From: Halobacteria archaeon AArc-dxtr1 | GTDB lineage: Archaea > Halobacteriota > Halobacteria > Halobacteriales > Natrialbaceae | Assembly: GCA_025517425.1 (NCBI GenBank) | Contig: JAOPJY010000001.1 | Coordinates: 606,217 to 670,216, forward strand | Direction: 5' to 3' | Length of the DNA stretch: 64,000 nt | In this document: in pieces, positions 1 to 64,000 of the stretch | How positions within the stretch are numbered: the first letter of the stretch is position 1 | Layout of the letters: every line of letters begins with the position of its first letter | Position numbers and translations under genes: made by a program | Notes under the pieces: generated by a model | The model's input: the letters and a program-made list of their open reading frames with translations, nothing else | Told to the model about the DNA's origin: nothing | The model's database searches: none

Positions 1-775
1 CCTGGCTGGCTTCTTGGTTGTTGTCGTTGGCCTCGCTGGATGCGTCGCCACCGTCGCCGCCGTCACCGCCGAAGATGATGCCGTCGGCGCCATCCGCACC
101 GTCCTTGCCGTCGTTGGTGCTTTCGACGCTCTGGTCGGTCTCCTGGCTCGTTTCCTGCTCGCTGTCGACGACATGCACGTTGAAGGCGCCGTCAGCCTCC
201 TGACTTTGACTACTCTCGTGATCGCTGCTCTGATCACTCGTCTGCGTGTTACCGTCGCCGCCGGAGACGGACTGCTCCTGGCTGCTCTCGTGGGTCGAGC
301 TCTGGTCGCCGAACAGGAAGTTCAGCAGGCCGTTCGCCTGCTGCTCGCGGTCCAGGTCGGTTTCCTGTGAGCTCTCGGCGCTCTGGTAGTTGTCGTCACC
401 GTCCTCGATAGTCTGGGTCTGGGTACTGTCCTGGACCGCGTCCTGATCACTGAACAGGACGTTCCACAGGCCGCTCGCCTGATGATCGCTGTCCAAATAT
501 GCCTCCTGTGTGATACTAGCATTTTGCGTGTTGTCCGCACCGGCAGTGACGCCTTGCTGTTGATCAGCGGAGTGGACAATACTCGACTCACCGAACAGGA
601 AGTTCAGCAGGCCGGTACCATCGGTCCGCTCTGTTTCAGCCGTTCGTTCAAGCCCCTGGTTCTGTTCGTTCTGTTCGTTGGCCGAGACAGTCATCGCGGC
701 CCCGCCAACGATCATCCCCGTCATGACGAAGAGGGCCACAAATCCGATTACGGTTCGCTGTAGTTTACGTCTCAT
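1..775 (-). CDS. Secreted repeat protein, Gln/Asn/Ser/Asp-rich (partial, 3' end off the window)
   Basis: The frame is open from an ATG at 775 to the window edge (258 codons, no stop). A GAGG Shine-Dalgarno-like motif lies about 10 bases before the ATG. Residues 1-32 form a Sec-type signal: MRRKLQR, then a hydrophobic run, then an Ala-rich cleavage region. Three imperfect repeats of about 47 residues follow. Each opens with a short hydrophobic box (GLLNFLFG, GLWNVLFS, GLLNFLFG) and continues with a polar stretch rich in Q, N, S, D and E, with spaced motifs such as DNTQNASITQ, DDNYQSAESSQ and DGNTQTSDQSS. A Gly/Asp-rich segment follows. The spacing of N and Q recalls curlin-type amyloid repeats, but this is resemblance only. 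No family is recognised; a surface or matrix protein is an inference. Confidence 0.75.
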   Translation of the reverse strand, partial: MRRKLQRTVIGFVALFVMTGMIVGGAAMTVSANEQNEQNQGLERTAETERTDGTGLLNFLFGESSIVHSADQQQGVTAGADNTQNASITQEAYLDSDHQASGLWNVLFSDQDAVQDSTQTQTIEDGDDNYQSAESSQETDLDREQQANGLLNFLFGDQSSTHESSQEQSVSGGDGNTQTSDQSSDHESSQSQEADGAFNVHVVDSEQETSQETDQSVESTNDGKDGADGADGIIFGGDGGDGGDASSEANDNNQEASQ

Positions 776-1438
776 ATTTTATTACCTCGTTGTGGCAACG
801 CACCGACAGCCGGAGGCGTGATCACTCGTGAAACGAACGTTGGTACCGGTAGCTCGTGACACACCCCGTAGCCCGGGACATACTCAGTGGCTTCCTCGGA
901 CCCAGACGGCTGTGACGCGTTGTCCGCTGGCTACCTATCACAGTCGACTATATGAATCGGGGCTATGATTTCGCGATGAATACGCCCATTAGAACCCTCT
1001 CTAAACGAATCTCGACTAGTTGTCTTACCTGTCAGAATAGTCATATACCTTCCCAAGACTGTTGTTGCGGTGTGAGATGGTGATTTCCGCTCGATAATTC
1101 GCTGTATTTATCTCACTCTCCATAGTGTGTAATTATAAGCGTGGGCTGATTTGCGTCATCGCCGTCCCCGGCTATCGCGGTATTTCGGTTTTGAAACGGT
1201 AACTGGGCGTGTCACGTTCTATATCCGTACTGTTCACGAATCGCCGCCCCCGGCTATCGCGGTATTTCGGTTTTGAAACGGTAACTCGGCGTGTCACGTT
1301 CTATATCCGTACTGTTCGCGAACTCGTGTTACAACAGCGGAGACCCCGTCCCCGGCTGAGTGGGTTGCGAACTAACCCTGCCAACGCTCCGTCAGGCGAT
1401 CGAACCGTTTTTGCGACGCCGGCGGGTAGGAGCGGGCG
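776..1438. other. Gene-free stretch between divergent genes
   Basis: No convincing coding frame on either strand. The part from about 930 to 1150 is clearly more AT-rich than the surrounding genes and probably holds the upstream regulatory region of the minus-strand repeat protein. The right half holds an 82-bp tandem duplication (listed separately). A T-rich box at about 1405-1413 lies some 28 bases before the tyrA ATG and is a plausible TATA element for a leaderless tyrA transcript. Confidence 0.6.
1159..1322. repeat. 82-bp tandem direct repeat, two copies
   Basis: Positions 1159-1240 and 1241-1322 are head-to-tail copies of 82 bases with three mismatches. The GTCCCCGGCT block at the start of the unit recurs once more near 1347-1356, possibly the remnant of a third copy. 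Each copy contains TTCTATATCC (1217-1226 and 1299-1308), which resembles an archaeal TATA box. The duplication may therefore double a promoter or a protein-binding site upstream of tyrA. Its function is unknown. Confidence 0.9.
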
Positions 1439-2263
1439 ATGGACGTACTGATCGTCGGCGCGGGCGCGATGGGGACCTGGTTCGGCGACGCGGTCGAGGC
1501 CACGGTGGCCTACGCCGACGTCGACCCGGACGCGGCCATAGCCGCAGCCGAGGCCACCGACGGTCACGCGGTCGCACTCACCGAAGACGACGATCGACGC
1601 TACGACGCGGTCTGTCTCGCGGTTCCGATGGGAGCCGTCGCGGACGCGATCGAGGCCTACGCCCACCGCGCCGAGGGTGCGGTGCTCGACGTGTCTGGCG
1701 TGATGGAACCCGCGCTGGAGGCGATGGCGACGCACGCTCCCGACCAGGAACGCGTGAGTCTCCACCCGTTGTTCGCCCCCGAGCGCGCCCCCGGTTCGAT
1801 CCCGTTCGTCCGCGGACAGGCCGGCCCCGTTTCCGATGCCGTGCTCGCAGATCTCGCGGCGGCTGGCAACGACCTGTTCGAGACGACGGCGGCCGAGCAC
1901 GACGAGGCGATGGAGACCGTACAGGCGGCCACCCACGCGGCGGTGCTCGCCTTCGCGCTCGCTGCCGAGCCGGTTCCAGAGGTGTTTGAAACCCCAGTGT
2001 CGGCACAACTCGAGGCGCTAGTGCGGACGATGACCGGCGGCACGCCCCGCGTCTACGCGGATATTCAACGCACCTTCGACGGCGCCGAGGACGTTGCCGA
2101 CGCCGCAGCGCGGATCGCCGAGGCCGACGCCGAGGAGTTTGCAACGCTGTACGAGGACGCGAGCCGACGCTGGCACGGCGACGCCGCTGTTCCGGAGTCG
2201 GGAGTCGAAAACGCGGCGGAATCTGGGGCGACTTCCAGCGACGACGGGGGTGTCTCGAAGTGA
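1439..2263 (+). CDS. tyrA: Prephenate dehydrogenase (TyrA)
   Basis: 274 residues. Converts prephenate to 4-hydroxyphenylpyruvate with NAD(P)+ in tyrosine synthesis. The N-terminus is a Rossmann fold with GAGAMG at residues 7-12. A DVSGVMEP segment near 82 and an SLHPLFAP segment near 104 fit the conserved catalytic region of archaeal TyrA (Ser and His around the substrate). The C-terminal half is helical, as expected for the dimerisation domain. The protein has no chorismate mutase or ACT domain, so it is the short monofunctional form. The T-rich box 28 bases upstream supports the ATG at 1439. Its last bases overlap the GTG of the next gene (GTGA), so the two are probably translated together. 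Confidence 0.85.
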   Translation: MDVLIVGAGAMGTWFGDAVEATVAYADVDPDAAIAAAEATDGHAVALTEDDDRRYDAVCLAVPMGAVADAIEAYAHRAEGAVLDVSGVMEPALEAMATHAPDQERVSLHPLFAPERAPGSIPFVRGQAGPVSDAVLADLAAAGNDLFETTAAEHDEAMETVQAATHAAVLAFALAAEPVPEVFETPVSAQLEALVRTMTGGTPRVYADIQRTFDGAEDVADAAARIAEADAEEFATLYEDASRRWHGDAAVPESGVENAAESGATSSDDGGVSK

Positions 2264-3783
2264 CTGACCACCGGCGGGCCGTCCGGGAGAACGCCCAGTA
2301 CCTGCGCAACGTGCGCCCTATCGATCCCGAGGAGATCTGCGAGTACGTCGAGGGGTCACCCCACCCGGCCGTCGTCAGGCAGTTGCTCCGCGAGGAGGCG
2401 CCCGATCTCGACCTGCGAGAGCGCGAGGACGGCACCTTCGTCCCGGTCGGCGAGGATCCGGTACGGCCGCGAACCGACCCAGTCGAGCGGTTTCCGGACC
2501 GCTACGTGACACAACTCGACGACTGGCTCGTCGATCGGTACGGCCCCGACTGGGAGCGGGGAGCCTCCGGAGACTTGCTCCGGTCGACGATTCGAGGATT
2601 CAAGGCCCAATACCTCGAGGGATCGTCTGTCGAGTACGACGCCGACGCAGCCGCCGGATACGCGATCTACCACCTGCCCGGCTACTACGCGGCGGTACAG
2701 TACGCACTGGACGACCTAGCCGACCGCGCCCTCCTCGGGCGTTCGCTGCGCGTTCTCGATATCGGAGCGGGCGTCGGCGGGCCCGCGCTCGGATTGGCCG
2801 ACTACCTTCCAGAGGATTCCCTGCTGGAGTACCACGCAGTCGAACCCAGCGCCGCAGCGGACGTACTCGAGGCGATGCTCACAGAAACCGATCGAAACGT
2901 CCACGCGACGGTCCACCGATCCACAGTCGAGGCGTTCGACCCCGCCGATATCGACGACGACCGAGCGGTAGCCGAGGCCGACACCGACGCGGACGGATCG
3001 ACAGCCGACGACGGCTTCGACCTCGTGCTCGCCTGTAACGTCCTGAGCGAACTCGACGACCCCGAGGCGGTGCTCCGGTCCGCACTTGACTGGCTCGCCC
3101 CGGACGGCACGCTCCTGGCGATGGCGCCCGCCGACAGAGAGACGAGCATCCAGCTGCGACGACTCGAACGGGCCGTCGAGGGCGACTCGGTGGCTGGAAC
3201 CGATCAGGTCACCGTCTACGGTCCCGCCGTTCGATTCTGGCCCGGCAAAACGCCCTCCGATCGGGGCTGGTCGTTCGACGTGCGACCCGATCTGGAGGTG
3301 CCGGCCTTCCAGCGCCGACTCGACGACGCTGCCGGGGGCGACGCGGACCACTCGCCCGGCGAGTTCGTCAACGTCGACGTTCAGTTTTCGTACTCGATCC
3401 TGCGCCGGGACAACACGCGGCGGATCGATCTGCAGCCAGATCCGGACTCGTGGGCGACGATGGCGGAGATGGATCGCCACGTCACGAACCGGATCGACCT
3501 CGTCGCCGCCAAGTTCAGCCGGTCGCTTTCGAGGCGGGAAGACGACGCCGGCGGCCGGCGACACGGTGGGGACCCCAATCCGCTGTTCAAGATCACCGAC
3601 GGCAGCGAGGCGGTCGATCACTACGCCGTGCTCACCGACGAAACCGCGCTGAACCGCCCCCTGCTCGAGGCCGACTACGGCGACGTCCTCTCGTTCGAGG
3701 GGGCGCTTGTCCTCTGGAACGACGACGAGGAGGCGTACAACGTAGTCGTCGACGAGGAGACGATCGTCGATCGGCTGGTGTGA
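2260..3783 (+). CDS. Rsm22-family (METTL17-like) small-subunit rRNA methyltransferase homologue
   Basis: 507 residues, GTG start overlapping the tyrA stop. A class I SAM-dependent methyltransferase core starts at about residue 163 with VLDIGAGVGGPALGLAD, followed by the acidic post-motif and an LACNVLSEL segment (motif IV region, about 253). The C-terminal part keeps the family's FSYSILRRD strand. Members usually carry a CPH-x-CPL...WCHF cysteine cluster, known in METTL17 to bind a 4Fe-4S cluster. Here the aligned region reads FWPGKTPSDRGWSF and has no cysteine, and the whole protein has only two cysteines (near 27 and 256). It is assigned to ribosome small-subunit maturation by family; catalytic activity is unproven. 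Confidence 0.7.
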   Translation: MTDHRRAVRENAQYLRNVRPIDPEEICEYVEGSPHPAVVRQLLREEAPDLDLREREDGTFVPVGEDPVRPRTDPVERFPDRYVTQLDDWLVDRYGPDWERGASGDLLRSTIRGFKAQYLEGSSVEYDADAAAGYAIYHLPGYYAAVQYALDDLADRALLGRSLRVLDIGAGVGGPALGLADYLPEDSLLEYHAVEPSAAADVLEAMLTETDRNVHATVHRSTVEAFDPADIDDDRAVAEADTDADGSTADDGFDLVLACNVLSELDDPEAVLRSALDWLAPDGTLLAMAPADRETSIQLRRLERAVEGDSVAGTDQVTVYGPAVRFWPGKTPSDRGWSFDVRPDLEVPAFQRRLDDAAGGDADHSPGEFVNVDVQFSYSILRRDNTRRIDLQPDPDSWATMAEMDRHVTNRIDLVAAKFSRSLSRREDDAGGRRHGGDPNPLFKITDGSEAVDHYAVLTDETALNRPLLEADYGDVLSFEGALVLWNDDEEAYNVVVDEETIVDRLV

Positions 3784-3840
3784 GTCTCGCAACGGACAGC
3801 TGCCCATCGGGGCGCCGAGAGGCCTCGGGGGCCTGTCTGA

Positions 3841-3857
3841 ATGGAGACGCTCTCCAT
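3841..3857 (+). repeat. Perfect 7-bp hairpin after the Rsm22-like gene
   Basis: ATGGAGA and TCTCCAT flank a 3-base loop (CGC), 57 bases after the rsm22-like stop and before rnp4. No T-run follows, so it is not a classical archaeal terminator. It could stabilise or process the mRNA, or be chance. Confidence 0.45.
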
Positions 3858-3907
3858 GCAGAAACGCAACACCAATGGGTGACGAACGAAAGTAGCCGAA
3901 CGAGACG

Positions 3908-4180
3908 ATGACCGTCGCCACAGAGCGGATCGAGCGCCTCGAGGAACTGGCCAGCGTGGCGACGGCCGATGGCGAAGAGGAACGTGCCCGCGAGTACGTC
4001 AGACTCGCCCGTCGGGTCGCCGAGCGAAATCGGCTGCGACTCCCACGGACGTTCCGCCGTCGAACGTGCGACCGCTGTGATCGGTACCTACTTCCCGGAA
4101 CGAACGCCCGTGTTCGTCTACAGAACGGCCACGTGGTCATCACCTGCGAATGCGGCTCGCAAGCTCGATACCCCTACTGA
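3908..4180 (+). CDS. rnp4: Ribonuclease P protein component 4 (Rpp21/Rpr2 family)
   Basis: 90 residues. Protein subunit of archaeal RNase P, which trims the 5' leader of tRNA precursors; this subunit works with Rnp1/Rpp29 on the specificity side of the RNA. The N-terminus (to about 45) is helical and rich in Arg. The C-terminus is a zinc ribbon with C-x2-C (TCDRC) and C-x-C (TCECG) pairs. The sequence ends in the aromatic tail typical of the family. Length matches the family. It is followed by a separate promoter for the YhbY gene. The assignment rests on the paired cysteines plus the Arg-rich helices and is quite secure. Confidence 0.85.
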   Translation: MTVATERIERLEELASVATADGEEERAREYVRLARRVAERNRLRLPRTFRRRTCDRCDRYLLPGTNARVRLQNGHVVITCECGSQARYPY

Positions 4181-4240
4181 GACACGCACTACAATCAGCC
4201 CCGAGCATCGATGGTCCCTGTTTGGCGCCGCCGGCTGGCC

Positions 4241-4250
4241 GTGTATAAAA
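4241..4250 (+). promoter_or_regulatory. TATA box for the yhbY-mscS operon
   Basis: GTGTATAAAA is a strong archaeal TATA element. A start site about 26 bases downstream would give a leader of roughly 50 bases before the ATG at 4324. A weaker A-rich box near 4293-4300 could give a leaderless transcript instead. Confidence 0.6.
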
Positions 4251-4323
4251 GACACGCAGCGAAGAACCGGAACTGACGGCTCGTATCGCGAAGATTCAAA
4301 ACGGTGCCCTCGTTAGTGCCACC

Positions 4324-4572
4324 ATGGACGAACAAGAACGCAAGCGTCGTGCACACGATCTCGACGTGACCGTCTGGGTCGGCAAAGGTGGTCCCGAAGC
4401 CGTCGTCGATGAACTCGATGACCAGTTGGCAGACCGGGATCTCGTGAAAGTCAAGTTTCTCCGAGCCGGCCGAGCCGGCGGCTCGGTCGAAGAACACGCT
4501 ACGGACCTCGCAGAACAGGTCAGCGCTGAACTGTTCGAGACGCGTGGTCACACCGCAGTACTGTACCGATGA
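4324..4572 (+). CDS. YhbY/CRM-domain RNA-binding protein
   Basis: 82 residues, a single CRS1-YhbY (CRM) domain. The GKGG loop (WVGKGGPEAV, about 18-27) is the RNA-contacting signature of this fold. The C-terminal AVLYR strand also fits. The bacterial relative binds the assembling large ribosomal subunit, so a role in ribosome assembly is likely. The gene sits just after RNase P component 4, another RNA-processing gene. Its stop overlaps the ATG of the MscS gene (ATGA), so the two are co-translated even though their functions seem unrelated. Confidence 0.85.
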   Translation: MDEQERKRRAHDLDVTVWVGKGGPEAVVDELDDQLADRDLVKVKFLRAGRAGGSVEEHATDLAEQVSAELFETRGHTAVLYR

Positions 4573-5480
4573 CGGGTCTGTCCGTCGCCGGACTCCTGTT
4601 GCAAGGCCCCATCGAAACGACACTACAGGATCTGGGGTGGGTCGACGAGGCGATCGCGGCGAGTCTGGCCGGCTTCATTCGGTTCGTGCTCGGGTTCCTC
4701 ATCGTCTACACGGTCGGTCGGCTCGTCGTGATCCCGCTTCTTGGGCGCGGAATGGACCGTCGATCGCTCGACAAACACGCCCGAAAGCCACTCGTTCTGA
4801 TCGCCCGCTTTGGCGTCGCGTTCGTCGCCATCGCCGTCGCGTTCGGATTCGCCGGCTACGGAAACTTCTTAGTCTCGATGGCCGGCATCGCCGCCGCCGG
4901 CGCGCTCGCGGTCGGACTCGCCCTCCAGAACGTCATCGCGAACTTCGTCGCCGGCGTCTTCATCTACACCGATGAACCGTTCCGCATCGGCGACTGGATC
5001 GAGTGGGACGGCCACTCTGGCGTCGTCGAGGACATCAGCCTCCGGGTGACGCGCGTTCGGACGTTCGACAACGAGTTGCTGACGGTTCCAAACGCCGAAC
5101 TCACCGGTGGGGTGATCAAAAATCCGGTCGACGGCGACCGGCTCCGCCTGAAGTTCGACTTCGGTATCGGCTACGACGACGACATCGAGTCTGCCTCGGA
5201 GATCATCGTCCGCGAGGCAGAGAGACATCCGGAGATCATGGACGATCCCGCCCCCTCGGTTCGCCTGACCGAACTCGGCGACTCCGACGTCGGCCTCCAG
5301 TCGCGCTTCTGGATCGAACAGCCCTCGCGCGCTGACTTCGTGCGGATCAAAGGCGAGTACGTCCAGACTGTCAAAGAACGGTTCGACGAGGAAGGAATCG
5401 ACATCCCCTACCCAGTCCGAACCGTCGAGGGTGGACTCGACATCGCCGGCCAACAACAGATCGTCGAGTCGACACCGTAG
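4569..5480 (+). CDS. Mechanosensitive channel of the MscS family
   Basis: 303 residues. Opens under membrane tension to release solutes on osmotic downshock. Three hydrophobic segments are visible, at about 35-57, 76-98 and 101-120. The last is the pore helix, with alternating Gly/Ala (AGIAAAGALAVGLALQNVIANFVAG). The cytoplasmic beta domain follows (FRIGDWIEW and TVPNAELT segments), then an alpha/beta C-terminal domain ending near the family length for small MscS proteins. It overlaps yhbY by 4 bases. It converges with the halogenase-like gene over a spacer of two palindromes. Confidence 0.9.
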   Translation: MTGLSVAGLLLQGPIETTLQDLGWVDEAIAASLAGFIRFVLGFLIVYTVGRLVVIPLLGRGMDRRSLDKHARKPLVLIARFGVAFVAIAVAFGFAGYGNFLVSMAGIAAAGALAVGLALQNVIANFVAGVFIYTDEPFRIGDWIEWDGHSGVVEDISLRVTRVRTFDNELLTVPNAELTGGVIKNPVDGDRLRLKFDFGIGYDDDIESASEIIVREAERHPEIMDDPAPSVRLTELGDSDVGLQSRFWIEQPSRADFVRIKGEYVQTVKERFDEEGIDIPYPVRTVEGGLDIAGQQQIVESTP

Positions 5481-5498
5481 ATTCCCGTACTCCTCTCG

Positions 5499-5535
5499 GC
5501 TCACGTGAGCGTGACGGACACCGTTCGAACGGTGT
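5499..5535. repeat. Two perfect palindromes between convergent genes
   Basis: GCTCACGTGAGC (5499-5510) and ACACCGTTCGAACGGTGT (5518-5535) are both self-complementary over their full length. A third short inverted repeat, TGAGA-G-TCTCA, follows near 5557. They lie between the ends of mscS and the halogenase-like gene. They could act as a bidirectional transcription stop or as protein-binding sites. No T-run is present. Confidence 0.7.
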
Positions 5536-5579
5536 GAGGTTGTGTTACGTGGACTGAGAGTCTCAACCCCCGAGCCTTG

Positions 5580-7109
5580 TTACCGGTCGGGAACGCTGAT
5601 AATATCGGAGTACAACTCTTCGTACGAATAGAACGTTTCAACCTCGTCCGAGAGGCGTGCCTCGTACTCTTCTACCCGTTCGACCACCTCCGGCTCGTAA
5701 TCGACATCGATCTCGTCGTAGAAGTTGGATCGAACTCCGAGACCGTGGAGAACCCGATAGTGGATCAAATGCGGGAACCGACCCGCAGCGTTGGGCCGCA
5801 AAAGCGTATTATCCGCTCTATCGATAAGTGAAAAGCCGTACGTTTGGTAATTTTCGTACTCTGGGATACTGCTCAGATCGTACGCATCGTCACTGGAGAC
5901 GGAATCCCAGAACTCGGTTCCGCCAGGCGCACACCGGTAGTGTATCTGGACGAACGTGTTAATATTCTCCCAGACGGTCTGTACGTGCGTATTGTACATC
6001 TCGCGCGTACCGTCGTAGTTTAGATGCGAACTCCCTTCGATGATGTCTGCCAAATCCAGTGCCAGTAACGCGTTCGACGTGAGCGCCGTCGATTGAATCG
6101 GTTCGACGAAACCGAGGGCGTTTCCGACCGCGATACAGTTCCCAGTCCACGCGTTCGGATGGTAGCCGGCTGTAAACTCGTAGTGATCGACCGACCGGCT
6201 CAACTCGGCGTCCCCGATGTGTTCGAGAAGTTCCTCAGTTGCCGCCTCCTCGGAGAGATAGTCGGAGGCGTAGACGTATCCGATATCGCGGTAGTCGACG
6301 GTGTCGATCTGCCAGAACCATCCCGCAGTACCCGTTGTGATTACGGTTGCCGGGACGATCTCGGAGAGGTCGATATCCGTTCCGGCGACGACTGCCGAGT
6401 CAAGCGGGAGGTCGAACTGCGTGAACGACGACGGCAGTTCCCCGATCAGCGTCCGTCTAAATCCGGTGGCATCGAGATAGAGGTCCGCCTCGTAGGTCGC
6501 CGTCTCACTCGAGACCTGCTGTATCTGTCCCGCAGAGACCGAGACGGAGTCGATGAGATCGTCGACCAGCGTGATTCCTCGCTCCTCACAGAGAGTTCGA
6601 AGAAACCCGTTGAAGCGATCGACATCCAGGTGGTACGCGAAGTGCCAATATTTGTCCAATCCTCTGTCCTCACTCTCGGATGGTTTAAACGGCGTCTTTC
6701 GCTGAGAAACCATCTCCGTGTTGACCGTCTCGAACCGGTCCTGGGCGTATCGATAGTGCATCTCCTCGAACTGTTCGGCTGTGTCCGAGGCGAGCGGGTA
6801 GTTTCCACTGTCGAACTCGATGTGGAACGGCTCGCAGTCCCGCCACGATTTAAAGTATACCGACGATTTCCAGACGGGAGCGACCATACTGACGAACCGA
6901 GCTTCGTCGATCGATAAGTCGTCGTGGAGCACCGAAACCAGTGTGTCGAACGTACTTTTCCCGATGTTCGGAACCGGCGTCGAAAAGTCGTCGATTACAC
7001 GAATCTCGAGCCCGGTCGTTTTTGCTTCGAGCGCGAGAGCGGTGAGCAAGCCAACATCCCCTCCCCCAACGATCGTTACGTCCCGTATAGGTTGCGTGGA
7101 GACACCCAT
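5580..7109 (-). CDS. Flavin-dependent tryptophan halogenase-like protein
   Basis: 509 residues from the ATG at 7109. A GTG at 7130 in the same frame would add 7, but a TATA-like box 26 bases before the ATG favours 7109. FAD-binding VGGGDVG lies near residue 14. The halogenase signature WxWxI is present (GWFWQI, about 262). The Lys of the active-site tunnel is kept (VWKSSVYFKSW, Lys81, matching Lys79 of PrnA). The partner Glu (Glu346 of PrnA, in PLEST) is Gln339 here (EPIQST). The family chlorinates or brominates aromatic rings using FADH2 from a separate reductase; none is adjacent. The Gln makes true halogenase activity doubtful. Base composition is visibly less GC-rich than its neighbours, suggesting later acquisition. 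Confidence 0.75.
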   Translation of the reverse strand: MGVSTQPIRDVTIVGGGDVGLLTALALEAKTTGLEIRVIDDFSTPVPNIGKSTFDTLVSVLHDDLSIDEARFVSMVAPVWKSSVYFKSWRDCEPFHIEFDSGNYPLASDTAEQFEEMHYRYAQDRFETVNTEMVSQRKTPFKPSESEDRGLDKYWHFAYHLDVDRFNGFLRTLCEERGITLVDDLIDSVSVSAGQIQQVSSETATYEADLYLDATGFRRTLIGELPSSFTQFDLPLDSAVVAGTDIDLSEIVPATVITTGTAGWFWQIDTVDYRDIGYVYASDYLSEEAATEELLEHIGDAELSRSVDHYEFTAGYHPNAWTGNCIAVGNALGFVEPIQSTALTSNALLALDLADIIEGSSHLNYDGTREMYNTHVQTVWENINTFVQIHYRCAPGGTEFWDSVSSDDAYDLSSIPEYENYQTYGFSLIDRADNTLLRPNAAGRFPHLIHYRVLHGLGVRSNFYDEIDVDYEPEVVERVEEYEARLSDEVETFYSYEELYSDIISVPDR

Positions 7110-7130
7110 TATCTGCTGTGTGAAGCACAC

Positions 7131-7140
7131 CTGTATAACG
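7131..7140 (-). promoter_or_regulatory. TATA-like box deciding the halogenase-like start
   Basis: On the minus strand CGTTATACAG is centred about 26 bases before the ATG at 7109. This is the spacing expected for a leaderless transcript starting at that codon rather than at the upstream GTG. Confidence 0.5.
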
Positions 7141-7271
7141 TTTTTTCAGGTGTGTTGTCGAGAACGGTTGTTCAGATGACCTACCTCCACCCACTGTCTC
7201 CAACGGCGGGATATCGGTCGGCCGACTACGCTCTGTACTGGCGCTCGTCGAAAGGAATGATGAAATATGAA

Positions 7272-7580
7272 TGTGGACGCCCGCGGTTGCCCGGCGTTCC
7301 GGCCGGGGGAGTCCCGATTGCCTCCTCCACCCCGCGACCCGTCGAGCGACAGGTGTCCGGCGGTCCACTGCTCGCTTCCGCGCCTGATGGGCTGTCGCCG
7401 GCTAACCGCGATGGGGCGTCCCTGCGGACGGCCACCGCGGACCGCTGTCCCCGACGGACGAGGCTTCTGCGTTGGCTCTCGGGGCCCCGGCCGGTCTGAC
7501 CGGACGCCCACGGGATTCGGCCCCCGCTGAAGACCATACTGCGGGTGTCGAGCAGGGCCTAACTGCCCGACCTAGTCCAA
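7272..7580 (-). ncRNA. ffs: Signal recognition particle RNA (7S RNA)
   Basis: Read on the minus strand, this stretch has the archaeal SRP RNA architecture. The S domain shows helix 6 with a GNAR tetraloop (GUCC-GCAG-GGAC, loop at 7422-7425). It is followed by UUAGCCGG and helix 8 with AUCAGGCGCGGAAGCGAGCA (loop GGAA at 7376-7379); these are the parts bound by SRP19 and SRP54. The 5' end UGGAC (about 7579-7575) pairs with GUCCA near 7274-7278, giving archaeal helix 1. The Alu part begins with GGUCGGGCAGUUAGGCCC. Length is about 309 bases, as in haloarchaea. Ends are placed from helix 1 and from the upstream box and may be off by several bases. Reading frames across it are spurious. Confidence 0.92.
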
Positions 7581-7599
7581 TTCAGTATAGACGAGTCAC

Positions 7600-7609
7600 G
7601 GTTAAGGGC
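7600..7609 (-). promoter_or_regulatory. Probable TATA box of the SRP RNA gene
   Basis: On the minus strand GCCCTTAAC is centred about 26 bases upstream of the proposed 5' end of the SRP RNA near 7578. A separate T/A box on the plus strand (GAAGTTAAGTA, about 7670-7680) serves the ferritin-like gene at 7704. Confidence 0.5.
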
Positions 7610-7703
7610 CTTTCGTCTCTGACCGGTATTCCAGAGAATACACGCAGGAGCGTTCGCGAACGGGAAGCATGAAGTTAAGTACGACGACCGCACAACTCAG
7701 GCC

Positions 7704-8198
7704 ATGAGCCTGGGACAGCGCGTCTCGACCGACCACCAACTCATTCGACTGCTCCAGATCGGAGTCGTCTTGGAGGAGGTCGTCGAGTCACGTGCCGCCC
7801 ACCACCTCGAGTCGCTGCCGCCCGAAGAGCGGGCGGACGTCGACGAAGAGGTACGGGAACTGCTTGCTGACGCTGCCAACGAATCGGCCGATCACCGGGA
7901 GCGTCTCGAAGATCTGATCGACGAGTTCGAGGCCGAGACGGTCGGCTACGAGGAGATCAACGCCCTCGTCGATGCACGATACGGTCCGCCGGAGGACACC
8001 GACGGCGTGCTCTACGATCAGCTCTGCAACGAGGAGACAGCCTACAAGTTCTACGACGACCTCATCGCCGCAATCGAGTCCTCGGATGTCGAGTTCGCCG
8101 TCGACCGAGAGCGACTCATAGCGACGCTCGTATCGATCCGGGAGGAAGAACGCGACGGCGTCGAGGAAGTGACCGAGCTGATGGAGCGACGAGCATGA
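7704..8198 (+). CDS. Ferritin-like (rubrerythrin-related) protein
   Basis: 164 residues, entirely helical, with paired Glu/His spacings typical of a four-helix di-iron bundle: VLEEVVESRAAHH (about 23-35), a second helix with ESADHRERLEDL, NEETAYKFYDDL in the third, and EEERDGVEEV in the last. No rubredoxin domain is visible. The gene lies 43 bases upstream of a DtxR-type metal regulator, and the pair probably forms one unit for iron handling or oxidative protection. A TATA-like box 27 bases before the ATG supports the start. The fold assignment is fairly sure; the reaction is not known. Confidence 0.65.
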   Translation: MSLGQRVSTDHQLIRLLQIGVVLEEVVESRAAHHLESLPPEERADVDEEVRELLADAANESADHRERLEDLIDEFEAETVGYEEINALVDARYGPPEDTDGVLYDQLCNEETAYKFYDDLIAAIESSDVEFAVDRERLIATLVSIREEERDGVEEVTELMERRA

Positions 8199-8241
8199 TC
8201 GACGCACACTGGAACCCGGACCGACGAGAGGAGGGGCAGCG

Positions 8242-8670
8242 ATGAACACGGCAGACCAGTACCTGAAGGCGATCTATCTCGCCCAGCGGATGGAAGACGG
8301 ACCAGCATCGACTGGTACACTCGCTGACATCCTCGGCGTGAGCCCTGCAAGTGTAAACGAGATGATTGGGAAGCTCGAGGAGCGCGAACTCGTCGAGCAC
8401 GAAAAGTACAAGGGAGCGACCCTGACCGACGAAGGCCTGGGGCGCGCTCACGAGGCGCTCCAGACGTACTGCATCATCGAGCGGTTTCTCGCGAACGTTC
8501 TCGAGGTCGAAGAGTTTCGCGAGGAAGCCCGCGTCTTAGAGAGCGTCATCGACGAGACAGTCGCCGAACGCCTGGATACGATCATCGACCGACCCGAACA
8601 GTGTCCCGATTGCTTCGATCCCGAGGCCGACTGCTGTCGACTCCTCGAGGTTAGCGGACAGGCAGACTAG
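8242..8670 (+). CDS. Metal-dependent transcription regulator, DtxR/MntR/SirR family
   Basis: 142 residues. The N-terminal winged helix (about 1-65) has the family opening NTADQYLKAIY and the recognition region LGVSPASVNEMIGKLEERELV. The dimerisation and metal-binding helices follow, with HEALQTYCIIERFL and EARVLESVIDE. The C-terminus carries CPDCFDPEADCC, a Cys-rich stretch that could bind metal. There is no SH3-like domain, so this is the short form. It probably represses metal uptake or storage genes when Fe or Mn is sufficient, including the ferritin-like gene before it. A 16-codon frame (8195-8245) overlaps its start codon and may couple translation. Confidence 0.85.
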   Translation: MNTADQYLKAIYLAQRMEDGPASTGTLADILGVSPASVNEMIGKLEERELVEHEKYKGATLTDEGLGRAHEALQTYCIIERFLANVLEVEEFREEARVLESVIDETVAERLDTIIDRPEQCPDCFDPEADCCRLLEVSGQAD

Positions 8671-8671
8671 G

Positions 8672-10753
8672 TTATTCTTCTGTCTCGTTCGTCGCCTCCG
8701 AGCTGGATGTTGAATCGAGCCAGTTCGTCTCAGCGGTCTCAGCGGTCCGTTCGTCCGTCTCCACGGTCGGTAGCGTTCGTACAGCCGCTTCCGGCACCGT
8801 TTCCGTCTGAATGGATGTATCGCTCGCGTTGGCCGTCTCTATCCGAGCGTCGGCATCGGTCGGCTGGATTGGATCCAATTCGTCGGCACCCTCTCGGCTG
8901 GTGTCACACCTGTGCTCGTGGCTCGCTTCTGTCACCGGCTCGTCGCCAAACTGGAGGTAGCGGTGTCCGACGAGCGCTGCACCAGCCAGCGTGACCGCGA
9001 CGCCTAATCCGAGTTCGATTGGGAGCGAGCGGCTCGCTTCCGACCAGTCGCCGTCGAACACCGCCGTATAGTACGCTGCGGCTTCTTGACCATGGAGCAC
9101 CAGGAGTACCTCACGGTTGTTTTCGAAGGCGTTCTCGTTCCAGTTGGCACTGCCGACGACCGCCGTTTCGCCGTCGATGACCACGCTCTTCGCGTGAATC
9201 TTTTCGAATCGGTCATCGGGCTCGACGAGTCGGACCTCGATCGGAATCTCTTCTGTGGATGCGACTTCCTCGAGTTCGTCAGCGACCGCCTGATTTTCGT
9301 CCTCGACGTACCACTCCGAGTCCAGCAGTATTCGGACGTCGACGCCACGTCGAGCGGCATCGACGACTTTCTCGATTAGCGAGAGGTCGGTTCCGCCGAG
9401 GCTCGCCTGTTTGAGGAGGATCTCGTCTTCGGCGTCGGCGAGCAGTTCTCGGAGCCGACCCTCAGCATTGTCGGGTGCAACTAACAGTTCGGCCGAGTCG
9501 ATCGGAACGGTCTCGGGGCCGTACTCGCTCGGAAACGAGGTCTCTGAGGAGCCGTCATCCTCGACGAACGTGGCCTGCTCGCGATACTCCGTGACGGAGT
9601 CGGTGTCCCAACCCGCGAAATCCGCGGCGAATACCGTCTCGAGCGCGCTCGCCAGGTCGCCATCTTCCAAAGCCACGCCCCAGCCGCGACTCGCTTCGCC
9701 GCCGATTCCGGCGGGTTTCCAGTTCTCGGAGGTGACGACGACCGTGTCGTCTGCGACGGCGTACTTCGGATGGTGAAATCGGTACCGTGCGCCCTCGCCG
9801 CCGAGGGCTCGAACCTCGACGCCAGCAGCAGCGAGTTCCTCCAGAATCGATGCCGTTTCCGCTGGCGTTCCACCGACCGGCTGGGAGTCGAGCAAGACGC
9901 GTACTTCGACACCCCGCTGGGCGGCGTTTTGGAGAGCGCTTGCGACGGACTCGTCGGTGAACGTGTAGCCCCCGAGTAGAATTCGCTCGTCTGCCGCGTC
10001 GATCGCTTCGAGCGCGGGATCCGGCGAGTCGGGAAGCACGAACGTCGTCGCTTCGTCTGCTGTCCCGGTAACGGGCGGCAGACAGGTTGCATCCCGTGGC
10101 CACCAGCTTCCGTTGACAGGTGTGACTGTCTCCCCGGGCTCGGATTCCGACTCGGACTGTCCGTTCGTCCGGTACCAGCGGTCTGCGGTCGGCGCGTGCT
10201 CGTAGGTGACCGCATCGAGTGTGTGGTTCCCGTCCGACAGGGTCAGGGTGTCGCCGTCGGCTGCGAGACGGAGATGCCCCGTTAGTTCGACGACCGGATC
10301 GTCGGTGAGGTCGGCGGTGATCTCCGGGTCCATGGTCAGCGCCACTCGTCCCTCGACGGTCTCATTGGGAAACGACGCGGTCGTATGGCCATCGGTGAGC
10401 GTCCAGTTTCCGACTGCCGTCTCGTTCGGGACGTCGAGGACGGCGTACTCCCCGACGTTGCCGTCGGTCGTCGGGTTCGGATACAGTTCGACGATCGCGG
10501 GGCCAGCAGGGCGCTCGGTGGGTGGCTGGCGGTTGTGGTCGGTATCGCTGGAGAGAGACGCGTCGGCTGGACACGCCGTCCCCTCGCGGGCGGACTCGTC
10601 GGACGGTGGGACGGTCTGGCTCTGTGGAGTCGGTGGTTCGTCGGGTCGCTCGTGGCCTGCGTCCGTCGCGCCCGGACCGACAACGATGCCGAGGAATACA
10701 GAGAGAAGGAGAACGGCGCCTAAAAGCGTCCGTCCGGCTGGCCAGAGACGCAT
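8672..10753 (-). CDS. Secreted phospholipase D-like protein with lamin-tail domain and C-terminal anchor
   Basis: 693 residues. A signal or anchor helix lies at about 8-28. The next part has the look of a lamin-tail/LTD immunoglobulin-like domain (AIVELYPNPTTDGN..EYAVL..NETAVGNWTLTDG, about 85-170). Two PLD catalytic modules follow, each with an HxKx4D motif: HPKYAVAD near 326 and HAKSVVID near 518, the latter with the downstream GSANWNENAF. A transmembrane helix near 575-595 precedes an acidic, Thr/Glu-rich tail predicted to be cytoplasmic. Two HKD motifs in one chain make one active site, which hydrolyses phosphodiesters in lipids or nucleic acids. Substrate is unknown; an exported nuclease or lipase are both possible. 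Confidence 0.8.
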   Translation of the reverse strand: MRLWPAGRTLLGAVLLLSVFLGIVVGPGATDAGHERPDEPPTPQSQTVPPSDESAREGTACPADASLSSDTDHNRQPPTERPAGPAIVELYPNPTTDGNVGEYAVLDVPNETAVGNWTLTDGHTTASFPNETVEGRVALTMDPEITADLTDDPVVELTGHLRLAADGDTLTLSDGNHTLDAVTYEHAPTADRWYRTNGQSESESEPGETVTPVNGSWWPRDATCLPPVTGTADEATTFVLPDSPDPALEAIDAADERILLGGYTFTDESVASALQNAAQRGVEVRVLLDSQPVGGTPAETASILEELAAAGVEVRALGGEGARYRFHHPKYAVADDTVVVTSENWKPAGIGGEASRGWGVALEDGDLASALETVFAADFAGWDTDSVTEYREQATFVEDDGSSETSFPSEYGPETVPIDSAELLVAPDNAEGRLRELLADAEDEILLKQASLGGTDLSLIEKVVDAARRGVDVRILLDSEWYVEDENQAVADELEEVASTEEIPIEVRLVEPDDRFEKIHAKSVVIDGETAVVGSANWNENAFENNREVLLVLHGQEAAAYYTAVFDGDWSEASRSLPIELGLGVAVTLAGAALVGHRYLQFGDEPVTEASHEHRCDTSREGADELDPIQPTDADARIETANASDTSIQTETVPEAAVRTLPTVETDERTAETAETNWLDSTSSSEATNETEE

Positions 10754-10825
10754 TGCCCGATCTGGCCTCGTGATCGGACATAAACTCTCGGCGACGAGAA
10801 TCGGCTGTCGGGGTCGGTACCGACG

Positions 10826-12265
10826 TCAGGCTGTCGGTTCGAGAGTGGCCTTTTTCGCTTCGGCCTGGACCAGTGCGGCTCGGTCGTCGGCGTGGTCGGC
10901 GACGGCTTCGAGGGCTTCGCGGGTACCGATCTGATTCAGTGCCCAGGCGGCACTCGCTCGGACGGTATCCTCCTCGTCGTCGTCGAGGACGTCTGCCAGG
11001 GGAGCGATCGCGCGTGTATCGCCGATTAACCCGAGTGCACGGGCCGCCGAACTTCTGACGATGGGCTCGTCGGAGACGAGTTGGTTTGCGATCGGCTGGA
11101 CCGCATCAGTCGCGCCGACCTCTCCCAGCGCGCGCATCGCGGGCCGCTGGAGCGTCGGGTTCGAGTCGACGTAGTCGAGCAGGGCGTCGACGATCTCCTC
11201 GTCGGCTCGGCCGATCTTCCCGAGGATGCTCATCGCCTTGGTATCGCGGCGGTTGGCCCGCTGAAGCATCGGCTCGATCGCCTCCTCGGGCCCCATTCGC
11301 TCTAAGGCGTCGAGGCAGTGTTCTTCCATGAAGTCGGAGTCGAGGGAGTCGAGGGCGAGCAACACCATTTCGACGTTGCCGCGCTTCTCGTGGACCTTGA
11401 GTGCGTGCCACTCCGGCGGAAAGTCCTTGACGTGGTCGAGGACGTCGTAGTACTCCTCACGACGGAGCTGTTCACGAACCTGGAGGTCGTCCCAGGCCGT
11501 CGCGTCGTCGACCGCCGTCTGCAACGCGTCGGTCGTCTCGAGCAGCGCCGCGATCTCCGAATCGTCCTCGTCGGGGTCGAGTTCGGCCGCCTCGATTTCG
11601 GACTCGGCCGTCTCGAGTGTTGTGAGTAGGCGGTCGAGAAGCTCTGTGTCGTCAGTGACCGAAAGCGACGTGCCGAGAACCTCGTTGATATCGGCGAGGG
11701 CGACCTCCACGCCCTCGCGTAGCTCCGTCCGTCCCTCCTCGGTCCAGCGGGTGCTCTCGACATCGTCTTTTGCTCCGTTCAAGTCGTCGATTACGTCCTC
11801 GGCGTAGGGTCCACGCTGGTCCTCGACGCCAGACTCGATCTCGTCGACGGTCTCCTCAGCTGCCTCGATCGTCTCGTCGACGTCGTCGAGGGTCGCCTCG
11901 AGCGAGTCGCGCTCTTCTTCCAGTTCCTCGAGGGCGGCCGTCGGAATCGCGTCGTCATCCGATTCAGCCTCGGCGGTCTCATCTGACTCGTCGTCGGGCT
12001 CGGGCAGTTCGATCTCGTCGAACGAATCTCTGAGCGAGTCAAAATCGTCGCGAACGACGTCGACGTCCGCGGCGGCTGGCTCGAGGCGCTCCTCGACGCC
12101 GTCGAGATCAGCTTCTGTCTCGGCGGCGTCGAGGGCGTCTGCCGCCGGTTCGAGTGACGCTGCGAGAGGGGCGGCGTCCTCCCGGACGCCGTCGAGATCG
12201 GTCCGGATCTCGTCGAACCGTACCCGAATCTCGGCAACGTCGGGCACGGACTCGTCGTCGCTCAC
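10826..12265 (-). CDS. HEAT-repeat protein with acidic coiled-coil N-terminus
   Basis: 479 residues. Residues 1-250 are very acidic with long Leu/Asp/Glu heptad-like runs, probably coiled coil. The C-terminal half carries HEAT/PBS-lyase-like repeats of about 31 residues, seen as AMRALGEVGATDAVQPI, ARALGLIGDTRAIAPL and AWALNQIGTREALEAV. Such repeats form a curved scaffold for protein contacts. It has no catalytic motif. The next gene in its direction is the PLD-like protein, 72 bases on. A large hairpin lies just upstream of the start. Its function is unknown beyond a binding or scaffold role. Confidence 0.8.
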   Translation of the reverse strand: MSDDESVPDVAEIRVRFDEIRTDLDGVREDAAPLAASLEPAADALDAAETEADLDGVEERLEPAAADVDVVRDDFDSLRDSFDEIELPEPDDESDETAEAESDDDAIPTAALEELEEERDSLEATLDDVDETIEAAEETVDEIESGVEDQRGPYAEDVIDDLNGAKDDVESTRWTEEGRTELREGVEVALADINEVLGTSLSVTDDTELLDRLLTTLETAESEIEAAELDPDEDDSEIAALLETTDALQTAVDDATAWDDLQVREQLRREEYYDVLDHVKDFPPEWHALKVHEKRGNVEMVLLALDSLDSDFMEEHCLDALERMGPEEAIEPMLQRANRRDTKAMSILGKIGRADEEIVDALLDYVDSNPTLQRPAMRALGEVGATDAVQPIANQLVSDEPIVRSSAARALGLIGDTRAIAPLADVLDDDEEDTVRASAAWALNQIGTREALEAVADHADDRAALVQAEAKKATLEPTA

Positions 12266-12294
12266 GGTCCCACCCGGCGGAGCGTCGCCGTCTT

Positions 12295-12328
12295 CCTGAC
12301 GAGTTGCATACGTACTCGTCGTGTCAGG
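12295..12328. repeat. Bulged hairpin upstream of the HEAT-repeat gene
   Basis: CCTGA and CGAGT (12295-12304) pair with ACTCG (12314-12318) and TCAGG (12324-12328), with a 9-base loop and a 5-base bulge on one side. It lies between the end of the archaetidylserine synthase gene and the HEAT gene start at 12265. It could be a terminator for the former or an operator for the latter. Confidence 0.5.
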
Positions 12329-12358
12329 ATCGCCCTAAGCGTTTCCATGCCCGTTGAC

Positions 12359-13108
12359 CTACGCCTCGGCGGGCTCCTCGCCGTCCTCGGATCCACCCCC
12401 GACGATTATGCTGCCGGGGACGTCCTCGCGCCAGTAGAGCCACGGACTGAACACCAGGTACGCGATGCCGAGCGTCAGGAGCGCGTACGGGAAGGTGCGA
12501 CCGGCCGCGTAGGGGATCAGGATCGCGAGCGCGTGGACGATCCCCATGATGGCCGCGTCGCGGACGAGCAGGTCGGGGTACCGGACCGGCGAGACCATCA
12601 GGTAACAGAAGGCGCCGGTGATCGCGAGTACGAGCCACGGTTCGGCAATCCCGGCCAGAATCGCCGCGCCAAGAATGGTGCCGGCGAGCGTCGTCTGGAC
12701 ACCCTGGGTGTAGTTTTCGGCCGTGTCGTAAGCCGTGTACAGCCCCAGGCGCGCGACCGCCATCGCGACGAACAGTCCACAGATACCGGCTACCAGCAAC
12801 AACGCGGGAGTGACAGCGTCGAACCCGATCGCGAGGCCGTCGGTGACGACCACGAATGCGAGAACGGCGGGTGCGATGGCGAACGAGACGACGTCGGCAA
12901 GCGAGTCGAGGTAGGGGCCGGAGGGCGTTCCACCGTACCGCCTGGCGAGGATCCCGTCGACGCCGTCTGCGATGGCGGCGAGCAACACAAGTCGAGCAGC
13001 GAGACTGACGTCGACGAACGCGACGACGACGGCGACGAATCCCAGGACGGCGTTAGCAATCGTCACCGCGTCGGCGACCCCGAACCGGCCGACGAACCGC
13101 GGGAGCAT
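12359..13108 (-). CDS. pssA: Archaetidylserine synthase (CDP-alcohol phosphatidyltransferase family)
   Basis: 249 residues. Joins CDP-archaeol and serine to make archaetidylserine in the membrane. The CDP-alcohol signature is present at about 48-68: DGILARRYGGTPSGPYLDSL with the final Asp just after. The spacer between AR and G is 7 rather than the usual 8 residues. About six membrane helices can be drawn. The close match of DGVDGILARRYGG and LDSLADVVSF to the haloarchaeal type associated with archaeosortase-dependent anchoring suggests a role in lipid attachment of surface proteins (family knowledge). A TATA-like box lies 27 bases before the ATG. It diverges from nosL. Confidence 0.85.
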   Translation of the reverse strand: MLPRFVGRFGVADAVTIANAVLGFVAVVVAFVDVSLAARLVLLAAIADGVDGILARRYGGTPSGPYLDSLADVVSFAIAPAVLAFVVVTDGLAIGFDAVTPALLLVAGICGLFVAMAVARLGLYTAYDTAENYTQGVQTTLAGTILGAAILAGIAEPWLVLAITGAFCYLMVSPVRYPDLLVRDAAIMGIVHALAILIPYAAGRTFPYALLTLGIAYLVFSPWLYWREDVPGSIIVGGGSEDGEEPAEA

Positions 13109-13303
13109 TACTCCCGGTTTCTGCCGGCCGACACCTTACGTGTTTTCGTTTGCCCGCCGACAACAACCCGAACGTTCGTCGGGAAGAGAAACTGGAGGAC
13201 CTAGACAAGAGACCACATCGACCGCGAGCCACCGTCACGTTCCCATCGTCGGTTTCGTCGATCGTACCAGATTGCCCTTATTCCTCCGGGCGCAAGGTCG
13301 AGT

Positions 13304-14020
13304 ATGGAACGCCGACCTCTCGAACACGAAACCGACCAGTTGACGACTCGCCGAACAGTCCTCGCGGGGACAGCCGTGGCCGGCCTCGGTGTGGTGGCCG
13401 GCTGTATCGGCGGTGAGTCGGAAGCAGACGTCCCTTCCCCGATCACGATCGAATCGGGCCAACCCTGTGATAACTGTACGATGGAGATCGTCAACTACCC
13501 TGGACCAGTCGGACAGTCCTTCTACGACGATCCCGCTGCGGTTCTGTCGGGTGGAGGGGAAAACGGTGGTCACATGGACGATGAGATGGACGACGGAAAT
13601 GGTGGCCACGACGGAATGGAGGACGAAGACAGCGATGGAGAAATGGACGATACAGGGGGTGACGACGAGGAAGACCGTCCAGCCCAGTTTTGCAGTTCGG
13701 TCTGTACGTACACATTCCTGTTCGACAACGAGGACGACCAGGAACCAGACGTCGTCTACCTAACGGACTACTCGACGGTCGAGTACACGGTCAGTGACGA
13801 TGGTGACACCCCTGAGATCAGCAGCCACGTCCAGGCGGACGACTTCGAGCGCGCAAGCGAACTCACGCTGGTCGTCGATAGCGAGGTCGAGGGGGCGATG
13901 GGACGATCGATGATCGGATTCTCGGACCCGGATGACGCCGACGAGTTCCAGAGCGAACACGGTGGCGATCGCTACGAGCACGACGACGTCACTCGCGATC
14001 TCGTCATGTCGCTTATGTAA
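13304..14020 (+). CDS. nosL: NosL-like copper-chaperone lipoprotein with Met/Asp/Gly-rich insert
   Basis: 238 residues. A twin-arginine lipoprotein signal is clear (TTRRTVLAG...VVAGC, lipobox Cys near 36). The NosL copper site motif CDNCTM follows near 53-58. Between about 80 and 125 there is an insert made almost wholly of D, E, G, M and H (many MDD and GGH steps). The core then resumes with FCSSVCTYTF and ends with the typical GRSMIGFSD...ADEFQSEHGG pattern. Bacterial NosL carries Cu(I) to nitrous oxide reductase. Here the nosYFD genes converge on it from the other strand, but no nosZ is in view. A TATA-like box 25 bases upstream supports the start. Confidence 0.85.
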   Translation: MERRPLEHETDQLTTRRTVLAGTAVAGLGVVAGCIGGESEADVPSPITIESGQPCDNCTMEIVNYPGPVGQSFYDDPAAVLSGGGENGGHMDDEMDDGNGGHDGMEDEDSDGEMDDTGGDDEEDRPAQFCSSVCTYTFLFDNEDDQEPDVVYLTDYSTVEYTVSDDGDTPEISSHVQADDFERASELTLVVDSEVEGAMGRSMIGFSDPDDADEFQSEHGGDRYEHDDVTRDLVMSLM

Positions 14021-14062
14021 TCGATCCGTTCGGACAGTGTTGAGTAACTGAATAGCGTCGAT

Positions 14063-14923
14063 CTACCGTTTTACCGCCCACGTCGCGATGGCGAGCGATG
14101 CAATCATCCAGACTGCAAGCCCGAGAACGCTGGCCAGCGGCGAGGCCGTTCGAGGACCAGTTCCCGTCGCAGTGACGATAACGCTCTCGAAGACGAGGCC
14201 TCGATACGCGCTGAGCGGGCTCACTGCCAGTGCGTGGACTAGCGAGCCGTCACTGATGTAGCCAGCAGTGAGCCCGAAGACGAGTGCCAGGTCGAGACCG
14301 ACCAGCAACAGGAGTAACGCGACGACCGAGAGCGCGAGCGCGCTTCGGGTTCCGCTGACCAGCGCCGAAACGGCGAGTGCGACGGCGAGGATCACCAGCG
14401 CGAACACCACGGTCAGGACGACGAACCGCGCAAACAGCAACGGTGAATCGGCGCCCATGTGTGAGGCGTAGCGCCCGAGCGGTTCCTCGCGGGCCGCAAA
14501 CACCCACGCACCGGCGTAGAAGAGCGGGACGACCACGGCAACGATGAGGCCGATAGCCCGGCCCAGATAGACCCCGAAGACGAGTTCGCGAGCCGAGACG
14601 GGATACGTCCGGAGGACGTCGAGTTCGCCCCGTTGCTGATCACCGACAATCGCCCGGTAGCCAAACGCGATCGCGAGGATCGGGACGAGCAACTCCAGGG
14701 GCGTCTGGAGGTCGACGACGGTCGGTACGAATCCCGAGCTGACCCCGCCGACCCACGCAATCCCGATCACGACAGCAGCGAACGCCGCTGCGAGCACGAA
14801 AAACGTCCAGGTTCGGACGACGGTTCGAAGCTCGCGAGCGACGATTCGCAGCGTCCGTGACGTTGCTCCAGGTGCGGTGTTCGCCTCGTCCAATTCGCTC
14901 GCCTCCTGTGTGGACGCAGTCAT
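14063..14923 (-). CDS. nosY: NosY-type ABC transporter permease
   Basis: 286 residues. Membrane part of the NosDFY complex, an ABC-2-type permease with about six helices; the first hydrophobic segment is near 38-58. The segment RELRTVVRTWTFFVLAA near the start and GDQQRGELDVLRTYPVSARELVFG in the second loop are characteristic of the NosY/ABC-2 group (coupling helix). Its ATG overlaps the nosF stop by 4 bases (ATGA). In denitrifiers NosDFY feeds copper to NosZ; the cargo here is inferred from that family. Confidence 0.85.
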   Translation of the reverse strand: MTASTQEASELDEANTAPGATSRTLRIVARELRTVVRTWTFFVLAAAFAAVVIGIAWVGGVSSGFVPTVVDLQTPLELLVPILAIAFGYRAIVGDQQRGELDVLRTYPVSARELVFGVYLGRAIGLIVAVVVPLFYAGAWVFAAREEPLGRYASHMGADSPLLFARFVVLTVVFALVILAVALAVSALVSGTRSALALSVVALLLLLVGLDLALVFGLTAGYISDGSLVHALAVSPLSAYRGLVFESVIVTATGTGPRTASPLASVLGLAVWMIASLAIATWAVKR

Positions 14924-15729
14924 GTACTCTCACCGTGGACCTGAACGGTGCGTAAGTCACCCGAAACCGATGCTTCGTAGACCTCACGCAACGAGTCGAC
15001 ACCCAGTTCTGCCCGGATCGATGCCGGCTCGCCGTGCTCGGCAACGGTACCGGCATCGAGCAAGAGCACCTCGTCGGCCAGTTGTTCGACGAGCGCAAGG
15101 TCGTGCGAACTCAACAGCACCGCCGTTCCGCTGGCAGCGAGGGCGTTGGCTACCTCGAATACGTGCATGCTCATCCCCGGATCGAGCCCGGATGCCGGTT
15201 CGTCGAGGATGACGACTGGTGGATCGCCGATCGTCGCCTGAGCGATCCCGACCAGACGCGTCATTCCTCCAGAGAGCGCCTCTACCTTCCGGTCAGCGGC
15301 GTCAGCGAGTCCAACCAGTTCGAGGCGGTCTCTTGCACTGCCGTGATCAGCCCCGACGAGTGAGGCGTAAAACTGGAGCGTCTCGAGAACGGTGAATCCG
15401 GGACGAAACGCGGGATGTTGCGGGAGATATCCGATCTCCCGAACTGTCTCGGGGCCGTGGTAGGTAATCGTCCCCTCAGTGGGCTCCTGAAGGCTCGCGA
15501 GTGCACGAAGCAACGTCGTTTTTCCCGTCCCGTTTGGCCCGATCAGTGCTGTTACCGTTCCGGCCGGAATAGAGACGGAGACGTCGTGTAAGATCTGGAC
15601 ATCGCCGTAGGCGAATCCGACGGCTGACGCCTCTATCAGGCTCGTCTCCTGGCTCGTTGCTGTCGTCATCGACGCGTTGGCACCCGTCGTAGTGGAGTCA
15701 TCAGTCATAGCTGGTGTGGCGTTCGTCAT
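14920..15729 (-). CDS. nosF: NosF-type ABC transporter ATP-binding protein
   Basis: 269 residues from the ATG at 15729, which overlaps the nosD stop (ATGA); a start further upstream would lie inside nosD and is less likely. Walker A GPNGTGKTT (about 64-72), Q-loop (YLPQHPAF), signature LSGGM (about 134-138), Walker B VVILDEPASGLDP, and the switch His in SSHDL are all present. The signature ends in M rather than Q, as is common in NosF. It energises the NosY channel. The first 30 residues are a Thr/Ser-rich extension not needed for the fold. Confidence 0.9.
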   Translation of the reverse strand: MTNATPAMTDDSTTTGANASMTTATSQETSLIEASAVGFAYGDVQILHDVSVSIPAGTVTALIGPNGTGKTTLLRALASLQEPTEGTITYHGPETVREIGYLPQHPAFRPGFTVLETLQFYASLVGADHGSARDRLELVGLADAADRKVEALSGGMTRLVGIAQATIGDPPVVILDEPASGLDPGMSMHVFEVANALAASGTAVLLSSHDLALVEQLADEVLLLDAGTVAEHGEPASIRAELGVDSLREVYEASVSGDLRTVQVHGEST

Positions 15730-17666
15730 GGTGGTGAGTCGCTCGCAGGTGTTCCGTCGCACGTCCACGCTGTTTCTTCCCAGTCGGTCCGCTCTAGCAA
15801 CTCCGGAACGTTGGGCTCGCACGTCGGTGCTGTATCGACGATGCTTCCAGTTTGCATTCCGGAGACGGACTCTTCGAGCCCGGCCAGAGCGTCGAGAGCG
15901 GGCGCACGAGCGAGCGTAGCCGCGCCGTCAGTCGTGTGGAGTCGTCCGTCGACCGCGTCTGTCGGCGAGTACGATCGAGACGGCGGATCGCCGTCGACGA
16001 TGCTGGTCGCACCCTGCCAGTAGTTCCCGTGTCCATCGTGGCTCCAGACGCGCAGGGGTCCAGCGCCAGCGGTCGCGTGCTCGTCGTTTCCAACGAAATC
16101 GTTTCCGACGACCCGATTGGTTGGGAGGAGCGCCCGGTCGTCGGCGCCGAGTTGATTCCCTGCAAGGAGGTTGTCTTCGTAGATCGAGCCGGTCGCATCC
16201 ATCCGTAGTCCGACGTCGTTTGCCTCGAAGGTGTTCCCTGCGACGTAAGAGTTAGAACCACCGACGTTAGCAGCGACGTCCGAACTCGAAATTTCGTTTC
16301 CGACGACTGCGTTCCGTTCGGGTCCGGTCATGATGAACAGACCTGTGTTCATCACATCCGTGATCTGGTTGTCAGCGACCAGCGCACCGTCCGTGTGCAT
16401 AAGATGGATACCGAGAATGCCCCCGCTGACTGTGTTGTCACGAACGACGATCCCTTCCGATCGATACGGATAGATCGAGTCTCGACCGTCGAAGAAGGTG
16501 CTCGATTCGATCACTCCTGGCGAGCGAAACGCCATCACACCGGCAAAGCCATCTTGCCAGTTCTCATTACCCTGGACCGTGACGTTTCGCACAACGGCGT
16601 CGGGACTGTCGCGAAGGATGATCCCATTCGACGGTGTTTCGACTGTGACGTCCTCGATCAACAGCCCGTCTGCGACGTGTGCGGAGACGGCGGCGTCCGC
16701 GCCCGTGTAGTACATCTGAAAGTCGTCGTCCCAGTCGTCGACGCTCTCTCCGGGGACCTCCTCAGCACCCTGTATCACTGGTCCAACGCCAGTTAGTTCG
16801 ACGTTTTGGACCGCGACGTCGGGTTCGGTAATCGTCACGACGGACCCGTTTTCATCACCCTGAATTGTGGGCTCCCCCACCCCTTCGAGGGTGATCGGTC
16901 GGTCAATCTCGAGTGTCTCGTTGTACGTCCCGTCAGGGATGACGACGGTCGTATTTTCGGGTGCCTCGTCGATTCCTTCTTGGATCGTGTCGACCTCGTC
17001 GCCCACGACGGTCGACACCGGACGGTCGGCCCGTTCCGACGCCGACTCGACGAGCGTGTCGGCGTGCTGATGTTGCTCGTCGATCCGGTCGCGGACGACC
17101 GCCGCGTCGTTGGTTTCGAACGGTTCGTCAAGCGTCTCCTCCCAGGTTCGGATCTCGCCGCCATGGGCCGCAGCGAACGTCTCAGCGTCGTTGCGATCGG
17201 AGAACGGGACCACAGTTTCACCGGACGGCGTTCGAGCGTCACTGCCGACGACGAACCACGCGTCTGTCGCGTCGGTCCACCCGACTGCCTCGTCGGTCGT
17301 CGGATAGCCGTCCTCGTTTAGCGCAACCGACGTGTCGCTGTAGTCGGTAACGTACACCGCGAGGGTGTAGCCAAACCGCTGCTCGTGGCCGTCCTGGCGC
17401 TGTTCGTCGACGAACGTCTCGACGCCATAGTAGCCCACGACGTACTGATACTGTGAGTAAAACGCCTGCGTCCGGGGCAGCGAGACATCGTCGTCATCGC
17501 TAAGTTCCAGCTCGGATTCGAGAGTGAGACCAACGGAGACGGTTTCGTCGAACGGGACCGGCTCTGGCGCGCTCGCACCGGTATCGGCGACGAACAACGC
17601 ACCACCGCCGAGCAGAACGGCAAGTGCTAAAATCCAGATAACGGCGTGTCGTGACACTCGAAACAC
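15726..17666 (-). CDS. nosD: NosD periplasmic-type beta-helix protein with an N-terminal NosL-like domain
   Basis: 646 residues from the GTG at 17666. The start is chosen because a strong TATA box lies 27 bases upstream; the frame is open further upstream but would then run over the purK promoter and start. A membrane helix at about 7-27 is followed by a NosL-like segment at about 65-180: TLAVYVTDYSD, then AWFVVGSDARTPSGETVVPF and SDRNDAETFAAAHGGE, which match the C-terminal half of NosL. From about 220 a right-handed beta helix of NosD/CASH repeats follows (IQEGIDEAPENTTVVIPDGTY, NGIILRDSPDAVVRNVTV and so on). The fusion suggests copper handling within one chain. Confidence 0.85.
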   Translation of the reverse strand: MFRVSRHAVIWILALAVLLGGGALFVADTGASAPEPVPFDETVSVGLTLESELELSDDDDVSLPRTQAFYSQYQYVVGYYGVETFVDEQRQDGHEQRFGYTLAVYVTDYSDTSVALNEDGYPTTDEAVGWTDATDAWFVVGSDARTPSGETVVPFSDRNDAETFAAAHGGEIRTWEETLDEPFETNDAAVVRDRIDEQHQHADTLVESASERADRPVSTVVGDEVDTIQEGIDEAPENTTVVIPDGTYNETLEIDRPITLEGVGEPTIQGDENGSVVTITEPDVAVQNVELTGVGPVIQGAEEVPGESVDDWDDDFQMYYTGADAAVSAHVADGLLIEDVTVETPSNGIILRDSPDAVVRNVTVQGNENWQDGFAGVMAFRSPGVIESSTFFDGRDSIYPYRSEGIVVRDNTVSGGILGIHLMHTDGALVADNQITDVMNTGLFIMTGPERNAVVGNEISSSDVAANVGGSNSYVAGNTFEANDVGLRMDATGSIYEDNLLAGNQLGADDRALLPTNRVVGNDFVGNDEHATAGAGPLRVWSHDGHGNYWQGATSIVDGDPPSRSYSPTDAVDGRLHTTDGAATLARAPALDALAGLEESVSGMQTGSIVDTAPTCEPNVPELLERTDWEETAWTCDGTPASDSPP

Positions 17667-17687
17667 AGTCCAACTAGCGGGCTCGAA

Positions 17688-17697
17688 AAAATATACG
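17688..17697 (-). promoter_or_regulatory. TATA box of the nosDFY operon
   Basis: On the minus strand GTATATTTTTTCG spans about 17684-17696, with the TATA core centred 27 bases before the GTG at 17666. It fixes the NosD start and indicates a leaderless transcript. The purK TATA-like box (CCTTATGCG, about 17813-17821) faces the other way. Confidence 0.65.
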
Positions 17698-17842
17698 GTC
17701 TGGTTCAGCTGTCGAATGGCAGTCGACTCACTCACCCATGGGATGGATGGAGCTGCGTTGTTGGGACGCGGGCCAGACAGGGAGCGGACCGAACCGGTGA
17801 GAACGAGAATCCTTATGCGCGGCCGAGCGCAATCGCTGTCCA

Positions 17843-19003
17843 ATGACGACGCTACAGTCGCCGGGACCGACGGTGGGAGTCGTCGGTGGCGGACAGCTCG
17901 GTCGGATGCTCGGGGAGGCGGCCGCGCCCCTGGGTGTCGAACTGATCGTTCTCGATCCGACGCCGGACTGCCCGGCTGCACCCGTTGCCCGCGATCAGAT
18001 TGTCGCCGATTTCGACGACGCAGAGGGCATTCGCGAACTCGCGACGCGGTCGGATGTGCTCACCTTCGAGATCGAACTTGCCGACCAGGATTTACTCGAG
18101 CGCACGGGCGAGGAGACAGGGACGCCGGTCCACCCCCGCCCCGGCACGCTCCGAACGATCCACGATAAGCTCGTCCAGAAGTTAGAACTCAGCGACGCCG
18201 GTGTTCCGGTGCCGCCGTTCCGGGCTGTCGAGGACGCCGCCGACGTCCGGGCCGCGATCGACGAGTACGGCGCGCCGGTCATGCTAAAGGCCCGTACCGG
18301 TGGGTACGATGGCCGCGGGAACGTCCCGGTCGCGTCGAAAGCTGACGCCGAAGACGCCCTCGAAGCCGTGGCTGGCCCCGCAATGGTCGAGGCATTCGTC
18401 GACTTCGAACGCGAGATTTCGGTTATCGCTGCGAAGGGAGCTGACGAGATCGCCACCTTCCCAATCGGCGAGAACGTCCACGTAGACGAGATTCTCCGGG
18501 AGACGATCGTGCCCGCCGGGTCGGGCGAGTCGGTTTCAGAGCGCGCTCGCGAGGTCGCGAGCGACGTTCTCGAGGTGATGGGGGGTCGTGGAATCTACGG
18601 CATCGAACTCTTTGAATCGCCGGACGGCGAGGTACTGCTCAACGAGATCGCTCCTCGCCCACACAACTCGGGCCACTGGACGATCGAGGGCGCACAGACC
18701 TCGCAGTTCGAACAGCATATTCGGGCCGTCCTCGGGTGGCCACTGGGCTCGACCGAGCTCCGGTCGCCGACCGTCTCGACGAACCTACTGGCTGACGTCG
18801 AGGAGCCCCGCCAGGCCGCTCTCTCGAACGTCGACCGCATCCTCGAGGCGCCCGGCGCGAACCTCCACTGGTACGGCAAGCGCGAGGCCAGACCGCTGCG
18901 AAAGATGGGACACGTTACCCTCTCGGGTCGCGAGGGAGAGACGACCGACGACCTGCTCGAAACCGCACGCGATCTGCAGGACGCGGTCACCTTCGAGGAA
19001 TAG
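17843..19003 (+). CDS. purK: N5-carboxyaminoimidazole ribonucleotide synthase (PurK)
   Basis: 386 residues. ATP-grasp enzyme of purine synthesis that carboxylates AIR with bicarbonate to N5-CAIR. The N-terminal Rossmann-like domain opens with VGVVGGGQLGRMLGEAA (about 11-27), a PurK signature. The ATP-grasp core follows, with RTGGYDGRGN (about 152-161) as the glycine-rich nucleotide loop, and NEIAPRPHNSGHWTIEG near 269-285, the metal-binding end. Length is normal. A T-rich box 28 bases upstream supports the ATG. purE, the next enzyme, follows 102 bases downstream on the same strand. Confidence 0.92.
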   Translation: MTTLQSPGPTVGVVGGGQLGRMLGEAAAPLGVELIVLDPTPDCPAAPVARDQIVADFDDAEGIRELATRSDVLTFEIELADQDLLERTGEETGTPVHPRPGTLRTIHDKLVQKLELSDAGVPVPPFRAVEDAADVRAAIDEYGAPVMLKARTGGYDGRGNVPVASKADAEDALEAVAGPAMVEAFVDFEREISVIAAKGADEIATFPIGENVHVDEILRETIVPAGSGESVSERAREVASDVLEVMGGRGIYGIELFESPDGEVLLNEIAPRPHNSGHWTIEGAQTSQFEQHIRAVLGWPLGSTELRSPTVSTNLLADVEEPRQAALSNVDRILEAPGANLHWYGKREARPLRKMGHVTLSGREGETTDDLLETARDLQDAVTFEE

Positions 19004-19105
19004 CGGGCGTGAGTCGCTCTCGTGGATCGGCGTACGGGTAGTTGCTGCGACCGGGATCGATCGGAACCATACCGTTTCTTTGTCGCCCGGGAGCAACCCC
19101 GCGAT

Positions 19106-19741
19106 ATGACCGCGAACTCGGTTTCGGACCTGATCGATCGATTGCACGAGGAGGCCAGCCAGGATCGACCGGCGGCGGAGACGCCGGACGTCGGCATCGT
19201 GATGGGCAGCGACTCCGACCTTGAGACGATGATGACCGGCGGCCGACGGCGGGGCGCCTACGACGCGTTCGTCGAGGAGTTGGGGTTCGCTGAGCAAACT
19301 GACTTCGAGAACCCCCCCGAGGAGCGCTTTACCTTCGAGACGTACGTCACCTCCGCCCACCGGACGCCGGAGCTGATGACAGCTTACGCCGAGACTGCCG
19401 AGGATCGCGGGATCGATGTGATCATCGCGGGCGCGGGCGGGAAATCCGCCGACCTGCCGAACATGACGGCCTCCATCGCGTATCCGCTGCCGACCATCGG
19501 TGTCCCTGTCCAGGAGAAGTCTGTCGACTCCGTGATCGGGATGCCGACGGGAGCGCCCCTGGTCGCCGTCGACGCCGGCAAATCGTTCAACGCCGCCCTC
19601 TCTGCCGCACAGATTCTCGCCCGTCAGCACGAGACGGTTCGCGACCGGCTGGTCGCCTACCACGAGTCGCTTCGAGAAGACGTTGGGCGAGTTTCACGAG
19701 AGCTTCACGACGGTGGCATCTCGTCCTACCGATCGGAGTGA
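19106..19741 (+). CDS. purE: N5-CAIR mutase / AIR carboxylase catalytic subunit (PurE)
   Basis: 211 residues from the ATG at 19106; the open frame starts further upstream but family alignment begins around residue 25. Moves the carboxyl group of N5-CAIR to carbon 4. Motifs: VGIVMGSDSDLETM (about 31-44), TSAHRTPELM (about 89-98, with the catalytic His), GAGGKSADLPNM and GVPVQEKS. Between the first two motifs there is an insert of about 20 residues compared with bacterial PurE, rich in D and E. The C-terminal helix extends to RELHDGG. It works directly after PurK. Confidence 0.9.
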   Translation: MTANSVSDLIDRLHEEASQDRPAAETPDVGIVMGSDSDLETMMTGGRRRGAYDAFVEELGFAEQTDFENPPEERFTFETYVTSAHRTPELMTAYAETAEDRGIDVIIAGAGGKSADLPNMTASIAYPLPTIGVPVQEKSVDSVIGMPTGAPLVAVDAGKSFNAALSAAQILARQHETVRDRLVAYHESLREDVGRVSRELHDGGISSYRSE

Positions 19742-19851
19742 ATCGGATCGGTGTGTTGGAGCGTCTGCAAACAACACCATTGATCATCTGCAAAAACAGC
19801 GCCGATAGCGTCGTGGTCTGGTGAATTCAGCAGGGGTGTCAAGAATCAACC

Positions 19852-19858
19852 CTTATAT
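19852..19858 (+). promoter_or_regulatory. TATA box of the nuo operon
   Basis: CTTATATG is centred about 36 bases before the nuoA ATG, giving a leader of about 10 bases. GGAG just before the ATG could act as a Shine-Dalgarno. No other promoter-like box with good spacing was seen inside the eleven tightly packed frames that follow. Confidence 0.6.
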
Positions 19859-19890
19859 GGGTGCGGTTTTAAGCTTCGAACGGTACGGAG

Positions 19891-20310
19891 ATGAACGAAT
19901 GGATCGCAGTCGGGGCGCTTGCGCTCGTGGGAGTGCTGATTCCGGTCGGCATGATGGTGGTGTCGTACCTCTTGCGACCGAGCGTGCCCGAAACGAGCAA
20001 ACGCGCCACCTACGAGAGCGGTGAAGTTCCGACAGGTGGGACGCGCATCCGGTTCAATATACAGTACTACATGGTCGCGCTTCTGTTTCTCGTCTTCGAC
20101 ATCGAGACCGTGTTGCTGTTTCCCTGGGTGCTCGTCTACCTGGACGCGATCGAACACCCCGACATCGCGATGATCGAGATTCTCGGTCCGATGTTGGTGT
20201 TCGTCGCCATCCTGATGGTCGGACTCGCGTGGGCGTGGCGCACCGGTGCCGTCCAGTGGGCGCGAAGTCCGCTGCAGGTCGACCGCGAGACAGAGACTGA
20301 TCGACCATGA
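19891..20310 (+). CDS. nuoA: NADH-quinone oxidoreductase-like complex, subunit A
   Basis: 139 residues, three membrane helices at about 5-30, 62-85 and 94-118. The conserved cytoplasmic loop with the KRATYESGEVPTG motif (the ND3-type loop, Cys replaced by Thr here) and FLVFDIETVLLFPW in helix 2 identify it. First gene of the operon. In this complex NuoA, H, J, K, L, M and N form the proton-pumping membrane arm. Its stop overlaps the nuoB ATG by 4 bases. Confidence 0.92.
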   Translation: MNEWIAVGALALVGVLIPVGMMVVSYLLRPSVPETSKRATYESGEVPTGGTRIRFNIQYYMVALLFLVFDIETVLLFPWVLVYLDAIEHPDIAMIEILGPMLVFVAILMVGLAWAWRTGAVQWARSPLQVDRETETDRP

Positions 20311-21011
20311 GTAACCAACCACGCCAGGACATCTACGAGAGCACCGCACCGCAGACCGACACGCGCGACGCGCGGATGGGGGCCGGCCCCGACGATCGGT
20401 TCAACTCGAAGCTCAGAGAGGCCTTTGGCGCTTCGCCGTTCATCCTCACGAAGTTCGACCAGTTCATGAACTGGGTTCGGGGAAACTCGATGTTCATGCT
20501 GCAGTTCGGGATCGCCTGTTGCAGCATCGAAATGATCCACACGTACGCGATCAAACACGACTTGGACCGGTTTGGCGCCGGCGTTCCACGCGCCTCGCCG
20601 CGCCAGGCCGACGTCATGATTGTCCCCGGGACGATCGTTTCGAAGTTCGGGCCGCGCATGAAGCGCGTCTACGACCAGATGCCCGAGCCCAAGTTCGTCG
20701 TCGGCATGGGCTCGTGTACGATCTCCGGTGGCCCCTTCCAGGAGGGATACAACGTTGTGAAGGGCGCCGAGGAGATCATCCCGGTGGATATTCACGTTCC
20801 AGGCTGTCCGCCCCGACCCGAGGCGCTGGTGTACGGCGTTCTCAAACTCCAAGAGCGGATCAAGAACGGTGAGTCCTCACCGGTCGTCGTCAAACCCTAC
20901 GAGTTAGAGCGCTTTGGCGACCTACCGAAAGACGAACTCGTCCAGAAGCTCGCAAAAGAGATCGACGAGGACGACCTCGTCATGCGGTATAACTGGGCTG
21001 ATTCGCCATGA
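20307..21011 (+). CDS. nuoB: Subunit B, terminal 4Fe-4S (N2) carrier
   Basis: 234 residues. Holds the last iron-sulfur cluster, N2, before quinone. The four cysteines are visible: FGIACCSIEM (tandem CC at about 71-72), GSCTISGGPF (about 137) and VPGCPPRPEAL (about 167). The N-terminus has a haloarchaeal extension of about 40 polar residues and the C-terminus an acidic extension. The gene overlaps nuoA and nuoCD by 4 bases at each end, so all three are co-translated. Confidence 0.95.
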   Translation: MSNQPRQDIYESTAPQTDTRDARMGAGPDDRFNSKLREAFGASPFILTKFDQFMNWVRGNSMFMLQFGIACCSIEMIHTYAIKHDLDRFGAGVPRASPRQADVMIVPGTIVSKFGPRMKRVYDQMPEPKFVVGMGSCTISGGPFQEGYNVVKGAEEIIPVDIHVPGCPPRPEALVYGVLKLQERIKNGESSPVVVKPYELERFGDLPKDELVQKLAKEIDEDDLVMRYNWADSP

Positions 21012-22672
21012 GCACGGGACTGACGCGACCGGCCGCGGCCGACGCCGGCGAGACTGACGAGGAGGACCTTGAGGCGCTGCTTGGCGACCGGGCGATCGGT
21101 CGCGACGACCACCTGAACGCGCCCGGGTTCGTCATCAATCCCGACGACGTCCAGGCCGTCCTCTCCGATCTGCGCGAGGAGGCCGGCTTCGACCACCTCT
21201 CGTGTCTCACCGCCCAGCAGTACGAAGACCGGTACGAGTCGATCTACCACCTGAAGAAGTACGCCGATCCGACCCAGGAGGTCTCGATCGTCGTGCCGAC
21301 ATCGGTCGACGACCCGACCAGCCAGTCTGCAGAACCGGTCTTCCGAACCGCCGACTGGCACGAGCGCGAGGCGTTCGACCTCGTCGGCATCGACTACGAG
21401 GGCCACCCCGACCCTCGCCGGATCCTGCTGCCCGAGACCTGGCAGGGACACCCGCTTTCACTCGAGTACAACCAGACGAAGCCACAGGTCGTCACGCTCG
21501 CAGAGCACGCCAATCCGATCCAGCCCGACCACCGAGACGCAGCGTCAGACACGATGTTCTTGAACGTCGGCCCACACCACCCTGCGACTCACGGCGTTCT
21601 CCACATCAAGGCGGTGCTGGACGGCGAGACGGTCCTCGACGTCGATCCGGACGTCGGCTACCTCCACCGCTGCGAGGAACAGATGTGCCAGCAGGGGACC
21701 TACCGACACCAGATCATGCCCTACCCCGACCGCTGGGACTACGTTTCGGCGGGGCTGCTAAACGAGTGGGCCTACGCCCGCGCGGCGGAGGATCTGGCTG
21801 ACATCGAGGTACCCGAGTACGCCCAGATCATCCGGACGATGGGTGCCGAGCTCTGTCGGATGGCCTCGCACTTCTTGGCGCTTGGCACCTTCGCGCTCGA
21901 CGTCTACGGCGACTTCACTGCGATCTTCCAGTACGCCTTCCGCGACCGCGAGGTCGTCCAGGACATCCTGGAAGATCTGACGGGTCAGCGGCTGATGTTC
22001 AACTACTTCCGGCTGGGCGGGCTCGCCTGGGACCTGCCCGAACCTCGCGAGGAATTCTTCGCGAAATCCCGGGATTTCCTCGCGGAGCTCCCGGCCAAAC
22101 TCGACGAGTACGAGTCGCTGTTGACCACCAACGAAATCTTCCAGATCCGCTGTGTCGACACCGGAATTATCGAACCCGAAGTCGCAAAGCAGTACGGCTG
22201 TACCGGGCCGGTCGCACGAGGTTCGGGTGTTGACTACGACCTTCGCCGGGACGATCCCTACGGCTACTACCCCGAACTCGACTGGGACGTCGTCACCGAA
22301 GACGGGATGGACAACTACTCGCGCGTGCTCGTCCGGATGCAAGAAGTCGAGGAGTCCGCAAAGATCGTCGAGCAGTGTCTCGACCTCCTCGAAGAGTGGC
22401 CCGAAGACGACCGCGAGATCCAGTCGAACGTTCCACGCACCCTCAAACCGGACGCCGGCACGGAGACCTACCGCGCCGTCGAGGGCGCGAAGGGTGAGCT
22501 GGGTATCTACATTCGATCGGACGGCACCGACAAACCCGCCCGGTTCAAGATCCGCAGCCCCTGTTTCCACAACCTCTCGGCGTTAGAACAGATGGTCGAA
22601 GGCGAGTACATCCCCGACCTGATCGCCTCGCTCGGTAGCTTGGACATCGTTCTCGGAGAGGTGGATCGATGA
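21008..22672 (+). CDS. nuoCD: Fused subunits C and D (30-kDa plus 49-kDa)
   Basis: 554 residues. Residues up to about 170 are NuoC-like, with DWHEREAFDLVGIDYEGHPDPRRILLPE, the 30-kDa signature. The rest is NuoD, starting with FLNVGPHHPATHGVLH (about 180) and containing GYLHRCEEQM and the quinone-site region. The C-terminal end KIRSPCFHNLSALE is also conserved. The fusion occurs in many groups. Together with NuoB this forms the peripheral quinone-reducing module. It overlaps nuoH by 4 bases. Confidence 0.95.
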   Translation: MSTGLTRPAAADAGETDEEDLEALLGDRAIGRDDHLNAPGFVINPDDVQAVLSDLREEAGFDHLSCLTAQQYEDRYESIYHLKKYADPTQEVSIVVPTSVDDPTSQSAEPVFRTADWHEREAFDLVGIDYEGHPDPRRILLPETWQGHPLSLEYNQTKPQVVTLAEHANPIQPDHRDAASDTMFLNVGPHHPATHGVLHIKAVLDGETVLDVDPDVGYLHRCEEQMCQQGTYRHQIMPYPDRWDYVSAGLLNEWAYARAAEDLADIEVPEYAQIIRTMGAELCRMASHFLALGTFALDVYGDFTAIFQYAFRDREVVQDILEDLTGQRLMFNYFRLGGLAWDLPEPREEFFAKSRDFLAELPAKLDEYESLLTTNEIFQIRCVDTGIIEPEVAKQYGCTGPVARGSGVDYDLRRDDPYGYYPELDWDVVTEDGMDNYSRVLVRMQEVEESAKIVEQCLDLLEEWPEDDREIQSNVPRTLKPDAGTETYRAVEGAKGELGIYIRSDGTDKPARFKIRSPCFHNLSALEQMVEGEYIPDLIASLGSLDIVLGEVDR

Positions 22673-23760
22673 GCACGGTACCACCGACACTCCTGCAGAA
22701 CGCGGACCCGACCATGCTGCCAGAGCGGATCAGCGATCTGACTCCCCTCGGCGAGTTCGGAGTCGCCGGTGAGCTGATCGCGGCGTTTCTGGCTGCGTTT
22801 CTGATCGGGAGTCTGATGCTCACGATGACCGCACTCGCGGGCCCGTGGGCCAAGCGAAAGATCACGGCCGCGTTTACAGACCGAATCGCGGTCAACCAGA
22901 TCGGACCTGGCGGGATCGGAATCATCATCGTTGATGCCGTCCGGATGCTCTCGAAAGAAAATATCATCCCGGAAGGTGCCGACCGCCCGGCTTACGACCT
23001 CGCACCCGTAGTCGTCGTCTCCTCGGCGCTGCTTGGCTTCGCCGTGATCCCGATGGGAAGCGGCGTTCAGTTGGCCGATCCCGAGGTCGGACTCGCGTTC
23101 GTCTTCGCGGTCGCCGGCATCGCCTCCGTCGGCCTCGTGATGGCCGGCTACGCCTCCGACAACAAGTATTCCATGCTCGGCGGGCTCCGGGCGGTTGCAC
23201 AGAACATCGCCTACGAGATTCCGCTCGTCGTCACGGGGATGTCGGTCGTGTTGTTCGCCGGCTCGCTCCAGATGAGCGAGATCGTCGACGCACAGACGGC
23301 GACGCTGGCGACCGTTCCGGGCCTCGAGTGGTCGATTCCGGCCTGGTACGCGCTGTTAAATCCCTTCGCGTTTGTCCTCTTTCTGGTGGCGAACTTCGCC
23401 GAAGTTGGCCGGAATCCTTTCGACACGCCTGAGGCGCCGACAGAGATCGTCGCGGGCTACCAGACCGAGTACTCCTCGGTCTACTTCGTGTTGATCTATC
23501 TCGGGGAGTTCATCCACATCTTCCTCGGAGGGGCGATCATCGCGACGATTTTCCTCGGCGGACCGGCCGGACCGGTGTTGCCGGGCATCGTCTGGTTCCT
23601 CATCAAGATCTGGGCGGTGTTCTTGCTCACCCAGTGGCTCCGCTCGGCGGTGCCTCGGGTTCGAATCGACCAACTGATCGAGATCGGCTGGAAAGGACTG
23701 CTCGTCCTTTCCTTTGCCAATCTCGTCGTAACCGCAGTACTCGTGGGGCTATTCGCATGA
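22669..23760 (+). CDS. nuoH: Subunit H (membrane anchor at the quinone channel)
   Basis: 363 residues with eight or nine membrane helices. Conserved loop segments GPWAKRKITAAFTDRIAVNQIGPGG (about 56-80) and ADVGRNPFDTPEAPTEIVAGYQTEYS-like (AEVGRNPFDTPEAPTE, about 244-259) are typical of NuoH, where they line the quinone entry channel. The C-terminal RSAVPRVRIDQL motif is kept. It overlaps nuoI by 4 bases. Confidence 0.95.
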   Translation: MSTVPPTLLQNADPTMLPERISDLTPLGEFGVAGELIAAFLAAFLIGSLMLTMTALAGPWAKRKITAAFTDRIAVNQIGPGGIGIIIVDAVRMLSKENIIPEGADRPAYDLAPVVVVSSALLGFAVIPMGSGVQLADPEVGLAFVFAVAGIASVGLVMAGYASDNKYSMLGGLRAVAQNIAYEIPLVVTGMSVVLFAGSLQMSEIVDAQTATLATVPGLEWSIPAWYALLNPFAFVLFLVANFAEVGRNPFDTPEAPTEIVAGYQTEYSSVYFVLIYLGEFIHIFLGGAIIATIFLGGPAGPVLPGIVWFLIKIWAVFLLTQWLRSAVPRVRIDQLIEIGWKGLLVLSFANLVVTAVLVGLFA

Positions 23761-24218
23761 TCGGGTTACTCAAATCGATGGCGACGACGATGCGACACGC
23801 ACTGGACGGCTCGACGTTCACCGTCGAGTATCCCGAAACAGCACCGGACATCTCCCCTCGGTTCCGGGGTGTCCACAAGTTCAGCCAGGAACGGTGCATC
23901 TGGTGTCGACAGTGTGAGAACGTCTGTCCGAACGACACCATCCAGATCGTGATGGACGACAAGCGAAACGGGGAGCAGTACAACCTCCATATCGGGCAGT
24001 GTATCTACTGCCGGCTCTGTGAGGAGGTCTGTCCCGTCGACGCGATCTTGCTCACGCAGAACTTCGAGTTCACGGGAGACACCAAACACGACCTGGTGTA
24101 CAACAAAGAGCAGTTGAAAGCAGTGCCGTGGTACAAGGACATCGACCCGCTCGAATCGCGCGAGCCCGACCGGGGCGCGTGGATCGGCGACGGTGAGGGG
24201 GAGGTCGACTATCAATGA
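23757..24218 (+). CDS. nuoI: Subunit I, two-cluster ferredoxin
   Basis: 153 residues from the ATG at 23757, which overlaps the nuoH stop (ATGA); an upstream in-frame start would sit inside nuoH. Two C-x2-C-x2-C-x3-CP motifs (CIWCRQCENVCP and CIYCRLCEEVCP, about 46-57 and 84-95) bind clusters N6a and N6b. The protein passes electrons to NuoB. With no NuoE/F/G in the operon, NuoI is the likely docking point for the electron donor, as in archaeal Fpo-like complexes. Confidence 0.95.
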   Translation: MIGLLKSMATTMRHALDGSTFTVEYPETAPDISPRFRGVHKFSQERCIWCRQCENVCPNDTIQIVMDDKRNGEQYNLHIGQCIYCRLCEEVCPVDAILLTQNFEFTGDTKHDLVYNKEQLKAVPWYKDIDPLESREPDRGAWIGDGEGEVDYQ

Positions 24219-24487
24219 TGGACGCGATCGCGTTCGGTCTATTCGCGTTCCTGACCCTCGCCAGCGCACTCGGCGTCGTCCTCTTTCGTGACCCATGGCA
24301 CTCGGCGCTCATGCTCGGCCTCGCTCTCTTGAGCGTCGCCGTCCACTACATCATGCTCGCGGCGGAGTTCATCGCGATGATGCAGGTGCTCGTCTACGTC
24401 GGCGGCGTCCTCATCCTGATCACGTTCGCGGTCATGCTGACCCAACGTGACGAGGATCCCGCGGCTGGGGAGGTGAGTCAGTCGTGA
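24215..24487 (+). CDS. nuoJ1: Subunit J, N-terminal part (split NuoJ)
   Basis: 90 residues, three membrane helices, covering the first part of the ND6-type subunit: the FRDPWHSAL motif (about 26-34) and AAEFIAMMQVLVYVGGVLILITFAVML, with the pi-bulge helix, are clear. It ends just after that helix. The rest of NuoJ is in the next frame, which overlaps by 4 bases. A split nuoJ is common in haloarchaea and is not a frameshift artefact, because each half has its own start. Confidence 0.9.
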   Translation: MMDAIAFGLFAFLTLASALGVVLFRDPWHSALMLGLALLSVAVHYIMLAAEFIAMMQVLVYVGGVLILITFAVMLTQRDEDPAAGEVSQS

Positions 24488-24936
24488 CCACTCGCCCGCA
24501 ACTCCGACTGGGTCGACACCTGCTTCCTGGCGTCCTGGCGATCGCGCTGTTTGGCGTGATGGCACTGGCCGTCCTGAACACCGAGTTCGGTGAGATCGCT
24601 GGCTATCCCGACGTCGGGATCACGTCGGCGCTTGGCTACGCCATGTTTGACCTGGGACCGCTGCAAGCAGAACAGGGCGTGCCCGGAACCGAGCCGTTCC
24701 TCGTCGCATTCTTGCTGGTCGCCGTCCTCTTAGACGCGGCGCTGGACGCTGCACTCGTCCTCGCAAAGCGCGAGGACGGCGGAGAAGCGGTCTCGCCACT
24801 CTCCCTCCGGTTTGACGAGCCGACAGACGGTGTGGCGGCAACCGACGGCGGCCAGTCCACCGCCAACACGAGCGCCGGGACGGCGGACACCGGGCCAGCA
24901 GACGACACGAGGGCGACAGGAGGTGACCACAAATGA
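24484..24936 (+). CDS. nuoJ2: Subunit J, C-terminal part
   Basis: 150 residues from a GTG that overlaps the nuoJ1 stop. Two membrane helices (about 14-32 and 68-90) correspond to the last helices of NuoJ; AMFDLGPLQAEQGVPGTEPFLVAF matches the loop before the final helix. The tail after about 95 is Thr/Ala/Asp-rich and cytoplasmic, without known motifs. It overlaps nuoK by 4 bases. Confidence 0.8.
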   Translation: MTTRPQLRLGRHLLPGVLAIALFGVMALAVLNTEFGEIAGYPDVGITSALGYAMFDLGPLQAEQGVPGTEPFLVAFLLVAVLLDAALDAALVLAKREDGGEAVSPLSLRFDEPTDGVAATDGGQSTANTSAGTADTGPADDTRATGGDHK

Positions 24937-25238
24937 CCGTCGCCATCGAGTACTACGTCTTGCTGTCGCTCGCGCTGTTCTGTATCGGCCTCTTTGGCAT
25001 CTTAACGCGGCGCAACGCGTTGATGTTCCTGATGTCGGTCGAACTGATGGTCAACGCGGCTGCGATCAACCTGGTCGCATTTTCGCTGTACCACGGCGAC
25101 CTTACGGGCCAGCTGTTCACGCTGTTCGTCCTGGCGGTAGCTGCCGCGGAGGTCGCCGTCGGACTCGGCATCATCCTGGTGTTGTATCGTAACTTCCGTG
25201 ACGTCGACGTCACGGTCCCGACGACGATGAGGTGGTAA
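24933..25238 (+). CDS. nuoK: Subunit K
   Basis: 101 residues with three membrane helices. Helix 2 carries MSVELMVNAAAINLVAFS, including the Glu needed for proton transfer (Glu36-type in E. coli NuoK), and helix 3 has AAAEVAVGLGIILVLYRNF with the second Glu. Full family length. Only 3 bases separate it from nuoL. Confidence 0.95.
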   Translation: MTVAIEYYVLLSLALFCIGLFGILTRRNALMFLMSVELMVNAAAINLVAFSLYHGDLTGQLFTLFVLAVAAAEVAVGLGIILVLYRNFRDVDVTVPTTMRW

Positions 25239-25241
25239 CTG

Positions 25242-27275
25242 ATGGAAGGTCTGTTTACATACGCACCGGCGATCGCACTGCTTCCGCTCGCGGCGTTCGT
25301 GCTCGTGCTCGCGGTCGGAAACTACCTGCCGAAACGGGGTGCCCTCGTCGGGATCGCCGCGACGGCCGGCTCCCTGGTGCTCTCGCTGGCGATGCTCGCG
25401 GCGGTCGCTGCCGGCGAGACGTTCCACGAGACCTACTTCGAGTGGGCCGTCGGCGACGGCGTCGGCGAGGCTGCGGGCAGCGAGATTGCCTTCACCTTCG
25501 GCATCTTGATCGATCCGCTCTCGGCGCTGATGCTCGTGATCGTCTCGCTCGTCGCAGTGCTCGTCCACGTCTTCAGCCTCGGCTACATGAACGCCGAGGG
25601 TGAGAGAGGGTTGGCGCGGTACTACGCCGAACTCGGGCTCTTTACGTTCAGCATGCTCGCGTTCGTCTTCGCGGACAACCTGCTGATGGCCTTCATCTTC
25701 TTCGAGCTGGTTGGCCTCTGTTCGTACCTGCTGATCGGTTTCTGGTTCCGCACCAAGAGCGCGCCCTCGGCCGCGAAGAAGGCGTTTCTGGTCACCCGAT
25801 TCGGGGACTACTTCTTCCTGATCGGCGTCGTGGCGATCGCCGCGACCTTCGGTACCCTCCAGTTCGCCGGCGACGAGTCGTTCGTCACCGCAGCCGAGGC
25901 CGCAATCGCCGACAGCGATCAGCTGTTCGGATTTGGCGCCCAGACCTGGGTGACGCTGACCGGGCTGGCGGTGCTCGGCGGCGTGCTTGGCAAATCTGCA
26001 CAGTTCCCGCTACACACCTGGCTGCCCGACGCCATGGAAGGGCCGACGACGGTCTCGGCGCTCATCCACGCGGCGACGATGGTCGCCGCCGGCGTCTACC
26101 TCGTCGCGCGGATGTTCGGCTACTACGCCCTCTCGCCGACCGCGCTTGGCATCATCGCCTTCGTCGGCGGCTTTACCGCCCTGTTCGCGGCGACGATGGG
26201 CGTCGTCAAAGACGACATCAAGCAGGTGCTCGCCTATTCGACGATCAGTCAGTACGGATACATGATGCTCGGCCTCGGCGTCGGCGGCTACGTCGCCGGG
26301 GTCTTCCACCTCATGAACCACGCCTTCTTCAAGGCGCTGCTGTTCCTGGGCGCGGGAGCCGTCATCGTCCTCATGCACCACGAACAGGATATGTGGAAGA
26401 TGGGGGGTCTGAAGGAGAAAGCACCCGTCACCTATTACACGTTCCTCGCGGGGGCGCTCGCACTCGCGGGCATCGTCCCGTTCTCGGGCTTCTGGTCGAA
26501 AGACGAAATCCTGTACGACGCGCTGATCGTGGGGCTCAACGAGCCGGTCATCATGGCCGCGTACGCGATGGGACTACTCGCGGTCTTTTTCACCGGCTTC
26601 TACACGTTCCGGATGGTCTTCCTGACCTTCCACGGCAAGCCTCGGACCGAGGCAGCCAAGAACCCCCACTCGCTGGGCTGGTCGATCAAGGCCCCGCTCG
26701 TGACCCTCGGCGTGCTTGCGCTCGTTGCGGGTGTCGCCAACCTCGCACCCGTCGCCAAACTGGCGAACCTGGATATCACGTTCTTGGAGTACTGGCTCGA
26801 CGGCGAGTACGGTGCAATCGAGGGGCTGACCTACGGCGCCTACACGGAACTGTTGGGCTACGAGACGAGCTACATCGGCGGCGAACAGCTCACGGTCCTG
26901 ATCGCGGCCGGGCTCTCGCTCGCGCTTGCGTTCTCGGGTGCCGGACTCGCCTGGAAGCTCTACAACGTTCCCGAGCCCGAACGTCACACCGAGCGTCTGG
27001 GTGGTGCCTCCGACCTGCTCCGGAGCAACTACTACCAAGACGAGGTGCAGGTCTGGCTCGCCCGAAGCGTGACGGTTCCAGTCGCCCGGGCAGCCGACCG
27101 GTTCGACCAGACGGTCGTCGACGGCGTCGTTAACGGCGTCTCGACGGCGAGTCTCCGGGGTAGCCGCTCGATCTCGCGGCTCCAGACTGGACTCGTAACC
27201 AACTACGCGGCGCTGCTAATCGCCGGCTTCCTCGCACTTCTCGTGGTCGTCGGCCTGTACGGAGGGTGGTTCTAA
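25242..27275 (+). CDS. nuoL: Subunit L (antiporter-like pump)
   Basis: 677 residues. About 15-16 membrane helices. Conserved Glu in FFELVGLCSYLLIGFW (about 146-161), Lys in GKSAQFPLHTWLPDAMEGPTTVSALIHAATMV (about 249-280) and the KQVLAYSTISQYGYMM segment mark the Mrp-type proton channel. The long amphipathic lateral helix and terminal helix of NuoL lie at about 570-677. The last base of its stop is also the first of the nuoM ATG (TAATG). Confidence 0.95.
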   Translation: MEGLFTYAPAIALLPLAAFVLVLAVGNYLPKRGALVGIAATAGSLVLSLAMLAAVAAGETFHETYFEWAVGDGVGEAAGSEIAFTFGILIDPLSALMLVIVSLVAVLVHVFSLGYMNAEGERGLARYYAELGLFTFSMLAFVFADNLLMAFIFFELVGLCSYLLIGFWFRTKSAPSAAKKAFLVTRFGDYFFLIGVVAIAATFGTLQFAGDESFVTAAEAAIADSDQLFGFGAQTWVTLTGLAVLGGVLGKSAQFPLHTWLPDAMEGPTTVSALIHAATMVAAGVYLVARMFGYYALSPTALGIIAFVGGFTALFAATMGVVKDDIKQVLAYSTISQYGYMMLGLGVGGYVAGVFHLMNHAFFKALLFLGAGAVIVLMHHEQDMWKMGGLKEKAPVTYYTFLAGALALAGIVPFSGFWSKDEILYDALIVGLNEPVIMAAYAMGLLAVFFTGFYTFRMVFLTFHGKPRTEAAKNPHSLGWSIKAPLVTLGVLALVAGVANLAPVAKLANLDITFLEYWLDGEYGAIEGLTYGAYTELLGYETSYIGGEQLTVLIAAGLSLALAFSGAGLAWKLYNVPEPERHTERLGGASDLLRSNYYQDEVQVWLARSVTVPVARAADRFDQTVVDGVVNGVSTASLRGSRSISRLQTGLVTNYAALLIAGFLALLVVVGLYGGWF

Positions 27276-28810
27276 TGCTGATCGAGTTACTGATCGGAGT
27301 TGCACTGCTCGGCGCGCTGGTAACGTTCCTCGCGCCGAACCGGATCGCCGGTAAGCTGGCGTTTGCGATCAGCCTCGTCCCGGCTGCGATCAGCCTGTGG
27401 ATGGTGTCGGCGTTCGACGGCAGCGGAAACGCCTTGCTCGACGGTGGCGAACTCGCCTTCGAGACCCAGTTGCCCTGGATCGCCGTCGGCGACTACTCGA
27501 TCTCGTGGTTCGTCGGGTTAGACGGCATTAGCCTGCCGCTGGTCGTCCTCACGACGATCCTCACGACGCTGGCGATCGTCAGCTCCTGGACGCCGATCGA
27601 CGAGCGTGAGTCGCAGTTCTACGGGCTCGTGCTGTTCATCGAGGCGAACCTGATCGGCGTCTTCGCGGCGCTCGATTTCTTCCTCTGGTTCGTCTTCTGG
27701 GAGGCCGTTCTCATCCCGATGTACCTACTGATCGGGATCTGGGGCGGCCCCCGACGGAAGTACGCCGCGATCAAGTTCTTCGTCTACACGAACGTGGCCT
27801 CGCTCGTGATGTTCGGTGCGTTCATCGCGCTGGTGCTCGGACTGGGCGACTCGGTTACGAGCTTCGCGATGCCCGAGATCGCTCAGGCGATGCTCGCAGA
27901 CGGCATCCAGGCGGAGGTGCTGGGGCTTGGCGGGACGACGCTCGCCTCAATCATCTTCGTCGCGCTCTTCCTGGGCTTCGCGGTGAAGGTTCCGGTCGTC
28001 CCCTTCCACACCTGGCTGCCCGACGCCCACGTCGAGGCGCCGACGCCGGCCTCTGTGTTGCTCGCCGGCGTCCTGCTGAAGATGGGGACCTACGCCCTGT
28101 TGCGGTTCAACTTCACGATGTTCCCCGACGAGATCATCACCACCTTCGCCCCGGCGATCGCCGCGATTGCCGTCATCAGCGTCATCTACGGCGCGATGCT
28201 CGCACTCGCCCAGACCGACTTAAAACGGATCGTCGCCTACTCGTCGGTCTCCTCGATGGGGTACGTCATCCTCGGCCTGATCGCGCTGACCCAGTTCGGC
28301 GTCGGCGGGGCGACGTTCCAGATGGTCAGTCACGGCCTCATTTCGGGGCTGCTGTTCATGGCCGTCGGCGTCATCTACAACGCCACGCACACCCGGATGG
28401 TGACGGACATGTCCGGGATGGCAGACCGAATGCCGATCGCAGCCGGGATCCTGATCGCTGGCGCGTTCGCCTACATGGGCCTGCCGCTGATGAGTGGCTT
28501 CTTCGCCGAGTTCACGATCTTCTTTGGGGCCTTCGGCTCCGAGATGATCGCGTACGCACCGGTCGTGACGGCGCTTGCGATGTTCGGCATCGTGATCGTC
28601 GCGGGCTACCTGCTGTTTGCGCTCCAGCGTACCGTCTTCGGCCCGTACGAACTCGAAACCGACTACGACGTGGGACGCGCGCCGATACACGACATCGCCC
28701 CGATGGCCGTCCTGCTCGGGTTGATCATCGTCCTCGGCGTCGCTCCCGAGTTGCTCTTCGACATGATAACCGACGCAGTCGACCCGATCATCGACGGAGG
28801 TGACGTCTAA
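27275..28810 (+). CDS. nuoM: Subunit M (antiporter-like pump)
   Basis: 511 residues from the ATG at 27275, which shares one base with the nuoL stop; an in-frame GTG three codons earlier lies inside nuoL and is less likely. About 14 helices. Key segments are FFLWFVFWEAVLIPMYLLIGIWGG (with the pump Glu, about 130-153) and KVPVVPFHTWLPDAHVEAPTPASVLLAGVLLKMGTY (with the Lys, about 238-273). The DLKRIVAYSSVSSMGYV motif follows. It shares one base with the nuoN start. Confidence 0.95.
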   Translation: MLIELLIGVALLGALVTFLAPNRIAGKLAFAISLVPAAISLWMVSAFDGSGNALLDGGELAFETQLPWIAVGDYSISWFVGLDGISLPLVVLTTILTTLAIVSSWTPIDERESQFYGLVLFIEANLIGVFAALDFFLWFVFWEAVLIPMYLLIGIWGGPRRKYAAIKFFVYTNVASLVMFGAFIALVLGLGDSVTSFAMPEIAQAMLADGIQAEVLGLGGTTLASIIFVALFLGFAVKVPVVPFHTWLPDAHVEAPTPASVLLAGVLLKMGTYALLRFNFTMFPDEIITTFAPAIAAIAVISVIYGAMLALAQTDLKRIVAYSSVSSMGYVILGLIALTQFGVGGATFQMVSHGLISGLLFMAVGVIYNATHTRMVTDMSGMADRMPIAAGILIAGAFAYMGLPLMSGFFAEFTIFFGAFGSEMIAYAPVVTALAMFGIVIVAGYLLFALQRTVFGPYELETDYDVGRAPIHDIAPMAVLLGLIIVLGVAPELLFDMITDAVDPIIDGGDV

Positions 28811-30315
28811 TGCTACCGATCGAACTCCCCGAGTGGGCCGCGATGGCGCCCGTTCTCATCCTGCTGGCGACGGCGCTCGCGCTGTTCGTCATCGATAGCG
28901 TTCGCCCCCACCGAACCGACCGGGGGCTGCTGGCCGGACTGACCGCGGCCGGTTCGCTAGCCGCGCTCGCAGTCACCGTCTGGTACCTGCTCGCGGGCGT
29001 CGGTACGTCGCCGGTCGCCGGCGGCACCGGCCCGATCGAGCTCTTTGCCGGTCAGCTCGTCGTCGACCAGTTTGCCCTCTTTTTCCTCGCGATCGTCACG
29101 ATCGTGACGGCACTGGTCGCGATCGCAAGCTACGACTACATGGCTGGCCACGCCTACCAGGCCGAGTACTACTCGCTTCTCGTGCTCGCGGCGACCGGGA
29201 TGGCGACGATGGCCACCGCGAACAGCCTGGTGACGATCTTCATCGCCCTCGAACTCGCGAGCCTCCCCTCCTACGCGCTCGTCTCGATTCTCAAGGACAA
29301 CCGTGGAAGCGTCGAAGGCGGACTCAAGTACTTCCTGATCGGTGCGCTCTCCTCGGCGATCTTCGTCTACGGCATCAGCCTCGTCTACGGAGCGACTGGC
29401 TCGCTCCAGCTCGATGCGATCGCCGCCGGCATCGACGGCGACTACGGTCCCCTCCTGGGACTCGGTATCCTGATGCTGATCGGTGGCTTCGCGTTCAAGA
29501 CCGCGAGCGTTCCGTTCCACTTCTGGGCGCCGGATGCCTACGAGGGCGCGCCCGCACCGATTAGCGCGTTCCTCTCGTCAGCCTCGAAGGCTGCCGGCTT
29601 CGTGATCGCCTTCCGTGTCTTCACGACGGCGTTCCCACTCGAGGGCACCACGGCGGCGATCGGCGTCGACTGGACGTTCGCGTTCGTCGTGCTCGCGATC
29701 GTGACGATGACCGTCGGCAACTTCGCCGCGGCGGTCCAGGACAACGTCAAGCGAATGCTGGCGTACTCCTCCGTGGGCCACGCCGGCTACGCACTGATCG
29801 GGCTGGCCGGACTCGGTGCCGGCGTCGACGAGCTCGTCCTCGGGGCCGCAATGTTGCACCTGCTCGTCTACGGCTTCATGAACACCGGCGCGTTCCTGTT
29901 CATTGCCTTAGCCGAACACTGGGGCGTCGGACGAACGTTTGCCGACTACAACGGACTCGCCAAACAGGCGCCGGTCGCCTGCGCGGCGATGGCCGTCTTC
30001 ATGTTCAGCTTGGCGGGCATCCCGCCGTTTGGTGGCTTCTTCAGCAAGTATATCCTGTTCTGGGGCGCCATCGACGCCGGCTTGCTCGTCGTGGCCGCCG
30101 CGCTCGTCATCAACAGCGCACTGTCGCTGTACTACTACTCGCGGCTGGTCAAGGCGCTGTTCATCGAAGAACCGATCGCCGAGCGAGAGTCGCTCAGTCA
30201 GCCGGTCGGCCTCTACGCGGCGATCGCGCTCGCGGCCGTCGTGACGATCCTGCTGCTTCCCGGCTTTGGGCTGGTTGCAGACGTCGCGATCGACGCCGCT
30301 GCGCTCGTCGTCTGA
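28810..30315 (+). CDS. nuoN: Subunit N (antiporter-like pump)
   Basis: 501 residues, about 14 helices. Conserved LELASLPSYALVSI (about 147-160), KTASVPFHFWAPDAYEGAPAPISAFLSSASKAAGF (about 230-264) and VKRMLAYSSVGHAGYAL identify it. It closes the operon. The whole set (A, B, CD, H, I, J1, J2, K, L, M, N) lacks the NADH-dehydrogenase module EFG, so the complex is expected to take electrons from a ferredoxin or another donor rather than directly from NADH. Confidence 0.95.
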   Translation: MLPIELPEWAAMAPVLILLATALALFVIDSVRPHRTDRGLLAGLTAAGSLAALAVTVWYLLAGVGTSPVAGGTGPIELFAGQLVVDQFALFFLAIVTIVTALVAIASYDYMAGHAYQAEYYSLLVLAATGMATMATANSLVTIFIALELASLPSYALVSILKDNRGSVEGGLKYFLIGALSSAIFVYGISLVYGATGSLQLDAIAAGIDGDYGPLLGLGILMLIGGFAFKTASVPFHFWAPDAYEGAPAPISAFLSSASKAAGFVIAFRVFTTAFPLEGTTAAIGVDWTFAFVVLAIVTMTVGNFAAAVQDNVKRMLAYSSVGHAGYALIGLAGLGAGVDELVLGAAMLHLLVYGFMNTGAFLFIALAEHWGVGRTFADYNGLAKQAPVACAAMAVFMFSLAGIPPFGGFFSKYILFWGAIDAGLLVVAAALVINSALSLYYYSRLVKALFIEEPIAERESLSQPVGLYAAIALAAVVTILLLPGFGLVADVAIDAAALVV

Positions 30316-30352
30316 TCCCCACGCTTTTACCCTCCGAGGAGGTATCCGAGGT

Positions 30353-31837
30353 ATGGTTTTCCGGCTCGTGCTTGGCTGTGGCACCGTCGGCCAGCGGATC
30401 GTCGAGCGGTTGTCCGACCGGGATGGACGGCTCCTGGTCGTCGCCGAGGACGAGAGCGTCGTCGAGACGCTGCGCGACGAGAGCATCCCGGCGCGCTACG
30501 GGCGGCCAACAGAGCCCGCGACGATCGAGACGTTCGATCCGCCGGACGTCGTCCTGGTCGCCGGAGACCGGACGGATCACAACCGGCGTGCACTCGAACA
30601 CGCTCGCGAGCGGTTTCCCGAGGCAGCGATCGTCGCCTACCTCGGCGGGAACGCGACGCCAGCCGATCGAGACGCGTTCGGCTCCCTCGCAGATCGCGTC
30701 GTCTCGCCAGACGGCTCGCTCGCCGCCGAGGTCGTCGACCGGGTTGCGAGTCCCGCCGCCGAGAGCGCAATCGAACTGCGCGACCGGCTCGCTCGTCTCG
30801 ACGGTCGCCTCGCCGTCGTCACCCACGACAATCCCGATCCGGACGCGATCGCGAGCGCGGTGGCGCTGGTCAGTCTGGCCGAATCGGTCGGCGTTTCGGC
30901 CGAGGCCTGTTACTTCGGCGAGATCTCTCACCAGGAAAATCGGGCGATGGTCAACGTCCTCGACCTCGACCTTCGGTCGCTCGCCCCCACTGATTCGCTC
31001 GGGGACTACGACGCGTTCGCGCTGGTCGATCACTCTCGGCCGGGAGTCAACGACCAGCTTCCCGCAGAGATCCACATCGACATTGTCATCGATCATCATC
31101 CACCTCGCGGACCGGTTCCCGGCGCGTTCGTCGATCTGCGCGATTCGGTCGGCGCGACGAGTACGATCCTGACAGAGTACCACGACCGGTTCGGCGTCCC
31201 CTTCGACCGCCAGACGGCGACGGCGCTTCTCTACGGCATCCGCGTCGATACCAACGACTTCATGCGCGAAGTGTCTGCGGCGGACTTCCACGCTGCGGCG
31301 ACGCTGTGGCCCCACGTCGACCCGGGGACGTTAGAGCGCATCGAGCAGCCGACGATCGAAGGGGAGACACTAGAAACCATCGCCCGAGCGATCAAGAACC
31401 GCGAACAGCGGGGTCCGGTCGCCGTCGCGAGCGTTGGACGACTCCCGAATCGGGACGCACTCCCCCAGGCTGCAGATCAGCTCCTGGCGATGGAGGCGGT
31501 CGAGACGACGCTCGTGTTCGGCTTCGACGGCGAGATGGTGTACGTCTCCGCGCGGTCACACGCGAGCGACGTCGACTTAGGCGAAACACTCCGGGACGCA
31601 TTCGACCCGATTGGGAGTGCCGGCGGACACGCCGACATGGCCGGCGCACAGCTCGAACTGGGAATTCTTGCGAGCGTCGACGACGACGCCGAAGTCGCCT
31701 CGATCTTCACCGTCGTCGAGGAAGTCATCACGGACCGGTTCTTCGAGGCCCTGCGAACCCAGCCGGGGACACCGGTCGGCGCCTACGATCGCACCAGCGC
31801 GTGGTTGTTCGAGCCGGAGGTCGCCGGCGAGCGGTGA
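30353..31837 (+). CDS. TrkA-N/DHH-DHHA1 phosphoesterase
   Basis: 494 residues. Residues 1-130 form a Rossmann-like TrkA-N domain (LVLGCGTVGQRIVERL at 5-20). A DHH phosphoesterase domain follows at about 155-330, with THDNPDPDAIASAVAL (the DxD metal motif), ALVDHSRPGV, IDHHPPRG and VDTNDF. A DHHA1-type domain lies at the end, with GSAGGHADMAGAQLE in place of the GGHxxAAG motif. Such fused proteins may sense a nucleotide through the TrkA-N part and hydrolyse cyclic dinucleotide or oligonucleotide through DHH. Substrate unknown. The ATG at 30353 is supported by a T-rich box 28 bases upstream. Confidence 0.85.
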   Translation: MVFRLVLGCGTVGQRIVERLSDRDGRLLVVAEDESVVETLRDESIPARYGRPTEPATIETFDPPDVVLVAGDRTDHNRRALEHARERFPEAAIVAYLGGNATPADRDAFGSLADRVVSPDGSLAAEVVDRVASPAAESAIELRDRLARLDGRLAVVTHDNPDPDAIASAVALVSLAESVGVSAEACYFGEISHQENRAMVNVLDLDLRSLAPTDSLGDYDAFALVDHSRPGVNDQLPAEIHIDIVIDHHPPRGPVPGAFVDLRDSVGATSTILTEYHDRFGVPFDRQTATALLYGIRVDTNDFMREVSAADFHAAATLWPHVDPGTLERIEQPTIEGETLETIARAIKNREQRGPVAVASVGRLPNRDALPQAADQLLAMEAVETTLVFGFDGEMVYVSARSHASDVDLGETLRDAFDPIGSAGGHADMAGAQLELGILASVDDDAEVASIFTVVEEVITDRFFEALRTQPGTPVGAYDRTSAWLFEPEVAGER

Positions 31838-31878
31838 GGAGGGGGAGGCTTTTTCGCATCCCGCGCGTGTGTTCGGAT

Positions 31879-32691
31879 ATGGACGTCGCGTCGGAAGGCA
31901 CAGCCACAGTTGCGGAGTACATGACGGCAGACGTCGTCACGGTCTCTCCCAGTGCCACTGTCGGCACGGTCGCCGAAAAAATCGCCCAAAGCGACGAGCA
32001 CAGCGGGTTTCCAGTCTGTGACGGTCGGCGCGTCGAGGGATTCGTCAGCGCCCGCGACCTGCTGCTGGCTGGCGACGACGAGACGATCGGTCGGGTTATG
32101 ACCGAAGATCTGCTGGTTGCCCACCCTGAGATGCGAGTGAACGACGCCGCTCGTGTGATCCTCCGGTCAGGGATTCAGAAGCTCCCCGTCGTCGACGATT
32201 CCGGACTGCTCGTGGGAATCATCTCGAACGCCGACGTCATCCGGAGCCAGATCGAGCGTGCCACGCCCGAGAAGGTGGGAAAGCTGATCCGGACGCTCGA
32301 GTCGATCCACGGCGTCGAACTCTCCGAGGAACGCCGGACAGTGCCGCTGGCGGCGCTGACGCCGACACAGGGGCGCGTCTACGCAGACGAGTTAGAGGGG
32401 CGACGGTACGAACTCGAGCACGGGCTGGCCGAACCACTGGTCGTTATCGACAACGGGGGGACGCTCTATCTGGCCGACGGCCACCACCGCGCGCTTGCAG
32501 CCGACCGCCTCAGCATCGACGGTATGGACGCCTACGTCATCGTCATCGACGAGCCAGTCGATCTTGGGATGGCCAAGACAGCGACGAAAGACGGGCTAGC
32601 AGACATCAGTGACGTCGAAATCGTCGACTACGCACGTCACCCGCTGGTAGAGACGACCGAACGTCTCCAGCCCAGCGAGGAGTCTGGCTGA
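31879..32691 (+). CDS. CBS-pair protein with ParB/Srx-fold domain (SerK-like)
   Basis: 270 residues from the ATG at 31879; the frame extends upstream into the previous gene's sequence but has no family match there. Two CBS motifs cover about 10-125 (YMTADVVTVSPSATVGTVAEK and VMTEDLLVAHPEMRVNDAARV), a ligand-sensing module. The second half is a ParB/sulfiredoxin-fold domain with LVVIDNGGTLYLADGHHRALAA (about 191-212). DGHHR resembles ParB GEHR boxes and also the archaeal free-serine kinase SerK, which belongs to the same fold. There is no HTH or DNA-binding tail, so partitioning is unlikely. An adenine-nucleotide-sensing kinase is a reasonable inference. Confidence 0.75.
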   Translation: MDVASEGTATVAEYMTADVVTVSPSATVGTVAEKIAQSDEHSGFPVCDGRRVEGFVSARDLLLAGDDETIGRVMTEDLLVAHPEMRVNDAARVILRSGIQKLPVVDDSGLLVGIISNADVIRSQIERATPEKVGKLIRTLESIHGVELSEERRTVPLAALTPTQGRVYADELEGRRYELEHGLAEPLVVIDNGGTLYLADGHHRALAADRLSIDGMDAYVIVIDEPVDLGMAKTATKDGLADISDVEIVDYARHPLVETTERLQPSEESG

Positions 32692-32731
32692 CACGCAGAA
32701 CGCTTTTCTTCGGGCCGACGAACCGTTCAGT

Positions 32732-33019
32732 ATGGCACTCGACATCCTCGCCGTCATCCTCGGCGTGGTAGGGACGCCCGCACTCTTTGGCGCGGTCTAC
32801 TGGGACGCAGGACGAACTGACGTATCGCGACCGTTGCTCTGGGCTAGTGTCGCCGCCGTCCCGCTTGCGGTCGGTGTCGCGATGCATCTGTTCGCGACCG
32901 TCCCGACTACTGGCGTCATCATGACCGCGAACACGGGGCTGGTACTCTACGGCTTCGAGCGTGAGCTGTCACTCGGGGACGAAGAGCCGGCCGAACCCGG
33001 CGAGTTGCCCCACAAGTGA
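32732..33019 (+). CDS. Small membrane protein, unknown
   Basis: 95 residues with three hydrophobic segments (about 4-22, 36-55 and 62-78) and an acidic C-terminal tail. A T-rich box at about 32702-32708 is 27 bases before the ATG, fitting a leaderless transcript. No family recognised. It lies between the CBS-ParB gene and the acs promoter region. Confidence 0.65.
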   Translation: MALDILAVILGVVGTPALFGAVYWDAGRTDVSRPLLWASVAAVPLAVGVAMHLFATVPTTGVIMTANTGLVLYGFERELSLGDEEPAEPGELPHK

Positions 33020-33193
33020 CCGCGCTCACGATCGGAGCCGCAGATCTTCTCTCGTCGCCCGGATGAGGAGGTGTAACGGCGGGAGCCACCCCTCATCTTG
33101 GACCCGTCATCGCCGGTCTATCCGCCGCCATTTTCACCCGGAACTGACTCAATCTCCGTGCGGAAAAGCACCCCACGACGCGGCGTGAGGGGA

Positions 33194-33202
33194 ACGTTTA
33201 TT
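33194..33202 (+). promoter_or_regulatory. Probable TATA box of acs
   Basis: ACGTTTATT is centred about 31 bases before the chosen ATG at 33231, predicting a start near 33226. The 211-base spacer 33020-33230 otherwise holds nothing recognisable. Confidence 0.5.
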
Positions 33203-33230
33203 CCACTCATGAACGATGATGTTGGTAGAC

Positions 33231-35210
<1,980 letters not shown>

Positions 35211-35233
35211 GAAGCGATCGACGAAAATCTGAG

Positions 35234-36298
35234 TTAGACGTCGCGGTCGACGACGAACTCCGTAAACGCTGCGAGCTGTTGTGCGGCCTCGGGCTCTAGG
35301 TCGAGCGCTTCGAGACTTTCGCGGGCGCTTGCAGCCAGTTCGAGCGCGCGCTCGCGGGCGTACTCGATACTCCCGGCGTCCTCGATGATCGCGAGCGCCT
35401 CAGTCACCTCCTCGTCGGTATTCGTCTCTGCGGAGAGGATCTCCTGTAATCGGGCCGCGTCGGCGGGATCGCTTTCCTCGATGGCGTGGATGACCAGCAG
35501 TGTCGTCTTGCCCTCGCGGACGTCGTTACCGAACTCCTTGCCGAAGTCGCCAGCTCTCCCCAACGAGTTCTCGACGTCTAAGATGTCGTCACCGACCTGA
35601 AAGGCGATCGAGAGCGTCTCGGCGTAGTCGGCGACTGCCGCTTCGACCTCAGGGGGTTGGTTCGTGATGATCGCCGCGAGGCGGGCGACGATCCGGCCCA
35701 GACAGCCCGTCTTGCAGGCACACATCTCCAGGTACTCCTCGCGGCCGATCCTAACCTCGGGCTCGTTGTGCCAGCAGATATCCATCCCCTGGCCGAGGTG
35801 TGTGCGGTTGAGTTCGGCCATCAGCATCTCGTAGGCCGCAAGTCGCTGCTCGGCGGGCAGATTGGCGGGGTTGTGCATGAGAATCTTCAGCGGCAGGAAG
35901 TACATCGCGTTGCCCGCGTTGAGGGCGACGTCCTGGCCGTGGACGTGGTGTAGGGCCGGCTCACCGCGGCGAATGGCGGCCTCGTCTTCGACGTCGTCGA
36001 CGACGATCGTTCCGTTGTGGAGGATTTCTGGGATCGTCGCGTAGGGAAGGTACTCCTCGGGGTCCTCGCCGAAGGCCTCGACGAAGACGAGCAGGAGGAC
36101 CGCTCGCCAGCGCTTGCCGCCTCGGTCTAGCAGATTCCAGATTGGATCGGACAGCGCCTGCTGGATGCCGTCGGGGTCGTACTGATACGTTGGCTCGCCG
36201 AAGTACGACTCGAGGTACGCCTCGTCGACCTCTCGTGGTAACACTTCGGCGATCGCGTCGTCGATCGCAGGTCGCCATTCGGCGAGCGTGTCCCGCAT
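35234..36298 (-). CDS. Polyprenyl (geranylgeranyl-type) diphosphate synthase
   Basis: 354 residues. Condenses isopentenyl diphosphate with allylic diphosphates to make C20 or longer chains for archaeal ether lipids or quinones. The first Asp-rich motif is DDVEDEAAIRR (about 98-108) and the second is DDILDVE (about 234-240). The FQVGDDILD context and the KTTLLVIHA segment are typical of trans-prenyltransferases. GGKRWR near 60-65 is the IPP-binding Arg/Lys loop. Chain length cannot be read with certainty. The gene stands alone on the minus strand. Confidence 0.85.
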   Translation of the reverse strand: MRDTLAEWRPAIDDAIAEVLPREVDEAYLESYFGEPTYQYDPDGIQQALSDPIWNLLDRGGKRWRAVLLLVFVEAFGEDPEEYLPYATIPEILHNGTIVVDDVEDEAAIRRGEPALHHVHGQDVALNAGNAMYFLPLKILMHNPANLPAEQRLAAYEMLMAELNRTHLGQGMDICWHNEPEVRIGREEYLEMCACKTGCLGRIVARLAAIITNQPPEVEAAVADYAETLSIAFQVGDDILDVENSLGRAGDFGKEFGNDVREGKTTLLVIHAIEESDPADAARLQEILSAETNTDEEVTEALAIIEDAGSIEYARERALELAASARESLEALDLEPEAAQQLAAFTEFVVDRDV

Positions 36299-36374
36299 AC
36301 ACTGAGTCGAGACGGACTGTCCTCAAAAATGTTCAGTTACGCCGCGCAACACTCGATCGAGGTTACACGACCGG

Positions 36375-36623
36375 TTACTCCCCGTCCTCATCGTCGTTTT
36401 CACCGTTGGTCGCGTCATCCCTACCGTTCGCCTCGTCGTGATCGACCGCGCCGTTTTCCTGATCCTGACCGTTACCGGTCCCCTCCTCGAGCTCCGGATC
36501 AGCATCGTCCTCGGGGTCGCCAGGGCCACCACAGCCGGCGACGAGGGTGGCCGACGCCGACGCCGCCGAGATGCCGGTGAGTCGAAGGACGGTGCGTCGA
36601 GTCAGTGCGGTGTCCGAACGCAT
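36375..36623 (-). CDS. Small twin-arginine lipoprotein, unknown
   Basis: 82 residues. A clear TAT lipoprotein signal: LTRRTVLRLTGISAASASATLVAGCGG with lipobox Cys near 33. The rest is a low-complexity Asp/Glu/Asn/Gly tail without motifs. It may be a membrane-anchored acidic tether, or an exported remnant of a longer protein. The ATG at 36623 is chosen since the signal starts 8 residues later. Confidence 0.6.
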   Translation of the reverse strand: MRSDTALTRRTVLRLTGISAASASATLVAGCGGPGDPEDDADPELEEGTGNGQDQENGAVDHDEANGRDDATNGENDDEDGE

Positions 36624-36732
36624 GGTTCGTTTCTCGGCGCTGAAGCGGGTAAGAGATGTGCCGGCAGTCGCGCGTCGCTGGCCAGGACAGCGCCACTGAG
36701 AAGAGATCAACCACTTGGTGCCCGAAGCGCGA

Positions 36733-37065
36733 CTACTCCGCTTGCCCACCCTCGCCGTCTGTCGCAGGCGCTGCCTCTGCGTCGTCGATCGCGGCCTCGG
36801 CCTCCTCAAGTTCGGCCTCGTCGATCGCGGCCTCTGCGAGGATCTGCTCGCCGTCGATGTCGTGCTCGTCGGCGATCGCCAGCAACAGCGCGCGCTGCTC
36901 GCTGACCGAGTGGTCGAGTCGTTTGACCGTGTCGTGGGTCTCGTCGACCTCCTCCTCTAGGTGGATGATCCGCTGTTGGAGTTCCTGGACCTGCTTGTAC
37001 ATCTGTTCGGCGCGGTCGGAAAGACCCTGAATCTTCTTTGCAGTGCTGCCAAGTCCCATATCCAT
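36733..37065 (-). CDS. DUF5798-like haloarchaeal coiled-coil protein
   Basis: 110 residues from the ATG at 37065 (a second ATG two codons on is also possible). It opens with MGLGSTAKKIQGL, then a long amphipathic coiled coil with many Gln and Glu (about 15-75), then an Ala/Glu/Asp-rich tail. It matches from memory a conserved small haloarchaeal family (DUF5798); its function is unknown. It is divergent from the APC permease with 160 bases between. Confidence 0.7.
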   Translation of the reverse strand: MDMGLGSTAKKIQGLSDRAEQMYKQVQELQQRIIHLEEEVDETHDTVKRLDHSVSEQRALLLAIADEHDIDGEQILAEAAIDEAELEEAEAAIDDAEAAPATDGEGGQAE

Positions 37066-37225
37066 TGCTGTGGGTTCCACGTAGTTGGCTGTTTCCTCTC
37101 GTCGGTGGACGTACCCACGACCACCTGCCTCACGCGTCTCTGGTGACCACTCCCCCGACAGAGCGCCTCCCGTCGGGATCTGCATCTCCCATACGCATTA
37201 GTGTGTGCCGTGAGAGGGAGCGAAT

Positions 37226-38668
37226 ATGGATGGGGACGGTGGCTCGACGGGTTCTGGAGGCAGTGTTTCGCCACCTCCTGGGAGCGATCTCTCGCCGTCG
37301 GAAACACCGAACGTACGAGCGGAGGTGACGGCCCACGAGGAAGGAACCGAACTCGAGCGGACGATTGGCCTCGTCGGCGGCCTCGCGATCGGCGTCGGGA
37401 CGATGATCGGTGCGGGTATTTTCGTGTTCCCCGGTATCGCGGCCGGCGAGGCTGGACTCGCAGCGACAGTGTCGTTCGGGATCGGCGCCGTCATCGCGAT
37501 GTTGGTCGCATTGCCGGCCTCTGAACTAGCGACGGCGATGCCCCGGTCCGGAGGTGGATACTTCTTCATCTCTCGCGGGCTGGGGACTGCGTATGGGGCG
37601 GTGGTCGGACTGGGGCTCTGGCTCGGGCTCGTCTTCGCATCCGCGTTTTATCTGGTAGGACTCGGCGAGTACGCTGGGGCGGTGCTCACTGAACTCGGTC
37701 TGGGACTCGGGGTCAATCCCGCTGTCCCCCTTGGACTCGCGTTTGGCGTCGTCCTCACTGCGGTGAGCCTGACCGGAACCGAACACACCGCGCGGATTCA
37801 AAACGTCGTCGTCGGGGTATTACTCATAATTCTCACCGCCTTTCTCACGTATGGCTCTCTCGATGCCCTCGGCGTGTTCGGCGCCGAGTCGACGCCTGAG
37901 CGGTTCGTCCCTGCCGGCGGATACCTTCCCGTCTTGCAGACGGCCGCCCTCGTGTTCACCTCCTATCTCGGTTTCGCACAGGTGGCGACCGTCGCCGGAG
38001 AGATCAAATCGCCCGACAGGAATCTGCCGTTGGCAATGGTCGGCTCGGTGCTCTTGGTTGGCGTCTTTTACGTCGTCACGATCTTCGTCGCGACAAGTGC
38101 CTTCGGAAGCGATCAACTTGCCGAGTTCGGCGAAGTCGCCATGGTCGAAGTCGCCAGGGAGTTCATCGGGCTCCCAGGAGCAGTTGCGATCCTCGTGGCC
38201 GGATTGCTAGCAACGATTTCGAGTGCGAATGCGTCGATTCTGAGTTCGTCGCGGACGGTGTACGCCTTGAGTCGGGACGCGTTGCTTCCCGAACGGGCGG
38301 GGGAGGTCAATCTGCGGTACGGTACGCCACACGTCGCCTTGCTCCTCGCGGGCGGTCCGATTCTTGCACTGACGGCGACCGGGCGAGTGGAACTGCTCGC
38401 GGAGGTGGCGTCGTTTCTCCACCTAATCATGTACGCACTGATCTGCGTCGTGTTGCTTGTCTTGCGCCGACGTGACCCCGATTGGTACGACCCGTCATTT
38501 CGAGCGCCTGCTGCGCCGTACCTGCCCGCAGTTGGCGCCCTGGCAAGTCTCGGGCTGATCGTGTTCATGGCGCCGGCGTCGATACTCGTCGGCACGGGAG
38601 TTATGACACTGGCGTACGTCTGGTACCGCTACTACGCTGCAGACGTCGAACTCGAGGGGAAGTTCTAA
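37226..38668 (+). CDS. APC-superfamily amino acid permease
   Basis: 480 residues with about 12 membrane helices. Helix 1 carries [19 protein letters not shown] (about 51-69), the unwound substrate site of APC transporters. [24 protein letters not shown] (about 332-355) is the conserved helix 8 region. The first 35 residues are a Gly/Ser-rich polar tail. It is followed after a single base by a UspA-domain gene, a pair seen often in haloarchaea, suggesting regulation by the Usp protein. Substrate unknown; a neutral or aromatic amino acid or polyamine is possible. Confidence 0.85.
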
Positions 38669-38669
38669 C

Positions 38670-39473
38670 ATGGACGAGCACATCAATCAAGACCAGCCGA
38701 CCGCCGACAGAACCGACGCGGAGGCCGACTCGGAGCTACCAGACGCGAACGCAACCACAGAGCGGCCGCGTGTGTTAGTCCCGGTCGAGGTCCTCGAAGG
38801 CGAGTCGATTCCCGAAGGGGTCCACGAGTTACTCGCAAACGCCGTCGTCGTTCTACTTGGCTACCATGTTCTCCCCGATCAAACGCCGCCTGGCCAGGCC
38901 CGCCACCAGTTCGAAGAGCGGGCACAGCGTCAACTTGAGCAGTTTCAGGCCGACTTCGAAGCGGCGGGTGCTGTCGTCGAGAGCCGACTCGTCTTCACCC
39001 ACAAGGCCCAGCAGACGATCGACCGAAAGATCGCCGAGCACGACTGCTTAGCGGTGCTCGTTCCGAACGCGGGCGAGCCGCCGGAGGACGTACTGGTCGC
39101 GGTCAGAGGGACGACGGGTGTCGCCCGAATCGGACGGCTGGTCGCGGGGCTGTTTGCCAACACCAGCGTCTCGCTTACGCTCTATCACGCAATCTCCGAC
39201 GGCGAACAGCGAGAAGATGCGGAGACGTTACTAGACGGCGTCAAAAGTCGACTCATCGAACGTGGTGTCGAGCGCTCGTCGATCGGTATCCGTGTCGACG
39301 ACGACGGTGATGGGATTGACGCGATTGCCGATGCCGCCACAGCGTACGATGCGGTCATCATGGGGGAGTCTGATCCGTCGGTCGCGACGTTCGTCTTCGG
39401 TATGCCCTCAAAGAAGGTGGCGGATCGGTTTCTGGGTCCCGTACTCGTCGTCCAGCGAGAACGTCCGAGATAA
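38670..39473 (+). CDS. Universal stress protein (tandem Usp domains)
   Basis: 267 residues. Residues 35-150 form one Usp domain (VLVPVEVLEGES...VVVLLGYHVLPDQTPPGQA). The second (about 155-267) ends in AYDAVIMGESDPSVATFVFGMPSKKVADRFLGPVLVVQRE, close to the Usp nucleotide-binding G-2x-G-9x-G(S/T) region but degenerate. The acidic first 30 residues are unstructured. One base separates it from the permease, so it likely modulates transport in response to energy state. Confidence 0.8.
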   Translation: MDEHINQDQPTADRTDAEADSELPDANATTERPRVLVPVEVLEGESIPEGVHELLANAVVVLLGYHVLPDQTPPGQARHQFEERAQRQLEQFQADFEAAGAVVESRLVFTHKAQQTIDRKIAEHDCLAVLVPNAGEPPEDVLVAVRGTTGVARIGRLVAGLFANTSVSLTLYHAISDGEQREDAETLLDGVKSRLIERGVERSSIGIRVDDDGDGIDAIADAATAYDAVIMGESDPSVATFVFGMPSKKVADRFLGPVLVVQRERPR

Positions 39474-39493
39474 CCGACGGAGGGTCCCTGCAG

Positions 39494-40708
39494 TTAGCTA
39501 CGGAGTCGCGTCGCGATGAGGTCCTCGAGGTCCTCTCGCAGTTCGTCGACGGCGACTTCCTCCAGGACGGGGACGAAAAAGCCCTCCACAAGCATGTTCC
39601 GGGCCGAGCGCGGGTCGACACCGCGGGAGGTCATGTACAGCAGATCCTCCTGATCGATCTGACCGACCGTCGCGCTGTGAGACGCTTCGGTGTCGTGGTT
39701 GTTGATGATCAGCTTCGGCGAGGCGTCGGCCTCGGACTCGTCTGAGAGCATCAGCGTGTTCTCGCGCTGGTAGGAGCTCGTGTCCCAGGCGTCGCGGCCG
39801 ACGTCCTGGACACCCTCGTAGACCGAGCGGGCGATGTCATCCGTGACGCCACGGGTGACGAGGTCGGCCGTCGTGTGTTCGGCGCGATGCCAGACCTTCG
39901 CATCGATATCGAAGTGCTGGTCGTTGTGGCCGTAGAACGCCCCGACGATCTGGGTCTCTGAGGAATCGCCGTTGAGTTCGGTCTCGACGCTCGATTTCGT
40001 CAGTTGGGTACCGATGTTTGCCTCGATCCAGTCGATCGTGGCGTAGGTGTCGGCGTCGCCGCGCTTGAGCGAGAAGTGGTAGGCATCCTCCGAGAGGTTC
40101 TGGAGGTTGCCGTACTGAACGGAACTGTTCTCGCCGGCGACGATCTCGACGATCCCGCTGTAGTACTGTTCGTCCTGCTGCTCGCCGGTCGACTGCCGTT
40201 CGAGAATCGTCACCGACGACGACTCCTCGGTGACGACGAGTGTGTAGTTGAACAGCGAGCGGGAGTTCTGCTCAGTACGGATCGTGACGTCCTCGGCGTC
40301 GACTCCCTCGGGGACGTAGATGACGGTCCCGGTGCTAAAGAGGGCGGTCGAAAGCGCTGTGAGGTAGTTCTTCTGGGGATCGACGATGCTGCCGAAGTGC
40401 TCTTTCAGGAGCTCCTCGTGCTCGGAGACCGCGTCGGCCCACGAGAGCACGTCGGCCTCGTCGGGACCGACCTGATCTTTGTCCTCGGCGGCGTTCAGTG
40501 GATCGACCAGTGACTCGAAGTCGAGATCGTGGAGGTTCGTCCAGTCGCGACCCGGCGTGCGGATCACGTCGGGCATGTCGAGGTCCTCGAGGGCCTCGAG
40601 GGCCTCGAGACGAGTCTCTAAGAGCCACTCGGGCTCGTCGAGACCGCCCGAAATCTGGCGCACCTGTTCTTCCGTCAGATTCGCGTGTACTTGCGTTCCT
40701 GCACTCAT
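39494..40708 (-). CDS. sufD: Fe-S assembly scaffold SufD
   Basis: 404 residues. Partner of SufB in the SufBCD scaffold complex. The right-handed beta-helix core and the C-terminal HSATVGQIDQEDLLYMTSRGVDPRSARNMLVEGFF segment (about 335-370) are typical. The N-terminal helical domain reads WLLETRLEALEALEDLDMPD. It is 1 base downstream of sufB in the minus-strand order sufC, sufB, sufD. In haloarchaea SUF is the main route for iron-sulfur cluster assembly. Confidence 0.9.
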   Translation of the reverse strand: MSAGTQVHANLTEEQVRQISGGLDEPEWLLETRLEALEALEDLDMPDVIRTPGRDWTNLHDLDFESLVDPLNAAEDKDQVGPDEADVLSWADAVSEHEELLKEHFGSIVDPQKNYLTALSTALFSTGTVIYVPEGVDAEDVTIRTEQNSRSLFNYTLVVTEESSSVTILERQSTGEQQDEQYYSGIVEIVAGENSSVQYGNLQNLSEDAYHFSLKRGDADTYATIDWIEANIGTQLTKSSVETELNGDSSETQIVGAFYGHNDQHFDIDAKVWHRAEHTTADLVTRGVTDDIARSVYEGVQDVGRDAWDTSSYQRENTLMLSDESEADASPKLIINNHDTEASHSATVGQIDQEDLLYMTSRGVDPRSARNMLVEGFFVPVLEEVAVDELREDLEDLIATRLRS

Positions 40709-40709
40709 A

Positions 40710-42140
40710 TTATCCGAGGCTCCCCTCCATCTCGAGTTCGATCAAGCGGTTGAGTTCGACCGCGTACTCGATCGGCAGTTCCTCCGTAATCGGCTCGATG
40801 AAGCCGGCGACGATCATCTTCTTGGCGTCGTCGTCGTCCAGACCGCGGCTCTGGAGGTAGAAGATGTCCTCGTCACCGATCTTCCCGACCGTCGCCTCGT
40901 GGGCGACGTCGACCTTCGACTCCTCGATCTCCATGTACGGCATGGTGTCGGAGGTGGACTCGTTGTCGAACATCAGCGCGTCACACTCGACGGCGGTGCT
41001 CGAGTTCTCCGCGCCGTCGGCGATGTGGACGAGGCCGCGGTAGTTGGTGCGGCCGCCGTCTTTCGAGATCGACTTCGACTCGATCGTCGACTTCGTCTCG
41101 GGCGCGTTGTGGTAGACCTTCGCGCCGGTGTCGATGTTCTGCCCCTCGCCGGCGAACGCGATGGTGATGTGGGTGTCCGTCGCGCCGCGACCCTTGAGGA
41201 TCGAACACGGGTAGAGCATGGTTGCCTTCGAACCCATGCTGCCCGAAACCCACTCCATCGTGCCGTTTTCTTCGACGATGGCACGCTTGGTGTTCAGGTT
41301 GTAGGTGTTTCGCGACCAGTTCTGGACCGTCGAGTACTGGACGTGAGCGTCCTCCTTGACGAAGACCTCGACGCCCCCGCTGTGGAGGTTAAACGCCGAG
41401 TACTTCGGCGCCGAGCAGCCCTCGATGTAGTGGACCTCCGAGCCCTCCTCGGCGACGATGAGCGTGTGCTCGAACTGGCCCATCCCCTCGGAGTTCATTC
41501 GGAAGTACGCCTGCACTGGCATCTCGACCGTCACGTCCTCGGGGACGTAGACGAACGAGCCGCCAGACCAGACGGCGCCGTGGAGCGCGGCGAACTTGTT
41601 GTCGCTCGGTGGGACGCAGGTCGTCATGAAGTACTCCTTGACGATCTCGGGGTGCTCCTGGACCGCGCGGTCCATGTTCATGAAGATGACCCCCTTCTCC
41701 TCCCACTGATCTTGCATGTTCTGGTAGACGACCTCGGACTCGTACTGGGCGCCGACGCCCGAGAGCGCCTCGCGCTCGGCTTCCGGAATGCCGAGTTTGT
41801 CGAAGGTGTCTTTGATCTCATCGGGAAGGTTCTCCCAGTCGTCGGTCCCCTCGCGGGCCTCGACGTCTGGGCGGATGTAGGGAACGATGTCGTTGATGTC
41901 GACTTCCGAGAGATCCGGCTGTCCAGGCCAGTCGGTCGGCATCGGCATTTCCTGGAAGAGTCGGAGCGCGCGCAGGCGGCGCTCTAACATCCAGTCCGGT
42001 TCGTCCTTATCGTCGGAGATGAGGCGGATCGTCTCCTCGTTTAGCCCCTTCTCCGAGACAAGGGCAGCTTCGTGTTCGTTTTTGAACTCGAAGCGGTCTT
42101 CGGTGTTGGTTTCTTTGAGGTGGTCTTGTTCGGAACTCAT
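40710..42140 (-). CDS. sufB: Fe-S assembly scaffold SufB
   Basis: 476 residues. Main scaffold on which clusters are built, bound to the SufC ATPase. N-terminal LNEETIRLISDDKDEPDWMLERRLRALRLF is the hallmark. The core has GCSAPKYSAFNLHSGGVEVFV (about 261-281, with the Cys of the scaffold), TKRAIVEENGTMEWVSGSMGSKATMLYP and the end HEATVGKIGDEDIFYLQSRGLDDDDAKKMIVAGFIEP. A short spacer separates it from sufC upstream. Confidence 0.95.
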   Translation of the reverse strand: MSSEQDHLKETNTEDRFEFKNEHEAALVSEKGLNEETIRLISDDKDEPDWMLERRLRALRLFQEMPMPTDWPGQPDLSEVDINDIVPYIRPDVEAREGTDDWENLPDEIKDTFDKLGIPEAEREALSGVGAQYESEVVYQNMQDQWEEKGVIFMNMDRAVQEHPEIVKEYFMTTCVPPSDNKFAALHGAVWSGGSFVYVPEDVTVEMPVQAYFRMNSEGMGQFEHTLIVAEEGSEVHYIEGCSAPKYSAFNLHSGGVEVFVKEDAHVQYSTVQNWSRNTYNLNTKRAIVEENGTMEWVSGSMGSKATMLYPCSILKGRGATDTHITIAFAGEGQNIDTGAKVYHNAPETKSTIESKSISKDGGRTNYRGLVHIADGAENSSTAVECDALMFDNESTSDTMPYMEIEESKVDVAHEATVGKIGDEDIFYLQSRGLDDDDAKKMIVAGFIEPITEELPIEYAVELNRLIELEMEGSLG

Positions 42141-42199
42141 AGTTGATGTAGTCGTATTTACGGCTGTAGCGTTATTACGGTTGTTCTAGCTGGATTTGG

Positions 42200-43111
42200 T
42201 TACGCGGCGCCGTAGACCTCGTCACGGACCCAGTCGTACCCCTTGTCCTCGAGCTCGGCTGCCAGCGAGGCGTCACCGCTTTTGACGACCTTACCGTCGA
42301 GCATGATGTGGACGTGGTCGGGCTCGACGTAATCTAAGATACGCTGGTAGTGGGTGATCTGGAGGATGCCCGTACCGACGTTGTCGCGCAGGGCGTTGAT
42401 CCCGTTCGAGACGTCCTGCAGTCGGTCGATGTCCAGCCCGGAGTCGATCTCGTCTAACACGGCGACCGAGGGCTCTAAGATCGCGGCCTGGAGCACCTCG
42501 TTCTGTTTTTTCTCCCCGCCGGAGAAGCCCGCGTTCAGGTACCGCTGGGCGAACTTCTCGTCCATGTCGAGCTGTTCCATCTTCTCCGAAAGGATCTCCT
42601 GGAACTCGGCGACGCCGACCTCGCCGTCGTCGACGTTCCCCTCCATCGGGGAGGTCTCGAAGCCAGCTTCTTCTTCCGCTTCGTCGTCCTCACCCTCGTC
42701 TTCCTCGAACAGCTCTTCGCGCTCGTCGATCTTGGCGTTGAGTGCAGTTCTGAGGAAGTTCGTCATCGTGACGCCGTCGATCTCGGCTGGATACTGGAAG
42801 CCGAGGAAGACGCCGAGCGCGGCGCGCTCGTTCGGTTCGAGGTCGAGGAGGCTCCAGGTGCGCTTGTCCTCCGGAATGTCGACCTCGTCGCCGAACTCGT
42901 TTTCTCCCAGGTGAATCAGGACCTCTCCCTCAGTGACCTCGTAGGCCGGGTGGCCGGCGACGATCTTCGCCGTCGTCGACTTCCCGGACCCGTTCGGTCC
43001 CATCAGTGCGTGGATCTCACCCGTCTCGACCTCGAGGTCGACACCGTGTAGGATTTGCTCGTCTCCCTCTGCGACTTTTGCGTGCAGGTTTCGAAGCTCT
43101 AGGCGTGCCAT
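42200..43111 (-). CDS. sufC: Fe-S assembly ATPase SufC
   Basis: 303 residues from the ATG at 43111 (MARLELRNLHAKV). Upstream codons of the frame show no family match. ABC-type ATPase: Walker A MGPNGSGKSTTAK (about 37-49), signature FSGGEKKQNEV (about 198-208), Walker B VAVLDEIDSGLDID. An acidic insert of about 35 residues (about 133-165) lies between the Q-loop and the signature, a common haloarchaeal adaptation. Energises SufBD. A TATA-like TGTTATTACT lies 45 bases upstream. Confidence 0.92.
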   Translation of the reverse strand: MARLELRNLHAKVAEGDEQILHGVDLEVETGEIHALMGPNGSGKSTTAKIVAGHPAYEVTEGEVLIHLGENEFGDEVDIPEDKRTWSLLDLEPNERAALGVFLGFQYPAEIDGVTMTNFLRTALNAKIDEREELFEEDEGEDDEAEEEAGFETSPMEGNVDDGEVGVAEFQEILSEKMEQLDMDEKFAQRYLNAGFSGGEKKQNEVLQAAILEPSVAVLDEIDSGLDIDRLQDVSNGINALRDNVGTGILQITHYQRILDYVEPDHVHIMLDGKVVKSGDASLAAELEDKGYDWVRDEVYGAA

Positions 43112-43280
43112 AGTACGATTCTCTCTGTCGTCAGAAACGTGGGTCGACCCAGTAATAACAGTTTCGTATCTGAGTGGATCTACTCTCGATGCGAGAATAA
43201 ATTTTCTGTGATCGAAAACGATCTTCCGCTTTCGGACAGCCGAGTTCACCACCAGGGAACGGCAAGTCGACGACGGACAC

Positions 43281-46200
43281 TCACATGAAACTCTCCAGTC
43301 CGGTCTGCTCCTGGCCCGATTTGACCTCCTCCCAGGAGACGTCGAGCGCCTCGAGAATGCGAGCAATCGGTCCTTTCAGCGTCTTCTCGAGCATCGTGTC
43401 GTAGTCGACCGCGAACGCCTCCGGAACCTGGTCTTCGTACTCGAAGCAGATGACGTCTGGATCACGCTTGAACGCCCCGTAGATCGGGTCGCGCTGGGGA
43501 TCGAGTCCATCTTCAGTTTCCTTCTGACGGAAGAACGCCGGGTCGATTCGGTCGAGATAGAGGCGTTTGGGCTTGCTCCCGCGCTGGAAGTTCGTTCCGA
43601 GCAACCGGTTGGCGTACTTGGCACCCCGAACCTGGGCCGTGTCTGTGTCGTAGTCATCGAGTCGCTTACCGATCCCGCCCGGAATCGCGAGTTCCTCGAG
43701 GGAGATATCACCCGCGCGGACGTCCTCGATGACCCCGTTGACGTACTCCTTGGCGCCCTCGACGTCGCCCTCGCGGACGATCATCTCGATGACGCGGTGT
43801 TGGACCTCCTTGGTAATCGGGGCGATATCGGAGCGCTTGTACTCGAATCCGGTAATATCGATGTCGTCGACGTCTTTCCCCTCTTTCCAGGTGATGTGGC
43901 CGGCGTAGCGCTTCTTCGTGCCGGCCTGGAAGAACCGCCGGTACAGCTTCTCGAACTCGATCTGGAAGCGGTGGACTTCCGCGTCGAGTTCCTCGCGCGC
44001 GAAATCGTCGTACCGCTCGTTTAGGTACTCCTCGATTTCGAACGACTGTTCTATGGCCTCGGCTTTCTCGACCTCGGCACCGAGCTCTATCATCACGCTG
44101 TCAGTGTCGCCGTACGCAACGGTGTAGTCGAGTTCGTTCGCCGCCGTTTCAGTGAACTCGATCACCTCACGACCGGTAGCCGTGATCGCCGCGGCGGCCT
44201 CCTTGTCGTAGAGGCGGAATCGATCCCATCCCGAAACGCCGTACAACGATTGGCCGACGAACTGGAATTTCCCGTTCCGACCAGCAAGCAGCGTGTGATT
44301 GTCCGCGACGGTGACGCAGTAGACGCCGTTCTCAGCTGTACTCTGTGAGGAGCTTCGGTGCATTCGGAGCGTGTTCTTCGTCCCTTCGGTGACATAGACT
44401 CGCCACGAACCGCTGTCGCGGTTGTAACTCGCTGTCAGTCCGAGGTGGGTACAGAGTCGAAGCACGTCGTCTCGAAGCGTCTCGCTGGACGTCGTGTACC
44501 GCCACGAGTTGACCTGTCGGTCGCCATCCCCGTCGATGAGGACATCTAGGAAGCGTCGCTTCTGACGCCGGCTACAGTTGAATACGAGTTTTGGGATCTG
44601 CTTCTCGAAGCTCCCCTCGCCACAGAGTGACGTCAGGAGCGTGCCGAGCAGTTTCGATGTAACCGTGTAGGAACGATCGTCGACGTAGTAGTCGAATCCC
44701 ATCTCGTCGAGGAGATCACCGATCGTCGCGTGGTGGTCGACGCCGCCGTCAGTAATCGGCAGTTTGTCCTGTGCCAGTTTCACTGTCGTCGCGGACCCGC
44801 GGAAGTTCTCGCCGAACTGCTTGTCTTCGGATGTGTAAACGTTCCCCTCCGTTACGAACCAGGCCAGCAAGTCGAGGAAGTCGTCGCCGTCGTAGGTTCG
44901 TGGAATCCACTTTCGGCCAGATTCGCGGTGAACGAAGCTCATCTCACAGACTTCCTCGATGTACTCGCGGTGCTCCTCGAACTCTGCTGCCGTAAAGACA
45001 TAGCCGGTCTTACCGACGTCAGCTTTGGGAACACGACGAGGCGTCCAGCCGAGTTCCGCGGTAAACGTGTGACCGTGGACGGATGGCCGAACCCATACCT
45101 CATACTCGCCATCGATCACCCGGGTGAGATCAACCGTCTCGAGTTCTTCGCCGGTCGGCCCCTCCCAATCGTGGGGAAGCTCGTAGTTCGTCGCTCGGTC
45201 GAGATCGCCAGCCTCCACGAAGCTGTACCCGTCCTCGGAGATCCCGTTCGTCTCGTTCTTACGGACGAGCATCCGGTGATTCGGCGTGATCCGGAAGTCG
45301 ATTTTGCTCGTCTCGATGTCGATCAACTCGTTGTTGTAGTCGGGATACGCGTGTGTTTCGACGACGGGTTTGACCTCCACCGTTTCCGTCTCGGGATCGA
45401 GTGAGTAGACCTCGTCGCCGACTTCGAGGTCGGTGATTTCGCGGACACCAGCAGGGGTCAGAACCTCAGTGTCCGGCGTGAAACAATTCATAATAACCTT
45501 CACCGCCCCCTGCTGGCGGTCGTACTGCTCGTAGGCTCGCGAGCCGGGATCGTGCTCGTTTCGCAGTTCCTTCTTCTCCTCGCGCTCGGCGAGCAGTTCC
45601 GTGATCATCTCGCGCATGATCCCGTCGGGCTCCGTTCGGAAGTGGGTCTCTTCGGGCTCGGTTGGCGCAGTGTAGGTCTCACCGTCGTAGCTGTCGGGAT
45701 CGACCTGCGTCTCCGGCGAGGCGTTGATCGTCACCATACACATCGGATACAGCGACTTTAGGTCCAGTACGGTGACGTTCTCCTTGACGCCCGTGATGGG
45801 GTCGAAGACGGCACCGCCCTCGTACTCCTCGCCAGCTTCCTGTTGCCCTTTCGAGGGCAACGCGAATCGCCCGTGGGCCTCGTGGAGGACGTACATGTCG
45901 ACCGCATCGCCCGGCGTCGGCGCATCCTCTAACTTGCAGCCGACGAACGAGCGCACCTCGTTCCAGAAGGGGATAATCTCCTGTTGGCGGTCGAGCTCGA
46001 CGCAGAGTTCGACGTCCCGAAGGTTGTACTCGAGCAGCCGCGTCGGGTCGTCCTCCCAGAGGTCCCCGATCTTGCCAGGATACCGTTCCTTGCCGACCCC
46101 TAACTCGGCCTCGCCGACGGCGTCGAGCCGGTAGGAGTCGAGTTCGGAGAAGACCATCCGCTGGTAGCCATAGAGCAGGTCGAAGACGACGCGCCCCTTG

Positions 46201-47243
46201 ATGTCGGGACCGCCCCAACCGCTACGCCAGACCTCGTCGACTCGGGAGAGTCGGTCGATTTCGAGGTCGTACTCGTGGTGTGGACCCGCGAGTTCCTCGA
46301 GACGGTCGAGGAAGTACGGCGCGTCGAAGTCTTCGAAGTTCCAGCCCGTCATAACGTCCGGATCGGTCTCGACGACATAGTCGACGAACGCCTCGAGCAT
46401 CGCCCCTTCCTCCTCGTAGCTGCGGACCTCGTGATCGATCTCGCCCTCGATCGGTTCGTAGTCTCCAATCTCGGCCGGACTCTCGCCGTCGCCGACCGGG
46501 GCCTCGTAGAGCCACATCACGTACTCGTCGCGGTAGGAGTCGTGGCTGGTGAGACAGACGATCGGCTCCTCGCCGTCTTCGGGAAAGCCCGAGCGGTCGT
46601 CGACCTCGATGTCGAAGGTCAGCACTCGCGGATCGGCGTCGACGGCGACGGCCTCCAGTTCGGCGTGAGGGACGACCAGCGAGCCGTCGTCGGCGCGGCG
46701 TTCGGGGACGCGTACGCCGCTTCTGATGTCTTTGTCGATCAGCAGTCGGTTTGGGAAGAGGATGTCCGCCTCGTAGTGCTCGAAGTCATCCCGAACTTGC
46801 CCGACATCCCGGGGCGTCTGGCCAAAGATTTTCGTCAACTTCTCCCCCCGGATGCTCTCGTAGGGCTCGCCGTTCTCGTCGACCTCCTCGCTACCGGTGA
46901 GGCGGTCGTGGGATTTCTCAGGCGGGCGATCCAGGCTCTCCGTCGGGGCGTAAAAGTACGGCTGGAAGCCGACGACCTGGACGTGCTCTAGCTCCCCACC
47001 GGCAGTTCGTCCGAAGACGTGAACGATCGGCTGCTCCTCGTCGCCGTAGCCCGCGATGGTGTAGTCGACCTGCATCACGGCGAGTTCGACCGCTCCCTCG
47101 GCTTCGGGAAGCGTCTCCTCGACGACATCGATTACCTCAGCTGCTGCTCCACCCCGGCCCGCGACGGCCGCAGCTTCCTCTGCTGGGCGCTCGTCTTCGT
47201 CGGCGGCGAACTCCGCGAGCCCGGTCTGTCCCGCCTCTGTCAT
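43281..47243 (-). CDS. polB: Replicative family B DNA polymerase with an intein
   Basis: 1320 residues before splicing, about 908 after. Start MTEAGQTGL at 47243; longer upstream frame has no support. Exonuclease motifs: FDIEV (about 213), GWNFEDFDAPYF (Exo II) and YNLRDVEL (Exo III). Polymerase motif A is DLKSLYP (about 494). Motif B is split: KVIMN, then the intein at 587-998, then SLYGVSG. Motif C is YGDTDS (about 1043). The N-terminus has a haloarchaeal acidic stretch. The spliced polymerase looks complete, so function requires intein removal. It stands between the suf genes and an unrelated small gene, with divergent promoters at 47244-47378. Confidence 0.95.
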   Translation of the reverse strand: MTEAGQTGLAEFAADEDERPAEEAAAVAGRGGAAAEVIDVVEETLPEAEGAVELAVMQVDYTIAGYGDEEQPIVHVFGRTAGGELEHVQVVGFQPYFYAPTESLDRPPEKSHDRLTGSEEVDENGEPYESIRGEKLTKIFGQTPRDVGQVRDDFEHYEADILFPNRLLIDKDIRSGVRVPERRADDGSLVVPHAELEAVAVDADPRVLTFDIEVDDRSGFPEDGEEPIVCLTSHDSYRDEYVMWLYEAPVGDGESPAEIGDYEPIEGEIDHEVRSYEEEGAMLEAFVDYVVETDPDVMTGWNFEDFDAPYFLDRLEELAGPHHEYDLEIDRLSRVDEVWRSGWGGPDIKGRVVFDLLYGYQRMVFSELDSYRLDAVGEAELGVGKERYPGKIGDLWEDDPTRLLEYNLRDVELCVELDRQQEIIPFWNEVRSFVGCKLEDAPTPGDAVDMYVLHEAHGRFALPSKGQQEAGEEYEGGAVFDPITGVKENVTVLDLKSLYPMCMVTINASPETQVDPDSYDGETYTAPTEPEETHFRTEPDGIMREMITELLAEREEKKELRNEHDPGSRAYEQYDRQQGAVKVIMNCFTPDTEVLTPAGVREITDLEVGDEVYSLDPETETVEVKPVVETHAYPDYNNELIDIETSKIDFRITPNHRMLVRKNETNGISEDGYSFVEAGDLDRATNYELPHDWEGPTGEELETVDLTRVIDGEYEVWVRPSVHGHTFTAELGWTPRRVPKADVGKTGYVFTAAEFEEHREYIEEVCEMSFVHRESGRKWIPRTYDGDDFLDLLAWFVTEGNVYTSEDKQFGENFRGSATTVKLAQDKLPITDGGVDHHATIGDLLDEMGFDYYVDDRSYTVTSKLLGTLLTSLCGEGSFEKQIPKLVFNCSRRQKRRFLDVLIDGDGDRQVNSWRYTTSSETLRDDVLRLCTHLGLTASYNRDSGSWRVYVTEGTKNTLRMHRSSSQSTAENGVYCVTVADNHTLLAGRNGKFQFVGQSLYGVSGWDRFRLYDKEAAAAITATGREVIEFTETAANELDYTVAYGDTDSVMIELGAEVEKAEAIEQSFEIEEYLNERYDDFAREELDAEVHRFQIEFEKLYRRFFQAGTKKRYAGHITWKEGKDVDDIDITGFEYKRSDIAPITKEVQHRVIEMIVREGDVEGAKEYVNGVIEDVRAGDISLEELAIPGGIGKRLDDYDTDTAQVRGAKYANRLLGTNFQRGSKPKRLYLDRIDPAFFRQKETEDGLDPQRDPIYGAFKRDPDVICFEYEDQVPEAFAVDYDTMLEKTLKGPIARILEALDVSWEEVKSGQEQTGLESFM
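44250..45485 (-). mobile_element. Intein with DOD homing endonuclease in polB motif B
   Basis: 412 codons in frame inside polB. The N-terminal residue is Cys (CFTPDTEVLTPAGVREI, block A), block B is ITPNHRMLV, and the C-terminal end is NGKFQFVGQ followed by Ser of the extein. The last residue is Gln instead of Asn and the penultimate is Gly instead of His. Both occur in some functional inteins. LLAWFVTEGNV (about intein residue 205) and FLDVLIDGDGD (about 315) are two LAGLIDADG-type (DOD) motifs, so the endonuclease may be active. The insertion sits within the conserved KxxxNSxYG core of motif B. Base composition looks lower in GC than the exteins. Confidence 0.93.
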
Positions 47244-47378
47244 GGATTCCGGATTCGAAGCCACCGGATAAAAACCCCTGCAATCGGTCGCCGTCGACGA
47301 ACTGTTGGCGAACCGCCACGCGGCAATACCTGCGGGGGCACAAGACATTTAACTTGGTAACACATAGCATGGGGCGAG

Positions 47379-47564
47379 GTGATTGACGTGTCCACCCAAG
47401 CCGACGACGATCTGGCGGCCGAGCGAGAACCGTGTCAGAAACCCGTGGGAACTGCAACGATCGAGCGCTACGAGACCGAAGAGAGCGTCGTCTTCTATGA
47501 CGCCGAAAACCCGCTCGCGTGGGTGGAAACGACCCGAGCGATGTCGCTCGAAGAGAACGCCTGA
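47379..47564 (+). CDS. Short conserved haloarchaeal protein
   Basis: 61 residues from a GTG at 47379; another in-frame GTG at 47388 is also plausible. A TTTAA box is centred about 29 bases upstream, which favours 47379. The core GTATIERYETEESVVFYDAENPLAWVETTRAM has the look of a small conserved haloarchaeal family of about 60 residues (possibly DUF7331, from memory only). Function unknown. It is divergent from polB. Confidence 0.6.
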   Translation: MIDVSTQADDDLAAEREPCQKPVGTATIERYETEESVVFYDAENPLAWVETTRAMSLEENA

Positions 47565-47612
47565 GCAATTCACAAGCCAATCCTTTTGCCCGTACTCCGC
47601 GACTGTTCGCTC

Positions 47613-48104
47613 GTGCTCCCCGACGAACCGAGCGAACACGAGCCAGAGGAGTACGATCCTGAGGCCGCATTCAAGGATCCCAACGCCGACGGACTCACCA
47701 TTCCGAGCGTCGGTACCGAGAGCGAGTCCGGCGTCGACATGTCCGCCTCCGACGCCTCGAAGGCGGTCGTCCAAACGTTCTGGACGCTGGTCATCACGAT
47801 CAACGCCGCCGTGCTGTTCGTCTCACTCGGTTCAATGTTGCTGGTCATCCAGGGGATGGTAACTCGTGGGGGCCTGCTCATCCTCGGTGGCATCGCGTTG
47901 TTCGGGCTTGCCTACCGCCGCTACAAGAAGTACGAGACCGCAGACGACGAGGGCGAAGACGATCCGGTACCCGACGACCGTCCATCCGATTCCGAGGCGG
48001 ACGGACCTGTGGCCTCCGAGGGCGCAGCCGCTCCGGATTCAACCGCGGCGCCGGAGACCGAAAGCGATACTGTAGCCGACGAACAAGACGACCACCCCGA
48101 ATGA
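47613..48104 (+). CDS. Small membrane protein with acidic tails
   Basis: 163 residues from a GTG at 47613, 27 bases after a T-rich box (CCTTTTGCCC); a TTG nine codons earlier is less likely. The N-terminus is acidic (LPDEPSEHEPEEYDPEAAF). Two membrane helices lie at about 55-80 and 84-102, followed by YRRYKKYE as a positive-inside flank and a long D/E/S/P tail. No function is known. Its stop overlaps the next gene's ATG by 4 bases (ATGA). Confidence 0.65.
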   Translation: MLPDEPSEHEPEEYDPEAAFKDPNADGLTIPSVGTESESGVDMSASDASKAVVQTFWTLVITINAAVLFVSLGSMLLVIQGMVTRGGLLILGGIALFGLAYRRYKKYETADDEGEDDPVPDDRPSDSEADGPVASEGAAAPDSTAAPETESDTVADEQDDHPE

Positions 48105-48568
48105 GAACCGTTCGCGACGACGACGGAACCCGATACGTACTCCTCTCACGGTCGAGCAGCGCCAGCCGGGTCCGGGACCCCGAAACCGGCGACGAGTGCT
48201 ACGTCCAGAACGACCGGCTCGAGGACGTCGACGACTCTCCCTTGGAAACTGCAGCCCGAGCGGTGGACGGACCGGTACGGAAGCTTCTGACGAACGTCCA
48301 CGACGAGCGCACCCTCGGGCTCCTCCTCGAACTCGCCGAACGCGGACCGACTGGCGTGCGAACCCTCCTTTCGACGACGGACTACTGCGAAAGCGATCTC
48401 CACGGAACGCTCACCGTTCTCGTCGCCGCCGATTTGCTCGCCGAGACGACCGTCTCCGGAGAACGGGGCTATCAGGTTTCAGAACCCGCTCGAGAGGCGC
48501 TCGCCGTCGTTCGGAGTGCCGAGAGCGACGCAGACCCACCAGCGGCTGACAGCGACCCAGAGAGCTGA
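48101..48568 (+). CDS. Haloarchaeal winged-helix-like protein, unknown
   Basis: 155 residues. N-terminal beta part (VRDDDGTRYVLLSRSSSASRVRDPETGDECYV) followed by a helical, winged-helix-like half (TLGLLLELAERGPTGVRTLLSTTDYCESDLHGTLTVLVAADLL) and an acidic tail. This arrangement resembles a small haloarchaeal family found next to mre11-rad50, but DNA binding is inferred. It converges with rad50. Confidence 0.6.
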   Translation: MRTVRDDDGTRYVLLSRSSSASRVRDPETGDECYVQNDRLEDVDDSPLETAARAVDGPVRKLLTNVHDERTLGLLLELAERGPTGVRTLLSTTDYCESDLHGTLTVLVAADLLAETTVSGERGYQVSEPAREALAVVRSAESDADPPAADSDPES

Positions 48569-48607
48569 CCAGCGTGAACACTAGAGCCGATTGACCACCA
48601 GGGCCAC

Positions 48608-51286
48608 TTAGTCAGAGGAGAGCAGCGCCGTCTCTGGTGGCTGTCCCCGCTCGATGCGCGATCGGTTCGACGTCGCATCCTTTTCGACCCGGACGAGTTC
48701 GTCGGCTGCCCCGACTAACTCCTCGTCGTGGCTGACGACGATGATCTGCTCGACGCCGAGCTCGCGCATCGACTCGACCAGCGAGACGAGCTGGGTGACG
48801 TGGCCCGAGTCGAGAAAGACCGTCGGTTCGTCCAAGATCAGCGGCGGCATCGGCGCCGCACCCTCAACACCCTCTCCGAGCAGACGATAGATGGCACACC
48901 GGAGACTGAGATTAAAGAGGGCGCGCTCGCCGCCCGAAAGCTGCTCGGGCTCGAGTGCCTCGCCGTCTTTCTGGTAGACGGTCAGCCGGTACTCGCCGTC
49001 CAGGTCGATCGCGTCGTAGGAATCGTTTCGGTAGACCAGCTCGAACGTCTCGTTTAGCAGCCGTTCTAATGTTTCGACGTTTCGCTGTCGCAACTCGGTT
49101 CGGAGATCGCCGTACGTCGTCTGCAAGGTTTCGGCTTCCTCGTACAGCGACTCGAGGCGATCACATCGCTCCTCGACCGCGTCGAGGCGATCCTGGAGGC
49201 GCTCGAGTTCGTCGATCTTCTCCTCGACACCGCCGATCCGCCCCTGGATCTCGTCGCGGCGCTCCTCGAGGTCCGTGAGTTTCTCGTCGACGCGCTCGAG
49301 ATACGATTCGGCGTTCTGTTTGTCCGTTCGGGCCGCCTCGACGCGCCCCTCGTCGAACTCGGACTCGAGGTCTCGCTTGCGATCGCGTTTCGCGGCGAGT
49401 TGCTCACGGCGCTCGTCGTTCATCGTCTTCCAGTCGGCTCGGCGCTCGCGGATCGTCTCAATCTTGCGTTTGGTCTCGTCTCGCTCGGCGGCGACCTCGC
49501 GGACGCGACGCAAGGTCTCGAGCGCCTCCCGAATCTCACCGCGCGTTTCGTTTATCTCGCCGAGATCGCTGCGGGCATCGTCGATCGCTTCCGCGAGCTC
49601 GGCCGCCTCCTCACGGGCGTTCTCGGCCGCCTCCTCGTGTTCGTCGGCGTCGGCTCGGCGCGCCGCGCGCTGCTCGCGGCGCTCGTCTATGGCCTCGCGT
49701 TTCTCCGCGAGTAGCTGGGAGACGTTCTCCCGGTTCTCTTCGAGTCGATCGATCCGGCGCTCGGCGTCGACCAGCGCCTCTGCGGTCTCGATCCGGTCTG
49801 TGATCGCCTCGCGTTCGGCCTCGCGCGCTTTGCGCTCGTCTTCGAGTTCGGCCAGTTCGTCGCGGCGCTCGTCGATGACATCGACGTGAGGGGAGTCGGC
49901 GACCGACTGGCCACACTCGGGGCATTTACCCTCTTCGAGCAGTCGCTCACCCTCCTCGATGGCGTTTCGGACCGTCCGGATCTCCGCGGTGAGCTCGGTG
50001 ATGGTGTCCGTGATCTCCGCGTGGTCGTCCTCGAGCGAGGCGAGGTGTGCCTCAGCCTCGCCGAACGCGACCGGAGCGTCGGCAAACTGCTCGCGAGCGG
50101 CGTCGATCTCGTCGTCGAACTCCGCGAGTCTCGTCTCGCGCTCGTCGATCGCGTCGGCGTCGTCTGCCACTCGCGCGTCGAGGTCGGCTGCCTCCTCGCG
50201 GGCGGTCTCGGCCTCGGACTCGAGCTCAGCGGCCTTCTCGCGGAGTCGGTCGGCCTCGCTGCGTCGCTCCGTGATCGACACCCGAACGTCCTCGAGTTCG
50301 TCTCGGAGCGTCTCGTCACGGGTTTCGAGCTCTTCGATCCGGTTCTCGAGAGTGGTGTCGTCGGGATCATCGAGGGCGGTCTCTGCGAGCAACGAGTCGC
50401 GCTCCGCTTCGAGCGCTTCGTCTCGGTCCCGGTGTGTGCGAAGCGTCTCGGTTGCGTCCTCGCGCTTTTGTTCTGTCTCCGTAATCTTCGACCGTAGCTC
50501 CTCGATCTCAGTTGCTAACGTCTCGATCTCCTCGCATGTCTCCTCGTGGCGTTCGAGAACCATCTCGGCGTTCTCACGCGTCTCGACGGCCTGCTCGCGC
50601 TGGCTCTCGAAGTGGTCGATTTCGGCGACGACCTCGGCGTGGCTCGACTCGAGTTCGTTTAACTGGTCGTGGAGGTCCTGTTCTTCTTTGCGCTCGACCT
50701 GCGCCCGAAGGTCCGCGACGACCTCTCGCTGTCCGTCGAAGACAGTCTTGACGCCCAGGCGTGCGTCGCTCGCCCGCTCGCGGTACTCCTCTAAGGCGCC
50801 CAGCTGGAGGAGGTCGTCGATCATGTCCTGGCGTTCACTCGGCGAGGCGTGGATCAGCTTGTTCACCTCGCCCTGGCGGACGTACGCGCAGTTGACGAAC
50901 GCCTCGGCGTCCATCCGCAAGAGCTCGGTTACCTCTCGGCGGACGTCACGAGCGCCCTCGATCGCCTCGTCAGGGGTCTCGAGGACGCACTTGGTCGTCG
51001 TCGCGCGGTCTCCGCGGAGCTTGAGTCGGCGCTCGACGTGATAGTCACGGCCGTCGTGGGTGAACCAGAGTTCGATCCCGCACTCGTCCTCGCCGGTGGT
51101 GATCACGTCGTCGAGAGTGCGATCGTCGAGCGCTTTCGAGCCGTACAGGGCAAAGAAGACCGCCTCGAGCAGCGTCGACTTGCCGCTGCCGTTGACGCCG
51201 TGGACCACCGTGACGCCGCGCTCCAAGGAGAGGTCGGCCTCGCCGTAGCACTTGAAGTTCCGCAGGCGAACGCGATCGACTTTCAC
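48608..51286 (-). CDS. rad50: Rad50 double-strand-break repair ATPase
   Basis: 892 residues from a GTG at 51286 that overlaps the mre11 stop (GTGA). Walker A VNGSGKSTLLEAVFFALYG (about 30-48). Very long coiled coil on both sides of the zinc hook CPECGQSV (Cys at about 454 and 457). Signature LSGGERALFNLSLR and Walker B PLILDEPTVFLDSGH at the end. It tethers DNA ends and drives Mre11. All expected parts are intact, and the hook keeps both cysteines. Confidence 0.95.
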   Translation of the reverse strand: MKVDRVRLRNFKCYGEADLSLERGVTVVHGVNGSGKSTLLEAVFFALYGSKALDDRTLDDVITTGEDECGIELWFTHDGRDYHVERRLKLRGDRATTTKCVLETPDEAIEGARDVRREVTELLRMDAEAFVNCAYVRQGEVNKLIHASPSERQDMIDDLLQLGALEEYRERASDARLGVKTVFDGQREVVADLRAQVERKEEQDLHDQLNELESSHAEVVAEIDHFESQREQAVETRENAEMVLERHEETCEEIETLATEIEELRSKITETEQKREDATETLRTHRDRDEALEAERDSLLAETALDDPDDTTLENRIEELETRDETLRDELEDVRVSITERRSEADRLREKAAELESEAETAREEAADLDARVADDADAIDERETRLAEFDDEIDAAREQFADAPVAFGEAEAHLASLEDDHAEITDTITELTAEIRTVRNAIEEGERLLEEGKCPECGQSVADSPHVDVIDERRDELAELEDERKAREAEREAITDRIETAEALVDAERRIDRLEENRENVSQLLAEKREAIDERREQRAARRADADEHEEAAENAREEAAELAEAIDDARSDLGEINETRGEIREALETLRRVREVAAERDETKRKIETIRERRADWKTMNDERREQLAAKRDRKRDLESEFDEGRVEAARTDKQNAESYLERVDEKLTDLEERRDEIQGRIGGVEEKIDELERLQDRLDAVEERCDRLESLYEEAETLQTTYGDLRTELRQRNVETLERLLNETFELVYRNDSYDAIDLDGEYRLTVYQKDGEALEPEQLSGGERALFNLSLRCAIYRLLGEGVEGAAPMPPLILDEPTVFLDSGHVTQLVSLVESMRELGVEQIIVVSHDEELVGAADELVRVEKDATSNRSRIERGQPPETALLSSD

Positions 51287-52641
51287 GCGAAATCACCCAG
51301 CGAGGCGTGGCCGGAGTCGTCGTCAGCTGTCGTCTCGCTCTCTCCGTCCCGAGACGCCGTGTCGCGTTCGGAAGGGTGACCCTCGTCAGTCTCATCGGTG
51401 TCGCTCTCGGTGGGGTCGGCATCCGAGTCGTCATCGGCGTCGCCGTCTGCGAGTCCCGTCTCGCCGTCGGAATCGCTACTGCCGGCCGTCGACAGGGAGT
51501 CGTCGGCTGCCTCCGGCGCCGGCTCGAAGGCGTCGCGATCTCCGTCGTCGAGCAGCTCCTTGACGCGGCGCTCGACGGTCTCGCGGACGTTCGAGTCGGG
51601 GAGCGTGTCGTCTCTAACCGTCCGGTCGATGTCACGGGCGGCGTCGCTGAGTCCGAGGTCGCTGACGCGCTCCCGGACGGCGTCGTCCGGATCCGCGAAG
51701 TTCACCCGGACGCTCTCGTCCTCGTCGGGCAGGTCGCGTCGATCGTTAACGCGGGCGACCAGTGCGCCGCGGTCGGTCGCACACTCCTCGACCGCGGCGG
51801 GGGTGATCGGCCGACCCTCGCCCTCGACGGTGACGATCGCTACCGCCTCGTCGAGGTCGTACTCGCGAACGCGCTCGAGGACGCGGTCGACGCCCTCCTC
51901 GCCCGCTAACGTAACGTCGACGAACGCGAACTCCCGCGTAGCAGGGACGCTGCGCCGGGAGATCGCGACCTCGTCGTCGACGTCGATCAGGTTGTAGCCC
52001 CGATCGTCGCGCTCGTCGGCGCTCGCGCGTTCGGTGGAGCCACAGTAGGTGACCCACGTGTCGCGCACTTCGGCGGTGTCGGGTGTGTGGTTGTCCCCCA
52101 GCAGGACGGCGTCGAAGTCGACGGTCGACTCGGCCAGGAGGCGGTCGGTATCCCAGTCTGCGTGGGGAAACGGCTCGAATAGCCCGTGGCTAACGAGAAG
52201 TGCACTCTCGGCCGCCTCGGGAACCGGCTCGAACTCGTAGGTGAGGTCCTCGCGCCGGGAACGGGGAACGAAGTCGAGCCCGTAGACGGCGACGTCGTCG
52301 ACCAGTTCGGGGGCGGCTCCGAGACGAGTCGCCAGTCCCAGATCGGCGAAGAGATCGAGCCACTGGGAGTCGCGCTTTCGCTCGTGGTTACCGACGACCG
52401 CGAGGAAGGGTATGTCGGCCTCGTCGAGCGTTCGGAGAATCGAGACGGTTCCTTGGAGGTCTGGGAGGCCGGGTCGGCGATCGTGAAAGAGATCGCCGGC
52501 GTGGACCACTGCGTCGACGTCGTCGGCGACGGCGTCTTCGACGACGCCCCGGAAGGCCTCGAGGAAGTCCTGCCGTCGCTCGGGCGCGTTGTACTGCTGG
52601 TACCCGATGTGGGTATCGCCCGTGTGTATCACCCGCGTCAT
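51283..52641 (-). CDS. mre11: Mre11 nuclease
   Basis: 452 residues. Calcineurin-like phosphoesterase motifs: GDTHIGYQQY (about 8-17), HAGDLFHDRR, VGNHERKRDS (about 83-92), LLVSHGLF and LGDNHTPD. Nuclease and end-processing partner of Rad50. The C-terminal 120 residues are Asp/Ser/Glu/Thr-rich, low complexity, after a helical region that would bind Rad50. TATA-like CATTTAGGG is 29 bases before the ATG. Confidence 0.95.
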   Translation of the reverse strand: MTRVIHTGDTHIGYQQYNAPERRQDFLEAFRGVVEDAVADDVDAVVHAGDLFHDRRPGLPDLQGTVSILRTLDEADIPFLAVVGNHERKRDSQWLDLFADLGLATRLGAAPELVDDVAVYGLDFVPRSRREDLTYEFEPVPEAAESALLVSHGLFEPFPHADWDTDRLLAESTVDFDAVLLGDNHTPDTAEVRDTWVTYCGSTERASADERDDRGYNLIDVDDEVAISRRSVPATREFAFVDVTLAGEEGVDRVLERVREYDLDEAVAIVTVEGEGRPITPAAVEECATDRGALVARVNDRRDLPDEDESVRVNFADPDDAVRERVSDLGLSDAARDIDRTVRDDTLPDSNVRETVERRVKELLDDGDRDAFEPAPEAADDSLSTAGSSDSDGETGLADGDADDDSDADPTESDTDETDEGHPSERDTASRDGESETTADDDSGHASLGDFA

Positions 52642-52742
52642 CTACGCCACCCTTGGAGAGTGGGCCCTAAATGGATTCCGCGACCGGAGTGAAAGTACTC
52701 TCTGCGTGATCGTCTTCGAGAGCGTGTGTGGCGGCAGACGTC

Positions 52743-53012
52743 TCAGTTCTCGATGTCGAGCGCGTAGAGGCGCTTGCGGGCGTCAGAGAACGAAAAGCGC
52801 GAGGAGACGACGTTCTCCTCGTCTAAGCGATTCAAGGCGTAGCGGACGGTCCGGGCGGGCAGCAGCGTCTCCTCGGCGATCTGCTGTTGGGTCATCGTGT
52901 CGTTGTACTCTAAGACCTTCGCGACGAGTTTCGCACTCGGCGGGAGATCACGGACGTCGTCCCACGTTCCGCTGGCGGTCGGCTCCTGGTGGAGCGGCTC
53001 TGAGGTACTCAT
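52743..53012 (-). CDS. MarR-like winged-helix regulator
   Basis: 89 residues. A single winged helix-turn-helix: LPPSAKLVAKVLEYNDTMTQQQIAEETLLPARTVRYALNRLDEENVV (about 24-70), followed by a wing and a short tail. A TATA-like AATATTATC is about 32 bases upstream. The gene is divergent from PAN and could control that promoter, but the target is not shown by sequence. Confidence 0.75.
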   Translation of the reverse strand: MSTSEPLHQEPTASGTWDDVRDLPPSAKLVAKVLEYNDTMTQQQIAEETLLPARTVRYALNRLDEENVVSSRFSFSDARKRLYALDIEN

Positions 53013-53107
53013 CGTAGTACCACCTATCCAATACAGAGTGATAATATTTTCTGTTTCGGATTATACCTAGTAGTAATTCTCTTTCGAGAGTGTATCTACC
53101 CGAAGCC

Positions 53108-53115
53108 TCTTATGA
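53108..53115 (+). promoter_or_regulatory. TATA-like box of the PAN gene
   Basis: TCTTATGA is centred about 26 bases before the ATG at 53138 and argues for a leaderless message with that start rather than an in-frame start 48 bases upstream. The divergent spacer 53013-53137 is AT-rich and serves both genes. Confidence 0.5.
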
Positions 53116-53137
53116 ACCAGCGCCCAAAGCACGGTTG

Positions 53138-54355
53138 ATGAGCGACACCGTGGACGACGTCGACCTCCCATACGACGAGGACGAGGCGTCCCAACAGGAG
53201 AAAATCCGGGCGCTCGAGGAGCGACTGGAAATCCTCGAGTCCCAAAACGAGGAGATGCGAGACAAACTCCTCGATGCGAACGCCGAGAACAACAAGTACC
53301 AACAGAAGCTAGAGCGACTGACACACGAGAACAAGAAGCTAAAACAGTCGCCGCTGTTTGTCGCCACTGTCCAGGAGATGACCGACGACGGCGTCATCAT
53401 CAAACAGCACGGTAACAACCAGGAGGCGGTGACCGAAGTTACAGACGAGATGCGCGACGAGCTAGATCCCGACGCCCGCGTCGCGGTCAACAACTCTCTC
53501 TCGATCGTCAAGACGCTCTCTAACGAAACCGACGTCCGTGCCCGCGTCATGGAGGTCACCCAAAGTCCCGAGGTCTCCTACGAAGACATCGGCGGCTTAG
53601 AGGAGCAGCTCCAGGAGGTCCGCGAGACCGTCGAGATGCCCCTCGAGAAACCCGACATGTTCGAAGACGTCGGGATCGACCCACCAAGCGGCGTCTTGCT
53701 CTACGGCCCACCCGGCACGGGGAAGACGATGCTCGCGAAAGCCGTCGCGAATCAGACCGACGCCACCTTCATCAAGATGGCGGGCTCCGAGCTGGTCCAC
53801 AAGTTCATTGGCGAGGGGGCGAAGCTGGTTCGAGACCTCTTCGAGGTCGCCCGCGAGCACGAGCCCGCCGTCATCTTCATCGACGAAATCGACGCCATCG
53901 CCGCCAAGCGCACGGAGTCGAAGACCTCCGGCGACGCCGAGGTCCAGCGCACCATGATGCAGCTCCTGAGTGAAATGGACGGCTTCGAAGAGCGCGGTGA
54001 TATCCGTATCATCGCCGCGACCAACCGCTTCGATATGCTCGACCGAGCGATCCTCCGCCCCGGCCGCTTCGACCGCCTCATCGAGGTGCCAAAGCCCGAC
54101 GAGGAGGGCCGCGAGATCATCTTCCAGATCCACACGCGAGGAATGAACGTCGCCGAGGACGTCGATTTCGCCGAACTCGCCGTCGAGGCCGAGAACGCCT
54201 CGGGTGCGGACGTGAAAGCGATTTGTACCGAGGCGGGGATGTTCGCGATCCGCGACGATCGGACCGAGATCCGGATGGAAGACTTCCGTAACGCCTGGGA
54301 GAAGGTCCAGGCCGACTCCGAGGAAGACGGCGAGGTCTCGAAGACGTTCGCCTGA
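53138..54355 (+). CDS. pan1: Proteasome-activating nucleotidase (PAN)
   Basis: 405 residues. Hexameric AAA+ ATPase that unfolds proteins and feeds the 20S proteasome. An N-terminal coiled coil (about 15-65) with acidic lead-in, then an OB-like domain ([20 protein letters not shown]), then the AAA module: Walker [16 protein letters not shown] (about 191-205), Walker [10 protein letters not shown] (about 247-255), [17 protein letters not shown] (about 304-317). The C-terminus ends in TFA rather than the classical HbYX (Hyd-Tyr-X) gate-opening tail; this is worth noting but occurs in some PANs. Confidence 0.92.
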
Positions 54356-54493
54356 GTTGCGCCGCCGAGGGCGCCCGTTTCTCCTGTCATTCGAACGCCG
54401 TACCCGTCTCGTTCGACCGGCAGGCACAGCCCGATCCCCTTCCGAACGGGACTTTCGGACCGTTTTTACCGGCTGACTGGCTACTCCCTGGTA

Positions 54494-55048
54494 ATGACTC
54501 GGATCGTCGTGGTTGACAACCACGGTCAGTTCACACACTTAGAACAGCGAGCGCTGCGAGACCTCGGCGTTGAGGCGGCACTCGTCGACAACGACACACC
54601 ACCGGACGAGGTCGATGCCGACGGCGTCGTCCTCTCGGGTGGTCCCGACATGGACCGGATCGGTCGGTCGCCGGAGTATCTCGATGCAGACGTTCCTGTC
54701 CTCGGTATCTGTCTGGGCATGCAGCTCATCGCCACGGAACTCGGCGGCCGAGTTGGCGGCGGTGAGTACGGTGGCTACGCCGACGTCACCGTCGAGGTCA
54801 CGGACGAAGCGGATCCGCTCATCGGTTCGCTCCACCCCGAGACTCGCGTCTGGGCGAGCCACGCCGACGAGGTCAAGGAAGTCCCCGAGGGCTTCGAGCG
54901 GACGGCGAGAAGCGACGTCTGTGGTGTCGAGGCGATGAGTGACCCCGATCGCAACCTCTACGGTGTCCAGTGGCACCCCGAGGTCGCCCACACCGAGGAG
55001 GGCGAGGCAGTCTTCGAGAACTTCCTCGAGATCTGCGAGTCTGCATAA
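54494..55048 (+). CDS. guaAA: GMP synthase, glutamine amidotransferase subunit
   Basis: 184 residues. Class I glutaminase: nucleophile Cys in GICLGMQLIATELGG (about 73-88), oxyanion strand LSGGPDMDRI (about 52-61), His and Glu in VQWHPEVAHTEEGE (about 156-169). It delivers ammonia to the separate ATP-pyrophosphatase subunit GuaAB, which is not in this window; the two are split in archaea. A TTTTTA box 28 bases upstream supports the start. No operon partner follows. Confidence 0.92.
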   Translation: MTRIVVVDNHGQFTHLEQRALRDLGVEAALVDNDTPPDEVDADGVVLSGGPDMDRIGRSPEYLDADVPVLGICLGMQLIATELGGRVGGGEYGGYADVTVEVTDEADPLIGSLHPETRVWASHADEVKEVPEGFERTARSDVCGVEAMSDPDRNLYGVQWHPEVAHTEEGEAVFENFLEICESA

Positions 55049-55174
55049 CCCCTCTGAGACGAGATGGTTTTCGCGGTGGTATCGCCCCGAGAGGGGGTAC
55101 TGACATCGACGTTAGCTGGTATCACTCCTGTCGCGGAGCGAATATATGGGTTCGCCTCCAAACCAGGTAACGTA

Positions 55175-55264
55175 ATGCAACCACATGCCTCAGATCTTGT
55201 TCGATTCAGTTCGACGCGCGCCGACTATCAATCGACGGCAGTATACGCAGGTGAGCAGCGATGA
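55175..55264 (+). CDS. Possible 29-residue leader frame coupled to the NmrA-like gene
   Basis: A TATATA box at 55142-55148 is about 30 bases before this ATG, and the frame ends with a TGA that overlaps the next start codon (ATGA). The predicted peptide (MQPHASDLVRFSSTRADY then 11 more residues) matches no known family. It may be a leader peptide that couples translation, or chance. The surrounding 55049-55260 spacer holds no other gene. Confidence 0.25.
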   Translation: MQPHASDLVRFSSTRADYQSTAVYAGEQR

Positions 55265-56160
55265 CCAGCGTCCTCGTCACCGGCGCGACCGGCAACCAGG
55301 GCGGTGCGGTCGTCGAGCACCTCCTCGCGAGCGACGCCGCGTTCGACGTGCACGGTCTGACCCGCGACGCCGACGGTGACGTAGCCCAAGAGCTCGCAGA
55401 CCGCGGCGTCACGATGGTCGAGGGCGACCTGAACGATCCCGACTCACTGCGCCCCCATCTCGGGGACGTCGACGCCGTCTTTCTGGTGACGAACTTCTGG
55501 ACGGAGGGGTACGAAACCCAGGTCGAACAGGGCAAAAATGTCGCCGACGTCGCCGCCGAAGAGGGCATCGACCACCTCGTCTTCAGCGGTGTCGGCAGCC
55601 ACCACCGCGAGACCGGTGTCCCTCATTTCGACTCGGCCTGGGAGATCGAACAACACATTCAGGAGCTCGACCTCCCGACAACCGTCCTCCAGCCGGTGTT
55701 TTTCTTCCAGAATTTCGAGGCGTTCGCCGAGGACGCCGTCGAGGACGGAACGATCGCGCTTCCACTGGCCGAAGGCGTCTCCTTACAGATGATCGACGTG
55801 ACTGATGTCGGGCACGCGGCCGCAGTCGCGTTCGAGTCCCCCGACGAGTTCGTCGACGAACGGATCGAACTCGCCGGCGACGAACTGACACTCGCCGAAA
55901 CCGCCGAGGCGCTCTCGGCTGTCACGGGCGTCGACGTCGAACCGTATCACGTTCCGATCGAGGACGCCTACGACTCCTTCGGCGAGGAGTTTACCGTCAT
56001 GTGCGAGTGGTTCAACGAGGTCGGCTACGACGCCGATCTCGACGCACTCGAGGACCGCTTTGGCTTCGAGTTCACGGCTATAGAGGAGTACCTGCGCGAC
56101 AACGGCTGGGAGGACAAGGAGGAAATGGCCGCCGTTCCCGGCTGGGTCAAAGCCCTCTAA
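55261..56160 (+). CDS. NmrA/HSCARG-like NAD(P)-binding protein
   Basis: 299 residues. Rossmann fold with GATGNQGGAVVEHLL (about 8-22) and the NmrA-type segment HLVFSGVGSHHRETGVPHFDSAWEIEQHIQ (about 102-131). Atypical short-chain dehydrogenase relatives with this pattern often sense NADPH and regulate rather than catalyse; the catalytic Tyr-x3-Lys is absent, consistent with that. Function is an inference. It converges with the DUF3194 gene. Confidence 0.8.
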   Translation: MTSVLVTGATGNQGGAVVEHLLASDAAFDVHGLTRDADGDVAQELADRGVTMVEGDLNDPDSLRPHLGDVDAVFLVTNFWTEGYETQVEQGKNVADVAAEEGIDHLVFSGVGSHHRETGVPHFDSAWEIEQHIQELDLPTTVLQPVFFFQNFEAFAEDAVEDGTIALPLAEGVSLQMIDVTDVGHAAAVAFESPDEFVDERIELAGDELTLAETAEALSAVTGVDVEPYHVPIEDAYDSFGEEFTVMCEWFNEVGYDADLDALEDRFGFEFTAIEEYLRDNGWEDKEEMAAVPGWVKAL

Positions 56161-56217
56161 GCGGACACCGGCGCGTCCGCTCTGTGGGCATAGAAAACGG
56201 AAGTGGGCGGACGACGA

Positions 56218-56532
56218 TTACGCGTCGAAGAGTTCGTCGACCGCGTCGCGTGCTGTCTGTGCCGCGTCGTCTGCGACCCGGTCTGGATCGTGCTCGTCGT
56301 CGGGCGCGTTGAGGTAGACGTCGACCTCGAGAACGCCGTCTTCGAAGCTGACAGTCACGTCGTAATCGCGGACTGCAGACTGCTTGTACGCCGAGAAGAT
56401 GATCCCCTCGGCGGCCTCGGCCGCCGTTTGGACGACGGTCTCGGGTGCTGGCTCCGCCTCGTCTGTGGCTGCGTCGGCACCACCCGGATCGGGTCCGCCG
56501 TCGGCGGCCGCGTTCGATCCCTGGTCTGTCAT
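56218..56532 (-). CDS. DUF3194 protein, last gene of the prefoldin operon
   Basis: 104 residues from the ATG at 56532. N-terminal low-complexity acidic/Gly part, then an alpha-beta domain with FSAYKQSAVRDYDVTVSFEDGVLEVDVYLNAP and a helix ending in AVDELFDA. Family DUF3194 typically follows prefoldin beta in archaea. It may be related to Pcc1-like folds, but function is unknown. It starts 10 bases after pfdB ends. Confidence 0.8.
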   Translation of the reverse strand: MTDQGSNAAADGGPDPGGADAATDEAEPAPETVVQTAAEAAEGIIFSAYKQSAVRDYDVTVSFEDGVLEVDVYLNAPDDEHDPDRVADDAAQTARDAVDELFDA

Positions 56533-56542
56533 CGCGATCTCC

Positions 56543-56938
56543 TTACGCGCCGCCTGGGCCGCCCGGGCCGGCCGGACCGCCGCCCATGCCGCCTGCGCCA
56601 CCGAGTAGCTCCTGGAGTTCCTCCTGAAGCGACTCGAACTGCTCCTGGACGCGCTCTTCTTGCTTCTCGAGCGTCTCGAGGCGGACCTCGAGGGAGTCGA
56701 CTTTCTCCGAGAGATCGTCCTCGGCTGCGTCGTACTCGGTCTCGACGAGCAACTCGCCAACCTGGCGGTACATGGTCGTCTCTGCGTCGATCTCGTCGAG
56801 TTCCTCGAGGGCGTTCTCGGCGTCGGTCAGCGAGGACTCGGTCTCCTGTTTCTGGGCGGCGACCGTCTGGGCGGTCTCCTGGAGATCCTGCAGATTCTCG
56901 ATTTTCTCCTGTGCTTCCGGCGGCAGGTTGCCTTGCAT
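56543..56938 (-). CDS. pfdB: Prefoldin subunit beta
   Basis: 131 residues from the ATG at 56938 ([20 protein letters not shown]). The family fold is two long coiled-coil helices joined by a beta hairpin ([24 protein letters not shown], about 49-72). Six prefoldin subunits (2 alpha, 4 beta) form the jellyfish chaperone that passes unfolded proteins to the thermosome. The Gly/Pro/Ala-rich C-terminal tail ([17 protein letters not shown]) is a haloarchaeal addition. Confidence 0.92.
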
Positions 56939-56999
56939 ACTTCGGCCGACGCCCTCCGGACTGATAAAGCCAAGCTTTGTGATCGGAACGCAGGCCGAG

Positions 57000-57512
57000 T
57001 CACTGGGACACGGCGTCGTCCACAGTCGACGTTCGGACAATCGCGTACCCGCCAAGCAAGAAGAGCAGACCCCAGATTAGGAAGGCCACGTCCCAGAGGA
57101 GCGTCGGACCCGGACCGTCTGGCCAGACGTGGTGAAGCCCGAGCAGATGGTGGTTGACGAGCCCCTCGAGGACGTTGAACAGTCCCCACCCCATCAGCCA
57201 GGAGCCAAACAAGGTTCGTCCGTCCGGCCGAACGCGCGGGCGCTTCCAGGCGCGGTGTAACAGTGCGATTCCGACCGCAGTCGCGATCCAGGCGACGGCG
57301 TGAAAGAGCCCATCCGCACGCATGTTCAGGTGGACGTCGTTTGCAACGCTCGGATCCGGGTGGGCTGAGAGCAGCTGGTGCCACTGCAGGATCTGGTGGA
57401 AGACGATCCCGTCGAAGAAGCCGCCCAGGCCGATTCCCAGCGCGACGCCAGCCAGGACGAGCGGTCTGCGACGACGTGGGAGTCCCAGCCACGTCGGGTT
57501 CCGATCTGGCAT
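57000..57512 (-). CDS. DUF2243 membrane protein
   Basis: 170 residues with four membrane helices. Conserved His-rich motifs: [22 protein letters not shown] (about 28-49) and [22 protein letters not shown] (about 111-132), which could bind a metal or heme. It lies between pcc1 and pfdB in an operon that is normally contiguous in archaea. The next frame starts 62 bases downstream. Function unknown. Confidence 0.85.
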
Positions 57513-57567
57513 ACGCGAGTTCAGAGCGCAATTTGGAAGGAGACATTGCCAGCCGTCGCAGGCTGTG

Positions 57568-57822
57568 TTACTGGGGTTCGACGATTTCTACCGTTCGCTC
57601 GGCGACGTCGACCAGCGAAAACCAGGTGTTCAGCGCCGCCCGCAGCGCGATGACGTCTCGGGCTTCGATCGTGATCGTGAGGGTCGTCCCCTGGCGGTCG
57701 ATCTCGGTGCGCGAACGCTCGTCGTCGATCTCGCCGACCTCGCGGGCGACGCTCTCGGCGACGAGGTGGGCACTCGAGGGGGCGTCGTACTCGAAGGTAA
57801 GGATCGCCTCGTGAGAAGACAC
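57568..57822 (-). CDS. pcc1: KEOPS complex subunit Pcc1
   Basis: 84 residues from a GTG at 57822. Small alpha-beta protein that dimerises and organises the KEOPS complex, which makes the universal t6A37 of ANN-decoding tRNAs. The strand VSSHEAILTFEYDAPSSAH, the LVAESVAREVGEID helix and ALRAALNTWFSLVDVAERTVEIV are the family pattern. It is 6 bases after rpo12. Confidence 0.88.
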   Translation of the reverse strand: MSSHEAILTFEYDAPSSAHLVAESVAREVGEIDDERSRTEIDRQGTTLTITIEARDVIALRAALNTWFSLVDVAERTVEIVEPQ

Positions 57823-57828
57823 GGCGGA

Positions 57829-57963
57829 CTACTCGACGTCGACTTCCTTGACGTCGCGGCTGCGCTCTTTTAACAGCACCCGGTGTCCGCAGTACGGACA
57901 GCGGACGCCGCCGTACTCGTCGAGTTGGACGTCGCGCTTACAGCGTGAACACTTGTAGCTCAT
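57829..57963 (-). CDS. rpo12: RNA polymerase subunit P (Rpo12)
   Basis: 44 residues. [19 protein letters not shown] then [16 protein letters not shown]: a zinc ribbon with C-x2-C at 5 and 8 and C-x2-C at 22 and 25. Family length. It binds RNA polymerase near the Rpo3-Rpo10 assembly platform. Neighbours are eL43 upstream (9-base gap) and pcc1 downstream, the classical archaeal order. Confidence 0.95.
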
Positions 57964-57972
57964 CCGTGTGCG

Positions 57973-58239
57973 TTACTCGTCGTCGGCAAGCGCTGCGCGA
58001 ATCGAGCGGCGGACGGTTTTACCGGCCGGCGTCTCGGGGCGGTAGGAGCCGCCGGTGAAGAGCTCGCCGGTCTCCTCGTTCTTCCAGATCCCGGTTCCGA
58101 CGCGGGTGACGTCGTCGCCGTCGACCGTGGAACTGCGCATTTCGTGTTCGATCTCGCTCACTCGTCGTCGCGAAACGCGTCCGTAGCGCGCGCCGAAGCG
58201 ACCGGCGCTACCGACGGTTCCGCTCCCGGTATCGGCCAT
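57973..58239 (-). CDS. rpl37ae: Ribosomal protein eL43 (L37Ae), cysteine-free
   Basis: 88 residues from the ATG at 58239. Large-subunit protein. [22 protein letters not shown] (about 13-34) and [19 protein letters not shown] (about 66-84) are the highly conserved ends. Between them the family has a zinc ribbon with four cysteines (ACPNCG...WQCSYC type). Here the stretch reads [20 protein letters not shown] and TGELFTGG with no cysteine in the whole protein. It is otherwise a full-length, well-conserved gene, so this is loss of the metal site rather than decay. Confidence 0.9.
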
Positions 58240-58382
58240 AGTATCGCAACCTATCGCCAGCGGAGGCATAAAGCTGTTGAGTCGGACCCGGATTCCGCCT
58301 CGATCGCACTGCAGTCGCGGTGAGGGCGAGGGCCCCGTCGCGACGCCTCGAACGTCGGCCGTGGTGTCGATCGGCTAGGCGG

Positions 58383-58586
58383 TCAGTCGGCGGCTTGCTC
58401 TGCAACGGGGCCGGTGAACAGCTCCCGAAGGACGAGCGCGAACGAAGCCAGAAACCCCGCGGGAGCTAACGGGGCAGCGAGCAGACCGGTACCGAACCCG
58501 GTCGCGGCGATCAGCGTGCGGGCGGCGACGCCACTCACCGCGAGCAGCGGCACGGCCGCTAGCACGACGTCGGCGCGTTCGAGCAT
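58383..58586 (-). CDS. Small two-helix membrane protein, unknown
   Basis: 67 residues, made of two hydrophobic Ala/Leu-rich helices (about 6-24 and 31-55) and a short tail. No family recognised. Lies 144 bases from eL43 on the same strand with nothing recognisable in the 58240-58382 spacer. Confidence 0.5.
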   Translation of the reverse strand: MLERADVVLAAVPLLAVSGVAARTLIAATGFGTGLLAAPLAPAGFLASFALVLRELFTGPVAEQAAD

Positions 58587-58697
58587 GGTAATGATATCTA
58601 ATTACTCCCGGTCGGAAAAGGGGCCCACAACCAGCAGGTACTGTAGCTTCCATCGACGTGTGACTCTCCAGTACGGCAGGCAGTCGAGCGGAACGTG

Positions 58698-59417
58698 CTA
58701 CTGGTACTCCTCGTCGGTGAGTACGTCGTTTAAATCGTCCCGAATGCGCTCGCCGAGTTCCCGGTCCCAGGCGGTCGTAACGACCCGATTCTCCTGAACG
58801 CTCGAACCGTCACGCAGGAGCATCCGTACGTTACCGCCGTCGTCGGCTCGGGTAACTTTCGCCCGGAGTCCCGACTGCGAGCCAGTTCCGCCGGCGTCGA
58901 TCGGGCCCGGGATCACCTTCTTGACGTGGGGATGTTCGGCGACGGTCTGGACGACTCGGATCCCGCGCCGGCCGCCGATGAGCGTCGAGTGACTGCCGCC
59001 GATCTTCTCTGCGGGCGGGAGGTCGACGACGTCGAGTGCGCGCTCGCCACGGCGTTCGAGCACCGCCTCGACGGGCGTCTCGCCGTCGACGCGGTAGAAT
59101 GGGTAGTGAAGTAGTTCGCGAACGTCCCGAATCACCGATCGATCCCCGCCGGCGTAGATCTCCTCGGGACGCTTGCGCCGGACGTCCTCCGCGATCAGCT
59201 CTGCGAAGTTTCGGCGCTCGACGACCTCCTCGTCACCCGTCTCGGGGACGGTCGTAATCGTCGTCTCGCCGATAACCGTCTCCCCGTCAGCGAGCATCGT
59301 GATCGTCGCCCGATCGCGTGCAGCCTCGAGAACGATCGCCTCCGTGTTCCGTTCCCGGCAGACCAGACAGAAGTCTCCGGGCTTCTCGAGTTCCGAGGCG
59401 CAGTGGCGACACTCCAT
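58698..59417 (-). CDS. DUF2103 protein with N-terminal zinc ribbon
   Basis: 239 residues. An N-terminal zinc ribbon with C-x2-C at 3-6 (CRHC) and 17-20 (CLVC). The rest matches the archaeal DUF2103 pattern: KIGGSHSTLIGGRRGIRVVQ (about 137-156) and HVKKVIPGPIDAGGTGSQSGLRAKVTRAD. It resembles a small RNA- or nucleotide-binding protein, but no activity is known. Confidence 0.8.
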   Translation of the reverse strand: MECRHCASELEKPGDFCLVCRERNTEAIVLEAARDRATITMLADGETVIGETTITTVPETGDEEVVERRNFAELIAEDVRRKRPEEIYAGGDRSVIRDVRELLHYPFYRVDGETPVEAVLERRGERALDVVDLPPAEKIGGSHSTLIGGRRGIRVVQTVAEHPHVKKVIPGPIDAGGTGSQSGLRAKVTRADDGGNVRMLLRDGSSVQENRVVTTAWDRELGERIRDDLNDVLTDEEYQ

Positions 59418-59477
59418 TCCCCTGATCGTCCGACTGTAGCGGATCCGGCCCTAAAACGACGCCGTTTCGGTTGCCAG

Positions 59478-59738
59478 CTAGGGATTCGCGATCTCGTCCG
59501 CCGGCGCGTGAATCGCGTCGTCGAGAACGACCTCTAAGCGATCGTCCGCGATCAGGCGGTCGATCTGGTCGAACGAGAACGTCCCGTCGCAGTCGGGGCC
59601 GACGAAGGTGACGAGCCGGTCGGTCCGCTCGACGACGGTCGCGAAGGAGCTGCCGGTTCGGTAGTGGTATCGGACAGTCGTTCCGGGGAGGAGGGCGGCT
59701 TCGGTCACGCGGAGGTACGATCGACGGCGGAGAGTCAT
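59478..59738 (-). CDS. Small haloarchaeal protein, unknown
   Basis: 86 residues, beta-rich, with a basic start (TLRRRSYLRVTE) and an acidic C-terminal half (FSFDQIDRLIADDRLEVVLDD). A TATA-like CGATAATCC lies 26 bases upstream. Not recognised. Confidence 0.6.
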   Translation of the reverse strand: MTLRRRSYLRVTEAALLPGTTVRYHYRTGSSFATVVERTDRLVTFVGPDCDGTFSFDQIDRLIADDRLEVVLDDAIHAPADEIANP

Positions 59739-59934
59739 ACCGGTGGAGGCGACGGCCGGATTATCGATCTTTCGGTGGGATGGCCGGTGTCACTCTCGTT
59801 GTCGGAGGTGAGGAGTTCGGTATTCGGGAAGAACATGGAATTGAATCGGGTAGCTCGGCGAATACAGCTGCGAGTTGAACACGAGCATTCGCGCGAACGA
59901 GCGGTCCGAAGGACCCGGTAGTGAGCGCGATTCA

Positions 59935-59963
59935 CCGGTCGAGCGGAGCGAGACCGGCTTTTT
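59935..59963 (+). terminator. Hairpin plus T-run, terminator-like
   Basis: CCGGTC and GACCGG form a 6-bp stem around an 11-base loop, followed after one base by five T. There is no plus-strand gene upstream, so it might end an unannotated transcript or be chance. Confidence 0.4.
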
Positions 59964-59975
59964 GGCATGAACGGG

Positions 59976-60027
59976 TTTTCGCCGAGCGGTGCGCGAAGCG
60001 CATCCGAGGCGAAAAGAGGTTCGCCTC
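59976..60027. repeat. Nested inverted repeats downstream of truD
   Basis: TTTTCGCC (59976-59983) pairs with GGCGAAAA (60008-60015) around an inner TGCGC-GAA-GCGCA hairpin. The alternative GAGGCGAA (60006-60013) with TTCGCCTC (60020-60027) uses the same right arm, so the two are mutually exclusive structures. It may terminate or process the truD transcript. Confidence 0.6.
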
Positions 60028-60085
60028 TACTGAACGCGGGTTTCAGGACAGATTCTGTACACGCACTCCGTATCAGGGGCGCTCG

Positions 60086-61483
60086 TCAGCCCAGGTGGAC
60101 CGGATCGACCTTCAGGAACTCCCGCGAGAGTACCGTCGCGTACGAGCCCTTGGGGAGCGAAAAGGACAGTGAGAGCGGCTCCCGACCGAGTTCGAGGTCG
60201 GTCCGGACGAGGATCGCCCGCCGGGTGCCCGTCGAGTGGAACTCCCCGGGGAGATCGAAGTCCGACTGGGAGAGCCCGAGGTCGTCGAGAACCTCCCGCT
60301 CGATCTCGCCTTGCTCACCGTCGGCGAGTTCGGTCTCCGTGCCGACCAGGGGCGCCGTGACGAACGCCCGCCCGCGCTCGCAGTGGCGGGTCACGGAGCG
60401 CACGCGGCGCTCGTCGACGCGCTGCTCGCGGGAGACGTCCGGTAGCTCGAGGCCGACGGGGGCATCTCGGTCCGCAAAGCAGACGACGTCGCCTGCCACG
60501 GGGCAGTCGAAGGGGAGCCCGCGCTCCAGACGCTCGCTGAGCATCAGATTGAACGCGTAGGACTGGGCCGCGTGGACGAACAGCCGCTGCAGATTCGAAG
60601 GGACGCGCTCGAGTGCCGCCCGGAAATCGGCGGGCTCCGGCCTGCCCGATCCGACGCGGTCGGCGAGTTCGTGCAGCATCGAGCGTTCGTACCGGAGGCG
60701 GTGGGGGAATCGCTCGAGTGCGGCCTGCCAGTCGCGCTCTTCTTCGAGGAACGCCCGCGCTTCCTGAGTCTCCTCGGGTTCGCGTTCGTGGGGCCGACCG
60801 AGGTAGGCCATCACGGCACCCTCCCAGTCGTCGCGAGCGACTGCGAGACCGACCTCGTGGGTGATCGGCCGGCGGCTTCCGAAGCGCTGCTGGCCGAAGA
60901 AGTTGGGGACGCCCACCGTGATCGGGCCGGCGGTTTCAGTCTCTTTCCCGCCGTCGTCCGATTCGACAGTGTCACCGTCGTCTTTGGCGCCCGAGAACGC
61001 CGCAAGCTTCGCGGCAATCTGCTCGGCGCGATCCGGCCGGTCGGGATCGCTGACAACGAGTTCGAAGGCGTTGCCCGCGAGGTCGCCGAACTCGAGCGAG
61101 CGCCCCGCTCGGCCGACAATCTCGATTTCGACACCGTTAATCTCCGGAATCGACTCGGGATCGAGCCCGTAGATTGAGAACAGCTGCGTGGTGATCGCGT
61201 ACTTGTCTTTCGTCCCGGCCCAGGAGACGCGCTCGCGGCTCATCCCGACCGCGTCCGAAAGGCGGCTCGCGAAGTCGTTCGTATCCCACCCCTGCAGGGT
61301 GGCTCGGATGACAACGTGGGGGTAGTCGTCCGGCGAGGCGTCTACTGGCTGGGTCTCAAACCGCTCGAGTTCGCGGACCCGGAAGTGCTCGTCGTCGGCG
61401 CGGAGTCGGCCGCCGGTGCCGTCGACGTCGCTCACGTAGTGGTGCATGCCGACGGTCCGTTCGGTGGGGTGGGCCGGGCGCAT
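60086..61483 (-). CDS. truD: tRNA pseudouridine-13 synthase TruD
   Basis: 465 residues. Converts U13 of tRNA to pseudouridine. [19 protein letters not shown] (about 93-111) carries the catalytic Asp of the TruD family. [22 protein letters not shown] (about 198-219) is the hallmark second motif. The ATG at 61483 ([17 protein letters not shown]) fits the conserved haloarchaeal start. Several genes downstream of pth2 on the same strand, though not tightly spaced. Confidence 0.93.
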
Positions 61484-61543
61484 CTGCCGGCGATTGGATC
61501 TCGGCGAGTAAATCGGTTCGGCTCTGGGGTCGCGAAGGGGTGG

Positions 61544-62119
61544 CTACTGATCGTCACACTCACTCAACGTCGGCTGGTACGTACACGGATCGAAGTCGTC
61601 GAGGTCGATCGCCTCGAGTTCGGCCGCCTGGCCCCAGAACGTACACAACCCCGACTCCGGGGGCTCGTCGGCGAACGTGATCCGGGCGGTCAGGGCGAGG
61701 GACGGCATACTGTCACCACAACCGGACTCTGCCAGCTGCTCCGCATCCTCGACGCGCCGGACCGTCAGATGAACGCTCCCGTCGAGAACCTCGACGTCTC
61801 GAGCCTCGATCTCGTAACAACTGCTGTACCCCCACGTGATCGCGTGGACGAGCACCGACTGCGAGTCGACTGTCACTCCGAACGGACGCTCGTCGCTCGT
61901 TGCGTCGGTTGCGAACAGCGCAAGGGGTTCTTCTAAGTTCGGACTCACGGTCGGTGACGCAGAGCGGATGTCGACCTCCGTAATTCCCGAATCGTCGGCG
62001 ATCTCCACTTCGGAGTCGTCGGTCTCGTCGGAATCTGTATTCCAGGGGAGCTCGCCGACACAGCCGCTGAGTCCCGCGAGCGTTCCGGTCCCAGCCGCGA
62101 GGAGCGTTCGGCGGCGCAT
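61544..62119 (-). CDS. Twin-arginine lipoprotein, unknown
   Basis: 191 residues from the ATG at 62119, chosen because the TAT-like signal MRRRTLLAAGTGTLAGLSGC starts there and a CTATTTTACA box lies 27 bases before it. Lipobox Cys near 20. The mature part is a beta-rich domain with several cysteines (CYEIEA, SGCGDSM, LCTFWGQ, DPCTYQP and ECDDQ), likely disulfide bonded. Not recognised. Confidence 0.7.
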   Translation of the reverse strand: MRRRTLLAAGTGTLAGLSGCVGELPWNTDSDETDDSEVEIADDSGITEVDIRSASPTVSPNLEEPLALFATDATSDERPFGVTVDSQSVLVHAITWGYSSCYEIEARDVEVLDGSVHLTVRRVEDAEQLAESGCGDSMPSLALTARITFADEPPESGLCTFWGQAAELEAIDLDDFDPCTYQPTLSECDDQ

Positions 62120-62184
62120 GGGAGCAATTGGGCTGCCACTGTAAAATAGCCGCGCCAAGGACAAATGCGCGTTTCAGCGTCGGC

Positions 62185-62829
62185 TCACGCCTCTGCGACC
62201 GAGGCGACCAGCTCCCGAACGAAGTCCATCTCGTCCTGGTTGACGGTGTGGCCCATCCCCTCGTAGATCCGTGTCTCGACGTCGCCCTCCAGCCCCTCGC
62301 AGATCTTGGCGCTGTCGTGGACGCGCTCTTCGGGGATGTGCGGATCGCGGTCGCTACAGCCGAAGAACACCGGGGTTTCCTCGAGCGAGCCGTCGTAGCG
62401 ATCCGGATCGAGCGTGTCGCCGATCAGGCCGCCCGAGAGTGCGACGACGCCGCCGTATCGGCGCGGATTCCGGGCGGCGAACTCGGTGCTGAGGCAGGCG
62501 CCTTGCGAGAAGCCCAGCAACACCGTGCGCTCGGGCGGTATCCCGCCGTCGGCGACGGTCTCGAGGACGGTTTCGAGACGAGAGAGCGCCGAGTCGAGAA
62601 ACGGTTGGTTCGCCTCGGTCGGGGCGAGAAACGATTGGGGGTACCAGGTGCGGCGGTGGGCCTGCGGAGCCAGGTACGCGACGTCGCCCCGGCCGATGTC
62701 GTCGGCGAAACTGAGCATCCCTCGGGCCTGGGCCCCCCGCCCGTGGACGAGGACGACCGCCGCGGCGGCGTCTTCGAGGGCGGCTCCGGCGCGCTCTACG
62801 GGCTGTCCCTGATGTGGATCGTCGGTCAT
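62185..62829 (-). CDS. Alpha/beta hydrolase, phospholipase/carboxylesterase type
   Basis: 214 residues from the ATG at 62829. Nucleophile elbow GFSQGACLS (about 107-115), Asp in SDRDPHIP (about 158) and His in GMGHTVNQDE (about 194-203) complete a Ser-Asp-His triad. The oxyanion loop is LVHGRGAQARG (about 27-37). It resembles bacterial carboxylesterase/dienelactone-hydrolase relatives; substrate unknown. Starts 92 bases downstream of pth2. Confidence 0.85.
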   Translation of the reverse strand: MTDDPHQGQPVERAGAALEDAAAAVVLVHGRGAQARGMLSFADDIGRGDVAYLAPQAHRRTWYPQSFLAPTEANQPFLDSALSRLETVLETVADGGIPPERTVLLGFSQGACLSTEFAARNPRRYGGVVALSGGLIGDTLDPDRYDGSLEETPVFFGCSDRDPHIPEERVHDSAKICEGLEGDVETRIYEGMGHTVNQDEMDFVRELVASVAEA

Positions 62830-62921
62830 ACCCGATTCCTGGTGTCGAACGCCAAAAGGCGTTGGTGCGCCGGTGATTCGCGCCGCCAGGCGCTGTCTGC
62901 GAGGTGCCGGCAACCGGCCCC

Positions 62922-63260
62922 CTACAGCAGCGACAGCTCGCCTGTCACCCGGTCCACCGTCTCTTCGTCGCCGGGACCGACCGCTAGCGCGGTGACGGTC
63001 CCCGGCTCGAGTTGGGTGTGTCCCGCATCCCTAACGACGGCGGCGGGGAGCCCCTCGCGTTCGGCGATCTCCGAGAGTTCGTACAGCTCGCGCTCGCTCG
63101 ATCCCTTCAGCACGACCTTCTTCTGGCCGCCGCCCTTCCAGCGCTTTCGGGCCCGCTTGCCTGCCTTCTCGTAGGCAGACAAGGAGGCGTGAGAAGCCTG
63201 TGCAGCGAGCTTCCCGGTTCCCATTCCGATGTCGGTTCGGGCGACGATGGCCTGTTTCAT
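62922..63260 (-). CDS. pth2: Peptidyl-tRNA hydrolase, Pth2 type
   Basis: 112 residues. Releases peptides from peptidyl-tRNA. [11 protein letters not shown] (about 17-27) and [22 protein letters not shown] (about 74-95) are the Pth2 signatures, with the catalytic Asp and Thr in the second. Family length. Its ATG at 63260 faces away from the DsbA-like gene, whose promoter lies in the 63261-63371 spacer. Confidence 0.94.
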
Positions 63261-63371
63261 ACCCGAGCCACGACGGCGGGCGATTTAGGGGCGGCGATCG
63301 GTATCAGCGTACTCAGATCCAAAAGCGGTGACGCACTACATATTTCAGGACCCGACCGCTAGGCTGGTTCG

Positions 63372-64000
63372 ATGACCCCAACACGACGCACGGTGCTTGC
63401 CTCGGCGGCCGGGACCGCCGGCCTCGCCCTCGCCGGCTGTCTCGGTGACGACGACACCGGCGAAACTGGTTCCGAGATAACCCTCGACGGGGAGGACATC
63501 CTCCCGGTTCCCGTCGCCGGCGACCCCGACGCCGACGTCACGGTGATGGTCTTCGAGGACTTTTCCTGTGGCGGCTGCAGAAGCTACAAACAGAACGTCT
63601 ATCCGGAAATCCGTGATTCGTACATCGACCCCGAGTCAATCCGGTACGAGCACCACGACTTTCCGATCCCGGTCGACGACATGTGGTCCTGGGGGATCGC
63701 GGGTGCGGCGCGCTCGGTCCATGAGCAGGCCGGCGATGAGGCGTTCTGGGCGTTCACAGAGCTGATCTACGACCACCAGGGACAGTACGCCAACGAGGCG
63801 ATCAGGACGGTCGTCGAAGAGATCAACAACGACGGAGGATACGGCATCGACGACGACACCGTCATCACGGACGTCGACGAAGGGACGTATCGCGACGATC
63901 TGGAGACAGAACGCGATCGAGCACACGAGGCCGGCGTCGAGGGGACCCCGACGGTCGTCGTCGACGGCCAACTCGTCGAATCGTCCCTTGGCGCCATCGA
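63372..64000 (+). CDS. DsbA-like thioredoxin-fold lipoprotein (partial, 3' end off the window)
   Basis: 209 codons are visible with no stop. TAT lipoprotein signal RRTVLASAAGTAGLALAGC with lipobox Cys at 23. The thioredoxin-fold active site is CGGC (about 66-69) in FEDFSCGGCRSYKQ. The helical insertion typical of DsbA follows. The cis-Pro loop is GTPTVVVDGQ near 190-200. A secreted thiol-disulfide oxidoreductase anchored to the membrane; the CGGC motif differs from the CPHC of E. coli DsbA. Confidence 0.85.
   Translation, partial: MTPTRRTVLASAAGTAGLALAGCLGDDDTGETGSEITLDGEDILPVPVAGDPDADVTVMVFEDFSCGGCRSYKQNVYPEIRDSYIDPESIRYEHHDFPIPVDDMWSWGIAGAARSVHEQAGDEAFWAFTELIYDHQGQYANEAIRTVVEEINNDGGYGIDDDTVITDVDEGTYRDDLETERDRAHEAGVEGTPTVVVDGQLVESSLGAI

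Follow-up and report, generated by a model that had tools for sequence, protein, structure and literature searches.

A haloarchaeal clade of flavin-dependent halogenase-fold proteins with two replaced acidic residues

The gene and its surroundings

The window analyzed in this study, a stretch of 64,000 nucleotides from the genome of Halobacteria archaeon AArc-dxtr1, contains a gene whose predicted product has the fold of bacterial flavin-dependent halogenases (FDHs), enzymes that add chlorine or bromine to other compounds. The gene, its motifs and the features upstream of it are as follows.

5580..7109, minus strand: gene for an FDH-fold flavoenzyme (P0001; PF04820, AlphaFold2 model), ATG start, 509 codons plus stop
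6087..6104, minus strand: EPIQST, residues 336–341, in which Gln339 (6093–6095) is in place of the catalytic Glu (PrnA E346, RebH E357), by alignment
6303..6320, minus strand: WFWQID, residues 264–269, with WxWxI kept and the usual Pro changed to Asp
6867..6869, minus strand: Lys81, the catalytic Lys (K79 of RebH and PrnA), by alignment; conserved in haloarchaeal and bacterial homologs
6951..6962, minus strand: GKST, residues 50–53, with Lys51 at the position of the flavin-loop switch Glu of GE[AGS]T (RebH E49), by alignment
7050..7067, minus strand: FAD-binding GxGxxG motif, GGGDVG, residues 15–20, by alignment
7126..7154, minus strand: putative promoter of the gene, with TATA-like GTTATAC (about 7134–7138) and a flanking 8-bp inverted repeat, CACACCTG/CAGGTGTG
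7271..7582, minus strand: archaeal SRP RNA gene (RF01857, 188.6 bits), an incidental neighbor

The open reading frame is uninterrupted, and its product of 509 amino acid residues matched PF04820 (Trp_halogenase) with 242.9 bits (E 8e-72; cut-off 21). Residues K81, W264/W266, E336, Q339 and K51 correspond to K79, W282/W284, E354, E357 and E49 of RebH, respectively. Thus, the FAD site, WxWxI motif and active-site Lys that an earlier note on this DNA had described as intact are all present, and so is the Gln that it placed at the position of the partner Glu, whose codon reads CAA on the minus strand. The Pro of WxWxIP is also absent from many bacterial homologs. In addition, the aromatic-cage residue H109 of RebH is Ile97 in the window protein, while F111 is kept as F99.

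Similar to what the earlier note stated, the GC content of the gene (55.8%; GC3 70%) is lower than that of the window (63.3%), and the SRP RNA gene lies upstream in the same orientation, 161 bp from the start codon. Congeners retain Rpr2-YhbY-MscS but lack the FDH gene there, and their SRP RNA and 164-aa/DtxR block are located elsewhere. This arrangement places the FDH gene at a synteny breakpoint, with the junction within 5480–7704, and excludes a link to the SRP RNA gene. Because homologs sit in unrelated places and the SRP RNA of congeners lies elsewhere, the low GC and the adjacency are considered incidental. The inverted repeat CACACCTG/CAGGTGTG, for which the chance expectation is about 0.03, could be an operator; it is not shared by the homologs of the FDH gene. 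The genome is 2.8 Mb long at 99% completeness, and near-complete genomes of congeners are about 4.1–4.7 Mb.

The description of the gene as an orphan was also borne out. The near neighbors tested, encoding MscS channel, Rpr2, DtxR, PLD and HEAT proteins, were ordinary, and the single Flavin_Reduct gene of the genome is unlinked, about 922 kb from the FDH gene. Neither an NRPS condensation domain nor LanC was found in the window's genome, which excludes an NRPS or lanthipeptide context. No dedicated reductase or biosynthetic cluster is nearby or conserved across the clade. The neighbors of homologs vary by genus and include a tRNA methyltransferase, primase, succinate dehydrogenase, type II/IV secretion ATPase, GH3 and a solute-binding protein. 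The commonest neighbor family accounted for only 4 of 112 neighbors, and a conserved operon or partner was therefore ruled out. Some homologs are surrounded by sulfatase and glycoside-hydrolase genes, which are absent at the window locus. For instance, the homolog on a plasmid of Halomontanus rarus (L160 9001–10533) lies within an island of sulfatase and GH97 genes, hinting at a possible connection to sulfated-glycan metabolism.

Distribution and the two replaced acids

Of 392 Halobacteriales genomes, 25 contained the FDH gene, representing 16 of 95 genera. In the genome scan, which was seeded with haloarchaeal homologs, haloarchaeal loci of about 39–48% identity were followed by bacterial loci of at most 33%. 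A search with the general PF04820 model (E ≤ 1e-25) recovered the identical 25 genomes, which means that the haloarchaea sampled showed no conventional FDH with the Glu. By this measure, the haloarchaeal clade comprises the only FDH-type PF04820 proteins found in the 392 genomes. In a phylum-wide sample, matches were found in 3 of 393 genomes, all of the same order. The gene also occurs on haloarchaeal plasmids, and its products are named "tryptophan 7-halogenase" or "FAD-dependent oxidoreductase" by NCBI; the former, automatic label is probably misleading.

In a quick tree built without variant B or phenol halogenases, all haloarchaeal sequences were set apart by a single branch with an SH-aLRT value of 100 and a length of 1.79 changes per site, and the attachment of this branch to the bacterial FDHs was weakly supported. 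The tree and scans point to a single, previously undescribed clade seen only in salt-loving archaea. The dN/dS values over six close pairs were 0.23–0.35, which indicates that the gene is maintained by purifying selection. An origin from haloarchaeal viruses was ruled out, as matches on viral contigs were at most about 31% identical; two IMG/VR contigs (L145 and L146) carry FDH homologs about 30% identical to the query.

A metagenome-assembled genome of Halobacteriales (G048; L005, L010–L017) contains several FDH copies, some near genes for sulfatases and family 5 solute-binding proteins, as well as a broken copy in several frames (C130:32546–33769). On a plasmid of Natribaculum luteum (L163 7217–10371), an IS66 transposase gene splits the homolog. 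Finally, in genomes of Nostoc (L039, L043, L046, and L048), two FDH genes lie side by side; one falls near MibH in the tree, and the other is of a different type.

The residues were compared by aligning FDH sequences: 37 from haloarchaea, 36 from bacteria and five with solved structures. At position 339, Gln was found in all 37 distinct haloarchaeal sequences, and Glu in 36/36 bacterial and 5/5 solved FDHs. At position 51, 33 of 36 haloarchaeal sequences had Lys and the other three had Gln, and every bacterial (36/36) and solved (5/5) sequence again had Glu. The bacterial sequences were sampled among those nearest to the haloarchaeal clade, and more distant bacteria could still hold the Gln variant. 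Plasmid-borne haloarchaeal copies showed matching residues. Within the clade, a sub-branch (L038, L104, L113, and L162) has VGQGT and LQAT in place of VGKST and LQST, so that its switch position is Gln too. Further residues fixed only in the clade were D18, which lies inside GGGDVG and is Ser or Thr in other FDHs, D40-D41, R219, P235, T270, R274, T344 and S461; Y500 was, like S461, a clade-conserved C-terminal residue. Unchanged in haloarchaea and bacteria alike were the glycines of the FAD motif, K81, W264, W266, E336, P337 and T341. Despite an overall identity of about 40%, the catalytic Lys, both Trp residues of WxWxI and the FAD motif were invariant.

Thus, the Gln stands as the earlier note reported it, and it is not peculiar to one gene: Gln339 is a clade-defining residue, and a chance or private mutation is ruled out. 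A misaligned Glu is excluded as well: the EPxQST block is gapless, its E336 matches the universal EP Glu, and the active-site motif lines up with no other Glu. As judged from the alignment, both acids, which every bacterial relative examined has kept, are replaced alike in almost every member of the clade, which probably reflects an altered but real chemistry of this branch.

Predicted structure and known enzymes

The AlphaFold2 model, calculated from the haloarchaeal alignment, had a pLDDT of 87.4 and a pTM of 0.89. Nearly all of its top structural matches were FDHs. VIA-align gave Z values of 44.9 for SttH (472 residues, 2.5 Å), 44.1 for AbeH, 43.8 for PrnA and 34.1 for CndH. Residues 5–506 aligned with tryptophan halogenases, and this full-length match means that the C-terminal substrate-binding module is present in the modeled protein.

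MibH (5uao), the tryptophan-5 halogenase of a lanthipeptide, was the best PDB match by both sequence (230 bits) and Foldseek (TM 0.83). It has the same framework of FAD motif, WxW and Lys as the window protein, but the two are only about 25% identical and MibH possesses both acids, in GEAT and EPLESS. Moreover, its substrate is a lanthipeptide, whereas the window's genome is without LanC. The tryptophan halogenases RebH, PrnA, AbeH/PyrH and SttH are similar to the window protein in their full-length fold (Z about 35–45), K79, WxWxI and halide loop. Different from the haloarchaeal clade with its Lys51 and Gln339, they contain Glu49/Glu46 and Glu357/346, and the cage residue H109 of RebH is likewise not shared. 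VirX1 (6qgm), an iodination-preferring FDH of a cyanophage, scored 219 bits against the clade profile, and its GEST resembles GKST; unlike the window protein, it keeps both acids (E47 and E355).

QhpG and other PF04820-like monooxygenases belong to a common FAD-binding superfamily. The window protein scored 33.7 bits with the QhpG model, far below the cut-off of 240, and matched FDHs far better. Neither outcome that the earlier note had named as refuting its reading, another Glu at the active site or a clear grouping with non-halogenase monooxygenases, was thus seen. With the PF04820 fold, GxGxxG, WxWxI (IDT for IP) and a Lys at the tunnel end, it has the features of the flavin-dependent halogenase superfamily. 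Of the residues expected of variant A tryptophan/indole halogenases, the catalytic Glu (PrnA E346) and the switch Glu (RebH E49) are missing. The open-licence papers searched contained no description of an FDH from haloarchaea or of what it makes.

Possible function of the haloarchaeal proteins

The mechanism of the Lys/Glu pair in flavin halogenases is debated. K79 of PrnA is essential, as K79A abolishes activity (PMC5727139). In modeling of PrnA, a protonated Lys and a deprotonated Glu346 are needed for retaining HOCl and for deprotonating the intermediate (PMC9764358), and phenol halogenases are without the catalytic Glu (PMC8407142). The flavin-binding loop ends in the switch Glu (RebH E49, PyrH/AbeH Glu46), which flips on FAD binding to open or close the substrate gate (PMC11840605; PMC6863734) and couples the FAD and tryptophan sites (PMC11840605). 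The halide site of Thal is built from backbone NH groups (PMC6863734), so side-chain changes beside Gln339 need not destroy it.

The haloarchaeal proteins combine an FDH fold, an FAD motif, WxWxI, a catalytic Lys where the HOX tunnel ends and purifying selection with the replacement of two acids. The best explanation, to which we give about even chances, is that they form a haloarchaea-specific subfamily of two-component, variant-A-like FDHs that would make HOX and use Lys81, without a Glu base, on a substrate that is electron-rich and not tryptophan. FADH2 would be supplied by a general, unlinked flavin reductase, and halide, plentiful in a haloarchaeal cytoplasm with its molar chloride, would react with the C4a-hydroperoxide to give HOX. 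HOX would then move to Lys81 and be activated by it. Gln339 could hydrogen-bond HOX or the substrate and would serve neither as a base nor as an electrostatic stabilizer of the cation, so the substrate is probably an electron-rich compound (phenol, pyrrole, enol or alkene type) and not the benzo ring of tryptophan. The proton would be taken by water or by the substrate's own OH or NH, and the coupling of FAD to substrate binding through the flavin-loop switch is probably re-tuned by Lys51. Weighing against this explanation are the missing dedicated reductase or cluster, the lack of haloarchaeal FDHs in the papers searched, and the effects of the Glu-to-Gln change on known enzymes: PrnA E346Q is about 100-fold slower (PMC5727139; PMC8407142), and the corresponding variant of MalA is inactive (PMC8407142).

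Less probable, though the strongest of the alternatives, is an FDH-derived flavin monooxygenase or oxidase that, having lost both acids, would oxygenate by means of its flavin hydroperoxide instead of oxidizing halide. The joint replacement of two universal FDH acids, the very long stem branch, the orphan context and the change of the Pro of WxWxIP to Asp, although many bacterial homologs also lack this Pro, are consistent with it. WxWxI has been proposed to block monooxygenation, and its conservation together with Lys81, the low QhpG score and the structural matches to FDHs argue against such an enzyme.

Patchy, stand-alone occurrence and the association with plasmids and IS elements would suit a low-selectivity generator of hypohalite that serves defence or stress signaling by releasing HOX or a haloamine of Lys81 and has no dedicated small-molecule substrate. 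As deprotonated Glu346 helps to retain HOCl in the modeling of PrnA (PMC9764358), Gln could weaken this retention. Such a function is considered unlikely, given that the full substrate-binding module and the clade-conserved S461 and Y500 suggest a bound substrate and that self-damage would be expected. A catalytically dead relic, such as a flavin-binding regulatory protein, is very improbable: loss of the catalytic Glu, the low GC of the window copy and the broken copies elsewhere would fit, but the invariant catalytic Lys, Trp residues of WxWxI and FAD motif and the dN/dS values speak against it.

Returning to the halogenase explanation, its boldest form, which we advance tentatively and at somewhat less than even chances, is that these proteins represent the first archaeal FDH subfamily, adapted to molar chloride and halogenating, or making hypohalite, with the Lys alone, with Glu fixed as Gln and the switch Glu as Lys. 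To our knowledge, the change of Glu to Gln in FDHs has been known mainly as a damaging laboratory mutation. In the haloarchaeal clade, the change is shared by the entire lineage and kept under purifying selection, and the residue coupling flavin and substrate binding has been lost as well. If the explanation is true, the clade would be a naturally evolved test of the roles of both acids in FDHs, and the haloarchaeal lineage would provide enzymes stable in salt and a way to test the mechanism directly.
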